Source: Thysanoteuthis rhombus (Eukaryota; Mollusca; Cephalopoda; Oegopsida; Thysanoteuthidae). From it: a stretch of DNA of 64,000 nucleotides. The stretch spans positions 48,409,781-48,473,780 of the forward strand of contig OY735202.1 in NCBI GenBank assembly GCA_963457665.1, given 5' to 3'. The notes beneath the pieces are model-generated. The model was not told the DNA's origin. It did no database searches and worked only from the letters and a program-made list of their open reading frames with translations. A program made the position numbers and the translations under genes. This document shows positions 1 through 64,000 of this stretch, piece after piece; the first letter of the stretch is position 1; each line of letters starts with the position of its first letter.

Positions 1-630
1 GAACCATCCTAAATTTTAATAAAATCTTCCTTGATATGTACCTTACCCTTCCATAAATCATCGAGAACTACTGGAATAATCGTGTTCATGGACGAGAGTG
101 AATAAAATATTAGTGGAAAAAAAAAACAAAAAATATTTCTCAATCAGAAGCAAATGCTTGGATCTACCTGCCATGTCTGTCTGTTGATCTGTCCATCTAT
201 CCGTCTCTCTGTTATCATGAGTTCCAGTCTTGTTCATAGATTTGTGAGGAACGAGGAAAAACATCTCTGTTGTGTGCTTTTTATGTGCAATGGAAGTCGA
301 CTGCTCTTATAATGAGGGGGGCATGTTAAGACTAATATTCAAATTGGTTAACAGCGTTTGTGAGGAATTAAGTGACTCAAAGAAAGAGTTGTTGGGGAGA
401 GATGGACTGAATTCTTTTTTTCATTCGGATCTTAGCGTTGATCAAGATAGAAAGATAAGATACAAAGAGTTGGCAAAGAAAGGAATAATTTATTTTGTTT
501 TCTTCGTCACTCTACTCAATCAATTCTGGAACAAAAACATAAAAAGCACAAAAAAGTATAGAAAGAATAAAAGAAAGAGGTGATAGAAAAAGAAAAGTAA
601 GTACACTAAGTATATAACAAATATTTGTAC
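1..630. other. Unannotated AT-rich DNA
   Basis: No recognisable gene, RNA or transposon. A 103-codon open frame at 272-583 (+) has a lysine-rich low-complexity end and no family I recognise, so I do not call it a gene. Confidence 0.5.
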
Positions 631-631
631 T

Positions 632-633
<2 letters not shown>

Positions 634-713
<80 letters not shown>
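634..713. repeat. (TA)n microsatellite, about 80 bp
   Basis: Uninterrupted TA dinucleotides. The tract sits directly upstream of the dispersed repeat copy at 728-945. Confidence 0.97.
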
Positions 714-717
<4 letters not shown>

Positions 718-727
718 TTACAACTTT

Positions 728-945
728 TTCATTTCCAAATGAATTATATTGCATTTAGGACGATATTTTTCGTTTTTATTTTCGATGCAATCATTTTTTG
801 TGTGTTTCCGACGTCTAGTTGGCGGGGAAATACACTTGGAAAAACCAGTTCCATCACAGAAACGAATGTGGACGAATGCTGTCAAAATGTATAAACAAGG
901 TTTCAGTTTTTGGACAAAGTCTGTTCTTTTTCATCATTATATATG
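728..945 (+). repeat. Dispersed repeat family D1, copy 1
   Basis: This segment aligns by eye with 19005-19260 on the same strand. Shared stretches include CATTTCC-AATGAATTAT, GATATTTTTCGTTT, TTCCATCACAGAAAC/TTCATTACAGAAAC, and a final GTCTGTTCTTTTTC/GACTGTTCTTTTTC. Both copies carry short open frames starting at the same ATG, but the frames diverge after about 15 codons, so I read it as a non-coding or decayed repeat. Family unknown. Confidence 0.6.
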
Positions 946-1179
946 ATAAACATTTTCATGGCCTATACTTATGTTAACAAAACATATCTATCTTAGTTTT
1001 GAGCAATGTTGATGCCATCAACTCCTATCACTATAGTTATTTCTTCCCATCACACACCCTTCTGATTTTACGGTGTCTATATCTCAGCTTTTCTCATAGA
1101 CTTTTTTTTCGTCTCCCTTTTCGAAATCATCTTTTCATGTTTCTTCTCTAACTCTTTCTATATTCATCCATCTATCTTA

Positions 1180-1286
<107 letters not shown>

Positions 1287-1344
1287 GTAATCGCTCTAAC
1301 GTAACACATACCATTGAGCTACGTGGTAACAGGCAAAGCAAAGG

Positions 1345-1430
1345 ATCAATTGTTTATTCTATTTATGCTGTATAGGCCAAAAGATACATTCATCGTGTGA
1401 TGACGGGAGATAATAGAGTTTCAAAAGACG
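1345..1430 (+). mobile_element. SINE family S1, 3' part
   Basis: Matches the 3' body of the tRNA-derived SINE seen complete at 40548-40727 and 12980-13205: the order is CAATTGTTTATTCTATTT, GATACATT, GTGTGATGACGGGAGAT, AGAGTTTC. The tRNA-like head is missing. A (TA)n tract follows immediately at 1441. Confidence 0.65.
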
Positions 1431-1439
1431 TAACGCCCA

Positions 1440-1440
<1 letters not shown>

Positions 1441-1502
<62 letters not shown>
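1441..1502. repeat. (TA)n microsatellite
   Basis: Lies between a SINE 3' end (+) and an RTE 3' end (-). It is best explained as the SINE's simple-sequence tail after expansion. Confidence 0.95.
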
Positions 1503-1506
<4 letters not shown>

Positions 1507-1517
1507 AATATGATAAT

Positions 1518-1870
1518 AGTCCTTGGAGGACCTTCCCAAGGACTTACTAGACTTTTCTATCATGGGCGTTGCGGAAAATATATTTTCTGAAGTTGTGTAG
1601 CACATTTCACAATGTTATATCTCACCAGCTACGGTTTCGTATGCAATATCTGGGGATACATGTCATGAGTCATGATGACCAGCGGTTATCTGCCATCTTC
1701 ACAATATGACCAGCCCATTGCTATTTGAGTTTTCTAATAGATTCTATGATGTCTGGTCTACTGTTTTCCCTCGATTTATTGTGTAGTCTTGTGGGGGTTG
1801 CATTGATTGGACTGATGGGATCTTTTTGTTCTTTAAGGTTTGGCTTGCTCTACTGAAGTTTGCCATCGTA
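1518..1870 (-). mobile_element. RTE-type LINE, 3' end of ORF, decayed
   Basis: Reverse-strand remnant of the C-terminal region of an RTE-clade endonuclease/reverse transcriptase. The DNA corresponds segment by segment to better copies at 3510-4480 (-) and 57470-57938 (+): CATGGGCGTTG, GGGGATACATGTCATGAGTCATGATG, AATATGACCAGCCCATTGC. In the better copies the last of these encodes the LKWQWAGHVAR-type motif typical of this LINE group. Stops and indels throughout; not functional. Confidence 0.75.
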
Positions 1871-1882
1871 TTCTTCACTTGA

Positions 1883-1906
1883 TTTCTTCTTCTTCTTCTT
1901 CTTCTC
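1883..1906. repeat. (TTC)n short microsatellite
   Basis: About eight TTC units ending in CTCTCT, at the 5'-truncation edge of the preceding RTE fragment. Confidence 0.85.
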
Positions 1907-1984
1907 TCTATACATACGTATATATATGTAGGTGTGTGGGTGAATTTGGGTGAATAATTTGATAAATATATAAATCAATATACA

Positions 1985-1987
<3 letters not shown>

Positions 1988-2024
<37 letters not shown>

Positions 2025-2047
2025 TATGTATAATTATATATATATAT
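1988..2047. repeat. (TA)n microsatellite, interrupted
   Basis: TA tract 1988-2021 and a second run around 2035-2047, followed by ATA/CATA-rich DNA leading into the 3' end of a minus-strand SINE. Confidence 0.93.
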
Positions 2048-2089
2048 AAATAAATATACATAAATACACATACACATACATATATATTT

Positions 2090-2273
2090 ATGAATTATAA
2101 ATGTCGTTATATTATATAGAGACTTGTTCAAAATGATCTCCTGCCGTTACACAGTTAATATTCACTCAATTTAGACATCAGAAATAGAATAAACAATAAA
2201 AAAAATAGGGCTTCTGCAAGAATCGATCCTACTTTGAATTGGGTAGCCGCTTCAAACAGCCTGCAGTAATGCT
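2090..2273 (-). mobile_element. SINE family S1, near full length
   Basis: Minus-strand copy of the tRNA-derived SINE. On the minus strand it reads a degenerate head, a pol III B-box-like GGATCGATTC (about 2221-2230), then a body with TATTGTTTATTCTATTT, GTGTAACGGCAGGAGATCAT and AGTCTCTATATAATATAAC, ending in AT-rich DNA and (TA)n. The A box is not clear. The 5' end abuts the unknown repeat that starts at about 2274. Confidence 0.7.
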
Positions 2274-3490
2274 ATGTTAGAAATGAATATATTAAATTCA
2301 TAATGAATAGCAGTGTTATCGAAACTAGCTTTAAATAGGACGAGAAAGTAAAATGCAATGAAGTGAATCATAGCGACAGCAAAAATGTAGAGGTAGCAAA
2401 ATCATCTGGTATATACCGCCATTAAACTTACAAATAAAAACCAACTTAGGGAAAATATCACTCCAACTAATAAAAAAAACAAACACTTCTGCAGCGTAAC
2501 CCAATGAGTAAAACATTTAACAAGAACAAATTAGATATAGTTGTACAGACAATTTCAATTAGTTCATATCAAAACATAACAATGATTTAATTAGAAATGA
2601 TACGAATGGAGAAAGCTTAAATAAACCAGATTGAAATTGTAGAAACAGAAACGGAAACCCTTTCTAAAACGAATGTCTTAACTCAAATAATGCATAACAA
2701 GCTGGAATATCAACCCAAAAGAAACTGTTAGATGTGAAATATGATATAGGAATATCAGAATACCCTTTAAACTAAGATTAGCCAACTATATATCATCATT
2801 TACAAACGAAAAATACAAAAACATCACTGGTGACATATCGTAGGCGACTAAACGATAGTAACCTCAAACCCACAGTAAAATGCAAAAAATTAAAACAAAC
2901 GCAAATATACCACAATATTTAAACCCCATATTACCTCTGGCTAAATGAGAAATTGGAAATCCCCAGCTTTACCAATAGAACAAAGAAAAGTTTTATTGAA
3001 TTGAAAAAACGAAGTAGCGTTAAAATGCCCCGCTAAAAATTTCTATTAAAAATATAATTTAACACCTCACATATAGGTATATTAAAAGTTAACCGCCATA
3101 GCCATCGTATTCTCCTCATTATTACTATAATCATTATAATTTCTTTATATCTCAAACCACTTCAAAGAACAACCCAATCACCATAATTATCTCACACATA
3201 TAGAAACAGACCAACTAGTGTCATGTAGAAGTGAACCCTAATAATGAAAACTGATTTGAGTGGGAATAAAATACCCTCAGGGAGGGAACATTCCAAAACA
3301 GACTGATGGTTTAATAATATACTGAAAACGAAAATGCCTGCATTATATCCTGCTGATTTATATTGTATAACTATAAACAAGCAAAATATCTCCTCTAAAT
3401 ATAACAGAGAAACATAAACAATGACCAACTACTAAACACGGCAAAAAAAAAAAAAAAAGAAAAAAGATATGGAATAGAATAAGAAGAAAA
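2274..3490 (+). repeat. Unknown 1.2-kb repeat family L1u, copy 1
   Basis: Collinear with 37772-39030 on the same strand over its full length. Shared anchors in order: TGTTAGAAAT, GAAACTAGCTTTAAATA, ATCATCTGGTA, TAGGGAAAATAT, AAACTAAGATTA, ATATAGGTATA/ATACAGGTATA, CTGATGGTT and a final AAAAAAGATAT. Neither copy has a long open frame and I recognise no transposase or RT motif. It could be a non-autonomous element or the untranslated part of a LINE. Orientation is arbitrary. It lies between a SINE (upstream) and an RTE 3' end (downstream). Confidence 0.7.
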
Positions 3491-3509
3491 TCATTCACCT
3501 AAGAAAAAT

Positions 3510-4480
3510 TGATCATCATTGTCATCATCAGTCTCTTATCGTCCATCGTTGGAGATAGACCTTCCCCAGGATTCACCATATTCCACTATCGTGGGCGTCG
3601 CAGAGCCAGTACTTACTCAATTTATCTAGTTCGTCTCTCCATCTTGTATTCTGCCGGCGTCGGTTGTGCATGTGATCTCTGGGGATCCATGCTGTGAGTC
3701 ATGATGACCATTGGTTGTCTGCCATTTTTGCAACATGACCAGCCCATTGCCATTTGAGTTTTCTGGTAGATTCTATGATGTTTTGGACTCCCATTTTCTT
3801 CCTTATATACTGCGCTATCTTGTGATCTCTCCATTTGATGCTGAGCATGTTTATTTCATGTGTACGTTGCATTGTTTTCAGTATGCTGGTCTGTCTCTTG
3901 GTTAGATTCTATGTTTCTACCCTGTATGTGACCATCGGGAGAATGCATTGGTTGTATACTCTTCTTTTGAGGATTAATGGGATCTTGTTTTTGAAGGTTG
4001 AGCTTTTTCTATCGATGTTTTGCCATCCTAAAGTGGGCTTCATGGAGGTTTATTGTCCAAGATAGATGTAGTGGTCTAATCTTTCCAGTATTGCATCTTC
4101 GCTTCTGATAGTTGCCTTCTTATTTCTAACGTTGTTGTTGCATACGACCTTTGTTTTGCTGAAGTTTATGTGTAGACTGTCTTTCTTGCTTTTTTCATTT
4201 AGTTCACTTATATCTGTTGGGGGTAGTGTAGATTTTCTGCCAAAAGGATAATGTCGTCTGAAAATCTGGGCTTACTCAGATATTGACCGTCTTTTTTGAT
4301 TCCCAGTCTATGCTCCAGAAGTTCATCTCGAGGCAGATTATGAAAAGTTCGATTGAGCTGGTGTCACAAAGTTTGGTTTCGTGGTTGGGGGACTTCGAGG
4401 TCATTTTCTTTTGGGTTTCCTCTTTGAAGAATGTATTCGTCATTTTGAAGTCGTTCACAGTTACAAAGTTCACAAGATCT
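3510..4480 (-). mobile_element. RTE-type LINE remnant: RT domain C-half to 3' end
   Basis: Minus-strand decayed ORF of an RTE-clade LINE (endonuclease/reverse transcriptase that copies its own RNA at nicked DNA). Reading the minus strand from 4480 downward: the CDTSSIELFIICLEM block (consensus QGDTSSPKLF-A-LE; about 4320-4380); an RT catalytic box PRFSDDIILLAE (FADD with A to S; about 4220-4260); then the region equivalent to MAMGWSCCKNGRQPM (WAGHVAR block, about 3715-3755); then the 3' end with CATCGTTGG and a run of TGATGATGACAATGATGATC near 3510-3535, the usual tail of this family here. Frameshifts and stops make it a pseudogene. The upstream edge blends into a Penelope-like remnant near 4480-4560. 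Confidence 0.85.
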
Positions 4481-4499
4481 TCACCTCTCTTATTTCGTC

Positions 4500-5582
4500 T
4501 TTTGTATCTTACTCACCGAGGTAACGTTCATTTCTTTGTACTACTTGCGTGCTTAAATCTGCGGTAGGAAGTTCAAGTCATTATAGAAGTTGTCTATTTC
4601 TTCTTTGGTAGATTACGGAAAGGGAGCGTAGACTGAGATGATATCCAGTTTTGTACCTCTTTGAGAACAGCATGATAACGCTTGCCATGCGGCCTGAAAT
4701 AGTGTTGGGGATAGGCTGATTTGGAGTGGAGGTAATTGTGGGTGTCTGTGGGTTTAGTGTAGAGGGTAGTTTGGAGGTTTCTGTTGTCATCTATGTGTAT
4801 ATGTGGGTGTCTAAGAAGGCTATGGAGTCAGTGGATGTCGTAGAGTCATACTTAATAGAGTCATGTGCCGAGTTTATATGTATAAAGAAGTTATCTAGTT
4901 TGGCTTTTTCGCCTGTATATATGAAAAAAATGTCATCTATGTATCTACCATAAAAATGCAATCATTATATATCTCTGGGTAAATGTAGGTTTCTTCAAAT
5001 TTACCCATGAAGATAATAGCATAGGATGGGGCCGTTACTGTGCCCATGGCACAGCCTTTCAGTTTGAAGAAGTGTCTATTGTTAAAGTTGAAGCTATTTA
5101 GAGTTAGAATGTGGTGCATAAGAGTGATAATTGTTATTGTGCTGGGTTCTTTAGTAGTTCTATTGTTTAGGGCTTCTGTAAGTGCTAGGATACCTTCATC
5201 ATGTTTGATGTTGGAGTATAGAGATTTAACATCCATACTGACTAGAAGTGCTTTGTCTGGGATTGCTGGAATGTGTTTGGTTTTGTTTAGGAGGTCTGTG
5301 GTGTCACGTATGTAAGATCTAATTTATGTTGCAAAGGGTTGGATGTAGTGATCTACGAATTTGGATAGTTTGGTAGTGTGGCAGTTCGTAAAGGAGATGA
5401 CCGGTCTGCCTGGGTTATTTGGTTTGTGGATTTTGGGGAGTAGGTAGAACCTTGCAGTTTTGTGGAAGTGGGTTTCAGTATATTTTGTGTCCTTTTATCT
5501 ATCATGTTGCAATTGTGTAATTCTGTTTGGGATTGGGTTATCGTGTTTGTTTATTCGTTGAAGGGGTCTTTAGGGAGATCTT

Positions 5583-5583
<1 letters not shown>
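4500..5583 (-). mobile_element. Penelope-like element, reverse transcriptase remnant
   Basis: Minus-strand pseudogene of a Penelope-like element (PLE), whose RT is related to telomerase. From 5583 downward: FYLLPKIHKPNNPGRPVIS (about 5400-5460), DVKSLYSNIKHDEG (about 5195-5236), GCAMGTVTAPSYAIIFMG (about 5000-5055), the catalytic RYIDDIFFI box (4932-4946, after a frameshift), FLDTHIYIDD and LYTKPTDTHNYL (about 4730-4810), then FRPHGKRYHAV and a weak NDLNFLPQI before the signal is lost near 4500. Order and spacing match PLE RT. No GIY-YIG endonuclease follows, so the copy is cut at its 3' side by the RTE remnant. At least one stop (after IQPFAT) and one frameshift. Confidence 0.85.
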
Positions 5584-5584
<1 letters not shown>

Positions 5585-5647
<63 letters not shown>

Positions 5648-5654
5648 TTGAACG

Positions 5655-5697
<43 letters not shown>

Positions 5698-5698
5698 G
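5585..5698. repeat. (TA)n-(CT)n-(TA)n compound microsatellite
   Basis: TA 5587-5646, CT 5654-5671, TA 5671-5698. It separates a minus-strand PLE-tail repeat (5700-6110) from the minus-strand PLE RT remnant. This fits a tail-to-head tandem or pseudo-LTR arrangement. Confidence 0.95.
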
Positions 5699-5699
5699 G

Positions 5700-6110
5700 T
5701 TTTATTGTGGATGTGAAGCAATCTGATCGAATGTAAATGACAATAATAATAGGAAAGTGAAAAAAAACTCAAGAGATAGGTATTACGTCTCATATTTTCT
5801 TTTATCAATATCTCGTGGGCGTAGTTCGATGCATTCCGACTGGGGCCAATCATTTTTTCAGAGAAAAATATCTGCGGTGATTCACAGAGAAAATGTTCTT
5901 TTCATTTCGGTGCTGGAGCTGAGAATGTGAATATTTCTGTGTTTGGTTGTTTGGTTGGAGCCAGAGGGGAGGTGTTTATGTCTGTGTACTTGAAGGTGAT
6001 ATTTAGTTTGAAATGAGATTGGTCTATGGGAGGTGGTGTCCGGGGGCGTATGTCTCCTGTTTCTCTGGGTGTTTGGTGTGCATCAAAGCAGTCTTCATAT
6101 CCCAATGAAA
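5700..6110 (-). mobile_element. PLE-tail repeat family P, copy 1
   Basis: Minus-strand copy of a roughly 400-bp repeat also at 6405-6800 (+), 41135-41480 (+), 32434-32640 (-) and 32645-32773 (+). On its sense strand it carries an open frame ending CCAACCAAACAACCAAACAC-AGAAATATTC, then TTTTCTCTG(TG)AA, CTGAAAAAATGATTGGCCCC, GTCGGAATGCATCGAACTAC, GCGTAATACCTATCTCTT-like DNA, and a 3' end resembling GATCAGATTGCTTCACATCC before (TA)n. Assignment to PLEs rests on its position just upstream of the PLE RT and its shared (TA)n tail; that link is inference. Confidence 0.6.
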
Positions 6111-6404
6111 TACAGTAACTCAAAAGTATGGGCACTCCCAGATTGCAAACCTCCCAAATACCCTGATTTTAAAACAGAATCACATAGACACGATACACTA
6201 CAACACCAACGTACAAGGTATTAGCTAACATCCGACAGCCAATTTTATGAAATGGTACAAACACACACATACCACCCCTTTAAGGAAAGTAAAAGAAGTC
6301 TCAACCACCATCGACCAAAAAGACTAAATAAAAAACACACCATATTTCCGTCTTGAGGTAGAGATAACGAAATCCACCTTTCCCTGAGGAATGACCAATC
6401 GAGT
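6111..6404. other. Spacer between inverted PLE-tail repeats
   Basis: About 290 bp with no gene or recognised motif. It separates two head-to-head copies of repeat family P. Confidence 0.5.
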
Positions 6405-6800
6405 CCATCACTGCCTTGTCTAAAACAAGCCAAAAACCCACAGAGACAGGGAACGTTAAGCCCCTGACCCTGTCCCTAATCTCATTTCAAACCAAATGTT
6501 TCCCTCCAGTACACAAATACAAACACCCCCTCCCGCTCCTAACATACAACCAAACACAGAAATATTCGCATTCTCCTGTTCAGCATCGGAGTGTAAACTA
6601 TATATTTCTCTTCATGAATCGCTGCGAATATTTTACTCTGAAAAAGGTGGTTGGCCCCCGTCGAAATGCATTGAACTGAACCAACTGAATCATTATGAAA
6701 ACAGTTTTATCCATAACATCTTTCTCTTGAGTTTTTTTCTTAATCTTTCTAATTGTTATAGTCATCTATGTATATAAATATTTGTATCCATAAATATATT
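6405..6800 (+). mobile_element. PLE-tail repeat family P, copy 2
   Basis: Plus-strand copy, inverted relative to 5700-6110. Shared anchors: CTCATTTCAAACCAAATGTT, CAACCAAACACAGAAATATTC, CTGAAAAAGGTGGTTGGCCC, GTCGAAATGCATTGAAC, TCTTGAGTTTTTTTC. It ends in ATATATTCACG and then a long (TA)n at 6805. Confidence 0.7.
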
Positions 6801-6803
6801 CAC

Positions 6804-6804
<1 letters not shown>

Positions 6805-6866
<62 letters not shown>

Positions 6867-6899
6867 TAAATGTAGCCCGATACATATAAATCTCTCTCT

Positions 6900-6951
<52 letters not shown>

Positions 6952-6986
6952 TAAAGATGTAAATATATATACTTACACATATTTAA

Positions 6987-7031
<45 letters not shown>

Positions 7032-7103
7032 TATTCATATATATACACATGCATATTCACATACGCATACACACATATATATATATACACACACACACAC
7101 ACA

Positions 7104-7142
<39 letters not shown>
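6805..7142. repeat. Compound (TA)n/(CA)n/(GA)n simple-sequence block
   Basis: TA runs at 6805-6862, 6901-6949 and 6988-7028, CA at about 7087-7101 and GA at about 7124-7142, joined by short degenerate AT-rich linkers. Begins at the 3' end of the PLE-tail copy. Confidence 0.95.
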
Positions 7143-7143
<1 letters not shown>

Positions 7144-8289
7144 TGGATAGACAAATATTCACAGTTTTGTTGTCATTGATCATTTGCAGGTCGTTGCAAC
7201 TAACAGAAAATTGTTTTTCTTTCTCCATTTCATACAACTAGAGTGGGTTATTTATGGTGTATTCATCCCGTTTTGGGTTGTTGCTCTTCATTTCTTACCG
7301 TTTTTGTATTTGTATGTTTTGGTCAAAGATGATTACTGTTTTAGTTGAGACTCATGTTGGATAATAGATTATTTTGTATGAATATGTCTTCCACACATTC
7401 AATTATATATAATATATATTAATATAACCTGGTAGAAGCACCAAAATGTGCAGATTTTAAACGTTGAGGGTGAAGCACGTTCTAAAACTATTCTCAACTG
7501 AGCAACCACACCTCCATTTACCACCGTTTCAGCACGTAGCCCCCACGTTCAGTATATTAGCATTTTGACGCTTTCAAGTGAATAATACAATTCAAAATAA
7601 ATAAGTAAAACTTCGTAAACACTATTACAAACATAAGCATTCTTTGTTAACTTCATAGCAGTCGTAAATAATACTTGCATTTTCAATAGGTTTGGCTAAA
7701 TTGCTTAACAATCGAATTATTTATGGCTTTTGAAATTATCCAATCTTTCATACATAATGCTTTCTTTTCTCAATGTATAGGAAAAATGCCGATGAAAAGA
7801 AAAACGATTGTATAAAGAAAAATATTGTTAGGAAGAAGATGAAAAAACTTACAACAAGCATGATCTCGATGAACTGAGTAGGATATGTAATATTCTGATT
7901 CATATGATTTATAATGAAAAGAAAATATATTGATAAAATAAGCAATATTTTTATTTACTTAATTTATGGTAGAGAAGACTTATACAGTTCCATAAAAAAA
8001 TTACTGTGGTTTGTTAAACCAAAAATCAAACCAATTTTTTTTACAAAACTGAAATTTCGTAATGTAACGAAGAAACGAACAATGATAATCCATTTCTGTC
8101 GTCTGCTTTATTTGTTGCAAAATTTGACGCTCTTACATATTTGTTGTCAATGAGACCAATATAGCCAAAAAAAAGATTTGTTACAAATTTCCGAGCGATT
8201 TTACTCCTATGCTGTGAGGATACGTACACTTATTGTAAAAGAACTTTATGATTCTTGAAGGCCCAACTGCCCTCTTATAGTATGGGGGC
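7143..8289. other. Unannotated AT-rich stretch
   Basis: No transposon motif, RNA gene or convincing exon found. Short open frames at 7748-7945 (-) and 7914-8153 (+) are low-complexity and unrecognised. Confidence 0.5.
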
Positions 8290-8880
8290 TCGTTGCCTCA
8301 CACCTAATGGACAAAGTAGACCTCTTTATCTACATACGACAACAAATCTCCTTGACAACCTCAAAAAAAGAAATTAAGCAGAGAATCATTCTAGGATGGT
8401 TATCCTTCGGTAGAGCAGGCTCAACCTTCAAAAACAAGACGATCCCAATAATCCTGAAAAGAAGAGTATACAACCAATGCATCCTCCTGATAGTCACTGA
8501 AACATGGAATTTAACCAAGAGACTGACTGAGAAGTATGTAACGTGCATATGAAATAATCATGTTCAACATCACACAAAGACACCACAAGACAGCGCAGTA
8601 TATTTAGGAGAAAAAAAAATCGAATCTATGACATCGGACAGAAAATTAGGAAACTCAAATGGTTATGGGCTGGTCATGTTGTAAAAGTGTCAGACAACCG
8701 ATGGACATCAAGACTCACAATATGGATCCCCAGAGATGAAATGCGGAACCGAAACCGTCAGAATATGAGACAGCAAGAGCACAGAATACATTGGCTCTGT
8801 GACGCCCACGATAGAGAGATGTGTCAAATCCTCGGGAAGGTCCATGATGATGATTCGAATACAGAAAATTAGAGCATTTA
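8290..8880 (+). mobile_element. RTE-type LINE, C-terminal ORF and 3' end
   Basis: Plus-strand remnant. Frame 1 (8307-8552) reads MDKVDLFIYIRQQISL, EIKQRIILGWLSFGRAGSTF, IPIILKRRVYNQCILLIVT and ETWNLTKRLTEK, the region after the RT domain in RTE elements. After a frameshift, IRKLKWLWAGHVVKVSDNRW, TSRLTIWIPRDE and HRIHWLCDAHDREM follow (8640-8830). The copy ends at GGTCCATGATGATGATTCG, the family's GATGAT tail. At least two frameshifts and stops; non-functional, but among the clearest copies here. Confidence 0.87.
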
Positions 8881-9547
8881 AAGAGTCGATAGAATGGTGT
8901 TTGTTTTAACTCCGTATGAAGCCCTCAAAAGTCAGCATTTTGAAATTTTGGCTTTTGCCTGAGTTTGAACACCAACTTCCTCTGCCAAAAGGCAATCTTG
9001 GACTTGGTTTTATTTTCCAGATAGCTATTGCTTCAAATCCAATTGATTTCGATTGCTATATTCAACAGCGATGTGACATGCAACACTGATTTTCAACAAG
9101 TGCCGGCAATTAAGCTGTCACGTGCATAACCAGAAACTACATAATCACTTGCAGAGAAATCGACAACAGAATATAGGAAGATCACGTGTGTAAATATACA
9201 CATGTCTCAGCTCGCTACACACGCACGCTCTCGAGAGAAAGACGTGCAAACGTTCAAGTTTACGTGCATGCGCGTGGGATTTTGTGTGCGTGAGAGAAAT
9301 AGCAGTCACTTATTAATCTGCACGACGCGCCTTAAGGTTGTTATAGATCGTTGTGAAAGATGCGTGGCATGATCCTCATACGTATTCTTCTTGTCTATCA
9401 AACAATGAAAGGAATAGGACCACATTGAATTGTACTGTAGCGAAAGAGGTCACCGAAATTCGAATTCAGTCCACAGGTTCTAATTTTTCCCAATGCTCAC
9501 TAAATCAATCTTTTTACACACGCACACTCGTGCGCTCACAATCGTAC

Positions 9548-9548
<1 letters not shown>
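8881..9548. other. Unannotated, CpG-bearing stretch
   Basis: No gene recognised. About 9180-9340 is relatively rich in CpG and alternating CACGCA/GTGCGT steps (GCACGCTCTCGAGAG, GTGCATGCGCGTG), unlike most of the window. No TATA box or exon tied to it. Confidence 0.4.

Positions 9549-9619
<71 letters not shown>
9549..9619. repeat. (TA)n microsatellite
   Basis: Pure TA tract following CGTACG. Confidence 0.97.
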
Positions 9620-9621
<2 letters not shown>

Positions 9622-9689
9622 TAACACTTTCCAATGAGTGCACATACACTGCACCCTGAGCCTAGGTAGATGGCCAGGGGCGACACTTC

Positions 9690-9786
9690 GATCATAAATT
9701 GCGTTGTATTATACTGGTACTATTTGAATGGGCCTCCTGTTATTACACGGTGAATGTATCGTTTGGCCTTGATAACGTAAATTGAA
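9690..9786 (-). mobile_element. SINE family S1, 3' part
   Basis: Minus-strand 3' body only: ATCATAAATTGCGTTGTATTAT, CCTCCTGTTATTACACGGTG and AATGTATCGTTTGGCCTTG align with 12980-13075. The tRNA-like head is absent. Confidence 0.65.
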
Positions 9787-9835
9787 TCTATCCATTTCTA
9801 AATAACATATGTATATATATAGGCATATATATACA

Positions 9836-9907
9836 TATATATATATATATATATTCAGTATATATATGAATACATATGTATATATATCATACGCAATATA
9901 TCTATGC

Positions 9908-9950
<43 letters not shown>
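9836..9950. repeat. (TA)n microsatellite pair with degenerate linker
   Basis: TA runs near 9836-9854 and 9909-9950. The second abuts the truncated end of an R2-like LINE remnant. Confidence 0.93.
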
Positions 9951-9951
<1 letters not shown>

Positions 9952-9954
9952 ACC

Positions 9955-11040
9955 AGTTTATTACATTCACTGGTTATGTGATTTTAAATCGTTCGTCTGT
10001 GATGTTTTTTATCCAACTTTTGGATTCTCCTAGTAGCTTCTTCCGTTCCCATTTTTCCTCCCTTGTTTCTTTGGTTATTTCCTCGTTTGCTCCCTCTTGT
10101 AGTGTTTGTCGCACTGCATCGGACGCTTGTTATAATATCTTTACGGATTTCTTGCACTAATCACATTTTAACCATTTGAAAACAGTTTTCTATGCTGATG
10201 AGTCTCCCGCCACAATTTCCCCCCTCCACATACAGTTGATTTGTGTCATCTCTGGGGTGTAGAACCTTGTGCATCATCATAAGTCTCCTAGTTGGCCTGT
10301 TGATTAACTGGAGTTCATCTATTGTCTATCCAAGAAATGACCCTGTGTATCTTACCACCGATACTGCCTATGTATTAGATCCTTGTATCAAATTCATGCT
10401 ATTCAACTTAGTACCAAATATTTGTATCATTCCCCTGAAGTATTTCTGTTTTATTTTCTCTTACTTTTTCCCTTACATTTTCAAGTCAGATTCGAAAACC
10501 CCAGGTATTTGTATTGGCCCTGTGTGGTTGATATTCTGATTGTTTTGCTGCATATTTCTACCAACGCCATAAGCCTTTTCCTGTTCATTAACAATAGCGT
10601 ACATTTTCTATTACGAATTCCATTCCAATGTCTTCGCCGTATCCTCTAACTTTGTTGAACAGCATTTCGATTTTCTCCACTGTGCTTTGCAAATAGTTTT
10701 ATGTCATTCATGAACATGAGGTGGTTGTCTCCCCCATTTGTTAACGAGAATCGGTTTCCATTGCTGTTTTCAATTTTTTTTTTTAAAGATTCTGTTTTGC
10801 AGTTTCATGGTTCAAATACTGAGTACAGAGAGTTCCCCCGGAGAAATTACCTCTTTTATACTTATCTCAGGTAAGTTTCCTCCAACAGCTGTCAAATCTA
10901 CTTTCCCAGTTTCTCATTTAATTTGCAATGAATTTCACCAATGATTCATCAATCTTGAATTTCCTGAGGTGTTTGTGTATCCAGCTAAGTGGAATCCTGT
11001 TGTATGCTTTTTTTCTTAATCCATTTATCCCAGAGCAACA
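9955..11040 (-). mobile_element. R2-like LINE remnant: RT C-half and linker
   Basis: Minus-strand pseudogene of the same LINE family as 14567-15785. From 11040 downward: KKAYNRIPLSWIHKHLRKFK (the D-KKAYDSVPHSWI block), ESLVKFIAN*MRNWESRF, HLMFMNDIKLFAKSTVEK (catalytic F-DD box with the first D changed to N, about 10685-10740), then the thumb/linker equivalent of KYLG, VVRYTG-FLG, DELQ, TRRLMMMHKVLHPRDDT (about 10235-10530), and TLQEGANEEITKETREEKWE (about 10040-10110). Frameshifts and stops throughout. Truncated at its 3' side by (TA)n at 9950, so zinc finger and endonuclease are missing. Confidence 0.82.
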
Positions 11041-11080
11041 TAGAAAGTAAAAAAATATTATTCTCGTCATTATTAGTTCT

Positions 11081-11081
11081 G

Positions 11082-11122
<41 letters not shown>
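11081..11122. repeat. (TAG)n microsatellite
   Basis: About 14 TAG/GTA units. Confidence 0.96.
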
Positions 11123-11123
<1 letters not shown>

Positions 11124-11219
11124 ACCGTGGTTGCAGTAGCGATGATTATGGCATTTCTGTAGGAAAAAATAATTACATCGTGGTATGTACAACTGAAGGA
11201 TCATCAAGTTGCCAAAGAT

Positions 11220-11520
11220 ACAATCATACGGAAGTTGGGATAAAATAGGTGATTAGAAAGAAAGAATGGAGGGAGGATGGCAAAAGAGAGGTGAAAAATA
11301 AGAGAAAAAAAAACAAGCAAATTGGAATGGCGGAAGAGAAAAAAAAGTTAAGATGAAAGAGAGAAAGGAAAAAAATCGAGTAACATTGAAAATGAAAAAG
11401 AAAAGAAGAAAAAGACAAGTGAAGCTCAAAACGAAAGAAGGAAAAGCTAATTAGGTTACTTGGGGAACGAAAGATAATTGAAAGAAAGTAAAAAGAAAAA
11501 AGAGAGACAGAAAGTTATTT
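11220..11520 (+). repeat. Polypurine-rich block
   Basis: About 300 bp dominated by A and G on the plus strand (GAAAGA/AAAGAGA motifs). It creates an artefactual Phe/Ser/Leu-rich open frame on the minus strand. No gene. Confidence 0.7.
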
Positions 11521-12979
11521 TGTGTATAAAAAGATAATAATAATCAAGCTTAGCCTAGCTTTGAACGTTACAAAGTTGAATGGGGTACATGGTTGTAGGA
11601 AGATCGTGTTTGGTCCAATTTTTCAAATGTAGTGGGTCTTTTTACCTTCAAAATCTGACTTTGAAATCAGGCGAATGTAACTAGGCTCCAAGAAATGACA
11701 ACTGATGAGAAAAACTTAGTGAGTAGGTAATCACACAAAATATGTATGAATCAAATGAACTGATTTCACAGGTACTGAGAAGTAACTATTCAGTTATCCC
11801 TTTCTATCTAGGGGTTTTTAAATTTGCTCTTTCGATAATTCCTGGTTCAGTCTTAAGTGATTTAATGGCAATGTTGTGGGGAAATTTGCAGCGTACTACG
11901 AACAACTGCATCCAAGAAAATACACGGTTTGGTACAAAAAAAAGCAAAAAAAAAAAAAAAAGCATACAAAAAAACCAGGAAAATTTGGGAAATCATAAAT
12001 GTATCGTCATAACATTTGTGTCATCAATTTAGTTTAAAGACAATATAAACCGGGTTGAAAATCCACAGTGGCTGAAAATCTAAACATGTTGCTCGCCAAA
12101 AAACTAGTCGAAACGTATTTTAGACATCTTTCCATTTCAATGTTCTGTAAACAAATCTATTCACTTATTCTATGGTAGATGAAGTATCATAAATCATTAT
12201 TAATATTTATTTTCTATTTCTAGGTTACTATTTACCCTCATCTCAATATTTTTGTTGCTTTTTATGGCATCTTAATTTTAGATCTAATGAAATATCTACT
12301 GTGCACCTTTTTAACGATCTTTCAAAACGTATAGCAATGAATTAATTTTCTTTTCAAGTTTAATTTTGGTTATAACTACAAGAAAATAGCATAAAGTTAG
12401 TCGTAAGAAAGAGAGAAAAATGCTTTTGCGACTCATCTACTCACACCATCCTGTCACTAATGATCACGACAGCACACACACGCAGTAACTGACCATTGAT
12501 TGATACGGATTACAGATTTCCATTACATTTGAGCTTATCGTAAACTCAGATGTCACACACTTACACACAACAGTCCAGCGCTAATGAGCACCAGAACATG
12601 ATCCTTGATAAATCCCACTTACTCAAACATGTACATACACACACACGCACACACACTCACAAAAAGAAAGTTTGGGCTATATTCATGACAGTCGTAAGCA
12701 GCCCTCATCGCCCTTCCTCAAGTGTGAAGATGACAATGATTAATGACGACCTCTGCATAATTAATATCTTGGAATCGGTATATAGATCTGCTTATTTTAT
12801 CTGTTTTTCATTTTCCCCGATGACATGTTCGATTAATAATAAATTGTTAATATGCGCTTTTTTCCACACTGTCAACTACTAATCTCATCCTTTCACATAA
12901 CATATCCATTCACTGCTCCAATATGTGTGAGTTTACACATGTGTGTGTGTGTGTATTGGGAAATGGGTTTATTATAAGA
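11521..12979. other. Unannotated stretch
   Basis: Contains a poly-A run near 11938-11962, a CA-rich patch near 12628-12662 and a short TG run near 12942-12955. A 110-codon frame at 12550-12882 spans the CA patch and looks like chance. Nothing else recognised. Confidence 0.45.
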
Positions 12980-13205
12980 CGGGATGATTATAAATTGCAT
13001 TATTATATAGAAACTCGTGTTTGAGATGAGCTCTCGTCATTACACGGTTGATGTATCACTTTGCCCAGAAAAGGTAAATAAAATAAACAATTGACGAAGA
13101 TAGGGCTGCTGCGTGAAATCGAACCTAAAACCGATTGGGTTGTCACATCAACAAAGCGTTGCACTTACTATCGAATTAAAGAGCCGCTGGTGATGCAAAG
13201 GGCCG
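12980..13205 (-). mobile_element. SINE family S1, full-length copy
   Basis: Minus-strand tRNA-derived SINE. On its sense strand: GGCCCTTTGCATCACCAGCG (13205 downward), a tRNA-like region, B box AGGTTCGATTTC (13115-13126, one of the best B boxes here), CAGCAGCCCTATCTTCG, then the body CAATTGTTTATTTTATTTAC, GTGATACATCAACCGTG, TAATGACGAGAGCTCATC, GAGTTTCTATATAATAATGC. It ends in ATAATC without a long (TA)n. Aligns end to end with 40548-40727. Confidence 0.8.
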
Positions 13206-13957
13206 AATAACAGCTACCGGTAATCCAAAGGCTCGAATAATTGTTTTCACTCTGAATTCTCATCTTCTTTATTCTCGGTATGTATCTGCTCTATTCGTTT
13301 ATTTCAATGCAACGGTTATGTTTTAAGAAATGGATACACATATCAATGAAATAAGCCTATGCAGAAAGTCTTTCAAGCATTGTTCTGTTATATAGAGTAC
13401 ATGAGATGAAACACTCCTCGCTGATGTCAAGAAAGAAAAAAATGTGCGATAATCTCTGGACAATAGAAAGATATAGATGAAAACAATACGCTATTCGTTA
13501 GGCAGGTGGCTCTGGAAGAAGGGAAAATGCATCCGTTGGTGTTTTCCCCAAGTTGATAAGATATAGGCATCAGTAATACCTTCAATACATTATTATAATT
13601 GAATTCGACTAGTTTTCATCTCCATCTTCATTTGAGTGTTTTTTTCAAAATACAACTTTCAGTTCAGGCCATTGTTTCAATGGCAACAAATAACAAGGCC
13701 GTGAAAATCGAACTCATGCTATCATTAACAGAGAAAGTCCATTTTACGCTTAGTCGCCTCTTACCAAATTACCACGAAGACTATGGTTTGTCGGAAGCTG
13801 ATTCACACTTTTGTACTTAACTCCCTAAAACCGATCCTTGGGTGCCATGTTTTTGTTGTTTACCTACGAGACCCGGTTGGTCTCAAAGAAGCTATCATAA
13901 ATATGAAAGTAAAAATAGTCAAATTCGATAAAGATAGTGTTACAATACATCATCCAT
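13206..13957. other. Unannotated stretch
   Basis: No convincing gene. Two short frames at 13599-13820 and 13783-14007 overlap and are not recognised. Confidence 0.45.
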
Positions 13958-13958
13958 A

Positions 13959-14543
13959 TAATAATAATAATAATAATAATAATACCAGGACTGTGCATAA
14001 GAAATGAAGAAGGTGCAGGACATGAACGCTTGAGTAGTACCAGTAATAGTAGACACTTAAAACAAAATTAGAGGAACTGGAGATGAGATTGACATTATGC
14101 AGACCTCGACTCTTTTGTGTATGCACGAATATAGCGGAGAGTACTGGATATATGAGATGTACGACCCCTAGTTGTCAGCAATGGCCTAACAGCCAGAATG
14201 AAAAGGGCATGGTCGGGACTGGACAAACCACAGCGCTGCTATGATATATTAGGATGATATCAGAGATGGGGGCTTGGGCACATGAGAAGACTTACTGTCA
14301 CCCAGCCTTCAGTGACAACCACCAGGCAGTTATGTGAAAGTGCAATCCACTGCACTGTTGCAGACTGTGAGAGCGCTGAGAAGAGGACTGGAGGATAGAG
14401 AAGACTTGCTGTCACTCAGTGACGACCAACAGATAATAATAATAATAATAATGGAGACTTGAGGAGACTTGCTGTCACTCAAACTCCAGCGGTTACCACC
14501 AGGCAACTGGTGTGAGATTGCAAATGATAATAATAATAATGAT
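13959..14543 (+). mobile_element. R2-like LINE, degraded 3' end with stacked tails
   Basis: An (AAT)n run (13959-13984) is followed by DNA matching the end of the R2-like ORF (GTGCAGGACATGAACGC, GTAGTACCAGTAATAGTAG; compare 15610-15650). Two copies of the family's 3'-terminal motif follow: GAGAAGACTTGCTGTCACTC near 14398 with (AAT)n at 14434-14451, and GAGGAGACTTGCTGTCACTC near 14463 with CCAGCGGTTACCACCAGGCA and (AAT)n at 14526-14543. The stacked tails imply successive insertions or tandem 3'-end duplication. Confidence 0.75.
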
Positions 14544-14566
14544 AAAGGGCATTGACCGCACAAGAC

Positions 14567-15785
14567 CGATACAAGTACCTAGGTGTCCTCAAATGTGACA
14601 CGATAAAATAGGAAGAGATGAAGGAGAAAATAAAGAGAGAATACCTCAGAAGGATAAGGGAAATATTAGAAACTAAATTAAACAGCAAAAATCTAATAAA
14701 AGGAATGAACACCTGGGCTGTGTCAGTAGTTAGGTATACAGGACCATTCCTAGGATGGACAAAGGAAGAGCTCCAGTCAATGGATAGGCGAACAAGGAAA
14801 CTTATGACGATGCATAAAGCATTACACCCTAGAGATGATACAGATAGACTATACGTTAAGAGAAAAGAAGGTAGCAGGGGGCTCATCAGCATAGAAGATT
14901 GTGTCCAGAGAGCTAAAGTAGTCATAGAAAGATATGTGCAAATAAATAGTGAAGAAATCATAAAGAGCGCGAGAGGTAGTGCAACGAGTAATAAAGTAGA
15001 ATACAATGGAACAGTACAGCAAACAAGAAAAGAAAGATGGGAAGGGAAAAATTGTACGGTGAGTTTAAAAGACAGATACAAGATGTAGCAGACGAGAAAT
15101 CATGGACGTGGTTACGAAAAGGGAACCTTAAGAGAGAAATAGAATAGTTCATCATGGCAGCCCAAACCAAAAGCATAAGGACAAACTACATAAAAACAAA
15201 AATCGACAGAACACAGCAAATGCCGCATGTGTGGTGAAAGAGATGAGACAGTAAACCACATAACTAGTGAATGTAGTCAACTCACCCAGAAGGTGTATAA
15301 GCATAGACACGATAGAGTAGCAACGATGATACACTGGGAACTAAGCAAACAAATGGGATTCGACCATGTGGAAAAGTGGTATCACCACAAGCCAGAGGCA
15401 GTTTTGGAGAATGGCCACCACAAGTTACTCTGGGACTTTGACATCCAAACTGACCACCTCATCTAGGGAAGAAGACCGGACTTGGTAATCGTAGATAAGA
15501 AGAGGAAGACCTGCCAAATAGTAGACGTTGCTGTACCTGCAGACCATAGAGTAAAAAAGAAGGAGAGTGAAAAACGGGAAAATACCAGGACCTAGCAAGA
15601 GAGTTAAGGAAGATGTGGAACATGAAAACCAGGGTAGTACCGGTCATAGTGGGCGCACTAGGAACTGTCCCCAAAACGCTGAGGGTGAGACTGGAGGAGA
15701 TCAGGATTAGGGGACGGATAGAGACCGTACAGACCACAGCACTACTGGGAACTGCACGGATACTGAGGAAGGTACTAGAGATATA
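14567..15785 (+). pseudogene. R2-like LINE, C-terminal ORF with RLE endonuclease
   Basis: C-terminal third of the polyprotein of a LINE carrying a restriction-like endonuclease (R2-like as commonly annotated; exact clade uncertain). In order: KYLGVL (14573), AVSVVRYTGPFLGWTKEELQ, TRKLMTMHKALHPRDDTDRL, KRKEGSRGLISIEDCVQRAK (to about 14920); a frameshift near 15045-15050; a CX2CX8HX4C zinc knuckle, CRMCGERDETVNHITSEC (from 15222); KWYHHKPEAV and LLWDFDIQ; stop at 15464-15466; then the PD-D nuclease core, RRPDLVIVDKK and TCQIVDVAVPADHRV (about 15473-15555); finally RIETVQTTALLGTARILRKV before the stop. The RT catalytic domain is absent, so this is a 5'-truncated insertion. Stops at 14609, near 15146 and at 15464 plus frameshifts make it dead. 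Confidence 0.88.
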
Positions 15786-16025
15786 AGTACTGCAACGAAT
15801 TGTAGCTCTGTCATGATATGTGAAAGACAGAGAAGACGTTAGCTGAAGACCTGAGGAGACTTATTGCCACTCAGCCTTCAGCGATAACCACTGGGCAACC
15901 GGCGTGAAACTGTAAACCGCAGAATTACAGCGACCTATGAGTACTAGGAGAGGAGGGCTGGAGACTTGAGGAGACTTGCTGTCACTCAAACTCCAGCGGT
16001 TACCACCAGGCAACTGGTGTGAGAT
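15786..16025 (+). mobile_element. R2-like LINE 3' untranslated region
   Basis: Contains the family's terminal motif twice (GAGGAGACTTATTGCCACTC near 15852 and GAGGAGACTTGCTGTCACTC near 15968), each followed by a CC-GGCAAC-GG-GTGA segment. The second runs straight into (AAT)n. Confidence 0.75.
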
Positions 16026-16076
16026 TCCAAAATAATAATAATGATAATAATAATGATAATAATAATAATAATAATG

Positions 16077-16128
<52 letters not shown>

Positions 16129-16133
16129 TAATA
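16026..16133 (+). repeat. (AAT)n tail microsatellite with GAT interruptions
   Basis: About 36 AAT/GAT units forming the 3' tail of the R2-like element. It produces poly-Ile and poly-Leu open frames that are not genes. Confidence 0.95.
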
Positions 16134-17025
16134 GGTACATTTTCTGAATTTCAATTTCATTTTCTGAGGTATGAGATGAATTATCTTCATCATTCTGCAC
16201 ATTTTATGATGTTCTTGATTTTTGTCGTGTTTAAATTAATGTTCCGGTCAGTACAGGCTTAGAATTCTCTCAGATCTGTGTTCAATCAGGTGGTCTTTAG
16301 AAGTTACTTGGTGCCACCTTCCTTTTTTTTTTTCCTCTTTCATCTCCTCAATTAGGACCACACGACTTAGCAGCCTCTCATATCAGGAGTCAAAAAGATC
16401 AATACCTTGATAAGAATAGAAAATGTACTTCTAATCTCCTATGTTCTCTCAACATTAACACAAAACTTTAGTAACCGGTTGTGTAACTTTGTTAGACCGT
16501 GAATATCTTATTGGGAGGACGAAAAAATTCTATACGTTCTGTTTAGGGAGGCAGAAGACGTTGTGTTCAAAGATGAAAATCCGAACAGTAGGTGGAATGA
16601 TAAATTCAACATATTCAGCCACCAATGAAGCATATTATTAACCATGAACATTAGAGGCTAGGAGATCACAACAGCAAATGGCGACCGAGACAGATGTTGA
16701 ACGGTTTGTACAGAACGATAAAACAGCCAAAGTCGCCCAGAGCATGCGATATCAACACCGAACCCATCATAACGACTCTGCCCAGACATAAGGCGGCCAT
16801 GTTTGAAAGCAATCAAAAGACTGATGGCAGTGTTTTGTCTGCGACCTCTTATTAGATCTTTAAACCATTGATATGTTAACAGGATTCAATACTAAATGAT
16901 CAGTAGAGATTTGCAGACACAGTAGTACTGTAATGTAATCGAATGATTTGAATATTGGCTTGGTGCTCAAATAATTGTAGTTTTTGACTAGAAACTTTAA
17001 AGCTGTACAGTTCAGCTAATAATAA
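16134..17025. other. Unannotated stretch
   Basis: No ORF, RNA gene or transposon motif recognised. 16540-16850 is a little less AT-rich than its surroundings. Confidence 0.45.
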
Positions 17026-17029
17026 GGGA

Positions 17030-17525
17030 ATAAAATTTGTTGATCGAAATAAAAACCTTCAAGACCTACATATTTTTGCCAACTAGAAACAAGTCCATTT
17101 ATTCAGAAAGTATAGAATCTTGGGTTTCTGGAACCAATGTATACTTCGAAGACGCTCTGAACTACTGCTGAGTTATTGAAGATCTTCCCTCGCAGGAAGT
17201 CTTAGAAATATCTAAAAAGGTGTTAGTTGGTCAGAGATATGTCTGGTAAGTGAGCTGGGTGAGGTAGAGTTTTGTAACCGAGTTCGTTCAATCCCTGCAT
17301 GGTCTTCTGCTCTTCATTCGGGGTCATTCGCACGACATGTCCAGCTTTTTCGCTTTCCGTATTTGGTGCAAATGTCAAACAACTGATTGATGGCACAAAT
17401 TCAATTTCTCTGCGGGCTATCGAGTTGTTTTTCGCGAGTCCACCCCAAACATGGCTCTCAATTGGATGTCGTCAATTACAGAAAGATCTCCACTCGAAAT
17501 TTTTGGAACCAATGTCGAGCTAAAC
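17030..17525 (-). mobile_element. Mariner transposase, internally deleted
   Basis: Minus-strand Tc1/mariner-superfamily remnant. From 17525 downward: ARHWFQKFR, then after a frameshift SGDLSVIDDIQLRAMFGVDS and RKTTR*PAEKLNL, CHQSVV*HLHQIRKAKKLD (N-terminal helix-turn-helix region, to about 17345). It then jumps directly to HVVRMTPNEEQKTMQ, GLNELGYKTLPHPAHLPDIS (third catalytic Asp region, about 17225-17335), DFLRGKIFNN, GSRNPRFYTF*INGLVSSWQ (to about 17060). Residues between the DNA-binding part and the last catalytic block, including the first catalytic Asp residues, are deleted. Non-functional; could only move in trans. Confidence 0.8.
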
Positions 17526-17564
17526 TTCTGTTGACAGTCTCTTGGCCAAGAAAAGTCAATTTAT

Positions 17565-17795
17565 TCTAGAAGCGCAGAATCTTGGGGTCCTGGAACCAAA
17601 TATTTTTTTTGTGGGTGTTTTGAGCTAGTTTTATCTTGTTCTTCAAGTCCTTCCTTTGCAGGAAGTGATCGAACTGCTTGAAAAAATGGTAGCCGGCCAG
17701 AGTATTGTGCGTTCTTTGACGGTCCCAGGCCAAATACTTGGTTCATATTGTGATCAGTTTCTGTTGATTTATGTACCATTTTGAACTCATTCAGT
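17565..17795 (-). mobile_element. Mariner transposase C-terminal fragment
   Basis: Directly upstream, on the same strand, of the deleted mariner at 17030-17525. Minus-strand reading gives YHFFKQFDHFLQRKDLKNKI, then WFQDPKILRF*NKLTFLGQE, equivalent to the C-terminal FKHLDNFLQGKRF and SRNP-FY-GINKL-SRWQ blocks. It ends where ARHWFQKFR of the next fragment begins: a C-terminal fragment joined head-on to a second copy's N terminus. Confidence 0.65.
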
Positions 17796-17799
17796 TCAA

Positions 17800-19000
17800 A
17801 AGGAATTGTTCAAATTTGCAATTTTTCATCTTTGCCTCGGATAAACCAGAATAAATATAGGAAAAAAAACGTTCACCTGAATGAGTAGAGCTAAAATTTG
17901 AACACTTATTCCATATTATACGTAAGAAAGAAACATTTTTTATCCCCTGAATAGGTCTCAAGCAAAAGGGTTCAAATGGTAACAAACTGATCTCTTAATT
18001 TGTATTTGGCAGCATTCACGCTTGCTTTTTAGAAAATTCGAATTCTTTTGGTGATCACTTCCAAACAAAAGGTGGTAAAAGTTTTTCATCCATTGATCAC
18101 TCTTTTTTTCCAATTTTTAATTGGTCATCCCAAACATAGCATGCTGTCAGATGACGTTGGTCAAGAGACAGTATCTATTTAGTGACTTACTAGATGACGT
18201 TGGTCAAGTGATTTGCTTCTCATCTTGCTTCTCGTGTGTTTTACTACCAAACTTTTTTTACACTCTACAACCATTAAACGATCAAAATTGATCTGAAAGG
18301 AGGAACAAGATTTGAATCAGATTCCCTATTCTCAGAAGCCTGTCTCACATAGAGACCGTATCACTTATTCGGCTACGAATTGATAAATGTAGTTCAAATT
18401 TAGATATTGAGCTATATTCTTCATTAATTTGCTCTACGGTTGTAGAATGTAAAAACGGACTAAGCGTTTCAATAAAAAAAGTAATAAAAATCAGATGAAA
18501 AGACAAACTAATAAAAAATGTATATCTTCTTTTCTTTTGTAATATATTAATAGTAGCTAAGACTGTAATCGCATCAATCTGAATTATTTTTATATTAGGA
18601 AATAGCTCCAATGAAGAAAATCGGGGAAACATTCATCGATAACCATTTGTAACGCACAAACTCTGCAGAGTTAAAAGTAATGAACTAAATTTGAACAGTT
18701 TGAAGATAAATCAAAATGGAAATGCTTATTTTCAAACTGCAACGAAAGTCAACGGTTCTATGAATGCCAAAGGCTTTTTCATTCAGAACAAATTTAAATC
18801 TGTTCATAGCTTTTGTAATATAGGAAGGATACTGAGAGAATGGGTGGAGAAGTAGGAATTGCCACAGTATCTCATACTATCCCCTCTCTTCGCGATCAAT
18901 TCTCGAAATAAGGAAAATAGAAAATACACGAAAGAAAGAAGAAAGAAAGCTGACTATATAGTGTTCATAACTAATTTATAGATTTCCTAAGCATAAATAT
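17800..19000. other. Unannotated AT-rich stretch
   Basis: Contains a 17-bp direct repeat AGATGACGTTGGTCAAG at about 18149 and 18192 (about 42 bp apart). Otherwise no gene or element recognised. Confidence 0.45.
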
Positions 19001-19004
19001 CACT

Positions 19005-19260
19005 TTTTCATTTCCCAATGAATTATTTTGCATTTTTAACGATATTTTTCGTTTCATTTTATTTTGATCAATGCTTATTTATTTTTGTTTCGAACGTTTC
19101 AACCCAAGAGATCAATTGGAAACAAATAGTTTCATTACAGAAACAAATTCTCCCAAGTGTTGCCAAACACTGTCAAAAATTGTATGTTCACAACGTCGCA
19201 GGTTTTAAACAGAGACTGTTCTTTTTCTTTTCATTGTCTTTCATTGTCGATAAGAAGTAT
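19005..19260 (+). repeat. Dispersed repeat family D1, copy 2
   Basis: Same-strand homologue of 728-945. Carries a 107-codon open frame (19018-19341) whose N terminus, MNYFAFLTIFFV, parallels MNYIAFRTIFFV in copy 1 before they diverge. Confidence 0.6.
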
Positions 19261-19679
19261 GCTGTGGTAGATACAAGTTCAGCGAAGTGGGAAGCTGTCT
19301 CGCTCAGGCACATAGAATACAACGTGAATTGCCCAATATGAAATATCGTTCGTAGGAGTGGTGTGTCCGCCATTACGTCATAAAAACTTACTAAAATTAC
19401 TACACCAATATTATTCCCGAGAAAGCACTTGAATAAGATATTTACGAATTTCGCCCATTTTAGTTATGGAGGCTTCAAGATGATTCAGGACGCCCGATAA
19501 AAAGGACATCTTGAGAGGGAAAGGTGAGTTCTCATTGAAAAGTTTCGCTATTACGAAATTTGAGATATTTACGTCGTGTGACCGGCATCATCTTTTTCAT
19601 GTTGACAGGAGCCACATCGGCCAAAGATACCGGTCGGAAGAACGTTTTGAAATTAAATGAATCACCGATTTGAAATCTA
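19261..19679. other. Unannotated stretch
   Basis: Nothing recognised. No repeat partner seen elsewhere in the window. Confidence 0.4.
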
Positions 19680-19920
19680 AGAAAAAATAGTGAAAAGATA
19701 GAAAGGAACTGATAATGAAAAAAAAGAAAAGAAAAAAAAAGAAATTAATACCATGTATCTAAGAGAGAGAGAAAAAAGAAGAAAGACAGTTTAGGAAAGA
19801 AAGAAGATAAATACAGACTCCAAAAACAAAAGAAAGAAAGAAAAAAAGAATGAAAGGGAGGGAGAAATTCGTCACAGACGTTGTATGTCAGACTAAAAAA
19901 AGAGAGAAAGAAAGAAAGGG

Positions 19921-19951
<31 letters not shown>

Positions 19952-19970
19952 GAGGAAATGCAATGATTGC
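19680..19970 (+). repeat. (AAAG)n-type polypurine block
   Basis: GAAA/AAAG/GAGA-rich DNA, most regular at about 19905-19950 (AAAG units). Yields a Phe/Leu/Ser open frame on the minus strand that is an artefact. Confidence 0.85.
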
Positions 19971-20484
19971 ATAGGATTAACAAAGAAAAGAAAGAAAGAG
20001 CAAGCAAGCAGTGCTGAATGAGAATGTCAGCGTTGTTAATGGTGAGGTGTTGGCACCTTTGTCAGCCTCGAGAAATGTTATGTTGACGCGCTATTTCCGC
20101 TCACTAAGGTCAGATCGTATTCCACCAGTTTCGGCTTGGAAGGTCGAAGCCACATCTCATATCGATTAGATTAATCTATTTCCTCCTATAAAATCAATAT
20201 TGCACAAGCGACTACAATGTTCAGATGTATGCATGCGTGTAAAGGAGCAAAGAAAGAGAGAAAAAGAAAGCGAGCAGTGTGCAAAGAATATATCCACTAT
20301 GTGGGAGGATCTTCAGCGCCAGTTGTGTTAGCGAAAAGAAAAATTACGCATGCGCGCAGCTGGTTTGTGCTTTTGTTGGCTCCAACACACCCAACGTACA
20401 GACCTGCAAGAACATGCAAGCTTGTATTTGTCATCGTTTTGGGTGCATCTGGCAATTAGCTTGTGTAGATGTACAGCCATTTAG

Positions 20485-20488
<4 letters not shown>
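19971..20488. other. Unannotated, relatively GC-rich stretch
   Basis: A TATAAAA at about 20187 precedes an ATG at 20217 opening an 80-codon frame (20217-20459) with a basic N terminus (CKGAKKERKRKRAVCK). There is no homology I recognise and no splice signals, so I note the TATA-like box without calling a gene. Confidence 0.3.

Positions 20489-20521
<33 letters not shown>
20489..20521. repeat. (TA)n microsatellite
   Basis: Short TA tract followed by GAGAGAGAAAG. Confidence 0.95.
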
Positions 20522-20529
<8 letters not shown>

Positions 20530-20819
20530 AAGATGTATAGATATTTTGTAGATTTCCCTATTGGCATACGCGTATGTCTTTTTATATAATCTTTTGGGTT
20601 TTTCGAATTACCTGTAAGTACCTGGGTTTTCCTTCAATCTGTTTACGTGAGGGTTTTTTCAGAATGATTATCATATTTCCTTTCCTAGTTTTGTGAGCGT
20701 AACCAAGTGAAGAAAACGCGGGAAAATACTGCTTCCTGGCAAGTAATACATCCCCTCCATCATCTCTCTCCCACTTTACTCTATATATTTGTAATCCTTC
20801 GGTTCTGGAGGAGACTCCT

Positions 20820-21180
20820 GTCAAACATTAATCTCCGGACCGTCAGATGGCTCTGCAATTCTACTCCGGAGACGCAGAGTCTGGGGCAGCAATGGAAGTC
20901 GGCTGTTGGCACAACGGCCTCTGTTACCCTGTGGCGCTGTTCTCTTGCAGAATAACGGATCGGCGCTGGAAGAATTTAAAGTGGGAAAATTGTTGCACTC
21001 TCGGAATCATCAGCTAGATGTAATGGGAAACCGTTACGATAGGAGACATCTATGCTACGTATGTTGCTGGATAGATGTAAGAAAAGTAGCTCCATACCAC
21101 CTACAGGGCTCAACTCGTGATATTTCCCCGGGGATTCTTTACGAAGTTTTTTTCCTTCCCGCCTGCGCAAGGTAGCACGG
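20820..21180. other. GC-richer island of unknown nature
   Basis: About 360 bp clearly less AT-rich than its surroundings (CTCCGGACCGTCAGATGG, TACTCCGGAGACGCAGAG, TTCCCCGGGGATTC). An 89-codon plus-strand frame covers 20906-21175 with a Cys-rich patch (RRHLCYVCCWIDVRK); another frame reads WKSAVGTTASVTLWRCSLAE across 20890-20952. It could be a decayed exon or an unknown mid-repetitive element. No second copy in this window. Confidence 0.35.
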
Positions 21181-23020
21181 CTAATTACCTGCAGCTGGTC
21201 TCATGAATGGTAGTGAAAGGGCATGTTCACACGCTGGTGGATCAAACACACCGCATCTTTGGGATCATTGAGTGCTCTTAGGTTCTCTAAACATTCAGCC
21301 TTGGCCTAGATTCCAAATAACGAATAGATAAATTAATGAGGATTTATCGTTTTAAGCCGGTCTTTACTGTAGATATACATAATTAACACACAAATAAATG
21401 CACACTCATGCATGCACGTTCTCAAAAAGGTGCACACTCTTTATCTGACATTTTGAACATATCTTACAATAAATTCCTGTTGTACCATCAGCTTTTAATA
21501 AAAAAATGATACATTGTATTTTGTAAAATAACGACAGCAGAGTTTAGACAACAGTATACATACATTTACTGGGTATCTCGTATATATATATAAAAGCTAC
21601 TTGATAATCACGATTCCAAAATTCACGCATGGTTTGATTTTTAATAAATGTTTTGTCACCGGATCACGATTTCCATAATTCTAGTTCTACTTTAGAACAG
21701 ATTACTGCTGATAAATATAAATCTGTTATTATTTTTTCATGGCCACTTTCCATCAGGAAACGACAAAAAATGTGTAATGGATATTTAAGAATTATACTGC
21801 ATTGGTTCAGTACGACACGGGTCTTGGTTTGGTAGAAAAGTTTGAGTAGCAGGAATTTTTCCAGCAATTTTAGTGAATGTCTAAATAAGTATTTCTGATT
21901 TGGGTAGGCATCTCCCACCCAGTAGGTTTTCCAGCTAGCTTGTCATTAAAGATAGTGACTACTCAATAACGAAACTTGTTATATCTAAGTTATTATTCGC
22001 CTGACTTGCATGAAACTTTCACTGTACCAATTTGACCATTGAGAATTAAATATAAGTGTTGAAAATGATGAATATTGTTTAAAAATACTCAAATGCTTTT
22101 TTTCAGGTATTGCTAAAATTTTTATGTCTTATAAATTTGTGTTTTTTTCCCTGTAGGTTACTGAAATGAAATGAAGATATGGATGTCATGGAATCGTCAG
22201 AAGCCAGTAGTGTAGAAATGAGAGAATGTAGGGCTATCGGCACTTTACTTCACCCCTGCTTATCCTATCCTGAGGATATTTTTTAAACTTTAAACAATTT
22301 TAGAAACGTTTTGAGATTATGTGGGATTAGTATTTGTATATGTACCGGCTATTTTTTCTTATCATTGAAATGTACATATATGGAATTTTATTGATATGTA
22401 TTGAGAAAATACCATCCCTTTTCTCCATAGAGCTGTGCAATTGTCTAGATTGTCAAAAGACGGTGTATCAGATTTCAAATAAGATGAAAACCACACATCA
22501 TATGAAATAAAAGAAATGATACTTTGAAAAACGGTAGAGAAAATTCATAGCTACAGCAAAAATGTGAAAAAGACATCGATATAAATCTTTTGATCTCATT
22601 ATGTAATGCAGCCATGTTTCACTACCGTATGGATAATTCATGATAAAATAATGCTGCCATAAGAATTCCCTTTTCAAGATTCCAAGTGAGAAAGAAGAAA
22701 ATATGAGAGGGGAATTAAAAAAAGTTCTTCTCTATCGAAAATCTTGGGAAATCTCATAAGAAAAACTAATGACACTACAGTGCACAAGCAATTGTTACTT
22801 TCAATCCAGACCATTTATATATCATACGTTAGCAGAAATATCATAAGCATACTTAACAGAAGTATAGAATAAGTGGGTACCAAAGATGTGAGATGTTTCT
22901 GATAGCCACTTTATACTTACAAGATGATGTATCCACTTGTACTTTTGATCTGTAAGATGTGTTAAGTAGTTTTTAGGTCGACCTATTGTGCCACGCCAAT
23001 TGTATTTCTTGGTATTTACT
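21181..23020. other. Unannotated AT-rich stretch
   Basis: Contains a short (TA) run near 21580-21592. No gene or element recognised. Confidence 0.45.
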
Positions 23021-23021
23021 G

Positions 23022-23516
23022 AGATATAGATCAGTCAGGTGGGAAAATACACCACAAGAATCAGGAAAGGTGGCTTCCATTTTCTTGCATAGCTCAGGAT
23101 ATTAATTCTAGACTAGATAAAGGTTATGGATTCAACCTTAGTTACATTAAAGACAAGCTCATATACAAAATGCAGAGGCTAAAACAAATGCTTTGTGATC
23201 ACTTTGGAAATGATATTAAGTTTTTAAAACCTACCAAGGCTAACAAACCACTCCTGTTTTCAATAGCAGCACTTCGAACAGAAAAAAAGGAGCAGATGTC
23301 ATAAGAAGCTGCTATTCGGTTTGAGAATGAAACATTTTGGGAGAAGCAAGGCTTTGGGGTCAATGTTGACTTACGTAATGCTCAGGATCTTAGAATCTGT
23401 TGGATTGAAAGTAAAATATCTGATGTATTTATAAACTTTTCAGTACATTATTTAATTCAGGCAAATACTCTGTTGAAGAATGTAACACCCTCAGAAATGA
23501 AGATGGAGAAGAATTG
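23022..23516 (+). pseudogene. Interrupted ORF of unknown family
   Basis: One reading frame stays open from just after a TGA near 23021 to a TGA at about 23514, broken by a single in-frame TAA near 23299. The product, about 160 residues, has normal complexity: HHKNQERWLPFSCIAQDINS, RLDKGYGFNLSYIKDKLIYK, MQRLKQMLCDHFGNDIKFLK, PTKANKPLLFSIAALRTEKK, then after the stop EAAIRFENETFWEKQGFGVN, DLRNAQDLRICWIESKISDV. It is unlike the simple-sequence frames around it. I do not recognise the family. It may be a decayed transposon-encoded protein or a retrocopy. Weaker coding-like text continues on the plus strand near 23760-23930 (REMKAMLKLLSSEKVTSLFL, RAERPDFPSD). Confidence 0.5.
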
Positions 23517-24855
23517 AAAATATGAAAGCATTCACAGAATCTTAAGGCACACACTTTATTACATACTAATGTACTACAACATGTATGAAGGAGCTAGGAA
23601 AACACTGTTACATATGATATGAGAATCAACGAATGAAAAATCTAAAAGTGAAACATAGATAACAACTTTCAATATATATAGGTTCCAGTGTCAACCACCT
23701 AAAGTTACTAATCACCACTGCATCATTGCCAGATTCGAAGTCATTTGAAAACTCTTCCATACACCATTGACGCCTTCTCCATGCTTACTGGAGACTGTTG
23801 GCATACGAGAAATGAAAGCAATGCTGAAGCTTCTATCAAGCGAAAAAGTTACAAGCTTATTTCTTCGAGCAGAACGGCCTGATTTCCCTAGTGATTAGGA
23901 AATTGCATCAGATTTATTTACGCACGAATCAGGATGAAAAGAAAAAAATATGAAAATGCAGATGAGTTATGGTAGTTTTGAATAATTGCACAAATTTAGA
24001 AGAAAATTCTTCACAACCTGTACAACTGCAGAGCGCTTTAAATGCATTTTGGTCGAAGGAGCATCTACTGCAGAAATAAGTTCAAATTTTATCAGCAGTC
24101 CCATATTAAGTAATTACGTATGAGACAGTTCACGTGGCACTATTGAATTTCAATAGTATCTTCGGCAAGTGGCTCAATCTGTTTTTACAAGAAGCCTGAG
24201 TCGAAGGCATATATACGATTGCACGTGAATCCAGCCAATAAATCTAGTACAAAAATATCCTCGCTTTGAAAGCATTTCCCATTGTTTAGGTAAATATGTT
24301 CGCGGAAGTAACTTGGGTCTAATTTTAAGTACATAAGTAATGGTGGCCGAAATAGTTATGCATTTTTCATTGGTCGGTGTCCAAGCCTCAGTAAAAGCCA
24401 AGATTTTGAATTTGGCTTCTTAGGCAGACAGGTCAACCCACATTTGGAGGTTGGTGTAATACAATATCTCCCCGCCTGCCTGACTTCGCCTAGTGCCGTG
24501 CTAAGTTAAGCTTGAAACGTTTTTTTCAAGATTTATTATTGTATTTTTTCCAGAAAAGATTTTCAAGGGATTTACGGCTGTATTTTCTTTGGAAAAAAGA
24601 TATTTTTGTCCATGTATTTTAACATCCTGAAATGATGTAAATGGAAATAACTCTTAAAATCCCCCTCGCATACGCACACTCACACACGTTCACGCACACT
24701 TCAAGCACATTCATTATATTGACAAATTTTTGTTCAGGTTTTCATTTTCCTTAAATTTTTGTTCTCTGTTTCAAATTTCAAGGATGGAAAAAATTAAAAA
24801 TCGAATCTAAAAATTATCTGGGACCTGCGCATTTTTGCACAAAACTATACACTTT
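23517..24855. other. Mostly unannotated; possible continuation of decayed ORF
   Basis: Plus-strand coding-like fragments at about 23760-23940 may belong to the pseudogene upstream. A 75-codon minus-strand frame (24174-24401) is unrecognised. The rest is AT-rich with a CACACAC-GTTCACGCAC patch near 24670-24705. Confidence 0.4.
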
Positions 24856-24859
24856 CCAT

Positions 24860-25135
24860 GAGTGAGATGCCATTGAATGAGCATGTGCACTGTGTGACAG
24901 TCACGTTTGCAATTCCGGGGCCAGTCATTATTCACATCTTATGTATGTTGCTTTGACGGTCCAGATCAACTCCTTGTGACTTCGTGACTTTTCTAAACAG
25001 GTATACGACCGTGGGCAAAATTAAGGAGAACGTTACAAAACAGCTGATCGTAAAACTGAAAGTGGACTTTGCAGACTGTTTCTCATTAGGTAATTCTTCC
25101 CGTTAATGTTGAATGACTGGATACTTTTTCCACAG
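24860..25135 (+). mobile_element. Mariner-derived MITE (deleted copy)
   Basis: Begins with GATGCCATTGAATGAGCATG-TGCACTGTGTGACAGTCACG, matching 61433-61480 and, more loosely, 63360-63420. It ends with ACGTTACAAAACAGCTGATC, GGACTTTGCAGACTGTTT (compare GGACTTTGCTGACTGTTTTG at 63597) and a terminal GACTGGATACTTTTTCCACA that resembles the inverse of the left terminus TGTCCGGAAAGTATCAATCC at 63232. The order is that of a mariner with most of its transposase deleted. Confidence 0.55.
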
Positions 25136-26122
25136 CTCTCGTATATTCAACAAAATGATTGAAATCCCTAATTTTTTTTAAGAGGGTGTTAAATAACCAC
25201 TTGATTAAGTACTCATTTACATGATAGTATTAGGGTAAAATAAAACAAATGTAGCTACGAACAACATAGAAAAGTGAAAGTTAATATTGAACGATACATT
25301 TAGTTCTTTTACCCTTTCTCATCCCCTATATATAGTTGTTCTTCTTTTCATTCTTTCTTCTCCAATCCTATTTTTTCTGAATGGTGATTCTGACTGTTGA
25401 CATTTAAAGCGGGCAGCAAGCCCTCTCAATCAGGAATTTAGCGCAATACAATCATCCGACTCAAATCCTCTCTCTTTGGATTAAGCGAGATTGAGTAAAT
25501 AAAGGGGATTGCTGTACAGATTTATATCCAGGTTTGTACGAGAAAAGGGGCAAGCAGACACATGGCTACTAACCACATGTCAAGCAACGCTGTTGCATCA
25601 ATAAGTCGATGACCTGACACATAGTTATCAGCTGAATTTTGATCAGCTACTTTACTTTATGATAAACGATCTATCTGGTTAATATTCATCACTTAATGAA
25701 GCATATTGACATGGAAGGAAACTATATCGGAAAATGAATATTTGTAGCGTTAAAAATGCTTTTTCCATAGTTTGGCTACGGACTTCTTGATATGCCTACG
25801 TAAGTAGTTGGAAGAAGAAAATTGTTACACAGAGATGGTAACATACATATAATGAGATTTTTTTCAATGGTTCATTACAATACACACTGATTCTCTTAAA
25901 ATGAAGATCTATTTGGGAATCTTTATTTAGTGGAACAGAATGTAAGATCTGTAATAAATCATTGAAAGTAATTTCTACTCATTTTTATTACCGCTCTACC
26001 GATGGTATCGAGCACTTTTTTGAATAAAGATCTATTTTATACTTTGACACATGCTTGTATATTTATCATCATTCTCACACTTACACACTCATACATGTAT
26101 ATGTAAATATGAGAACAATATG

Positions 26123-26165
<43 letters not shown>

Positions 26166-27129
26166 CCATATTATTCTCATATATATATATATAGTTTCTT
26201 TTTTTAGGAAAATGAGCTAATAGCACTCAAATACAGATAGTTACCACTTTTTGAAAGTTTGTTTTATGTGGCTTTTTGCTTCATAGAGGCAGTGCACGTC
26301 CTCTTCCTCTCTTACACCCCAGTGTCCTGTATGTCCCAAAACCACAGTGTAATGTACTGTATCATTATGAACATTTTTTAAATTTGCATACAGGTGACGA
26401 AACAGATTATTGGTAATGATCATAATTTTAATCAACTTTCGGAAAGTGGCGACGATACGTACAAAAATGCATTTACTCGGAGAAAAAGGGGAAAAGAGAC
26501 TAAGTCGTCCATCGCAAGTGCACAATATAGTTGCAATTAGCTATTTAGCATCGTCCTTCTATCCCCAACCCCTGCTCTAGGCTGTGATAGGTGTCTTCTA
26601 ATAATTGTTTTGTCTTGTTCGAGTTCTGCTTACCTATTGAAAAACTTCCTCCTCTTTTGACCAATTTCTCAGACCAGCCAAACTTTCCAGAATCAGTAAG
26701 TTAAGGATTAACTTTATTCTAGATCAACTTTACCTCTAAGGTTCATTTGATGCCTTCTTTCTGTATCTTAATCTTTCTTTCTTTTCATGTCCTCATCACC
26801 TCCTTTCATCTACTATTATACAAGATTCTATCCGATGTAATTCACTCTTTCCTTTGCAATGTTCAACGGAACTGCTGATCTTTTCATAACAAACTTGTCG
26901 GGCCGTTTGGACAATTCTTCACTAGTCTATAGATTTTTTTTTGGTTTTTACCATCTCCCATCTTATTATGTGACAATAACATCTTACAATTTTTCGGCAG
27001 TGGAGACACTAAACATTTTTCTCATATGAATTAATCGTAATTGCTTCTTCGATTTACACCACCTAGTCTTAGTAGAACACCGTACTTCCGGACAGCGGTG
27101 AAAACTGCATTTTTGAAGAAGATTAATTA

Positions 27130-27131
<2 letters not shown>
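25136..27131. other. Unannotated AT-rich stretch with one microsatellite
   Basis: A (TA)n tract lies at 26125-26162. A 94-codon minus-strand frame (26241-26525) has normal complexity but no recognised family or splice context. No other feature. Confidence 0.45.

Positions 27132-27173
<42 letters not shown>
27132..27173. repeat. (TA)n microsatellite
   Basis: Pure TA tract. Confidence 0.96.
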
Positions 27174-27178
<5 letters not shown>

Positions 27179-27364
27179 ACTGAAAGTAGGTATTAAATGC
27201 TTTGCTACTTTCGCAGGTTAACGGAAAGAAATGATTAAAATGCCAGTGGCGGTTTTCATTAATCAAACCGAAATATAATTAGAAAACACTCAGAGCGCAT
27301 ACGTATTTTGATGGAGAACATTTTCATCATCTAGGAGACTAAACATGACCTGATCAGTACAATT

Positions 27365-27455
27365 TATGGCATGTGCTTTCATTCACTCGCAGCGCTTAAA
27401 TGCACAAACGTCTGCATCTTTGTTGGTCAAGTGACCCTAAATCAGAATCAGGACG
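27365..27455 (+). repeat. Short dispersed repeat D3, copy 1
   Basis: Shares GCACAAACGTCTGCATCTTT, GTTGGTCAAGTGACCCTAAA with 29757-29800 (CTCTGCATCTTTGTTGATCG, AGTGACCCCAGATC), same strand. Family unknown. Confidence 0.6.
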
Positions 27456-29724
27456 GTCAGAATTGGAGAGGGGCTTATTGAGTCAGGATGGATAGAACAC
27501 GACCAACCTTTGTTCCAGGGGTCGGCATGGTTAATCATCGGGAAGAAAATGCAGCCATGCAAATAATTACAAAACTATCATTAATTTTGTCTCTGTTTAT
27601 TCGCTACTGTTTTTCGTTTGGAAGCCAAGGATAGTACATTTGATTTGCTAACGAAATGTCAGACGGAATTCTTTTTGCGTGACTTTCAATATTGCTTTAA
27701 CTTTGCATAGTATCCAAGTCGGATGAAAAAATAAAGCCCCACCCCAAACTCCCTCTACAATATACAATGTATGGACCTGTCTCCATGGACCGTCAATATA
27801 AAACACCCTTTTGTCCCTTAAAATGAAGTTTACGGATCTTCCACCAACTAACCTACACACCCAGATATCTTTACACCTCTCTCTTCAAATTGGTCAGTCT
27901 TTGTTGACCACAATGAACCCACTCCTTTTCATCGACTTCGCAGAGTATCAGTTCCATTTTATAAAAAAAGCAACAAAAAACAAAAGAAAAAAAAAACATT
28001 TCCAATATTGCATCAAAATCATTAAAACTCATACAATCCTTTAATCACTAATCCAGGTGCAGAGTGCAAAACTGCATTTCAAAACCAGACTAGATAAACT
28101 AAACGTGCCAAAAAATCGGTACAAATTTCTGAAAGACATAATTTATAATAATAAATTGAAACATCAGGTACTACGCCCTTCGGTGGGTTTTTTTTTCAAA
28201 TTAAAGAAAACTAAAACGTATCTTCTACATATGTCTTTGCAGGTACGTAAAAATGATGTGAACTTTGATATCTATCCTAAGTCAACAAATTATCAAGTAA
28301 TATCCGGCCGAGTTTTTCTAACTTATTCAGCAAATCTTGTTCGGCATCCGAACAACAAAGTATCAAAGGCACAAAATAAATTCACTTCAAAGGATATTTA
28401 CCTGGTACAGTATCAACTATAAAATGTTTCTTAAAGAAGACAATTAGAAAAACACGATAATGTTGATAGGGAAACAAATTACGTAACCTTGCCCCGAAAA
28501 AAATGTCATTCAGCACAAAACGTTTTTTTTCTAAAGAAAATCGATTGATTAAGAACCAGCCATGATTCATGAAGCATTTTCATAATTCAGTGTCACCTTT
28601 ATTCGCAGCCGAACACACTTGAAAAATAATTCCCCCAAAACATTGAAAAGTGCCTAAAAATATCGTAATAATCAAAATTTGAGTTAAATACTTCTAACGG
28701 AATGAGATAGCCGTGAGTACTCACAGTCGCCCTGGACACCGAAAAATGTTCACTGAAAAAAAAGACGAAATTATAATCTTTTAAAAAAAACATCAGTCCT
28801 AAAATAGCAAAAAGGAAAATTTTTGTTGATTAGGAATCGAAATCGATGAAAAATTAAACGTAAGATCATAAGAAAAGAAAAGTAAGATGGGCATCATAAA
28901 ATGAGAAAATAAATATTCAACATTTTCCACAAAGCATACATGCAGTATCCCTGCAAGTTCCATGCTTCTGTTTCGATGTCATCAAGCCAAAATTCAACCA
29001 GTTAACTTTAACAATTTTCCATTCAGGTAAAAAACCCTAACTTCACTGAAAAAACACTTTGCACTTTTCGTGGATATCTAGAATTTTCATCAAAAATATA
29101 AAATTCCTTGATCAAGTTATAATAATAACGAGACACATTACGCCAAACGTATTTTCGCACACACTTTGGAATAAAAGCATAGTGAATCAACCGTCGCTTC
29201 GAATTTGTCCAAGTGTAAACAAAAAATTGTTCCAATTCGTTCATAAAAATCCCAAGATAGACAAACATTTGAAAAAAATGAGCTTGAAATGCGAAATCGC
29301 ATTGAAAAATCAGACTAGGCAAAATATTAAGCTTCGAGAAAGGGGAAACAAGAAAACACAGTGACAAATCCAGCCCTTTTCTTCTCTTTCCGTTAAATTC
29401 CCTTCATTCTCGTACTCTTTTTTCTTCTCTTTTCCTCTCAAATACCCATCATTCAGCTACCTACACAGAAGTGTTCACAGTTCCTAAAAAAAGTTCATAA
29501 TTATCTCCAACCCTCCAAAAATTGTCTACTGAAATTCGAAATACAGTTAAAATGTCTGTAATACGTTGTTCCTTCTCATTGTTATTGTTTTCGGAATGAA
29601 AAGAAATAGTCAGTCTTTTTCCCTTTTTTTTCTTCCTTGGTTGTGTTGCTCAAAGTATGTTGTCGTCGTGGTAGATTTTTTTTTCTTTCATTTTGGACCC
29701 AAGTGTTGACATCATGAAAACACA
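27456..29724. other. Unannotated AT-rich stretch
   Basis: Open frames at 28057-28422 (+, 121 codons) and 29023-29367 (-, 114 codons, antisense to a 101-codon plus frame) are lysine/phenylalanine-rich, consistent with AT-rich chance frames. A TCTTTGCAGGTACGT string near 28233 combines acceptor- and donor-like signals but no exon is supported. Confidence 0.4.
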
Positions 29725-29812
29725 GGTGCACTTGCATTTACACGCTCCGTGTGAGAGCACAAACCTCTGCATCTTTGTTGATCGAGTGACCCCAGATCGT
29801 TACCATGATGCT
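29725..29812 (+). repeat. Short dispersed repeat D3, copy 2
   Basis: Same-strand match to 27365-27455. Confidence 0.6.
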
Positions 29813-29823
29813 AATACTTATTC

Positions 29824-29849
29824 TTTCTCTCTCTCTCTCTCTCTCTCAG
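29824..29849. repeat. (TC)n microsatellite
   Basis: About 13 CT units. Confidence 0.95.
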
Positions 29850-30333
29850 TAGCTCTTTTCTTTCTTTTCTCCTCAGGAACACGATATAACCTCCATTCAT
29901 AGTACCTGACATAATTATTCTAACAAACAGCCATTTAACTTCTTATCGCTTGGGTTTCAGTCTTGGAACAGAAACATCACGCAAAAAGATCCGCATGTTT
30001 TGCAATTAAAAAAAAGTATAAATTTAGTCATGTTTTGTGGTTTTGATTTCTAGATTTGTGGAATATGCTTTTTTTAATCGAATTGAATTGTTCAATGAAA
30101 AAAAGAGGCAATCTTTTGGTTTCTATCCATCTAAAGTCTCATTCAGAATTGATTAAAGTGATTCAAAGAGTGAACACAAATTGCTATTTGGGAAAGTTAC
30201 CAACCTAGTGTTAATATCGACATCCAGCTTTAGCTCAAAATCCATAATGGTTCCTGCGATTTCAAGAAATTAAAACAGATTTTGTGCTTGTTCAAATACT
30301 TATGATAAGTACTTTTTAAGCAAAAATTATCAT

Positions 30334-30369
30334 TGAGAGAGAGAGAGAGAGAAAGGGAGAGAGAGATGG
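30334..30369. repeat. (GA)n microsatellite
   Basis: GA tract with one AAGG interruption. Confidence 0.93.
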
Positions 30370-30589
30370 GTCAAGAAATAAAAAGACCCGAAGACTAGCA
30401 ACAATGAAGAGCAAAACTGAGATAAAACCCAGAATCAGATAAGATGACAGTGGCATAATGATGGCTGAACGAGAATCACTGCAGCTGGTGTTGTTGGCAT
30501 TTGCAGTTGATGATGTTTGCTGTAGACGTTGACATCTCAACAGATAACAGCCGTCACGGACGTTTGACCTACAAGACTACAGAATGATA

Positions 30590-30710
30590 ATTGGAAAGTT
30601 GGATGAATTGAAAAAAAAAAGATTCAAGAGAAAGAGGAAGAAGGGAAAAAGTCCACGAAGAAAGAACAAGAGAAAAAAAGGGAAACAAAGATACAAAAGA
30701 AACAGAATGT
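30590..30710 (+). repeat. Polypurine block
   Basis: AAAGAG/GAAAAA-rich DNA; the Lys/Arg-rich plus-strand frame across it is an artefact of composition. Confidence 0.7.
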
Positions 30711-30779
30711 ACGTGACTAGTATGACGATAATTTACAAGCTCGTCTTGCAGACTACTGCAGCGCATTTGGTTCTCCTTA

Positions 30780-31345
30780 GGTACACTACAATGGTGGCCA
30801 TGTGCCACACCAAGCTAAACTTGGTAAATATCAATGTCATATGTGTCAGGATTCGTTCGTTAATTATTGGATAGTAAGCTTGTCAAACGAAACAATATTG
30901 GTATAATAAGCTCAATCCTCCCTGTACATCCCACCATACTGGTCTTGTGTCATATCTGATAAATACTGGATAATAACCTGGTCTAACAGACCACTAATAG
31001 CGTAATGAGCTTGATCCAACCTTGGTATCCCACGACGTAAGCCTCGTGCCATACTAAACTAAGCTTAGTAATAAATTGTCTGTGTTGGGCGCCTTCGTAC
31101 GGAGTAATAGATAGTAGCTTAGTCTCATTGATGTCTAATTGAATAATAACGTCGATCTTTAATGGGTCCCCAATGATGCTGGCCCTGTTCTACTCTGATC
31201 TAAGCGTAGCAAATGCCATAGGTTATTTGTGTTTGTCGCTGAACTGTGGGATTGAGGATAGAAATCTCGTCGAACAGACCTCTAAAAGTATAGTGAGCTT
31301 GATCCTCACACTCGTGACCTTGCTTGGTAGTGAAGTAACTTTTGT
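30780..31345 (+). repeat. Diverged tandem repeat, four units of about 100-147 bp
   Basis: The motif GGATAGTAAGCTTGTC recurs in diverged form at 30869, 30968 (GGATAATAACCTGGTC), 31109 (AGATAGTAGCTTAGTC) and 31256 (GGATAGAAATCTCGTC), spaced 99, 140 and 147 bp. A second anchor recurs in the same order: ATAAGCTCAATCCTCC (30905), AATGAGCTTGATCCAACC (about 31005), GTGAGCTTGATCCTCAC (about 31297). A third is CACCAAGCTAAACTTGGTAA (30810), CTAAACTAAGCTTAGTAATA (31055), GATCTAAGCGTAGCAAATG (about 31197). A degenerate satellite-like array; no coding role seen. Confidence 0.7.
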
Positions 31346-31389
31346 AGATATCGATAAAGAACATGTGAAAAAATGTAAAACGAGGAAAT

Positions 31390-31670
31390 AGAGAGAGAAA
31401 GAAACAATATCACACTGAAGGATAGATGACAAAAAAGAAAGAGGAGAAGTTGAAGAACAAAGGCAAATCAAAGGGAAGAAAACACAAGAAAAAAGTGAGA
31501 AAGTTATGTGACTAAATAAAGGAAGATATAAGTTGTGTGGCTAACGAATGAAAAAAAGGAATGATTGAATGAAAAAAAGTTATCCGATAGATAAAGGAAA
31601 AAGAAAGAGAGAAAGTTGTGGAACATCCAAAAGAAATAAAGACATGCATAGAAAGAATCAAGTTAGTAAC
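31390..31670 (+). repeat. Polypurine-rich block
   Basis: GAGAAAG/GAAAAAAAG-rich DNA directly downstream of the tandem array. No gene. Confidence 0.7.
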
Positions 31671-31718
31671 ATTTGCCAAGCTTACATTAGATTAGTTTGA
31701 CACATGATTACAAATTTA

Positions 31719-32080
31719 GCCACTCAGTGAAAATTGAACTCACTACAGTATTAATGCTTTACGGAACTGGCTTGCTAAGCAATACCTCGTAAGACACCCT
31801 AAAACAAATGCCCAGAGTTGTTCACAAATCTTAGCTCCATCTGTCACAAGGCCACTCATGTGAGATTACCAATGAAAATCGAACTCACTGCTGAAGTGAT
31901 GGTCTGCAAAAGGAATCTTTCAATCGAACGACGTGGTATCAGGAAAAAACGCTTGTTTGTATTTACTCAGAATAACTTTGTCTGACACAAGGCCACAAGA
32001 TGAGAAGAAGCAGGTGATTATTAGATTTACAACAGTAGTAACGGGCTGACTTGCGAGCTGCCACTCTACAGCAAGACACT
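31719..32080 (-). repeat. Degenerate tandem pair/triplet of about 150 bp, tRNA-like motif
   Basis: GCCACTCAGTGAAAATTGAACTCACT (31719-31744) recurs as GCCACTCATG-AATGAAAATCGAACTCACT (31851-31889). CACAAGGCCAC recurs near 31845 and 31986. CTGGCTTGCTAAGCAATACC (31768) has a partner CTGACTTGCGAGCTGCCACT (32046), both followed by AAGACAC. On the minus strand AGTTCGATTTTC resembles a pol III B box, so this may be a second tRNA-derived SINE family in tandem. No clear A box. Confidence 0.5.
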
Positions 32081-32370
32081 AAGCCAAAAAGCTTTGTGCC
32101 CAAAGAAACACAAAACATAAGGGAAAGGAAAAAGTAATGAAAGAAATAGAAGATTTAGGACGGTGAGAGTGAAAGCGAGACTGGGAAGCTGTTTAAGAGG
32201 AAATGATGTACACGCACGTTGAGTTGTTGAAGAGGTTTGGCATTTGTGACTGTGCATCCATACATTAATCGTGGCCAACACAATGACCTCAAATACTTTT
32301 TATCTTGTATAGCAACACATAAGCATTAAATCGACTGGAATGACCTATAGAAGGATAGATCAATCTGTTT

Positions 32371-32371
<1 letters not shown>

Positions 32372-32433
<62 letters not shown>
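32372..32433. repeat. (TA)n microsatellite, tail of minus-strand PLE-tail repeat
   Basis: Pure TA, adjoining the 3' end of the minus-strand copy at 32434-32640. Confidence 0.95.
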
Positions 32434-32435
<2 letters not shown>

Positions 32436-32640
32436 GTCTCTTTTGAGGATGTGAGGTGATCCGACAAAATGTTGACAGAAGTGACAATTGGAAGGTGAAG
32501 AGAGTGAAATTGAGAAAAAAAGCAGGTATTACAACTCGAAAATATTTATCAGCACTTGGACAGGTTTCAGTGCACTTCAACAGCTGCCAGCGATCTTTTT
32601 CAGAGAAACCTTGCTACGGAGTAGAGGTTGAGGGAAGAAC
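32434..32640 (-). mobile_element. PLE-tail repeat family P, copy 3
   Basis: Minus strand reads CTGAAAAAGATCGCTGG, AGTTGTAATACCTGCTTTTT, TCAATTTCACTCTCTTCACC, GTCGGATCACCTCACATCCT, then AAAAGAGACAT and (TA)n. Matches copy 1 (5700-5860) in the same order. Confidence 0.72.
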
Positions 32641-32644
32641 CTCG

Positions 32645-32770
32645 AACATGTAAACAGCAAACAATTTTCTCTGCAACGCAGTATGTTTTCTCTGGAAAAT
32701 GTGGCTGGCACCCGTTTCTCCTTTTCACTTTCGCCAATATTCTGCCAGATCACCTCTCATCCAAATAACA

Positions 32771-32773
<3 letters not shown>
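32645..32773 (+). mobile_element. PLE-tail repeat family P, copy 4 (internally deleted)
   Basis: Plus strand reads AATTTTCTCTGCAACGC, TCTCTGGAAAATGTGGCTGG, CACCCG, then skips to CTTTTCACTTTCG, CTGCCAGATCACCTCTCATC and AACATA(TA)n. It is the inverted partner of copy 3, starting within a few bases of it, so the two form a head-to-head near-palindrome. Confidence 0.68.

Positions 32774-32858
<85 letters not shown>
32774..32858. repeat. (TA)n-(TG)n microsatellite
   Basis: TA 32774-32839 then TG to 32858. Tail of the plus-strand PLE-tail copy. Confidence 0.96.
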
Positions 32859-33059
32859 GTGCAAATCAGCCTCGCAGTTTGATATAATATAATAATATAA
32901 AGCCCCTTCTGATATGTAATGGATTTATTTCATAGACTGCTCGATACATGCAACTTTTTGGTATTGAAGTTAAGTTATTTTGATAAGGCCCGGAGAAGGC
33001 AAAAATATGAGCTAGTTTGTGTAGCGAATTCACATTCTACAATATATATATCTTCCAAC

Positions 33060-33205
33060 ATGGAATGGAGTACTCTGGTGGATGAGGATTATATATATCA
33101 CACAAGTTCAACCTCACTGACTGTCCAGTTCTATGAAGTAAGATACCAGCCTCCGGGTCTGGCGCTAAGGTTTCGATCCTGTCTCGTGGTACTGGATTGG
33201 ATAAT
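33060..33205 (+). mobile_element. Ribozyme-bearing repeat body (retrozyme-like), copy 1
   Basis: Dispersed repeat immediately 5' of the hammerhead motif. It is inverted relative to 46552-46762, sharing (on this strand) TGACTGTCCAGTTC, GATACCAGCCTCCGGGTCTG, GCTAAGGTTTCGATCCTG and GTGGTACTGGATTGG. GGTTTCGATCC resembles a pol III B box, but no A box is clear. On the minus strand both copies keep similar peptide text (RIETLAPDPEAGIL against RTETFASDPEANIL), which may only reflect DNA homology. Confidence 0.55.
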
Positions 33206-33264
33206 GGATAGTCTATAGCCATACTGAAGAGTTGTAATACAACGAAACAGCTGTCTGTGGATGA

Positions 33265-33270
<6 letters not shown>
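33206..33270 (+). ncRNA. Hammerhead self-cleaving ribozyme (type I)
   Basis: All conserved hammerhead core positions are present in order. Core box CTGAAGA (33224-33230) fits CUGANGA. Stem II is GTTGT (33231-33235) pairing ACAAC (33239-33243) with an AAT loop. GAAA follows (33244-33247). Stem III is the self-complementary ACAGCTGT (33247-33254). GTC is the cleavage triplet, with predicted cut after C33255. Stem I is CCATA (33219-33223) pairing TGTGG (33256-33260), with an outer helix ATAGT (33208-33212) pairing ACTAT (33266-33270) across internal loops. A loopless, self-complementary stem III is typical of Penelope-element and animal retrozyme hammerheads, which act as dimers. In those elements it processes the element's RNA. 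(TA)n follows directly. No activity shown here. Confidence 0.82.

Positions 33271-33312
<42 letters not shown>
33268..33312. repeat. (TA)n microsatellite after the ribozyme
   Basis: TA tract starting at the outer end of ribozyme stem I. Confidence 0.95.
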
Positions 33313-33314
<2 letters not shown>

Positions 33315-35240
33315 TATGGGGATATGCAGCTTAATCTTGGGTGAAATAAATTCAAATATAATAACATCTGAAGCAAATGGATATTTTATAGAGGCATAAT
33401 GAATTAAATAAAAATACTGGAATTTTCTTTCCATGAAATCGGATAGTTAATTGATTTGGGAAGATTTTTAGATCCCCGTTGCTGGGGGGAGAAATACATT
33501 TTTCTAAAGTGATCTTCATATGTTCCGCCAATCGCAATTGTCAAAAGTGAGCACACACATACTGCAAAATGTTTTTAATATCAATTTATCTCATTGCTAA
33601 CTAAATTATTTTGAATTCATCTATAATCAACGCACTAATCGAATTTTGGGAGTCTGACACACATGGGATAGGCCGGCACACTCTCCAAGACAGATCTGCG
33701 AATTAATATTGGTTTCTTTTGAATATACGCACGCACTCCCAGATCAAGCATATCATTACAGTTACATTGTAAATAGAAACTCCCCGCCCAAAAGCAATGA
33801 AATGAATTGTTCTGAAAACTGACAATTCACTTGAAAAAACAAAGGTTTCAAGGACTGAAAACAATGAAAAAATTTGGGCTGATTTTTTTTTAGTTCATTT
33901 GACAATTAACCTGAAAACAATATTTGGTCGCACGTCTGTCTGGGAGTGTGTGAGGACCTGCCCAGGGTTTGCAAAACTTGGTAAAAAAAAAGATATATGC
34001 GAAAGTACTGAAACATCACCAAAAATGCCCACATGTGTACATTCATTTAAACCATCTTTTAGTCCTGCAGTTTTTTTTTTTTTGAACGAAGAAATATATG
34101 AAAGAATGTATCATCTACCGCCTTGACGAATTAGAATTTCCTCCGGGCTTTAACGGGAATTTCTCCTTGTATTTAAACAAAGTATATATATCTTGAAATA
34201 TCTAAAAAGTGTCATGGGTATAATGAAAGTAATCACTTGGAAATATTTTTCAAAAAGTATATTTACGTTAAAAGTTATGCAATAAAGGTAGTGTAATACA
34301 TTATGATATCATATAACACCGCATATATTGATCGATTGGGAAATGTCCAAAAGTATATAACGTTTGTTTCCAATTTTTACCAATTTTGATGAATTTTGAG
34401 AGGGAATCAATTGTCTTCCTTGCATCCGTCTTAATATCAATCATAAATGACCCAAATAACCCTATATGGCCTGTCACCACACATCGCCGATGACCTTTTC
34501 TGTGAAAGAAATCTAGCCCCAAACCAAATTCTAGCTTCCTAGGTGCAAAACTGTTATCTAATACTTATTCAATTAGCTAGAAATGAATGACGTTTGATGA
34601 CCTCAAAAGACTTCTAAGATCAAACTCATGGCCTATGTCCACTGCTGTGAAGAGATGTACCCTTCTGCCAGATACTAACTCCATAGATACAAAAGAGGCT
34701 GGATAGTCCGGCGTCTCGAGGTGGAAATTGAATATCGTTCAGATGTTCCACGTGCAACCAATGGCGCCTATGTAGAAGTATGCAAATGTTAGTAGAGAAA
34801 AACATCATTTTGTCTTCATTCTACAAAAAAACCCTTTGTACACTTAATATTTGTTTTTTTAATGAATTTTCAGAGTTGTACATTAAATTTTTGGGAGTTT
34901 ATATTGTATATTTTGACCAAAAGGTTACTTTTATACAGGGTTCATTGAATAATATCGACCTTTTTTGCCAGTTCAGTTTTGGGGGAGTTTCTCCAATATC
35001 CAAATGCTATTCTTTATCGCCAGTTCAAAAGAATACGTTTCCTGAAATTCATGGTGTACCTTTTTTATGTGTTATCTTTGATCTTGATACTTTCGACCAT
35101 CACAATTCTTTTTCAAGATTATTGACTTCAAAGTAACAGACTTCAAATATCATAATCACGTTGCATATGAAATTTCACTAAGAAGATTTTTGAGATTGGT
35201 AAAACTATGCATCCTTGAAAGCTTCATAACAGTTAAGCAA
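33313..35240. other. Unannotated AT-rich stretch
   Basis: Largest frame is 34780-35136 (+, 118 codons; QMLVEKNIILSSFYKKTLCT and onward). It has near-normal complexity, but is Phe-rich and unrecognised, with no splice or promoter signal. Nothing else supported. Confidence 0.4.
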
Positions 35241-35244
35241 ATCT

Positions 35245-35643
35245 TTGATTCCATTTTCTCAGATGTCAGTATGGCGTGCAACCAGGAGTTTCCATTCTGT
35301 AGTAGTTCAAAGGACGTTTGCTAAATGATGTCTGCCTATTCTGAACATGGAGCTTGAGATCAGCTAATGTGGTTGGGAGCATATCACTGTCTGCCATATA
35401 ATTGCAAAAAAGATGTCATCTCAGTTCAGGGATATTATCGATTTGGATCCCATTAATTAAGCATGGAATGCATTCAAACCTAGTGAAAGTAAATACCTGA
35501 TCCTTTTTCCCTGCATTGAGGAAGCTGCTGTAGAGCACAAAAAGACACGACTGTCTACCGTGGGGAAAGTGTTCGAAAGTATTGCCTATTCTTGAAAAAA
35601 TTCCAGTGCTTTCTGCTCCTATAAATGTATGAAATGCTGACAA
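35245..35643 (-). pseudogene. Fragment of widespread CXC-type repeat protein
   Basis: Minus-strand frame reads SAFHTFIGAESTGIFSRIGN near its start, matching the FHxFxGxDxTxxFxGKGK motif of a large uncharacterised protein family dispersed in molluscs, cnidarians and other invertebrates. After a stop, SDMLPTTLADLKLHVQNRQT follows (the LPPT-AL-HV block further along the same family). Function of the family is unknown; it is often multi-copy. Overlaps in sequence with the inverted copy at 35745-36060, sharing GATCCAAATCGA-AATATCCCTGA-CTGA. Stops and missing residues make it a pseudogene. Confidence 0.6.
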
Positions 35644-35744
35644 AACCTTGATCTTAACCCACAGCTGTCCATGTACGTTTCACTTCCCAGATACCAGACA
35701 TCATTGGAACATAAGAAGGTACTTTTGTATGCACTCCAAGCTCA

Positions 35745-36060
35745 CCAAATAAGATCCAAATCGACAATATCCCTGAGCTGATATGGCAAAGAGTAACAAG
35801 CTCTGACCTCTGATCTCAAGCAGCATGTCGTAATAGCCCATATCCAGACTAAGCAGACATTGCTTGACCAACTACAGAATGAATACAACGAGGATGAGAA
35901 TTGGCAGCTGAATCCAATCACAACTGAGTTTCTCCAAGCACCAGAGGCTATAATCAGATTCAAATTAAAACAGACTGCTCTTCACCCAGATGTTCGTGCA
36001 AGTCAAAACAACTACCCTTCAAGGAGTTGTCAGTGTATCATTGACTGTCAAAAGAATTAA
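35745..36060 (+). pseudogene. C-terminal fragment of the same CXC-type protein
   Basis: Plus-strand piece, inverted relative to 35245-35643. DNA from 35753 matches the other arm (GATCCAAATCGACAATATCC), then continues into ADL-type text, TLLDQLQNEYNEDENWQLNP, ITTEFLQAPEAI and, in another frame, DCSSPRCSCKSKQLPFKELS, equivalent to the family's PAPEA-LELxxCxC--xCxxxxCxCxxNGLxCT end. Several cysteines of the CXC cluster are lost (PFKE where PCTE is usual). Decayed. Confidence 0.6.
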
Positions 36061-36265
36061 GACTCAAACGTTCATAATTTGTTGCAACAAGAACCACTAC
36101 ATGCGTCTGAAGAGATGAACATGAGTTGTGCATATGAAAGGTTATGACATGATGCCAGAACTGTGTGGTGGATTAGCACAGTGTCTACTTCTTCATGAAT
36201 GATTCTTTCAAAGTGCAATCGATTATAGCTCTATGTGTCCAGGCATTTTTTGCAGTATTCCATTT
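36061..36265. other. Unannotated spacer
   Basis: No feature recognised between the CXC-protein remnant and the AT-rich simple-sequence field. Confidence 0.4.
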
Positions 36266-36269
36266 ATAT

Positions 36270-37278
36270 ACAAGAATGTACATATTTATAAATAAATTTG
36301 GATGTAGAAATATGAATATGAATAGAAATTCATATAAATATTTATATACATCAGCAAATACATATACGCACATATATGTACTCATATATTATATATATAC
36401 AAAAACATTTACTTACATATATACACATGTATATGCATACATGCACAAACATAGATGAAATACACAAACAACTTCATATATACAAAACATATGTAGATAT
36501 ATACACAAACGTAGACATATATGCTAGCATACACACACACATATATATACAAGCATATATAAATACATGTACATACGCAAACATATGAGCTTACATATAA
36601 ACAAACATAAATATCTATATCCGAAGATACTTACATGAATATATTTGTATTGTGAATCTGAAGTGATCTGACAAATGTACATGAGAATACAAACAAATCT
36701 CTGTATAGAAATATACATACATATATAAATGTAAACCTATACATATATAAAACAATATAAACACAAGCATACATACTCAGATATTTATACTAATCTATTT
36801 ATAAACACTAACCTCTATGCATATATATTTAAAACTACATATATCCACAAACATGTATACATACATATATAAACAAACTATGTATATACACAAATATAGA
36901 CTTTATATATACAAACATATATACATGTATATATAAACTTTTATATATACAAAAACATGTTCATATGTATATATGTATATACATGTATACTAACCTCATG
37001 ATTTATATAAACCAACTTATAAAAGTGTACACAAACATATGTATTTATAAACTTATATATGTTCTGAAACATATGTACATATATATATACAAAACTATAC
37101 ACATGGAAACATATATATATATATATATATATATATAAACATGTATGCACGTATATATATATATATATACATACATACATCTACATAAGCATATATATAT
37201 GCTAGCCTCTATATTTTGTAAAACATACGTATATATATATTTCTACAAACGTATATATATGTGCACTAACTTATATTC

Positions 37279-37316
<38 letters not shown>

Positions 37317-37337
37317 ACACAATTTATGAATATCTAT

Positions 37338-37383
<46 letters not shown>

Positions 37384-37402
37384 ATAACAACATATCTATA
37401 CT

Positions 37403-37434
<32 letters not shown>

Positions 37435-37547
37435 CTAATATATGAACACTAATATATATGTATATATATATATATATATACACGTTCACAAACATATGTA
37501 CATTTGTATATACATATATGCAAACCCATACATGTACATACACACAT

Positions 37548-37607
<60 letters not shown>

Positions 37608-37640
37608 GTGTGTTTATATATATTTATAACACCTAAACAA
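36270..37640. repeat. Cryptically simple AT-rich field, about 1.4 kb
   Basis: Degenerate alternation of TATATA, ACACAC and (A)CAAACATATATAC-like units, with clean TA or CA runs near 37110-37134, 37283-37310, 37342-37381, 37405-37430, 37549-37568 and 37569-37599. At 36643-36680, TGAATCTGAAGTGATCTGAC resembles the 3' end of the PLE-tail repeat (compare 5703-5735), suggesting that part of the field began as such an element's tail. The Ile/Tyr-rich frames here are not genes. Confidence 0.85.
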
Positions 37641-37771
37641 CACGCAGGAAGAAAATTCTGAAATTGCATATTAACACTAAATCTCACCACCCAAATAAAC
37701 TCATCAAAACGACCCCTTAATCAATAAAAACTAGGCTAATATACGATTCCTGAAATGAAATGATATTCAGC

Positions 37772-38622
37772 GATGTTAGAAATAAACACACCTAAAGGAC
37801 AGAGGTTTTACTGAAACTAGCTTTAAATACGATTAAGAAGTAAATTTTGATTGACTAAAACATAGCAACAACAAATAAGTACAGATCAGAGAATCATCTG
37901 GTACATAGCACCATTCAACTTACAAGTAACAAGTAACATAGGGAAAATATTCCTCAACCGAATATTTAACAGAACAAACTGAAAATTAGTTATAGTTGTT
38001 CGGATAATTTTCATAGATTCATAATAAAAGAAAACGATATCGTAAGAAGAAATAATGCAAATTGGTAAATCATAAATAAACCAGACTGCAATCGATCAAA
38101 CAGCAACAAATGTTCTTTTCAGAACAACTGTCTCAAGTCGAATATTGTATATCAAGCTGAAATATCAACCTAAGAGAAATCCTTAGAGCGGAATGTTATG
38201 TAGGAATACTAAAACATCCGTAAACTAAGATTATTCAGCCATGCATCATCTATTATAAACAGTGAATACAAAATAGTACATCAAAGTCAACACATTACAG
38301 GAGACTAATCGATAGCAATCTCAAACCAACCATAAAATGGAGAATATCAAAACAAACACACATATGCTAGGACATTGTAACCCCATCTCACCTACGCCTA
38401 AATGAAAAATTCGAAATCCTTACTTTTACAAGTAGAACAAAGAAACAAAACACAGACTTATCAAAAAAAAATTAAGGGTTGTGAAAGTGGCGGCACCGCT
38501 CAAAATTGCTATCAAAAACATAATTTAAAACCTAATATACAGGTATACAAAAATTAACCACCATGGCTATCTCATTCTTCTCGTTATTATTAATAATAGT
38601 AGTGACAGAATTACAATTAACA

Positions 38623-38689
<67 letters not shown>

Positions 38690-39030
38690 ACCCCAGCTAC
38701 TTCAAAAACAAATAAATTGCCTTTCATAATCATCTTAGATGTATAGGAAAAAACTGAAGCTAGAATATAAAAAGGATTGAACATACACAACTAAGCTCTT
38801 GCAAAACACTGGGGAGCAGATCAAAGAACACTTCCTGGGAGGAAACACACCACAAGGAGCTGATGGTTCAACAATTCATTGATATAAAAAGTGTCTACAG
38901 CATCCCCTGTTAATTCATAACAACCAGGCAGTAATTTATGTCGACCATATTGAACAAAAGAAACAGTTACTAACAACTAAACGGGGAAAAGAAAAAGAAG
39001 AAAAGATATATGAATAGAATACGTGAAAGG
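37772..39030 (+). repeat. Unknown 1.2-kb repeat family L1u, copy 2
   Basis: Same-strand homologue of 2274-3490. It carries an (ATT)n expansion of about 64 bp at 38624-38687 where copy 1 has only CATTATTACTATAATCATTATAATT (3118-3142, split here as CATTATTACTATAATCATTA and TAATT). Ends near a purine-rich AAAAGAAAAAGAAGAAAAGA. Confidence 0.7.
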
Positions 39031-39339
39031 ATCTCCATCCTAAGCAATGAACCCCTGCTAATAACATCAGGTATAGGGATCCAAAATAGATCAAAACATT
39101 TGCCAGAAGAGACCCAAACATGGAAGAAACATAAGCATGTTTGTGTTGCAAAACCTTTATTTCATCCTATTTTAAGCTCAATTCCAACTAATGTTGAATG
39201 TATTGAGCACTATATGAAAATAGCATCATATATTGAATATCGCATTATACTGAATTATTGAATTAAACTTTGTGCATATGTATAGACCTATATATGTACA
39301 GAAGACACGCAAACATATACATAAATAATCAGCGGCTTC

Positions 39340-40135
39340 AGCTGGCTTTTAGTGTTCGTCGTTGGTCATTTGCCAGACTTCTCTATGATGGATGTCGCAA
39401 AGCCATTACTTTCTGAACTTCTCAAGGTCATCTCTCCATCCAATATTCTACCAGCAACAGTTTCGCATGTGATCTCTGGAGATGTTCGTTGTGAGTCATG
39501 ATGCCCAGTGGTTGTCTGACATTTTTGCAACATGACCAGCCAATTACAACTTCAGTTTTCTAATGGATTTTTTGATACTTTGGACTCTTTTCCCCCGAAA
39601 ATATTGTGCTGTCATATGATCTCTCAATGTGATATTGAGCATGATTCTCTCATGCAAACATTGCATGGATCTCAGTTTGAGAGTCAGTCTCATGGTTAGC
39701 TCACATGTTCACGATCGGGAGGATTTATTGGTTGTATATTCTTTTTAGGACTAGTGAGATTTTCTTGTTCTTGAAAATCGAGCTTGCTCCATCGAAAGCA
39801 TTGCCATCTTAGAGTGATCATCATCTTCGATTTTGATCGTTGCGTGTTTGTGCTCAACATGTTTGTAGTACATAACCTTTATTTTGTTGGCGCTCATGTA
39901 AAGGCCGATCTCATTTCTTTCTTCATCCAGTTCATCTAGCATCAGTTGAAATTCTTGAAGGTTTTCTGCAATAAGGTCGAGAACGTTTGCAAATTTTGTG
40001 TTCCTTTATTGTCCAAGTCTGGGTTTGGGAAGATCATCTCTAGGCAGACTGTAAAGAGTCCGGATGAGCTAGTATCTCATTGTCTCATCCCTTTTGGGAC
40101 TGAAAGGGTTCTGTGTCTTTATGAAGCCGCGTAAA
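39340..40135 (-). mobile_element. RTE-type LINE remnant: RT end to 3' end
   Basis: Minus strand, from 40135 downward: GMRQ*DTSSSGLFTVCLEMI (QGDTSSPKLFTACLE block with a stop in place of G, about 40030-40090), MLDELDEERNEIGLYMSANK and IKVMYYKHVEHKHATIKIED (39800-39942), the QMHWLY/WAGHV-equivalent region near 39500-39540, and the 3' end with CATCATAGAG, the 3'-terminal CTCTATGATGGATG-like block near 39385. Frameshifts and stops. Confidence 0.8.
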
Positions 40136-40204
40136 AGAGCTGTTGTGACGGTATATATGTTGCAGCACTCTTATGTATACAGGGTCTACACCTTGTAGAG
40201 TGAT

Positions 40205-40417
40205 AGACTCATTGACCCATGGACTGACCATGTCGAAAGAATGGCAGTCAACCAACATGAATCCCCAGAGATCTTAATCGAAATCAGAGCAAGCTGAATC
40301 CAAGATGGAAAAACAAAGTAGACTAATTAAAAAAGTATTGGCTCCACAACGCCCATGATTGATAGATCTGGCAAATCATATGGAAGTTGTATGTCTAACG
40401 GCAGACGATAGAAGACG

Positions 40418-40419
<2 letters not shown>
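40205..40419 (+). mobile_element. RTE-type LINE, 3' terminal fragment
   Basis: Plus-strand end of the same family: GACCATGTCGAAAGAATGGC, ATCCCCAGAGATC, GTATTGGCTCCACAACGCCC, ATGATTGATAGATCTGGCAA, TCTAACGGCAGACGATAGAA. Lies head to head with 39340-40135, about 70 bp apart. A (TA)n tract replaces the usual GATGAT tail. Confidence 0.75.

Positions 40420-40476
<57 letters not shown>
40420..40476. repeat. (TA)n microsatellite
   Basis: TA tract abutting an RTE 3' end. Confidence 0.95.
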
Positions 40477-40478
<2 letters not shown>

Positions 40479-40547
40479 AGTCATGTCAAAAGAAATAATT
40501 AGACCAAGAAGAAACAAGATGAGAATTTAAAATGAAAAAGTTATTTG

Positions 40548-40723
40548 AGCATTTGCATTACCGGTGGCTGTCTGGCTCAGTGGCAGGAGCAACACTACTT
40601 TGGAGCCGTCAAAAGTTTGATACCAGCAGCAGTTTTATTTTCTTAAGTGTTCACTCAATTTACAAGTGATGCATGTAACGACGGAGGATCATTTGAAAGA
40701 AGAGTTTCTATGTGATATAACGG

Positions 40724-40764
<41 letters not shown>
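40548..40764 (+). mobile_element. SINE family S1, best-preserved copy with (TA)n tail
   Basis: tRNA-derived short interspersed element with an internal RNA polymerase III promoter. A box TGGCTCAGTGG (40573-40583) is an exact match to the consensus TRGCNNAGYGG; the B-box-like AGTTTGATACC is at 40614-40624, about 30 bp further on, normal tRNA spacing. Head: TTTGCATTACCGGTGGCTGT. Body: TTCACTCAATTTACAAGTGA, TGTAACGACGGAGGATCATT, AGAGTTTCTATGTGATATAA. Ends in a (TA)n tail at 40728-40764. Relatives: 12980-13205, 2090-2273, 9690-9786, 41610-41724, 1345-1430, 43900-43965, 45197-45231. Confidence 0.82.
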
Positions 40765-40766
<2 letters not shown>

Positions 40767-41134
40767 TTGATAGATCGATAGATACATATGAATTTGTATT
40801 TAAATATATATATAGATGTATTTATATATATATATATATATATATATGTTTGTTTCTCTTTCTATGTATATATTTAATATATATGCATTCATATAGATTT
40901 ATGCACACGCACACACACATATATATAAAGATATATATAGAGAGATATAAATATAAACATATACAAATATGCATAAGTTAGGGATGTATATATATATATA
41001 TCAAGAGAGGGATACCTACATATATATTCAAAAATAAAAAGATATAGATACATGCATATATATAGTGATAGATACATATCTATATACATATATATATGTA
41101 TGTGCTAGATAGGTATATATATATATATATTCAA
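40765..41134. repeat. AT-rich simple-sequence field
   Basis: Degenerate TATATA/GATAGA repeats with a clean TA run at about 40826-40847. No gene. Confidence 0.8.
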
Positions 41135-41480
41135 ATTCTCACTGACCAATCTCTATTCAAACCAAATGTTACAGCTATATACTCAGATACAAACATCCCT
41201 CTTGCTCCTCTTAAACAACCAAACAACACAGAAATATCCACTTTCTCTTTTTCTGCATCAAACATGTTAACAGAATTTCTTTTTCTGTGAACCACTGTTA
41301 ATATCTATCTGAAAAAGATGGCTGGCCACCGTCAAAAAGCATCGAAATACGCGTACAGAATAACAAAAAAGTTGAAATTTTACCCCACTCTCAGGCTTCC
41401 CTCTTCATCTTCCTATCATCATTTTTATTCAAATTATCTTTTTTATCCACATACACACATAAACAGGCATATTTATATGT
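41135..41480 (+). mobile_element. PLE-tail repeat family P, copy 5
   Basis: Plus strand: CTCACTGACCAATCTCTATT, CAAACCAAATGTTACAGC, CAACCAAACAACACAGAAAT, CTGAAAAAGATGGCTGGCCA, CCGTCAAAAAGCATCGAAAT, GCTTCCCTCTTCATCTTCC. Matches copies 1 and 2. Its 3' end drifts into TATATGTATACATG. Confidence 0.7.
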
Positions 41481-41609
41481 ATACATGTATCTGTCCGTTT
41501 AATAATAGTATAATTATCGTGTTGAAAGAAAGAAAGAGAGTAGATATAGATTTTGAATAAAAAAGATAGGAATGTAGAGTTTAAACCGTTATTTATATGG
41601 ATATTGATA

Positions 41610-41724
41610 TGACAGAATGATTATAAATTACATTATATCATATTGAAACTATTATTTGGAATGATCTCCTATTCTTACGCAGTGATACATTGATTGACTT
41701 AAAATAAACAATTGAAGGAAATAA
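41610..41724 (-). mobile_element. SINE family S1, 3' part
   Basis: Minus-strand body: AATGATTATAAATTACATTA, TATTGAAACTATTATTTGGA, ATGATCTCCTATTCTTACGC, then AAATAAACAATTGAAGG. tRNA-like head absent. Confidence 0.65.
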
Positions 41725-42312
41725 TATACATGTATGTTTGTGTCCGTATGTGCATGTACTGCAGATTATCAAGGAGAAATTTAGGATTAGATATTTACAC
41801 CAGCACGGCGAGAATATTTCATTGTTATTTTTTGAAAATATACTCTAATTTCCACTGAATCTCATTCTAAAAAGGTCCCAATCACTCGAACACACGCATA
41901 CACATACACACACACATAAACTGCTGATATAATGCAATAAACCTGACGAATTTTATGCTTGCTTGTTTATGTTGTATAGACACTGAAATGACTGGAGGCT
42001 GTGGTGGAAAATCTTTTTAGATTAGAATAACTGGCCCAACAGATCAAGATAACACCGGTGGCATTACTTGAAAACCTCGATTAACATAGTTCCGATTGGT
42101 GCGTTTTTTTTTATCGACCCATAAACATTTTTAGCCCAAAACTGAAAAATGCAACAACAATTCGATCAATGCGTTAATCAAAGGCCAATTCAATTTTTTT
42201 TTTTTTTGTTAGCTGTCCTTTTTTTTCCAATTTTTGTCTCACAGCACAGACCTCAAGTGATTATAGGCTCAATTTAGGGTGTCTTCAGGAGTTGGCAACA
42301 CTGGGCATCCCC

Positions 42313-42357
<45 letters not shown>

Positions 42358-42578
42358 ACGTGTGTGTGTGTGTGTATGTATAAGGGGGCATAAATGCGTT
42401 GTTACAAATGATTTATATGTTGAAATAAGCAGATTCGTCTGTTGTTTTCACAGAGATCATCTTTGCAGCATATGTCATACAATACCCAACAATCTGTCCG
42501 TCAAATTCATTTTACCTGAATTGAACTTGATTCAATAATTTAAAAGTCCACAATTCTATGATTCAGGAGTCGGCACAC

Positions 42579-42620
<42 letters not shown>

Positions 42621-43029
42621 AGAGGGGAGAGAGAGAGAGATAGACACACAGAATAGTTTGTAAAGTGTGGCGAAAGAAGAGGAGTGCCTGGATGATAGAT
42701 ATCGGTGATAATACTTGGCCGGCAGGAACGGAATATAGAAAAAGTGTATCACAACACAGAACTATATAGAAGAAGAAGAATTGAGAAGAGACTAATTGGG
42801 TGAGGCAAAGAAGAAAGAAAAGTAGAGGCCGGAGAAGAAAGACTCTTAAAAGTTGGATTGAGGGAAATGGAATTAGAATTTAGGAAACTGACAACCGTAA
42901 GTAAAGGCTAGAAACATTCTATTCTGCCTTTTAATGATGCTTTCAGACGTTCAAATGATGGGCATCTATCTTTGCTTAACTCTGCTGGAGACATGTTAAC
43001 TCTTTGAATACGGGCGGCCGGAGAATCAC
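41725..43029. other. Unannotated stretch with microsatellites
   Basis: Contains (TA)n 42316-42352, (TG)n 42360-42375, poly-T near 42194-42208 and a (GA)n block 42579-42641. No gene recognised. Confidence 0.5.
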
Positions 43030-43210
43030 TCTAGAGTTGGAAAGCTTTCCGTAGTGCAAGCTCAACCTTTAAGGACAAGAAAATTTCATTAGTTTAAAAA
43101 AAAAAGGCATACAATCAATGCATCTTCCCCTTAGTCACCTATGAAACTGATAAATAGAACATAATCAAGAGACTGACCTGCAAACTGAGAAGCAACATGC
43201 ACATGAGAGA

Positions 43211-43212
<2 letters not shown>
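43030..43212 (+). mobile_element. RTE-type LINE fragment
   Basis: DNA equivalent to 8395-8560: GTAGTGCAAGCTCAACCTTT, AAGGACAAGAAAATTTCATT, ACAATCAATGCATCTTCCCC, TAGTCACCTATGAAACTG, ATCAAGAGACTGACCTGCAA. It stops at a (TA)n tract at 43213, so the WAGHVAR and 3' terminal blocks are missing. Confidence 0.72.

Positions 43213-43274
<62 letters not shown>
43213..43274. repeat. (TA)n microsatellite with one CA step
   Basis: Replaces the downstream half of the RTE fragment. Confidence 0.95.
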
Positions 43275-43899
43275 CACTAGGATACATTCAATTCAAAATA
43301 TTGTTAGTTTTTTAATGGAAATTACCCCTCTAGCACGCAGATAATCAATCCATTTGTCGTTATATACATTCAAGATACAAGGATATGACTAAAAGCATGT
43401 AAGTAATGAATAGAAATGGATGAAGAGAAACTGGGTTAGATAGATAGATACTGGAATACATAGATTGTATCATAGTTTGTCTTCAATGATTCATTTAGAA
43501 AACTTTGAACTTGGATCTCGTAGCTAGAAATTCAGGAGCTCAAAGGTCTTGGCCCCTTGAGAGGCATTCCCAACATTTAGTGCGTTATAATGAAAAAGCA
43601 AAATTTATGACAAATAGGAATGCACTATCACTTGACTAGTGGAACACGACCCTAAAAGCTGAATTATCATTCATTCAATTCATATTTGTACAAATATATC
43701 CTTGTTATTTCACGATGTCAGTAGTAATTCAGTTGGTGAGCTACTATTTATTGGGGTTTGAGACTCCTCTGCATTTAAGGCCGGAGATGGTGCGTTTTCA
43801 AATGTCCCTCTCCATCTCCTTTGCTCAGCTACGCCTCTACTTTGATCTAATTCACTATACACGCCTTGCAAGAGAAAAGCACTTTAATTCAAGATCTTT
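43275..43899. other. Unannotated stretch
   Basis: A 99-codon frame at 43715-44014 runs into SINE sequence and is not recognised. Confidence 0.4.
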
Positions 43900-43965
43900 T
43901 TGTAATAACGGGAGATCATTTCAATTGGAGTTTCAATATATCATAATACAATTTATAATCAATCT
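43900..43965 (+). mobile_element. SINE family S1, 3' terminal fragment
   Basis: TGTAATAACGGGAGATCATT, CAATTGGAGTTTCAATATAT and CATAATACAATTTATAATCA match the S1 3' end. Confidence 0.65.
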
Positions 43966-44384
43966 GTTGGCTCATATATCCTTGATAACATACATATGTA
44001 TAGATGTTGTGTAAATAAATAGGTTGATGAATATATGTTTATATATGCATATATAGTAATTGTGTACATCATGATAAAGGTCGAGGTTTTAAAGCAATTG
44101 ACAAAATTCTCGGTACAGAGGGGGAACAAGTAACCAGTATTCTCGAAGAAAATGAGACCTAAAACGAACATTCGAGGATTCCCAAATTGCTATAAAAAAA
44201 ACTCTACACCTCCAAACAAAGAACACAAAACAAGGAACAGGAATGCAAGACACGAGCAATCAGTTCGAAGATTCCCCATCAGTTATGCCAAGGGAAGTGA
44301 AACAAGGCATCTAACAAACAAAAAAAGGGATGACCTCTTGACATCGACATCCTCCTCCTCAAAAGAGTTTGTGAAGTAATCATT
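43966..44384. other. Unannotated stretch
   Basis: Nothing recognised. Confidence 0.4.
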
Positions 44385-45060
44385 GGAAGTCATTTATTCA
44401 ACTTATGTCTTGAACAAAGTAAAATCCCAGAATATTGGAACACTGCAATCATAATGCTGTTATATAGGGAAAGAATCCCAATAAAACACAGAAACTTTAT
44501 ACTAATAAGCATACTTAACTACATCAATGAATTTTCACCGTAGTTATCAACAACTGAATCACCGGGCGTTAGATGAAAACCAACCACAGGAAACAGCTTA
44601 CTTTCGAAGAAGCTACTTAACTATTAACCATCTCCATTCGATAAATCAACTAAAAGGAAAACAGTATAAGAAACCATTTGCTCTTGCTGAAGAATTCATT
44701 AATTTCGAAAGGGTTTTTGACTCAGTGGAAATTCCAAGTCATTGATGCGATCACTTTACAAGGTGTAGATCCTGTATCTGTCAGTATATTGTAAGATATA
44801 TACTGTCACAGCAACACCTTTTTCAGAATATATAAACCTACGGTGCTTTTTACGCACAATAAAGGGGTAGGACAAGGTGATACCAGCTCACCTAAACTCT
44901 TTCCAGCATGCCCAGATATGATCTTCTGAAACCAATGATGTGAAAATAAAGGAGTCAGTATAGATAACAGATACCTAAGCAACTTCAGATTTGCTGATTT
45001 ACTGACAACATCGTCCATTTTGCAGAACACATTCGGAACCTCCAACAAATGAATATATCT
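44385..45060 (+). mobile_element. RTE-type LINE, reverse-transcriptase domain remnant
   Basis: Plus-strand decayed RT domain, read across several frames: LCLEQSKIPEYWNTAIIMLL, KHRNFILISI (the NYRPISLLS position), FAEEFINFERVFDSVE-like text near 44690-44735 (IDFEKAFDSVE block), the region before it of about 200 bp, YSYSNTFFRIYKPT-like text near 44790-44850, GVGQGDTSSPKLFPACPDMI (44860-44920) and NFRFADLLTTS (44985-45015; FADD catalytic box with second D replaced by L). This is the upstream complement of the 3' fragments elsewhere. Stops and frameshifts throughout. Confidence 0.83.
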
Positions 45061-45196
45061 GTGAAATATGACTATATGAATATATATCGAAGTATGTATC
45101 TATGTAATTAGAAATAAATATTTATTTGTATACATAAACATGTATACAGTTACAAATATTTCTTAGTAGATGTATGCATGTTTGAATCAACGACTT

Positions 45197-45231
45197 GGGC
45201 CTCTGCATTACCAGCGGCTGTTTTGCCCCAA
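45197..45231 (+). mobile_element. SINE family S1, head fragment
   Basis: GGCCTCTGCATTACCAGCGG followed by CTGTTTTGCCCC matches the S1 5' head (compare 40551-40572). The rest is missing. Confidence 0.5.
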
Positions 45232-45349
45232 TTTGTTAAAAAAGAAAAAGAAAAAAAAAGAGAGAAAAATGGTTGGTAATATATATTCATAGTATTCTAT
45301 ATTTATAAAAGTAAAAAGAACTATTTTGATGTATTGAAATTACAAGATT

Positions 45350-45701
45350 TATAAAAATATATCTATCCTTATATACAATTATATATATACATATATATGA
45401 TATATATATGTATATCTATATAATACATATATAAAACATAATATATGATATATGATATTCATATATCATACATATTATATAGAATATATATTGATATATA
45501 TATAACATACATATGCTTTATATAATACCCATATATATAATGCACATATGAATACATAAATATGTGACATACTTATATTGCATGTATATATATACACATA
45601 TATATATGTGTATACATACTTAATGTACCAATAGTGTTTATATTTGATATAAGTTATATATGTTTATGATATACATATGATATATGCATATGATACGCAT
45701 A

Positions 45702-45740
<39 letters not shown>

Positions 45741-46085
45741 ATTCGTATGGTATATATATAATATACGTATGATATATATAATATAAATATAACATATATA
45801 TGATATACATGTAGAATATATATTTATGTATATTTAATATATATATATACGATACATATGATATATACATACATATGTATGTATAATGTAATATATATAT
45901 ACATATAATACATAGATATACGTATTATATACATATACATACATATATATATATATATATACGGATATATGATATATATATATGTAAGATATATACCTGA
46001 TTTATGCATTATATACTCGTGGAATATATATTTATAATATTGATATCTATCTCTCTATATATAACGTATATAATGTGCATATAAC
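45350..46085. repeat. AT-rich simple-sequence field
   Basis: Dense degenerate ATATAT/GATATA/CATATG repeats with a TA run at about 45704-45736. Open frames here are Ile/Tyr-rich artefacts. Confidence 0.85.
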
Positions 46086-46551
46086 AGTTTTTTCGAGTGG
46101 TTAGCTCTTCCCTAATTTCAAAAGAAATATTACGGAACAATTCAATCTAAAATTATCTAAAATTGATTGAAAAAACGGTTATGTGAATAGTCAAAAAAAT
46201 GCGTTCACAAAACTTTGCCCAACATTGGAAACAAAAAACCGTCATTTGACATTCGTAGATAAAAAAGAATACGCATATCTCTATTCCTGATCAGTTGGAG
46301 CATATTTTTTCCACAAGTATTTTTCCGTCCATCCACACAAAACATTATCATTATAGAATCAATAAAAGTTTTGTGCTTTGATACAATGATGATGATAGTA
46401 AGCGCAAATTGTTGCACATATATGTAAATTGCCAATACGGATCCATCAGTGGCAGGGATGATGATTATATATACGTATATATATGTATATATACGTACAC
46501 ATTAATGTATAATATATGTATACGTAATATATATGATATATATACATTATT
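46086..46551. other. Unannotated stretch
   Basis: No feature recognised; the last 90 bp are degenerate TATA/CGTATA repeats. Confidence 0.45.
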
Positions 46552-46762
46552 GTGTCATCCAGAAATCTTTACTGTAGACTCTCGATTACCACAAGGCAGG
46601 ACTGAAACCTTTGCTTCAGACCCAGAGGCCAATATCCTACCTCTGAGTTTCGGAACTGGACGGTCAGTAAGGCTGAATTTAAGCAATATTAATTATGGGT
46701 TAAATTCCCCGTCCACTATGGTGCTCTATTCCTATGGAAGAGCATGTGATGTACAAAACAAT
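46552..46762 (-). mobile_element. Ribozyme-bearing repeat body, copy 2 (ribozyme core lost)
   Basis: Reverse-complement homologue of 33060-33270. Anchors on the plus strand: GTGTCATCC (46554), TAGACTCTCGATTACCACAA, GGCAGGACTGAAACCTTTGC, TCAGACCCAGAGGCCAATAT, GAACTGGACGGTCAGTAAGG. Between GTGTCATCC and TAGACT, where copy 1 holds the hammerhead core, there are only about 18 bp and no CUGANGA or GAAA box. Confidence 0.6.
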
Positions 46763-46764
46763 AT

Positions 46765-46924
46765 AATATACATAACGTAAAAAGTATATAATGTATATAC
46801 ATAATATATTCAACATATATGTATACATAATATATGTAACATATATAAAAAATATGTATACCATATCTACATAACATATACATGTATGATATATACATGT
46901 ATGATATATATAATATGTATATAG

Positions 46925-46983
<59 letters not shown>

Positions 46984-47050
46984 ACCAGATATGCATTATA
47001 TATATACATCATATATATGATATTATGTACATATCTATAACATAATATAA
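46765..47050. repeat. AT-rich simple-sequence field with (TA)n
   Basis: Degenerate ATATAT/ACATAT repeats; clean TA at 46928-46980. Confidence 0.9.
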
Positions 47051-50000
47051 TCTCTGATGTTTGTAATAATTCTCTGTGCAGTTTATCAAATGAAGCAAAG
47101 GTAATTGGAAATTTGCAATCAAATTCATATACATGCTCAATATCTGTATGCTTTATTGTTTTATGTCTTTAGTCTGGAAGAACACTAGATGAAACAATAA
47201 ACATCATCACACAATATTCTTTTAATTCATTTTACCTTTTTGTCGTCTTTTTCTGGCCTCTATCTGTGGATCAAATTCATCAGCACTGAACTTACAAAAT
47301 TCTATTACCACGATTTATACTCTAAGTATCTAATAGCAATCGTTACAACACAAACTATGCGGATAAATAAATCGATAAATGTGTATATCTGACTTCATTT
47401 GTGCTATTTTGAGAAATTTCACTGACATATATTAAAGCTTTAGAAACGTCGTATTTTGCTCGGGGAGTCATAGTAGATTTCTTTTGATCATCAATGAAGC
47501 AATATTAGTAGTAGAAGTAGCCCTGTTTTTAATAGAATGAACACTTTATACATCAAATAAAAGGAAAAAGGTTGTGTATATACGTAATGAAACTGTTCAT
47601 TGGCGTAGATATTGTTGTGAATTCATAAATAGAACGTTTTAATCAATAATTCTGGATAAGAAATATCTTTTGATTGAATTGTTCAGAAGTTGAATCGAAA
47701 AATATTTTCTGGAATTATCATAAAAAGGAGTTTTGGTGAAAAAGTCGTGTAAAAAAGAGGGATAAAACTTACTTGCTTCATGGGTAGTTTTTATGTGTGT
47801 ATATGCAAGCGTGTCATTGCAATATTTTCATGAAATCTCTTTGCCAAACACGAGCCAAAATGATTGTAACACGTTTGAGATCACCAGTGCAAGAGAAAAA
47901 AAACCTCTTGATAGCGCCTTCCGCATGTGGTGTGTCATCGATTTTGTTTTTTCTGTTAACAAAGGGAATAATACTTATTTTTATGAAAACAAATAAATCG
48001 TAATAAATACTAAATGGTCCTTAAACCTATTTGTTCCCTTCAATAATTTTCCTTGCCTAAGCCTCCATAGAGTTTATCTAAGTTCATATTATACGCCATT
48101 TGTTTTTCAATAAATTTTTAGTTAGATCATAGAGTTGTTTTTTGGTTCTGATGGGTTTAAGTTTAGAAAAATTCCCACTGCTCGCAATGGTGACCGGCAG
48201 AATTTCTCAGAAACATTAAGATATAATATAATTTCTCCTTTTTGATTATCATTAAGACGGTTCATACAAATGTGAACACTTTCAGATATCCGAATCGTCA
48301 GATAATAACAATTGAAAACATTCACAACGTGTTGAATTCAAAATAGTATTAAAGGAAGTTACAAATGAAAACAAGCACAACGTAGGGAATGTAGTCTCAA
48401 TTGTAAACTTCCACACCCTTCCTCTCTCGAGGTTACAAAAATCAATTAACAATTAAAATATAATCTATGTATATTCACTTTTGTTTTTCTTTCATGAATT
48501 CTTTTACTTCTTCTTAGTCGTGTGCACTTTTTAACATCGAGTGCGTGATATGGTGAAATTTCATCGGTTCATCCTTCCCTACATTGTGCTTGAAAACAAA
48601 ATAAAAACAAATGATAAAATAATAACGGACACAAAGTAAGGGTCCAGTTCATTAGAGCTACATCGTAAAAGCTCCCCTCCCTTACCAAAACCTAGAAGAA
48701 GTCTTTTCATTCTTCACAACTGACACTTACCCATAGCTAACATTGGTTTTATTGATTGAAAGCATGAAACAACTGCCGGGTTATCGAATCTCATCTAATT
48801 TTTTTCGAGTATTCGACTGAAGTGAATCTGTGCACTTGGGTAATCTTATGAAACAACGTACAAACCACTTTAGTCTTTCCTACTCTCTCCTGTGTAAAAG
48901 TAAGACCTGTCTTTTTGAAATTCTCGCTGTTGATCGATTTCTCTACCAGAAATGTCCACTGAAAACTGGTTCCAATTCTTAAAATCTTTTCTCTATGATC
49001 CCTTCTACATTCTGGTCAAATGGCATTCTGAGATTTCCCAAATTTCAAAAGTAGCATGTGGTGGAATCTTCAATTGCGAATGTAATCTTGTCTTACCCTG
49101 TTCAATTCAATCGTAACCCCCTAGTGAATCCTTTATAAAAATGTTATACTTTTCAATCAGATACCATTTAATGGAGTAGCCTCGAATCAGATTTGAAATT
49201 GGAAGTTTTCCTATGGGTAGTTTTCCTGGGGTAACGAAAATATAATTGATTGGAAGCACTTGATTTTTTTTTAGTTCTTCGACTCTTCCCGGTAAAAAGA
49301 ATATTGGCCTAAAAAGAAACTAGAACAATTAAGATGAAGGTAAACAGTAATCAATAACTGAAAAAAACGTTTTACAATACCTCAACTGAAAGAAATAATT
49401 ACTGTGAAAAAGTATTATATTTTGTATTCTAAAAACATGATCTTGTTTCAAGTTCAGGTTGCTTCGACGTTTAGAAATAAAAGTTATGGTGCGTAAACGT
49501 AGATCCTGGCGGGTGTGTGTTCTTTGTACTGTTATTAATTCCTGTGTTGACTTTTTTTCGGTGTATACGATACAAAAAACAGTGAAAACTGGTAATCGAT
49601 ATAATTTTATTAGAAGCAATCTATTAGTCAATGGTAATAAGAATGATTGAGGAAAGATTTGAAGTAAAAATTAGCTTTTCGGGTATTCAGAATGGGAGTT
49701 TGAGAACAAATATTGATTGTGTTTGAAAAACTTATTAATTTTTTTCTGTTGAATTTCATACATTATTTTTTTTTCCATTTCACTGCTTTCAATTATTTTT
49801 TCTATTTTTATATCCGAATGATCGACTCAAACAAACTCCCTTTTTTTCTGTTGTAAATTTATTTCTTTTGTTTTGCTGGTTGAAATTTGCTTTCTTATTC
49901 ATGCATTTATTTGTAGAATAAATTTATTTCCAATTTGGACTCAAATCTGATCCAATTCAATAATCTGCCCGTCATACACTTACATTCAAAGTACAATTTC

Positions 50001-50630
50001 GTACAGTTATAAAACTAAAAAAAAAAAACTGCATCAAAGAGACATAATCTGTACAAGAAATGTCAATGAAATATTTTCGTGGCAAATCAAATGATAAAAT
50101 AGAATAGAAATCGTAGAAACAATTCACCTGATAGAAAGTTTGTTTTAAATGTTACTTTTTTTTCGAAATTTACTCTTTTTTACTGAGAGAATTTTTAGGG
50201 TTTTTCTCTTTTTTGGGAAATTAATCCCTGTGCATAATACGGTAGAAAGATGCACAAAACCCTAAAAAAGCTAAACAAAAAAACAAAACAATCATTTTGT
50301 GCGTTTTGTTAAAGCAGCATCCTAAAAGACAACTGACTTGCGCGTGATTGCGTATGTGTCTTTGGAAAATAAAACTAAAGTGCCTGAAAGTTAATAAGAA
50401 TTTGTTTTATTGCGAGAAATCTCTGTGCTATCAGCATGAAATATTAGAGAAAATTCTGATGAAAGAATCCTTTGTTTCTAATGTTTAGAACCAAAGCTTG
50501 GCTATATAATGATGTCTGGTGACCTCGAATGATCTCCAAGCTTAGCCTACATCAGAAATCGATTCAGTTTGATCTTTGATGACAATACCAGGTCGATAGA
50601 CCTTGCATGGACAAACGAACAAAAAGCCCC

Positions 50631-50635
<5 letters not shown>
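47051..50635. other. Unannotated AT-rich stretch, about 3.6 kb
   Basis: No transposon motif, microsatellite or convincing exon found. Overlapping short frames near 47793-48003 and 49329-49650 are unrecognised. This is the longest stretch with no detectable repeat in the window. Confidence 0.45.

Positions 50636-50684
<49 letters not shown>
50636..50684. repeat. (TA)n microsatellite
   Basis: Pure TA tract. Confidence 0.96.
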
Positions 50685-50688
<4 letters not shown>

Positions 50689-51007
50689 AAGAGAGAAGGG
50701 AGATCATTGTCTTTAGTACTGATATTCTTCACACTAATATTGAGAATAGATAGATATTATATGCTCTCTAAAATATAATGAGGAGGAACTGAAAATAGAA
50801 AAATAATTCTTTTCTTTTCAAATTGCAAATTCTTGCATGTTTGTCGATTTTAATTATCTCGATTCGGTCAGATTTTTATAATAAGCTCCTGTCGCGGTGC
50901 TTGCTTTTTTTTACATGGAAACTTCTTTGTCTCGTAAATCTCTTTGATGTTGGATCATTTCATTATTTTACCTTATTTTCTCGATTTCCTTTTGTTTTCT
51001 TTTTCAG

Positions 51008-51116
51008 ACAATTGTTCTCTAAAGAGTCAGTAGATCGAGACGATGTGGAGAGAATTACCAAGGGGATCCAAACTGAGTATTTAAAAAAAGATGTGCACTC
51101 TCTCCTAACCAATTAA
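51008..51116 (+). CDS. Possible terminal exon (speculative)
   Basis: A pyrimidine-rich run ending TTTTGTTTTCTTTTTCAG (AG at 51006-51007) precedes a frame open to TAA at 51114-51116. Excluding one partial codon it encodes about 35 residues: QLFSKESVDRDDVERITKGI, then QTEYLKKDVHSLLTN. Composition is charged and well mixed, unlike the AT-biased frames nearby. I do not recognise the protein. No upstream exon or AATAAA close downstream was found, so it could be chance or a repeat fragment. Confidence 0.25.
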
Positions 51117-52374
51117 CGCAGCTGTTTGTCTTTGATTGGTCTATTTGGGAGCAGTACCTGTTCAATCGTTTATATCTGGGGAAGCATCTCACAGAAAAAG
51201 CTTCCCTTCCAATCCCATCAAATACAAAGCATCGTCTTCATGGAGTGTGGACTGGCCTTTGGTTCAGTCTGTGGTGGGTCATTTAGCATGCTACTCATTT
51301 AAGATCCCTTGTCAACTATTAATCTCCCATCAAGATTTGCTTTCAAAATGGAATATTTCCATCACGTTCTTATAGTGTTCCACAAGGATATACAGTCCGT
51401 TAGGCTTTTCCTCCTAACTTTTGTAAGAGTGTAGCATTAAAGCGACTAACATATGAGGAAGCTGATAAAAATAATTTTTAACATTTGATTCCGATATTTT
51501 GAGTACGTCAGCTCTCTCTCCTGTAGAATTACGTTGATTATTCTGCTTAATGTCCTGATTTGATCGCTGTTAGTCTCCTTGGTCGTGAACCATCGCTCAA
51601 TGAGAAATCGCCGGCAAGAAAATTCGCAAACCGTTTCCAATACGTTCAATTATCATTGCTATCTACTCTACCAATAACTTAAATCATTTTTGGGTTCGAG
51701 TTGTAGTTTTAACTTTCTTAAGATTAAAAGGATAATATGACAAGAATTTTCATTTTCTTCCATCTTCAGATTTCGTATCAATGAACAATACAATGCTGAT
51801 TTTGATATTTTCAAATGCACACTGTAGCAGCCGTCGCAATACGATCAAAAACGATCTTCTTAAATGATATTAGTTGAAATTAAACACTCCTAATCCCGTC
51901 TATATAAAGAGAGAATGGTCTTTTTTTTTGGTTACCCAATAACTGCATTCATCTTACTTTTCCATACCATTTGGTAATAATTGTATTCATCTCATTTCTC
52001 TACAGCGCATGATTTCTCTGATGAACCTCGTCTTTACAGGAGATGATTAGTTGTACAGTTGTAAAAAAAGCTGAACATTGCATCTCAAAATTGTTATACG
52101 TTGTCGTCGGTAGAAAGTCATTGCTTACATGACACCGTTCAATCCGTACAAAAGTGTTTTCTGCTGAAATATACTACACGTAGCTGCAAAACATGACAAA
52201 GTTTGCCGGAAAAAAAAAATGATTTTTCTGCTATGCGAGCTCAGTCATTGCAAAGATGACCTATGGAAACTTGCAGTTTGGTTTGAAAGTTTTGTCTTTT
52301 CTCGTACAAAATAAGTTAGTAAGCTTCGGCCTGCTCTGTTATTGACATTCATACTAACCATTTTTTTTCTACAG

Positions 52375-52495
52375 AATGATGCAGAACTTATTGATTACCA
52401 TCAGAAACGGATTCATTTATGCAAGTATCAGAAGTTCCCCGCGCAAACAGTCGCGTGACGCGGAGACAAGCGCACAAAAACCAGCAGTGAACTGA
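52375..52495 (+). CDS. Possible exon in CpG-richer patch (speculative)
   Basis: CCATTTTTTTTCTACAG (AG at 52373-52374) resembles a splice acceptor. It is followed by ATGATG and a 38-codon frame from 52379 (MQNLLITIRNGFIYASIRSS, PRKQSRDAETSAQKPAVN) to TGA at 52493-52495. The segment 52430-52545 has several CpGs (CCCCGCGCAAACAGTCGCGT), unusual for this window. No recognised homology. Confidence 0.2.
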
Positions 52496-52819
52496 TCACG
52501 TCATTCAGTTTGACTAGACTGAGTATTGTCTTCGCTCGGCAACAATTAGGAAGCAAAAAAAAAATCAGTCCTTCGAGGCAGAAGAAATCCCAGTCTCTTC
52601 AGTCAAAATGCAAAGAACCCAGTCTTTTAATGTAAAAAATAGCATCTTCAGGCGAACCCTGCCCCCAGCTATTTTAATAAAAAAAAAACCTAAACCCAAT
52701 ATCATTAGCGAAAAAAACTCCCTATGTAAAAAAACGTAGCTTTTTACGGCAGACCTAAAAAAAACCCAACTTCTTTAAGGTAAGCTATATGTGTGCACAC
52801 GCATTACTTATTTTTTTAG

Positions 52820-53000
52820 CTCTAAAACTTTCTTTTTCCTCAGGTCCATTGGCGTACACACGCAAAAAACAAAAACACTAGTTGTGCCTTGGATTTTTCA
52901 TTCAAGACTATCTCATATGTTTTAAAGAGCTCATTGTTCAATGATTATAAAAGTTTCGATTAAAAAGATTTCCACCAGTCTTCGGGAATCGAAGGTGCAA
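52820..53000 (+). repeat. Dispersed repeat D2, copy 1
   Basis: Same-strand match to 60435-60610: CTCAGGTCCATTGGCGTACA, CACTAGTTGTGCCTTGGATT, TTTCATTCAAGACTATCTCA, TTTCCACCAGTCTTCGGGAA. Family unknown. Followed by the tRNA-Lys-derived fragment, which copy 2 lacks. Confidence 0.68.
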
Positions 53001-53024
53001 ACTATTTTTTTTGTTTTTTTTGTT

Positions 53025-53095
53025 TTGTGAATTGCACCCGACGTGGGGCACGAATCCATGACCCTGATATTAAGGTTATGACGGTGTTAAAAATT
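53025..53095 (-). pseudogene. tRNA-Lys(CTT)-derived fragment, 3' half
   Basis: Minus strand reads ATAACCTTAATATCAGGGTC, ATGGATTCGTGCCCCACGTC, GGGTGCA. This is the anticodon arm (CTT in the expected place), variable region and T arm (GGATTCGTGCC against the usual GGTTCGAGCC), and acceptor 3' strand of a tRNA-Lys. The D arm and 5' acceptor strand are missing, and A-rich DNA follows on that strand. Not a functional tRNA; a retroposed tRNA or SINE head. Confidence 0.65.
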
Positions 53096-53560
53096 ATGGA
53101 AGAAAACTTTTTAATACTTAAGTGAAATCAAGAGATGAACTGGTAAACATTAGCAGTATCAAAATAACAAAAATTAACGCTGATTTGTATATTCGTTAAT
53201 TGGGTCTGACTATAAATCATAACTATAAATATGTCGATTAGAAGAATGCAAATGACAGTTTAGTTTAAGAAAATTGATGGTTGCATTAAGTGTACTAATT
53301 TGCACATATCATGGGAAATTTTAAATTTCTGTGTAAACAACATTGTTTATGCTGCAATTGCTTTTCTATGCTTGATTATGGGGAATAAAAATCTCAGTTC
53401 TGAGGTAAAAAGTGTTGGTAAATATTTTACTCAAAATAATACTGATCAATGTCTTACTGCAGTGCTAAAACAACGAAAAATTGCACTTATTTCACCACCA
53501 CTATTTCTTTCTTTAGAATTGAGGTTTAGTGATCGTAGTTGTACTTGGTGAGGTTCTGGG
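53095..53560 (+). repeat. Unknown duplicated unit, copy 1
   Basis: 53210-53540 matches 54365-54680 (TATAAATCATAACTATAAAT, GCAAATGACAGT, GGGAAATT, CAGTTCTGAGG/AAGTTCTGAGG) and 53095-53205 matches 54783-54905 (AAAAATTATGGAAGAAAACT against AAAAATCACGAAAAAAACTT; GTAAACATTAGCAGTATC against GTTAAATATTAGTGGTATC), same strand. Both copies hold short open frames (83 and 95 codons). I do not recognise the product. Confidence 0.6.
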
Positions 53561-53972
53561 AACTCAGTTTTTGACGGTTAAAAATTTCCCCCATAATATT
53601 TCTTGAGGTTTTCATTGAAAATCCTAGAAACACCGAAAGTGATGGGTTTTTGCAAGCCATTTATTTTGATTAGTGTATGATTCTTTTTTTGCTTGTTTAC
53701 ACTTTTTGGCTATGCTGTAAATCTGTATTTTAGGAGAAAATAGATGACAAAATTATATCAGCCAAGAACCAAACGTTCTCAATCATAAGTCGAACGTCCA
53801 TTTGTTTTTCTTTGATACCTTTCAAAGGGTATGGATGGAAATCTGAAACAGCCTTTAATCTAAAATACCAATGAGAAATTTCTACGTTTGATGAAATATT
53901 GAATAACATTTTTGTTGCAATTGAGTGAATGAAATTAATTTAAGTTGAAGGAAAATTGAAAGACAGCCAAAT

Positions 53973-54310
53973 CTTCATCATCAGCCTTTTAGAGTCTGTT
54001 GTTGGACATGGACTAGTCTGGTTCGTCTTATACTTTGCCGGTCACATTTTTGCATATGCTCTCTGGGGATCCACGCCGTGAATCGTGATGTCCATCGATT
54101 GTCTGAAATCCTTGCAACATGACCAGCTCATTGCCAATCGAATTTTCTGATAGATTATATGATATCACCTGTTTTTTCTCTATTATACCGTGCTGTTTCG
54201 CATTACCCCCCTCAGGTGATGTTAAGCTTGATTCTCTCATGTGCACATTGCACGGTTCTCGGTGTAAAGGTCGATATTTTGGTTAAGTTCCATGTTGCAG
54301 CTCTATAAGT
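53973..54310 (-). mobile_element. RTE-type LINE, 3' end
   Basis: Minus-strand copy beginning at the GATGATGAAGA tail (about 53973). Plus-strand anchors: GTTGTTGGACATGG, GCTCTCTGGGGATCCACGCC, GTGAATCGTGATGTCCATCG, TTGCAACATGACCAGCTCAT. Inserted between the two copies of the unknown duplicated unit. Confidence 0.78.
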
Positions 54311-54364
54311 GAAATGCTTGTTACTTATGTAATATGTACTTGATGTTCAAAAGCAAATAAAGAT

Positions 54365-54910
54365 TCGCAACTATAAATCATAACTATAAATGTGTCAATT
54401 ATAAGAACGCAAATGACAGTCAAACTTATTAGGAAAAATGAGGGTTGTATTAAGAATGCTAATTTACTCATACAACGGGAAATTGTGAATTTCAATGCAA
54501 ACAATTGTAAATATTGCAATAAAACTTATCTTGTTTTCCTTTACTTGATTGATGTGAATGTAAATTCAAGTTCTGAGGCGAAAAATGTTTGTAAAAATTC
54601 TCACAACAATACGGTTAAGTCTCTTGCAAAAACAAAAAAAATATTGTGTTTATTTGGCCTACGCTATTTCTTACTTTAAGATATGGCAAACAGTCTCTAA
54701 TTTCAAAGGAAAGCAGGTCTGGAAAAAACATTTTTTTCTATCAAAAATTCGGGAAATCTCCACAACATAGCTTGAATAGTTTTAAAAATCACGAAAAAAA
54801 CTTGTTAATATTGAGGTAAAGTCCAATGATGGATTGTTAAATATTAGTGGTATCGGATTACCAAAAATCAACACTAATTTGAATATCCCTCAATCGGGTT
54901 CAAAATTTAA
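54365..54910 (+). repeat. Unknown duplicated unit, copy 2
   Basis: Same-strand homologue of 53095-53560; the order of the two matching blocks is swapped (b then a), as if a tandem array had been cut at different points. Confidence 0.6.
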
Positions 54911-57465
54911 TGTCTAAAGGCTTATTGTTACCCGACAAGTTTTGAAATTATAACAATTTTTTTTTAGAATATTGGTATTATATTAGAAGTTGAATTAGAA
55001 ATTGCTATTAGAATTCCCGAAAAAAGTAAATATTTTGGCTAGAATTCTGTAAAGTATGCTCTGTTGTAATGCCAGTCAACTTTGAAAAAATTTAAATGAT
55101 CTTCATTCTGGGTTGACGATTTGGAGAATAGTATTGAGTTGGCTTATTTACTTATAAGTTACTTCCACAGAGTTATAGAAGAAAATGGGAAAGTGAATAT
55201 CAATATTTTAGACAAGGTCGCTGTTGAAGTTTTGAAGAGCACGAGCTGAAAAAATCATAGATGATGAAAATGGTAAAGTAAATGAAATCGAAGTACACAC
55301 TAAAATATTCTTATTTGAAGAATTTTTGTATCAACTATGAGCTACTTTTAATGACTGATCACGTTATAAAAAGACTGCTTGATATAATTGAAAAAAAAAA
55401 AAATGATAGATCTAAATTAGTTATCCCGGGTCAAGTTTTTTGTCACAGAGATGATTGTTCAAAATAGAGAGACGATAAAGTGTCGAAATGTTTTGTTTTT
55501 TATCAATATTTACAAAAGACTACCATTAATTTTCTGGAATAAAGAAGATTAATCATTATGTCGCCGCCATTTTGAATTTGGACGATTTTGAATGACTGAT
55601 AGTGATAAGAATTAAAAAATGGGTATTTGGTAGATTTACTACTGCTGTTGAAAAATTGATTAAATCAGACGACTATTCGTTCCAAATCTTTGCATGATAT
55701 AGCAAAAACGTTCAAATGTATGCATTCCAGCTCCAATAAATAATATCAGGAAATTAGGAAAACTTACCCCAAGCCAACCAATAAACCCCAAAACCTAACT
55801 GTTAACCCTAACCACTAATGCTGAGACGTTCTTGAAATACGCACTTAGTGGGACATTTTTTTTTTTTTGTATGTATTTCATTAGTCAGACATAAAACGAT
55901 ACAATCTTAGCCAGCTTCGGCTAAAAACAAGTAGTTTATCGTATGAAAAGTTTATTTTTTTTTGCTACTCACACTATATTGTATTACTGTAATGGCTACC
56001 GTATCAATTATGGGTTCTGGTGACCATCAAGTGCGTTGATCATCTTATTCCTGATTTTTTTATAGTCGGTTTCATTTTGCAAGTTGAGAGAAAATCTTTT
56101 CTACTGAAAATTTTGTATTAAAGTAATCGTCTATGGACAAAATTTTATCAAGTTTTTGTTTTCTGCGTCTCTGGATTTTGCACTGTTAGTCTGCTGGCAG
56201 TAGAACATGGAAGATATAGAAATAGAAAAGACTTATCGGAGAGATTGTGAAGGTTGCCTAAAAATTTTGATCGTATTTTCCACTTTTCAAAAGAAAAATC
56301 TGTCAATTTGATTAGGGTTGGGAGATGAGGTTTCTTAGGGTTGGGGTAAGGTTACTGACATGATTGTATTGACCAAATGTAAAAAATGCAAGAAGAAGAA
56401 GCAAAATTCTGCAAAAAATACTTTTTGAAAAATATGCACGTTTTTCCACAGAAGATTTTCTTGTGAATACTATACTAAAGAAGAAAACTTCTGCAAAATA
56501 TTTCGTTTTATTTTATTTCAGATTTGCAAAAAGAAACCGTCTGCAAAACATCAGAGATGCAACTGATGATGTCCAACACGCACATGATAGTCACTGTAAG
56601 CCATGATGGTAGCGCTGACAAATACAATAATACTTCAGCGGTAGGTACGGGAAAGAAACTTTTTCCCCCGTAAGATAAACTACTCCTTTTTAGCTGAAAC
56701 CGGCTAGAATTGCACCGTTTTATGACATGTAGAGTACTGGAAAAATTCATTTCTAGTTTAGATGCGTCACAGTCCTACAGTATTAAACCCTAACCTACCT
56801 ACAAAGTCGTATTGGCTCTGAAGTAGACGTTATTTTTAGATCGAAAATAACTTATCTGATTAACGGTAAACATCTCGCCACTTTTAGCCATTCAAAATCA
56901 TGAATAGAATCTCGATTACCTCCCTCAGAAAATATCAACATAATGTTTAATTGTATCTATCCCCAGAAACTATCTAACTCGGACATAACAATCTCTCATA
57001 ACCATGCCATGTATCAAGATCCAAATTTGAATAAAAAATTATACGCCATCCCCTCTGAACTTTGATACGCATTCATATTGTTTTGATTTGAAGAAAGCAT
57101 TTTTGTAGATTTATTTTACCGAAGTTAATCCAAATGAAGTATTATTCCTGCAGTTTCACGATGTAACAAACCGTGATTTTAATTTACAACATTGTAGTTT
57201 CAAAAGATTGCCATTCAGGTTGACATGTTCACCTTCTTTGTTAATGTTAGCTCGTTTACATTTTGAAAAATATTGGTTACTTGCGAGGCCGATGATAGGC
57301 GAGTATATCATCTTATATATATATGGACAATGGTGCCATGTCCATCGGCGATAACTCTCAATTATTTCGGACGAAATAAATTTTACTCAAAATTTGAAAA
57401 AAGAAATTGAATCATAGTAGTGACAAACTAATTGTAAGGAATTAAGAACTGATGACGATATTGAT
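54911..57465. other. Mostly unannotated; short telomere-like motifs
   Basis: CTTACCCCAAGCC and TTAACCCTAACC (55765-55815), TTAGGGTTGGG and TTAGGGTTGGGGTAAGG (56311-56354), and AAACCCTAACC (56785-56795) are brief telomere-like motifs in an internal, partly inverted arrangement. Coding-like but broken text lies at 55230-55470 (KIIDDENGKVNEIEVHTKIF). No element identified. Confidence 0.4.
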
Positions 57466-57469
57466 CGGT

Positions 57470-57938
57470 CTTTTAAAAAGCTGGGACTCTTAAGATCCCA
57501 TCAATCCTAATGCATTCTCCCAATAGTCACTTATGGAGCTGAAACATGGAACCTAACCGAAAGACAGATCTGCAAATTGAGAACCATGCAACGTGAACAT
57601 GAAAGAATTTTGCTGGGCCGCACATGGAGAGATCACAAGACAGAACAGTACATCCAGGAAAAGACAGGAGTCAGGGACATCATAGAATCCATTAAAAATC
57701 TTAAATGTCAGTGGGCTGGCCATGTTGCAAGAATGGCAGACAATCGATGGACATTGTGACTCCCGACACGGATCCTCCGAGATCAAATGTGCAACCGAGG
57801 CCGGTAGAATATTAGATGGAGAGATGAGCTAAATAAATTCAGAAAGTACAGGCTCCACGACGCCCATGATAGAGAAGCGTGGCAAAACCTGGGGAAAGTC
57901 TATATCCAACGACGGACGCTGAAAGACTGATGATGATG
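57470..57938 (+). mobile_element. RTE-type LINE, C-terminal ORF and complete 3' end
   Basis: Best RTE 3' end here. Text in order: CILPIVTYGAETWNLTERQI-equivalent (57510-57570), CKLRTMQREHERILLGRTWR, DHKTEQYIQEKTGVRDIIES, IKNLKCQWAGHVARMADNRW (57577-57750), a stop, then DNA for the WRDELNKFRKYRLHDAHDRE-type end (57815-57880). The 3' terminus TCCAACGACGGACGCTGAAA ends in GACTGATGATGATGATAC. The 60-codon frame at 57577-57759 is the longest uninterrupted part. Dead, 5'-truncated. Confidence 0.9.
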
Positions 57939-59399
57939 ATACTCCTGAGGCCAGTGCAAAGTGAGAAATATTAAAGTCTATTGCAAAGAAAAAAAACCAA
58001 CTTTGGCGTGATTAAAATTTACTTACCCGAGGCTCGAACATTTATGCATTCACGCCTGACGGAAAATGGGATTGAGATTTGGGTTTGGAAAGAAAACTCA
58101 ATGGCAGAAAAAAAAGCAAATGAAATGAACAAAATTCCAGATTTCAGTATCAATAGCGTTGTTGGCATGCATAGATACCTGTAGATTAAGGGTGGAGGTA
58201 TGCTTGTACATTCGAGATATTGACACGTCTGAAGTGGTTTTTGCAAAAAATAATTATTGAATGAAAATGAGATCTATACCGTCTGAGGAGATTTATTCCA
58301 TTATCATGGGAAATAATCAGAGAGGATGTAATAGAACCCATTCATACTGAAGAGTTCTGACACTTTGGTAGCACTAAATTGGGTTCATTCATATTCTATA
58401 ACATTGAAAAAGTCAACAGTAAGCAATCTGTTTTATTGAGCATGATTGGGAAAAATTAATGCAAATGGTAGAAATTTATCCCATTCAATCTGGTTTTATT
58501 GCGCGCCATGAAAACTGTCATTTTAGAGCGATGAATGTCGAAATAATCATGATTTTACTGCCAGAATTTGCTTCGTACTTCCGAATCCGAACGATTATAT
58601 TTGCGATATTATTAATATTGAAGCTGATAAAAGTTTTATATTTCAAAAAACGAAACATTCAATTCATTTTGGAAGATTTAAAGGTTTTCTCCAAATTAAT
58701 TCCTATTCGGGGGAAAATAAATTGTTTCCAATTTTTCAATAATGGTTCTAAAAATTTAAAGGGTGTGCCAATTTTGGTTGGACAAATGACTATTTTTAGA
58801 GATTGAAAATTAGAAGTAAATGTGAAAAGGGTACCAATGAAAATTCGTGTAATTTTCCACTGAAAAAAAAGTGAATAAACAGAAATGATTGTTCGAGGAT
58901 TCCATACTAACATTCTACAGATTGGTAAATAGGAAAATTCGAAAGGAACTTTGGATCCTGAAAATGTTTAGCTCTGTTCAAAACGTATTTAAAAATTGCA
59001 TAACAGTATGAAAGATTAAATACAAGAACATTCAGTTAAATCAAAGTCTTTATAGGGGTTAACCCTCAACATATTGATTTTAAGCCCGTTTTTATAAATT
59101 GTTTTGGTTCGTACATCAAAAATTATAATGTTTTGCATTACATGTTTATGGAATAAGACTGTTAACCTGAAGATATGTATCGACTTATCTGTGCCAATAC
59201 TTTTGTGTGCACAACAGTCATACATTTTTGAGTTAAGACTCCCGGACTACCACAGTATTTTCTGATTTCGGAAGTCACATTTTACCAGCTTCAAATATAA
59301 TTCCAAACCTTTTCAATTATGTCAAAACTAAAAATCATTTATATAGAAATAACATACACGGGCCAAAATTTGAACAATACTTTTTGGAATATACTGTGT
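57939..59399. other. Unannotated AT-rich stretch
   Basis: A 115-codon frame at 58459-58806 (+) is Ile/Phe/Leu-rich and overlaps an equally open minus frame; I see no family. No repeat recognised. Confidence 0.4.
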
Positions 59400-59612
59400 T
59401 AGGGTCATTCGAACACTCAAATGGCAATGGGCTGGTCACGACTCACGACTCACGACCCACAACAAGGATCCCCTGAGATCATATGCAAAACTGTGGCCGG
59501 CAAAATATAAGATCGCGTGACGAGATTGACAAGTTCTAAAAGTACTGGCTCCGCGGCACCCATGACAGAGAGGTCTATGTCCAATGACGGCCGATGAAAG
59601 GGTGATGATGAT
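59400..59612 (+). mobile_element. RTE-type LINE, 3' terminal fragment
   Basis: CAAATGGCAATGGGCTGGTC (WQWAGH), a small local triplication of CACGACTCA near 59438-59455, GATCCCCTGAGATCATATGC, TACTGGCTCCGCGGCACCCA, TGACAGAGAGGTC, CCAATGACGGCCGATGAAAG and a GTGATGATGATG tail. Confidence 0.8.
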
Positions 59613-60361
59613 GGGAAAATGTCTAAAAAATTATCATTCACAAGAAAAAAATTCTTGATTACATTGACTTTGAATTTATCATTTTTTGGTCTATTTCTTT
59701 TAATTAAGAAAGGTCCCATTGCCTTAAGGTGTGATGGGAGGGTGAATAATAATCCAAATGAGAAACTACTAGATAGTATAATACCTTCTTCTATAGAGTC
59801 CTTCTTCGAGGATCTCCAATCCAATATTTACGACTTGATCCGACAGACCAATCGGAAAATGATTCTGTAGCAAAAATAGAATGGTACTATAGAAAAAAAT
59901 TAATAAAATTCTAGAGGAAACCGATACATATTCATAATGAAGAAATGCTCATTAATTTAATTTCTCAGGCCATCAGTCGTAATGGCAGAAAGGGGCTGGT
60001 GGATCAAGAAAAAACTTTGAGTATTGTAATTGTTAGTGAAACTCAGATAAGAAGTGACAAGTGGCCAAAGTCATGGATATATTTGAAAATAGTTTAGATG
60101 AAGTAATTCACGTAATTTTGAAGAAAGGACAAACCAAACAAATTTATAAAAAGACACGTGTCCCAAATTATTTTCCTATTTTCCCCCGACCTCAATTCAA
60201 ATTGTGATGAAAAACGAAGGCCCCGTTGCAAGGCAGGAGACCACAAGGAATCTTTTAGACCAAGAGTTGGTTTACATGCCCTCTTTTTCATATAAATTTT
60301 TTTGGAAAAAAAAAATTAGGATAAGCCATTGGTATGCACGCACGCATACACACTCTTTTTC
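59613..60361. other. Unannotated stretch
   Basis: An 83-codon frame at 59619-59870 (+) has normal complexity (SFFEDLQSNIYDLIRQTNRK) but is unrecognised. No other feature. Confidence 0.35.
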
Positions 60362-60384
60362 ATTCACACATGCACACACACACG

Positions 60385-60416
<32 letters not shown>
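60362..60416. repeat. (CA)n microsatellite, imperfect
   Basis: CA repeats with TG, CG and TATA interruptions. Confidence 0.93.
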
Positions 60417-60434
60417 AACTTTTTACAAGCTCAA

Positions 60435-60610
60435 ATATTTCCTTTCTCCTTAAGTCCATTGATGTACATACACGTAAAACGACACTAGTTATGCCTTAAA
60501 TTTTTCATTGTAGACTATCTTATGTATTTTTGAACTCCGGTTATTGTTGAACAATCATAACTTTTCCAAGTATGAGAATTTCCACCAGTTTTCTGGAATC
60601 GAAGTCATGA
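60435..60610 (+). repeat. Dispersed repeat D2, copy 2
   Basis: Homologue of 52820-53000: AAGTCCATTGATGTACATAC, ACACTAGTTATGCCTTAAAT, TTTTCATTGTAGACTATCTT, ATTTCCACCAGTTTTCTGGA. Confidence 0.68.
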
Positions 60611-61163
60611 ATTCTCTTTTTTTTTGCAAAAGATTTCTCCCAGCAAATTTCTCTACATATCCTTCTTAACACAATTTAAATACTACTTCGTCAACTCTTC
60701 GAGAAGAGAAACAAAATCCAGGGCTTTTGAAATGACAAGCGACCTCAAAACGATTTTTTAATAACTTTTGTGATGTCATTTCCTCTCACTTCTGTTCGGC
60801 TAGGTAGGAGGGGGGTTGTGTGTATAAATGACGGGCAGTTCATTATTGTAGGCAGTGCTCGATTAGGTCTGTCCAGTCGAAGCTGTTAGGTCACATATTG
60901 AAAAACAAGTCCTATGGTTTGTGTAACCAGGTATTTAAAAAAAAAAATTTACCATAGAATATACAAAATAAGGTGTCCAAGTTCATACTGTGACCTGTTC
61001 ATCACAGTAATAACAACTTATTTTGAATGGAAACCAACGTTATGTTATCGATGAGCTATTTATGATTTGCCTAAACTATGGTAAAAAATGAAATATAACA
61101 AAGATGATTCTGTAGAATAGCTGATCTGTGTTTGTCTTTTTTAGTGATTGAGTGTGTGAGTGT

Positions 61164-61214
<51 letters not shown>

Positions 61215-61424
61215 GGGGAGTGATTATTTGTTGAATGCTCAAAGTGAGCATTAACTTTCTCACTTACAAAATATTATTTTAACATCCCCATATTATAGAT
61301 ATGTATATTTCTAACGTGTGGATGTGGAGTGTTTAAACGAATTGGTAATCATTCATTAGGGGCCTTACTGCTAATGCATCGAAAGAGACTTTATCTGAGA
61401 GAGTTATCGAATCGTTAGTGAGAC
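60611..61424. other. Unannotated stretch with (GT)n-(GA)n
   Basis: Microsatellite (GT)n at about 61158-61200 followed by (GA)n to about 61214. No gene recognised. Confidence 0.5.
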
Positions 61425-61580
61425 GCCATTGAGTGAGCATGTGTACTGTGTGATCTTCATATCCATAATGACCAAGTCTGCCAATTCTCTACACGTCTAC
61501 AATGCATCACTAAGGTTTCCGGCTCTCGCACGGTCAAGATTTTGTTCCTTGTGACTGCTGATGGCAAACCCGTACGAAGA
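61425..61580 (+). mobile_element. Mariner-derived fragment, 5' part
   Basis: GACGCCATTGAGTGAGCATG, TGTACTGTGTGATCTTCATA and ATAATGACCAAGTCTGCCAA match 24868-24925 and the 5' region of the mariner remnant family; ATGACCAAGTCTG is probably the old transposase start. No transposase domain follows. Confidence 0.5.
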
Positions 61581-62399
61581 CAGTTTTGATAAGTGAAAAA
61601 GACACAGGTCTAAGTGTGTTAGCTCCCAGGGGGGATATTCCAAAAGGAACTAAGGAGCCGTTGCCGTTGGTGGGATATCTTTTCATTAAAATAGCTGGAC
61701 ACTTTCAGGACATAAAATGTACATGCTTGGTTGGTATGTTACAATTACCCCCAAAGGATACAACCCGTTGGAGCCCAGCTTTTGACGAAGAATTTTATAC
61801 TTGCATAACCCTTTTCAAATTTATACAGCAGTCTTCATTGTGCCAACAGTAGCAATCGAAATGAACCAGAGAAATAACAATACAATGAAATAAACAGATT
61901 GGAATAAGCGGTTTTTGTTTTACAGTAAGCTGTTATGGCCTTTGAATTATTGGTCCAATTTTATTCCTCTTCATGAATATGTAATAAGAATAATTTTCTT
62001 TGGAGCATGGGGCATTCTGTCTTGCTTTTTATATTAAAAAAAGAAGAGGTTGAAGGTTGTTTTCACTTTAAAGGTCGAATGAGAATCTGTTTTCAGTCGG
62101 AAGGACAAAAAACAGTGATGATAAATCAGAATCGGAAAGGAAAAAGAGTGAAAACATGCAAGAGGAAAAGATTGTCGGAAAGTAATGTAGGGTTTGAGAG
62201 AGCCAGGAGTAACGACGATGTAGAGAATTCAGAATGATATAGATTATTTGTCAAGTTCCCATTGGAAATGGACTGATTGATGACCGAAATTCCGACCCAA
62301 TCACGAACAAATGAAATCTTATAAATAATTCTAGTAGAACAGTGCCAAATTTGGGAGTGTTTAAACGCTTATTGAAGAAGATATTTATACCAAAATGGC
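61581..62399. other. Unannotated stretch
   Basis: An 88-codon frame at 61586-61852 (+) (LSVLAPRGDIPKGTKEPLPL) has normal complexity but no recognised family; it follows the mariner fragment and may be a repeat. A 76-codon basic frame at 62007-62237 is unrecognised. Confidence 0.35.
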
Positions 62400-62860
62400 G
62401 TCATTGGCTTTAAAAGAAAAAAAGAGAGAAAGTGTAGAGAAGAAAAAGAAGGATAGTCAAAACGGGAGATCAAGGTAACACTAAGGGAGAAAATGTAGAG
62501 GAGTTTGGAATTGGAGAGAAAAGAAGAAGAGAAAGGAGGAGGAGGAGGGAGAGGAGACAAAGTACATGAGGACAAAAAGTGGTGAAATGAAATGTAGGAA
62601 AAGTGGAAGGAGACGTTTATGCATACGATGCGAAAAGGGAAGAAGGTGCAAAAGGAGGAGGAGATTAGGGGAGGAGGGGGATGGATAAGAAGAATTGAAA
62701 GAAGAGATAGAAAAAGTTGGAGAAGAGAGGATGGGAGGAGGAAGGTAAGAGAAAATAGTGTGGTTGAAGAAAGAGGTGATGGTAAAGAGGAGGTCAGAGA
62801 GGAGTAGTAGGACGAAGAGGGGGAATGCAAAAATATGAAGAAGGGGAACAGCAATAAAGA
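62400..62860 (+). repeat. Long polypurine block, about 460 bp
   Basis: Plus strand is dominated by G and A (GGAGGAGGAGGGAGAGG near 62537, GGAGGAGGAGATTAGGGGAGG near 62655). The 164-codon minus-strand frame (62369-62863) is a Ser/Leu/Phe/Pro artefact of this asymmetry. Confidence 0.85.
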
Positions 62861-63225
62861 CAACGAAGCAAAGCTATGTCAACAAAACAAATTAAATAAA
62901 GAATCTAGACTCTCCATTGGTAATATTGATTTTCATTACAGATACTCACACCGTTGCCTTATAACCGATATAAACATTGAGGTGCAGTCTCATAATGCCT
63001 TAAACTTAATACTAACAATACCAATAAATTCCCGACTTTTGTGTGTGATGATTACCCACAGTCTTTTTTTTTTTTTTACTTTCATATTTATGAATGCTTT
63101 TCAGTTGTCATTTTATTCTACTTACTGATCTTACGATTCTGTAACGGCAAATCCTCTTTGAGTCATTTGTTATTTAGGTCACCCAGATTATTGAAAAGGT
63201 CTTGCGACGAAACTACAGGAAATAC
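62861..63225. other. Unannotated stretch
   Basis: Nothing recognised; poly-T near 63064-63078. Confidence 0.4.
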
Positions 63226-63745
63226 GAGATGTGTCCGGAAAGTATCAATCCATTTTGAATATCTCGAGAATCGGTTGCACGGACTAGATGCAATTAAGCA
63301 ACCAGTCAGAAAAGAACCTCACTACTATCCGTGAACAGACATACTCTCTCGTGAGGTTGCCCACTCGGTAATGTGACGTGTTTGTGTGAGCTTGTAAACC
63401 GTGCAACCATCACATTGGCAATGATCAAACATTCAAGATATCGTGGCAAAAAGGTCGCATTGTCCTAGTACGTTAGTCCTTCACCCAGTCCAGATTTGGT
63501 CCTGTGTAATTTCTCGCTTTCCCCCAAAAGAAATCAGTCCGTGTATGAGATTTAAAAAAAAACATGAAGAGTCAACTGATGGCAATCCTGGAAGGGGACT
63601 TTGCTGACTGTTTTGAAAAGTATACGGGACACTTACATGAGTTGTGTGGTCCCAAATGAAATACTTTGGATTGAGTCAGGCATCATTGATAAAAGTAGAC
63701 TAATTTTCTCAAATATCAAATGACTATTTTCCGGATTGATTTCTC
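63226..63745 (+). mobile_element. Mariner-type element, internally deleted, with terminal repeats
   Basis: Left end GAGATGTGTCCGGAAAGTAT-CAATCC resembles a mariner terminal inverted repeat. A right-end candidate, ACTATTTTCCGGATTGA, lies near 63723-63739. Inside: SPSPDLVLCNFSLSPKR-like text (about 63480-63540; PDL-P-DFxLFPKLK block that holds the last catalytic Asp) and MKSQLMAILEGDFADCFEKY (63565-63625; C-terminal block). N-terminal and central transposase are missing. Non-autonomous and dead. Confidence 0.65.
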
Positions 63746-64000
63746 ATGCCGACTGTAAGTTTAAATGTATTCATGGACTCGAAAATTGAAATTTGACTTT
63801 TGGCTTCGCTAGTCAAGATAGACTATCAAGGTAGCAACTGTTTGCTCCAACTTCCTTGGCAGGTAAGGTAGTTATGGAGATGTTTCTCCCGAAGTGCTCA
63901 TGAATCACTCTACTCTGTTAATCATCGTGACATGGCAATGCCTACTTATTTTCGTCAAGATTGAAAATGCAGAGAACTTTCGAAAAAAAAAAAAGCTGGA
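63746..64000. other. Unannotated window end
   Basis: No feature recognised. Confidence 0.4.

Follow-up and report, generated by a model that had tools for sequence, protein, structure and literature searches.

The window, i.e., the whole stretch of 64,000 nucleotides of Thysanoteuthis rhombus DNA analysed here, very probably holds a copy, truncated at its 5' end, of an animal non-LTR retrozyme, which would form circles from multimeric RNA and be copied at (TA)n, most likely by a Penelope-like element (PLE). The element is a member of a published class, the animal non-LTR retrozymes, described between 2016 and 2020, and the retrozyme copies examined mostly share their (TA)n landing sites with a larger Penelope-like element. 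As reported for the class, the RNA is cleaved by the hammerhead, ligated to circles, and copied by an unnamed non-LTR enzyme (PMC7229834).

The ribozyme can be read from the sequence. A complete type I hammerhead, with every conserved core position present as had been predicted, occupies positions 33219–33260 of the plus strand, and its cleavage site is predicted to lie after C17 at 33255, before T33256. Its parts are the following:

33219–33260 (+): type I hammerhead ribozyme (sequence, Rfam RF00163, family covariation)
33219–33223 (+): 5' strand of stem I, CCATA (sequence)
33224–33230 (+): core box CTGAAGA (sequence)
33231–33235/33239–33243 (+): stem II, GTTGT/ACAAC, with AAT between (sequence)
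33244–33247 (+): core box GAAA (sequence)
33247–33254 (+): palindrome ACAGCTGT, stem III (sequence; double-hammerhead energy)
33256–33260 (+): 3' strand of stem I, TGTGG (sequence; one wobble, T33222-G33257)

Three points of the original prediction held in part. The check that it proposed, i.e., alignment to the Rfam Hammerhead_1 model (RF00163), gave a match at 33217–33262 over the full 45-position model in a search of 1.5 kb, but the score of 23.4 bits (E 0.0084) lies under the gathering score of 34. Regarding the self-complementary stem III, the palindrome ACAGCTGT is in place, but its sequence gives a monomer only 2 bp with an AGCU loop, and pairing over 8 bp requires two molecules or two units. 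Finally, the outer helix ATAGT/ACTAT pairs throughout in the window copy, but only 10 of 98 distinct 70-mers have it in full, and it was dropped as a feature of the family. The Rfam output also contains miRNA families (E up to 5), which sit on (TA)n runs and were rejected as microsatellite artefacts.

As was also proposed, the ribozyme sits in a dispersed, protein-less repeat: all 40 genomic places scored among 2,415 first-look candidates, namely the window's own and 39 others, match positions 33150–33330 of the window with at least 89% identity. Thousands of hammerhead ribozymes of such kind are present in the genome. The strict pattern CTGANGA-N8..26-GAAACAGCTGTCTGTGGATGAC has 6,178 matches (3,110 on the plus strand and 3,068 on the minus strand) in the 2.73-Gb genome versus 0 for the same pattern read backwards as a control, which agrees with the earlier view that a chance co-occurrence was unlikely. 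A genome search with RF00163, which scored 73 out of 299,496 first-look candidates, gave one place (L009, 35.6 bits), and this is a diverged copy of the window's repeat. When four other loci were compared with Rfam at E up to 1, the ribozyme was detected in two (L042 and L004), with no match in L021 and L036, whose ribozymes have core or stem changes; therefore, the curated model undercounts the retrozyme family.

Constraint on the structure was examined in 107 ribozyme regions, 103 of which keep length and register, with 94 of them distinct. The second pair of stem II is T-A in 57 of these distinct copies, A-T in 34, G-T in one, and unpaired in two, so that 92 are paired, versus 49.4 on average and 64 at most in 1,000 shuffles. 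The remaining pairs are too invariant to be informative. Between two subfamilies, with 22 and 18 copies that are each 220 nt or longer, differences occur in 25 of 212 columns of the body and in 2 of 42 columns of the ribozyme, these two being both sides of the second stem II pair, by which the subfamilies were defined. The whole core is present in 22 of 28 regions from L001–L028, a set in which the window copy is L001, L009 comes from the Rfam search, and L021 is counted twice; L030–L099 were chosen with a pattern in which most of the core is prescribed, so that core identity there is partly selection. The independent point for constraint is the rarity of unpaired combinations among the 94 copies. 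The conservation expected of genomic homologues is found in both respects, as the core is kept and a compensatory change is seen in stem II.

In RNAfold ensembles of 70-mers, calculated with an energy model that ignores core and loop contacts, the probability of stem II exceeds 0.5 in 83 of 105 copies and that of stem I in 13 only; in the window copy stem I has a probability of 0.003, because an upstream alternative pairing competes. The double hammerhead formed via the 8-bp palindrome lies at a median of 2.7 kcal/mol above the dimer optimum (−23.7 versus −26.4 kcal/mol for the window copy). Cleavage would be expected to be better as dimer than as monomer, and axolotl ribozymes are reported to cleave better as dimer (PMC7229834). 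Folded as circles, the units are 58–63% paired, with z of −1.4 to −1.9 versus mononucleotide shuffles, i.e., only mildly better.

The ribozyme stands at the end of a non-coding unit of 297–313 nt (310, 305, 313, and 297 nt in four tandem loci), with a G+C of 0.42–0.44. The window holds two copies, and (TA)n runs border the one under study:

33051–33265 (+): 5'-truncated retrozyme copy (body and ribozyme), ending at GGATGAC (BLAST against other copies starts at 33051; row L001 of the boundary table)
33042–33050 (no strand): short (TA)n run that borders this copy on its 5' side (sequence; row L001)
33268–33312 (no strand): (TA)n run directly after the element, read as landing site (sequence; 91 of 101 rows have a 3' run of this kind)
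46508–46745 (−): second, older retrozyme copy, ribozyme core lost (BLAST pieces 46745–46587 and 46561–46508; sequence)

The boundary table derives from 116 homologous segments merged in 99 loci. Once the 15 in which no 3' end was recognised had been left out, 101 rows remained, and three of these are repeats (L045 is the copy of L013, and L034 holds both copies of L033), which leaves 98 distinct copies. In the rows printed, the 3' end falls shortly past GGATGAC, commonly as ...GGATGACACAATAAT. The 5' ends vary among the 112 rows, out of 137, that reach the ribozyme: nine run on into a further upstream unit, 12 start 1–19 nt past the cleavage site, 30 start at unit positions 78–91, and others elsewhere. 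L042 starts, by eye, exactly at the cleavage site, and the start of L020 is ambiguous as it follows a GT repeat; cleaved templates would be expected to concentrate 5' ends at this site, and no such excess is evident in the 112 rows. Masked N runs lie just upstream of the retrozyme copy in L035, L057, L073, and L078. Single, 5'-truncated copies prevail in the sample, together with some head-to-tail multimers. The search for tandem copies suggested at the outset was positive, not only in the nine rows that continue upstream, but also with a head-to-tail junction query, matched at all 40 places scored among 535 candidates (L021 included) by at least 94 of 100 bases.

For the flanks, a (TA)n run was counted when it measured at least 10 nt and, at the 3' side, lay within 60 nt of the end. 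By this measure, 91 of 101 rows (88 of 98 distinct copies) have (TA)n at the 3' end and 47 rows (46 distinct copies) have it at the 5' flank, four of the 101 rows being masked there; three of the ten rows without it at the 3' end (L047, L059, and L091) continue into another unit. Random points in the window have (TA)n in 6.2% of cases by the 3' criterion and 5.2% by the 5' criterion. In the same loci, a tRNA-like SINE has (TA)n at 2 of 11 3' ends and 2 of 29 5' ends, and a LINE at 5 of 22 and 1 of 34, respectively, both being small controls from loci chosen for carrying a retrozyme. Two loci carry duplications that follow (TA)n on both sides, L017 with 39 nt aligned and 36 identical, and L044 with 24 nt aligned and 23 identical, and their scores of 63 and 43 compare with a maximum of 29 in 981 shuffled pairs; for this reason, (TA)n is taken as a target at least in these two. 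No other of the 99 rows aligned scores above 29, and target duplications sought as exact matches are, a few excepted, no better than in shuffled pairs. In L044, 29 nt of unexplained sequence separate the left duplication from the element.

The PLE is represented in the window by one fragment:

4701–5581 (−): PLE fragment, proposed mobiliser (91.8% identity over 883 columns to L100; RVT_1 E 1.1e-6, 28.9 bits, cut-off 29.6)

This fragment starts beside a (TA)n run and has another retroelement-like repeat at its other side. Its 128-codon open piece is matched at all 150 genome places scored among 3,565 candidates, many of them with an open frame of 809 codons. In L100, this frame combines RVT_1 (E 2.9e-14) with GIY-YIG (E 8.7e-4, 20.0 bits, below the cut-off of 22.6), as expected of a PLE, the GIY-YIG domain being given as a mark of these elements in the available text of PMC12910113. 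A sequence search of solved structures with the PLE gave no useful match. Some of the PLE matches fall in open frames of 1,348–6,838 codons, which probably arise from long (TA)n runs reading open.

The ends of the PLE were examined in L100 and in ten more copies with 809-codon frames. Its 3' end, AAGTACACAT, is present in eight of the ten added copies, all eight running into (TA)n, and L107 and L115 have other sequence at the expected position, their ends not being located. Thus, with L100, nine of nine located 3' ends are in (TA)n, as are three of four visible 5' ends (L100, L104, and L112, not L116), seven more lying beyond the region examined. Because its located 3' ends all run into (TA)n, the young PLE is the best candidate mobiliser of the retrozyme, and the common landing site is an indirect pointer to a common enzyme. 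About 110 nt before its (TA)n, the PLE has CCACTGATGATGAGAGAAATCTCGAAACATGTATGG, hammerhead-like by eye, which would form a minimal motif with an extra U before stem II (L100:4862–4897) and goes unmatched in Rfam at E up to 1. A variant in L072 has GGGA/TCCC in place of GAGA/TCTC, possibly a compensatory change; in this same locus, a PLE 3'-end fragment (84.6% over 143 nt) directly adjoins the 3' end of a retrozyme. LINE-like reverse-transcriptase remnants are seen by eye at window positions 14612–15085 (+), where Pfam gave no match up to E 0.1, and on the minus strand below 4701, the latter being the LINE used as control for 3' ends.

The course of events that we infer, from RNA cleavage and circles to priming and trans-mobilisation, would run as follows. 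Retrozyme RNA would be transcribed from multimeric copies, and hammerhead cleavage after GUC would release units of ~305 nt, which would then be closed to circles. A nick in a (TA)n microsatellite would free a TA-rich 3' end able to anneal to AAUAAU, just downstream of the ribozyme, and to act as primer, whereupon the reverse transcriptase of another element, most likely the young PLE, would copy the circle. One turn around it would yield a full unit, further turns multimers, and early stops the truncated majority, so that the copies would have a constant 3' end in (TA)n, would often be truncated at the 5' side, and would now and then be multimers. In its most specific form, this proposal is that of a matched pair, a hammerhead retrozyme with the PLE that mobilises it, each specific for (TA)n, in which the ribozyme places the AAUAAU priming stretch where copying of the circular template begins; to this form we give an even chance.

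Other explanations bear on the landing site and on the enzyme. It is unlikely, albeit conceivable, that a LINE of the genome moves the retrozyme and that the (TA)n of the PLE is coincidental: LINE-like repeats do occur in the window and the loci, and LINEs or PLEs have both been named as possible mobilisers (PMC7229834), but the single LINE 3' end examined is followed by (TA)n only 5 times in 22, and (GAT)n tails occur among the cases printed. The element could also be a retrozyme for which (TA)n is a tail made in copying rather than a landing site, in which case the common (TA)n would be uninformative on the enzyme. Simple-repeat tails are frequent among retroelements, and 54 of 101 rows lack (TA)n at the 5' flank (four of them masked there); however, the 47 rows that have it are about nine times the background, and L017 and L044 present (TA)n plus adjoining duplicated sequence (39 and 24 aligned nt) on both sides, which makes this explanation a doubtful one.

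Regarding the nature of the repeat, it is improbable that a SINE-like repeat captured a hammerhead, now an inactive passenger. Such an origin would suit the prevalence of single, 5'-truncated copies, a B-box-like GGTTTCGATCC noticed by eye, and predicted folds that disfavour stem I, but stem II has changed in a compensatory way between the two subfamilies and tandem junctions are common. Moreover, the tRNA-like head of a tRNA-derived SINE was not found, since ARAGORN reports no tRNA in window 32500–34000, where the copy is 5'-truncated, and four loci with longer units (L004, L021, L036, and L042) match none of the tRNA families at E up to 1. As for a chance resemblance to the hammerhead, the Rfam score under the gathering cut-off speaks in its favour, but the thousands of matches against none for the reversed pattern, together with the covariation of stem II, make it exceedingly improbable.

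The retrozyme assignment, to which the original prediction had pointed along with PLEs, agrees with the anatomy of the unit. The element resembles the animal non-LTR retrozymes (Cervera and de la Pena 2020, PMC7229834) in having a type I hammerhead with a conserved core (at an Rfam score below the gathering one), a short stem III, and a palindromic loop; in its non-coding unit, within ~170–400 nt and below 50% G+C; in its dispersed and tandem, at least dimeric, genomic copies; and in the autonomous PLE that coexists in the genome. The alignments show no evident LTR, primer-binding site, or polypurine tract, features that the class lacks. The element differs in that single 5'-truncated copies prevail in the sample and the ends are in (TA)n. 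The other comparisons are with the portions of text available for each source. PLEs with minimal hammerheads (cited in PMC7761336) share the palindromic stem III, the genome, and the (TA)n flanks, whereas the retrozyme is non-coding and carries another ribozyme. Terminons (PMC12477314) likewise have a target-complementary stretch adjoining a hammerhead, but are giant, coding, and telomeric. The schistosome and newt repeats (PMC4918200; PMC7229834) are also short, abundant animal repeats with a hammerhead; those of schistosomes hold a full tRNA, unlike the retrozyme in the regions searched.

Hammerheads in a squid are already in print, and the kind of element is known. The open-licence papers searched yielded no report under the pairing of hammerhead ribozyme and cephalopod, although the giant squid paper does count them: its available text lists 235 hammerhead 1 ribozymes among the non-coding RNAs of the draft genome (PMC6962438). 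Like those described here, they are Rfam hammerhead matches in a squid genome, but in that text they are placed among cis-regulatory elements and not tied to a mobile element or mechanism. For Octopus vulgaris, a repeat annotation from 2026 counts, among recently active insertions, 893 SINE families left unclassified; its text does not use the word "ribozyme" (PMC13282606).

PLEs have been named as a strong candidate for the enzyme that copies animal retrozymes, by coexistence and shared hammerheads (PMC7229834). In this squid, the retrozyme and a young, open-frame PLE share an unusual landing site, which the SINE and the LINE of the same loci do not to that degree, and this common landing site makes the question of the copying enzyme testable at the bench; if the matched pair is true, the enzyme moving an animal retrozyme would be named. 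Beyond this species, short repeats filed as unclassified SINEs, or counted as Rfam hammerheads, in cephalopod genomes may be retrozymes.
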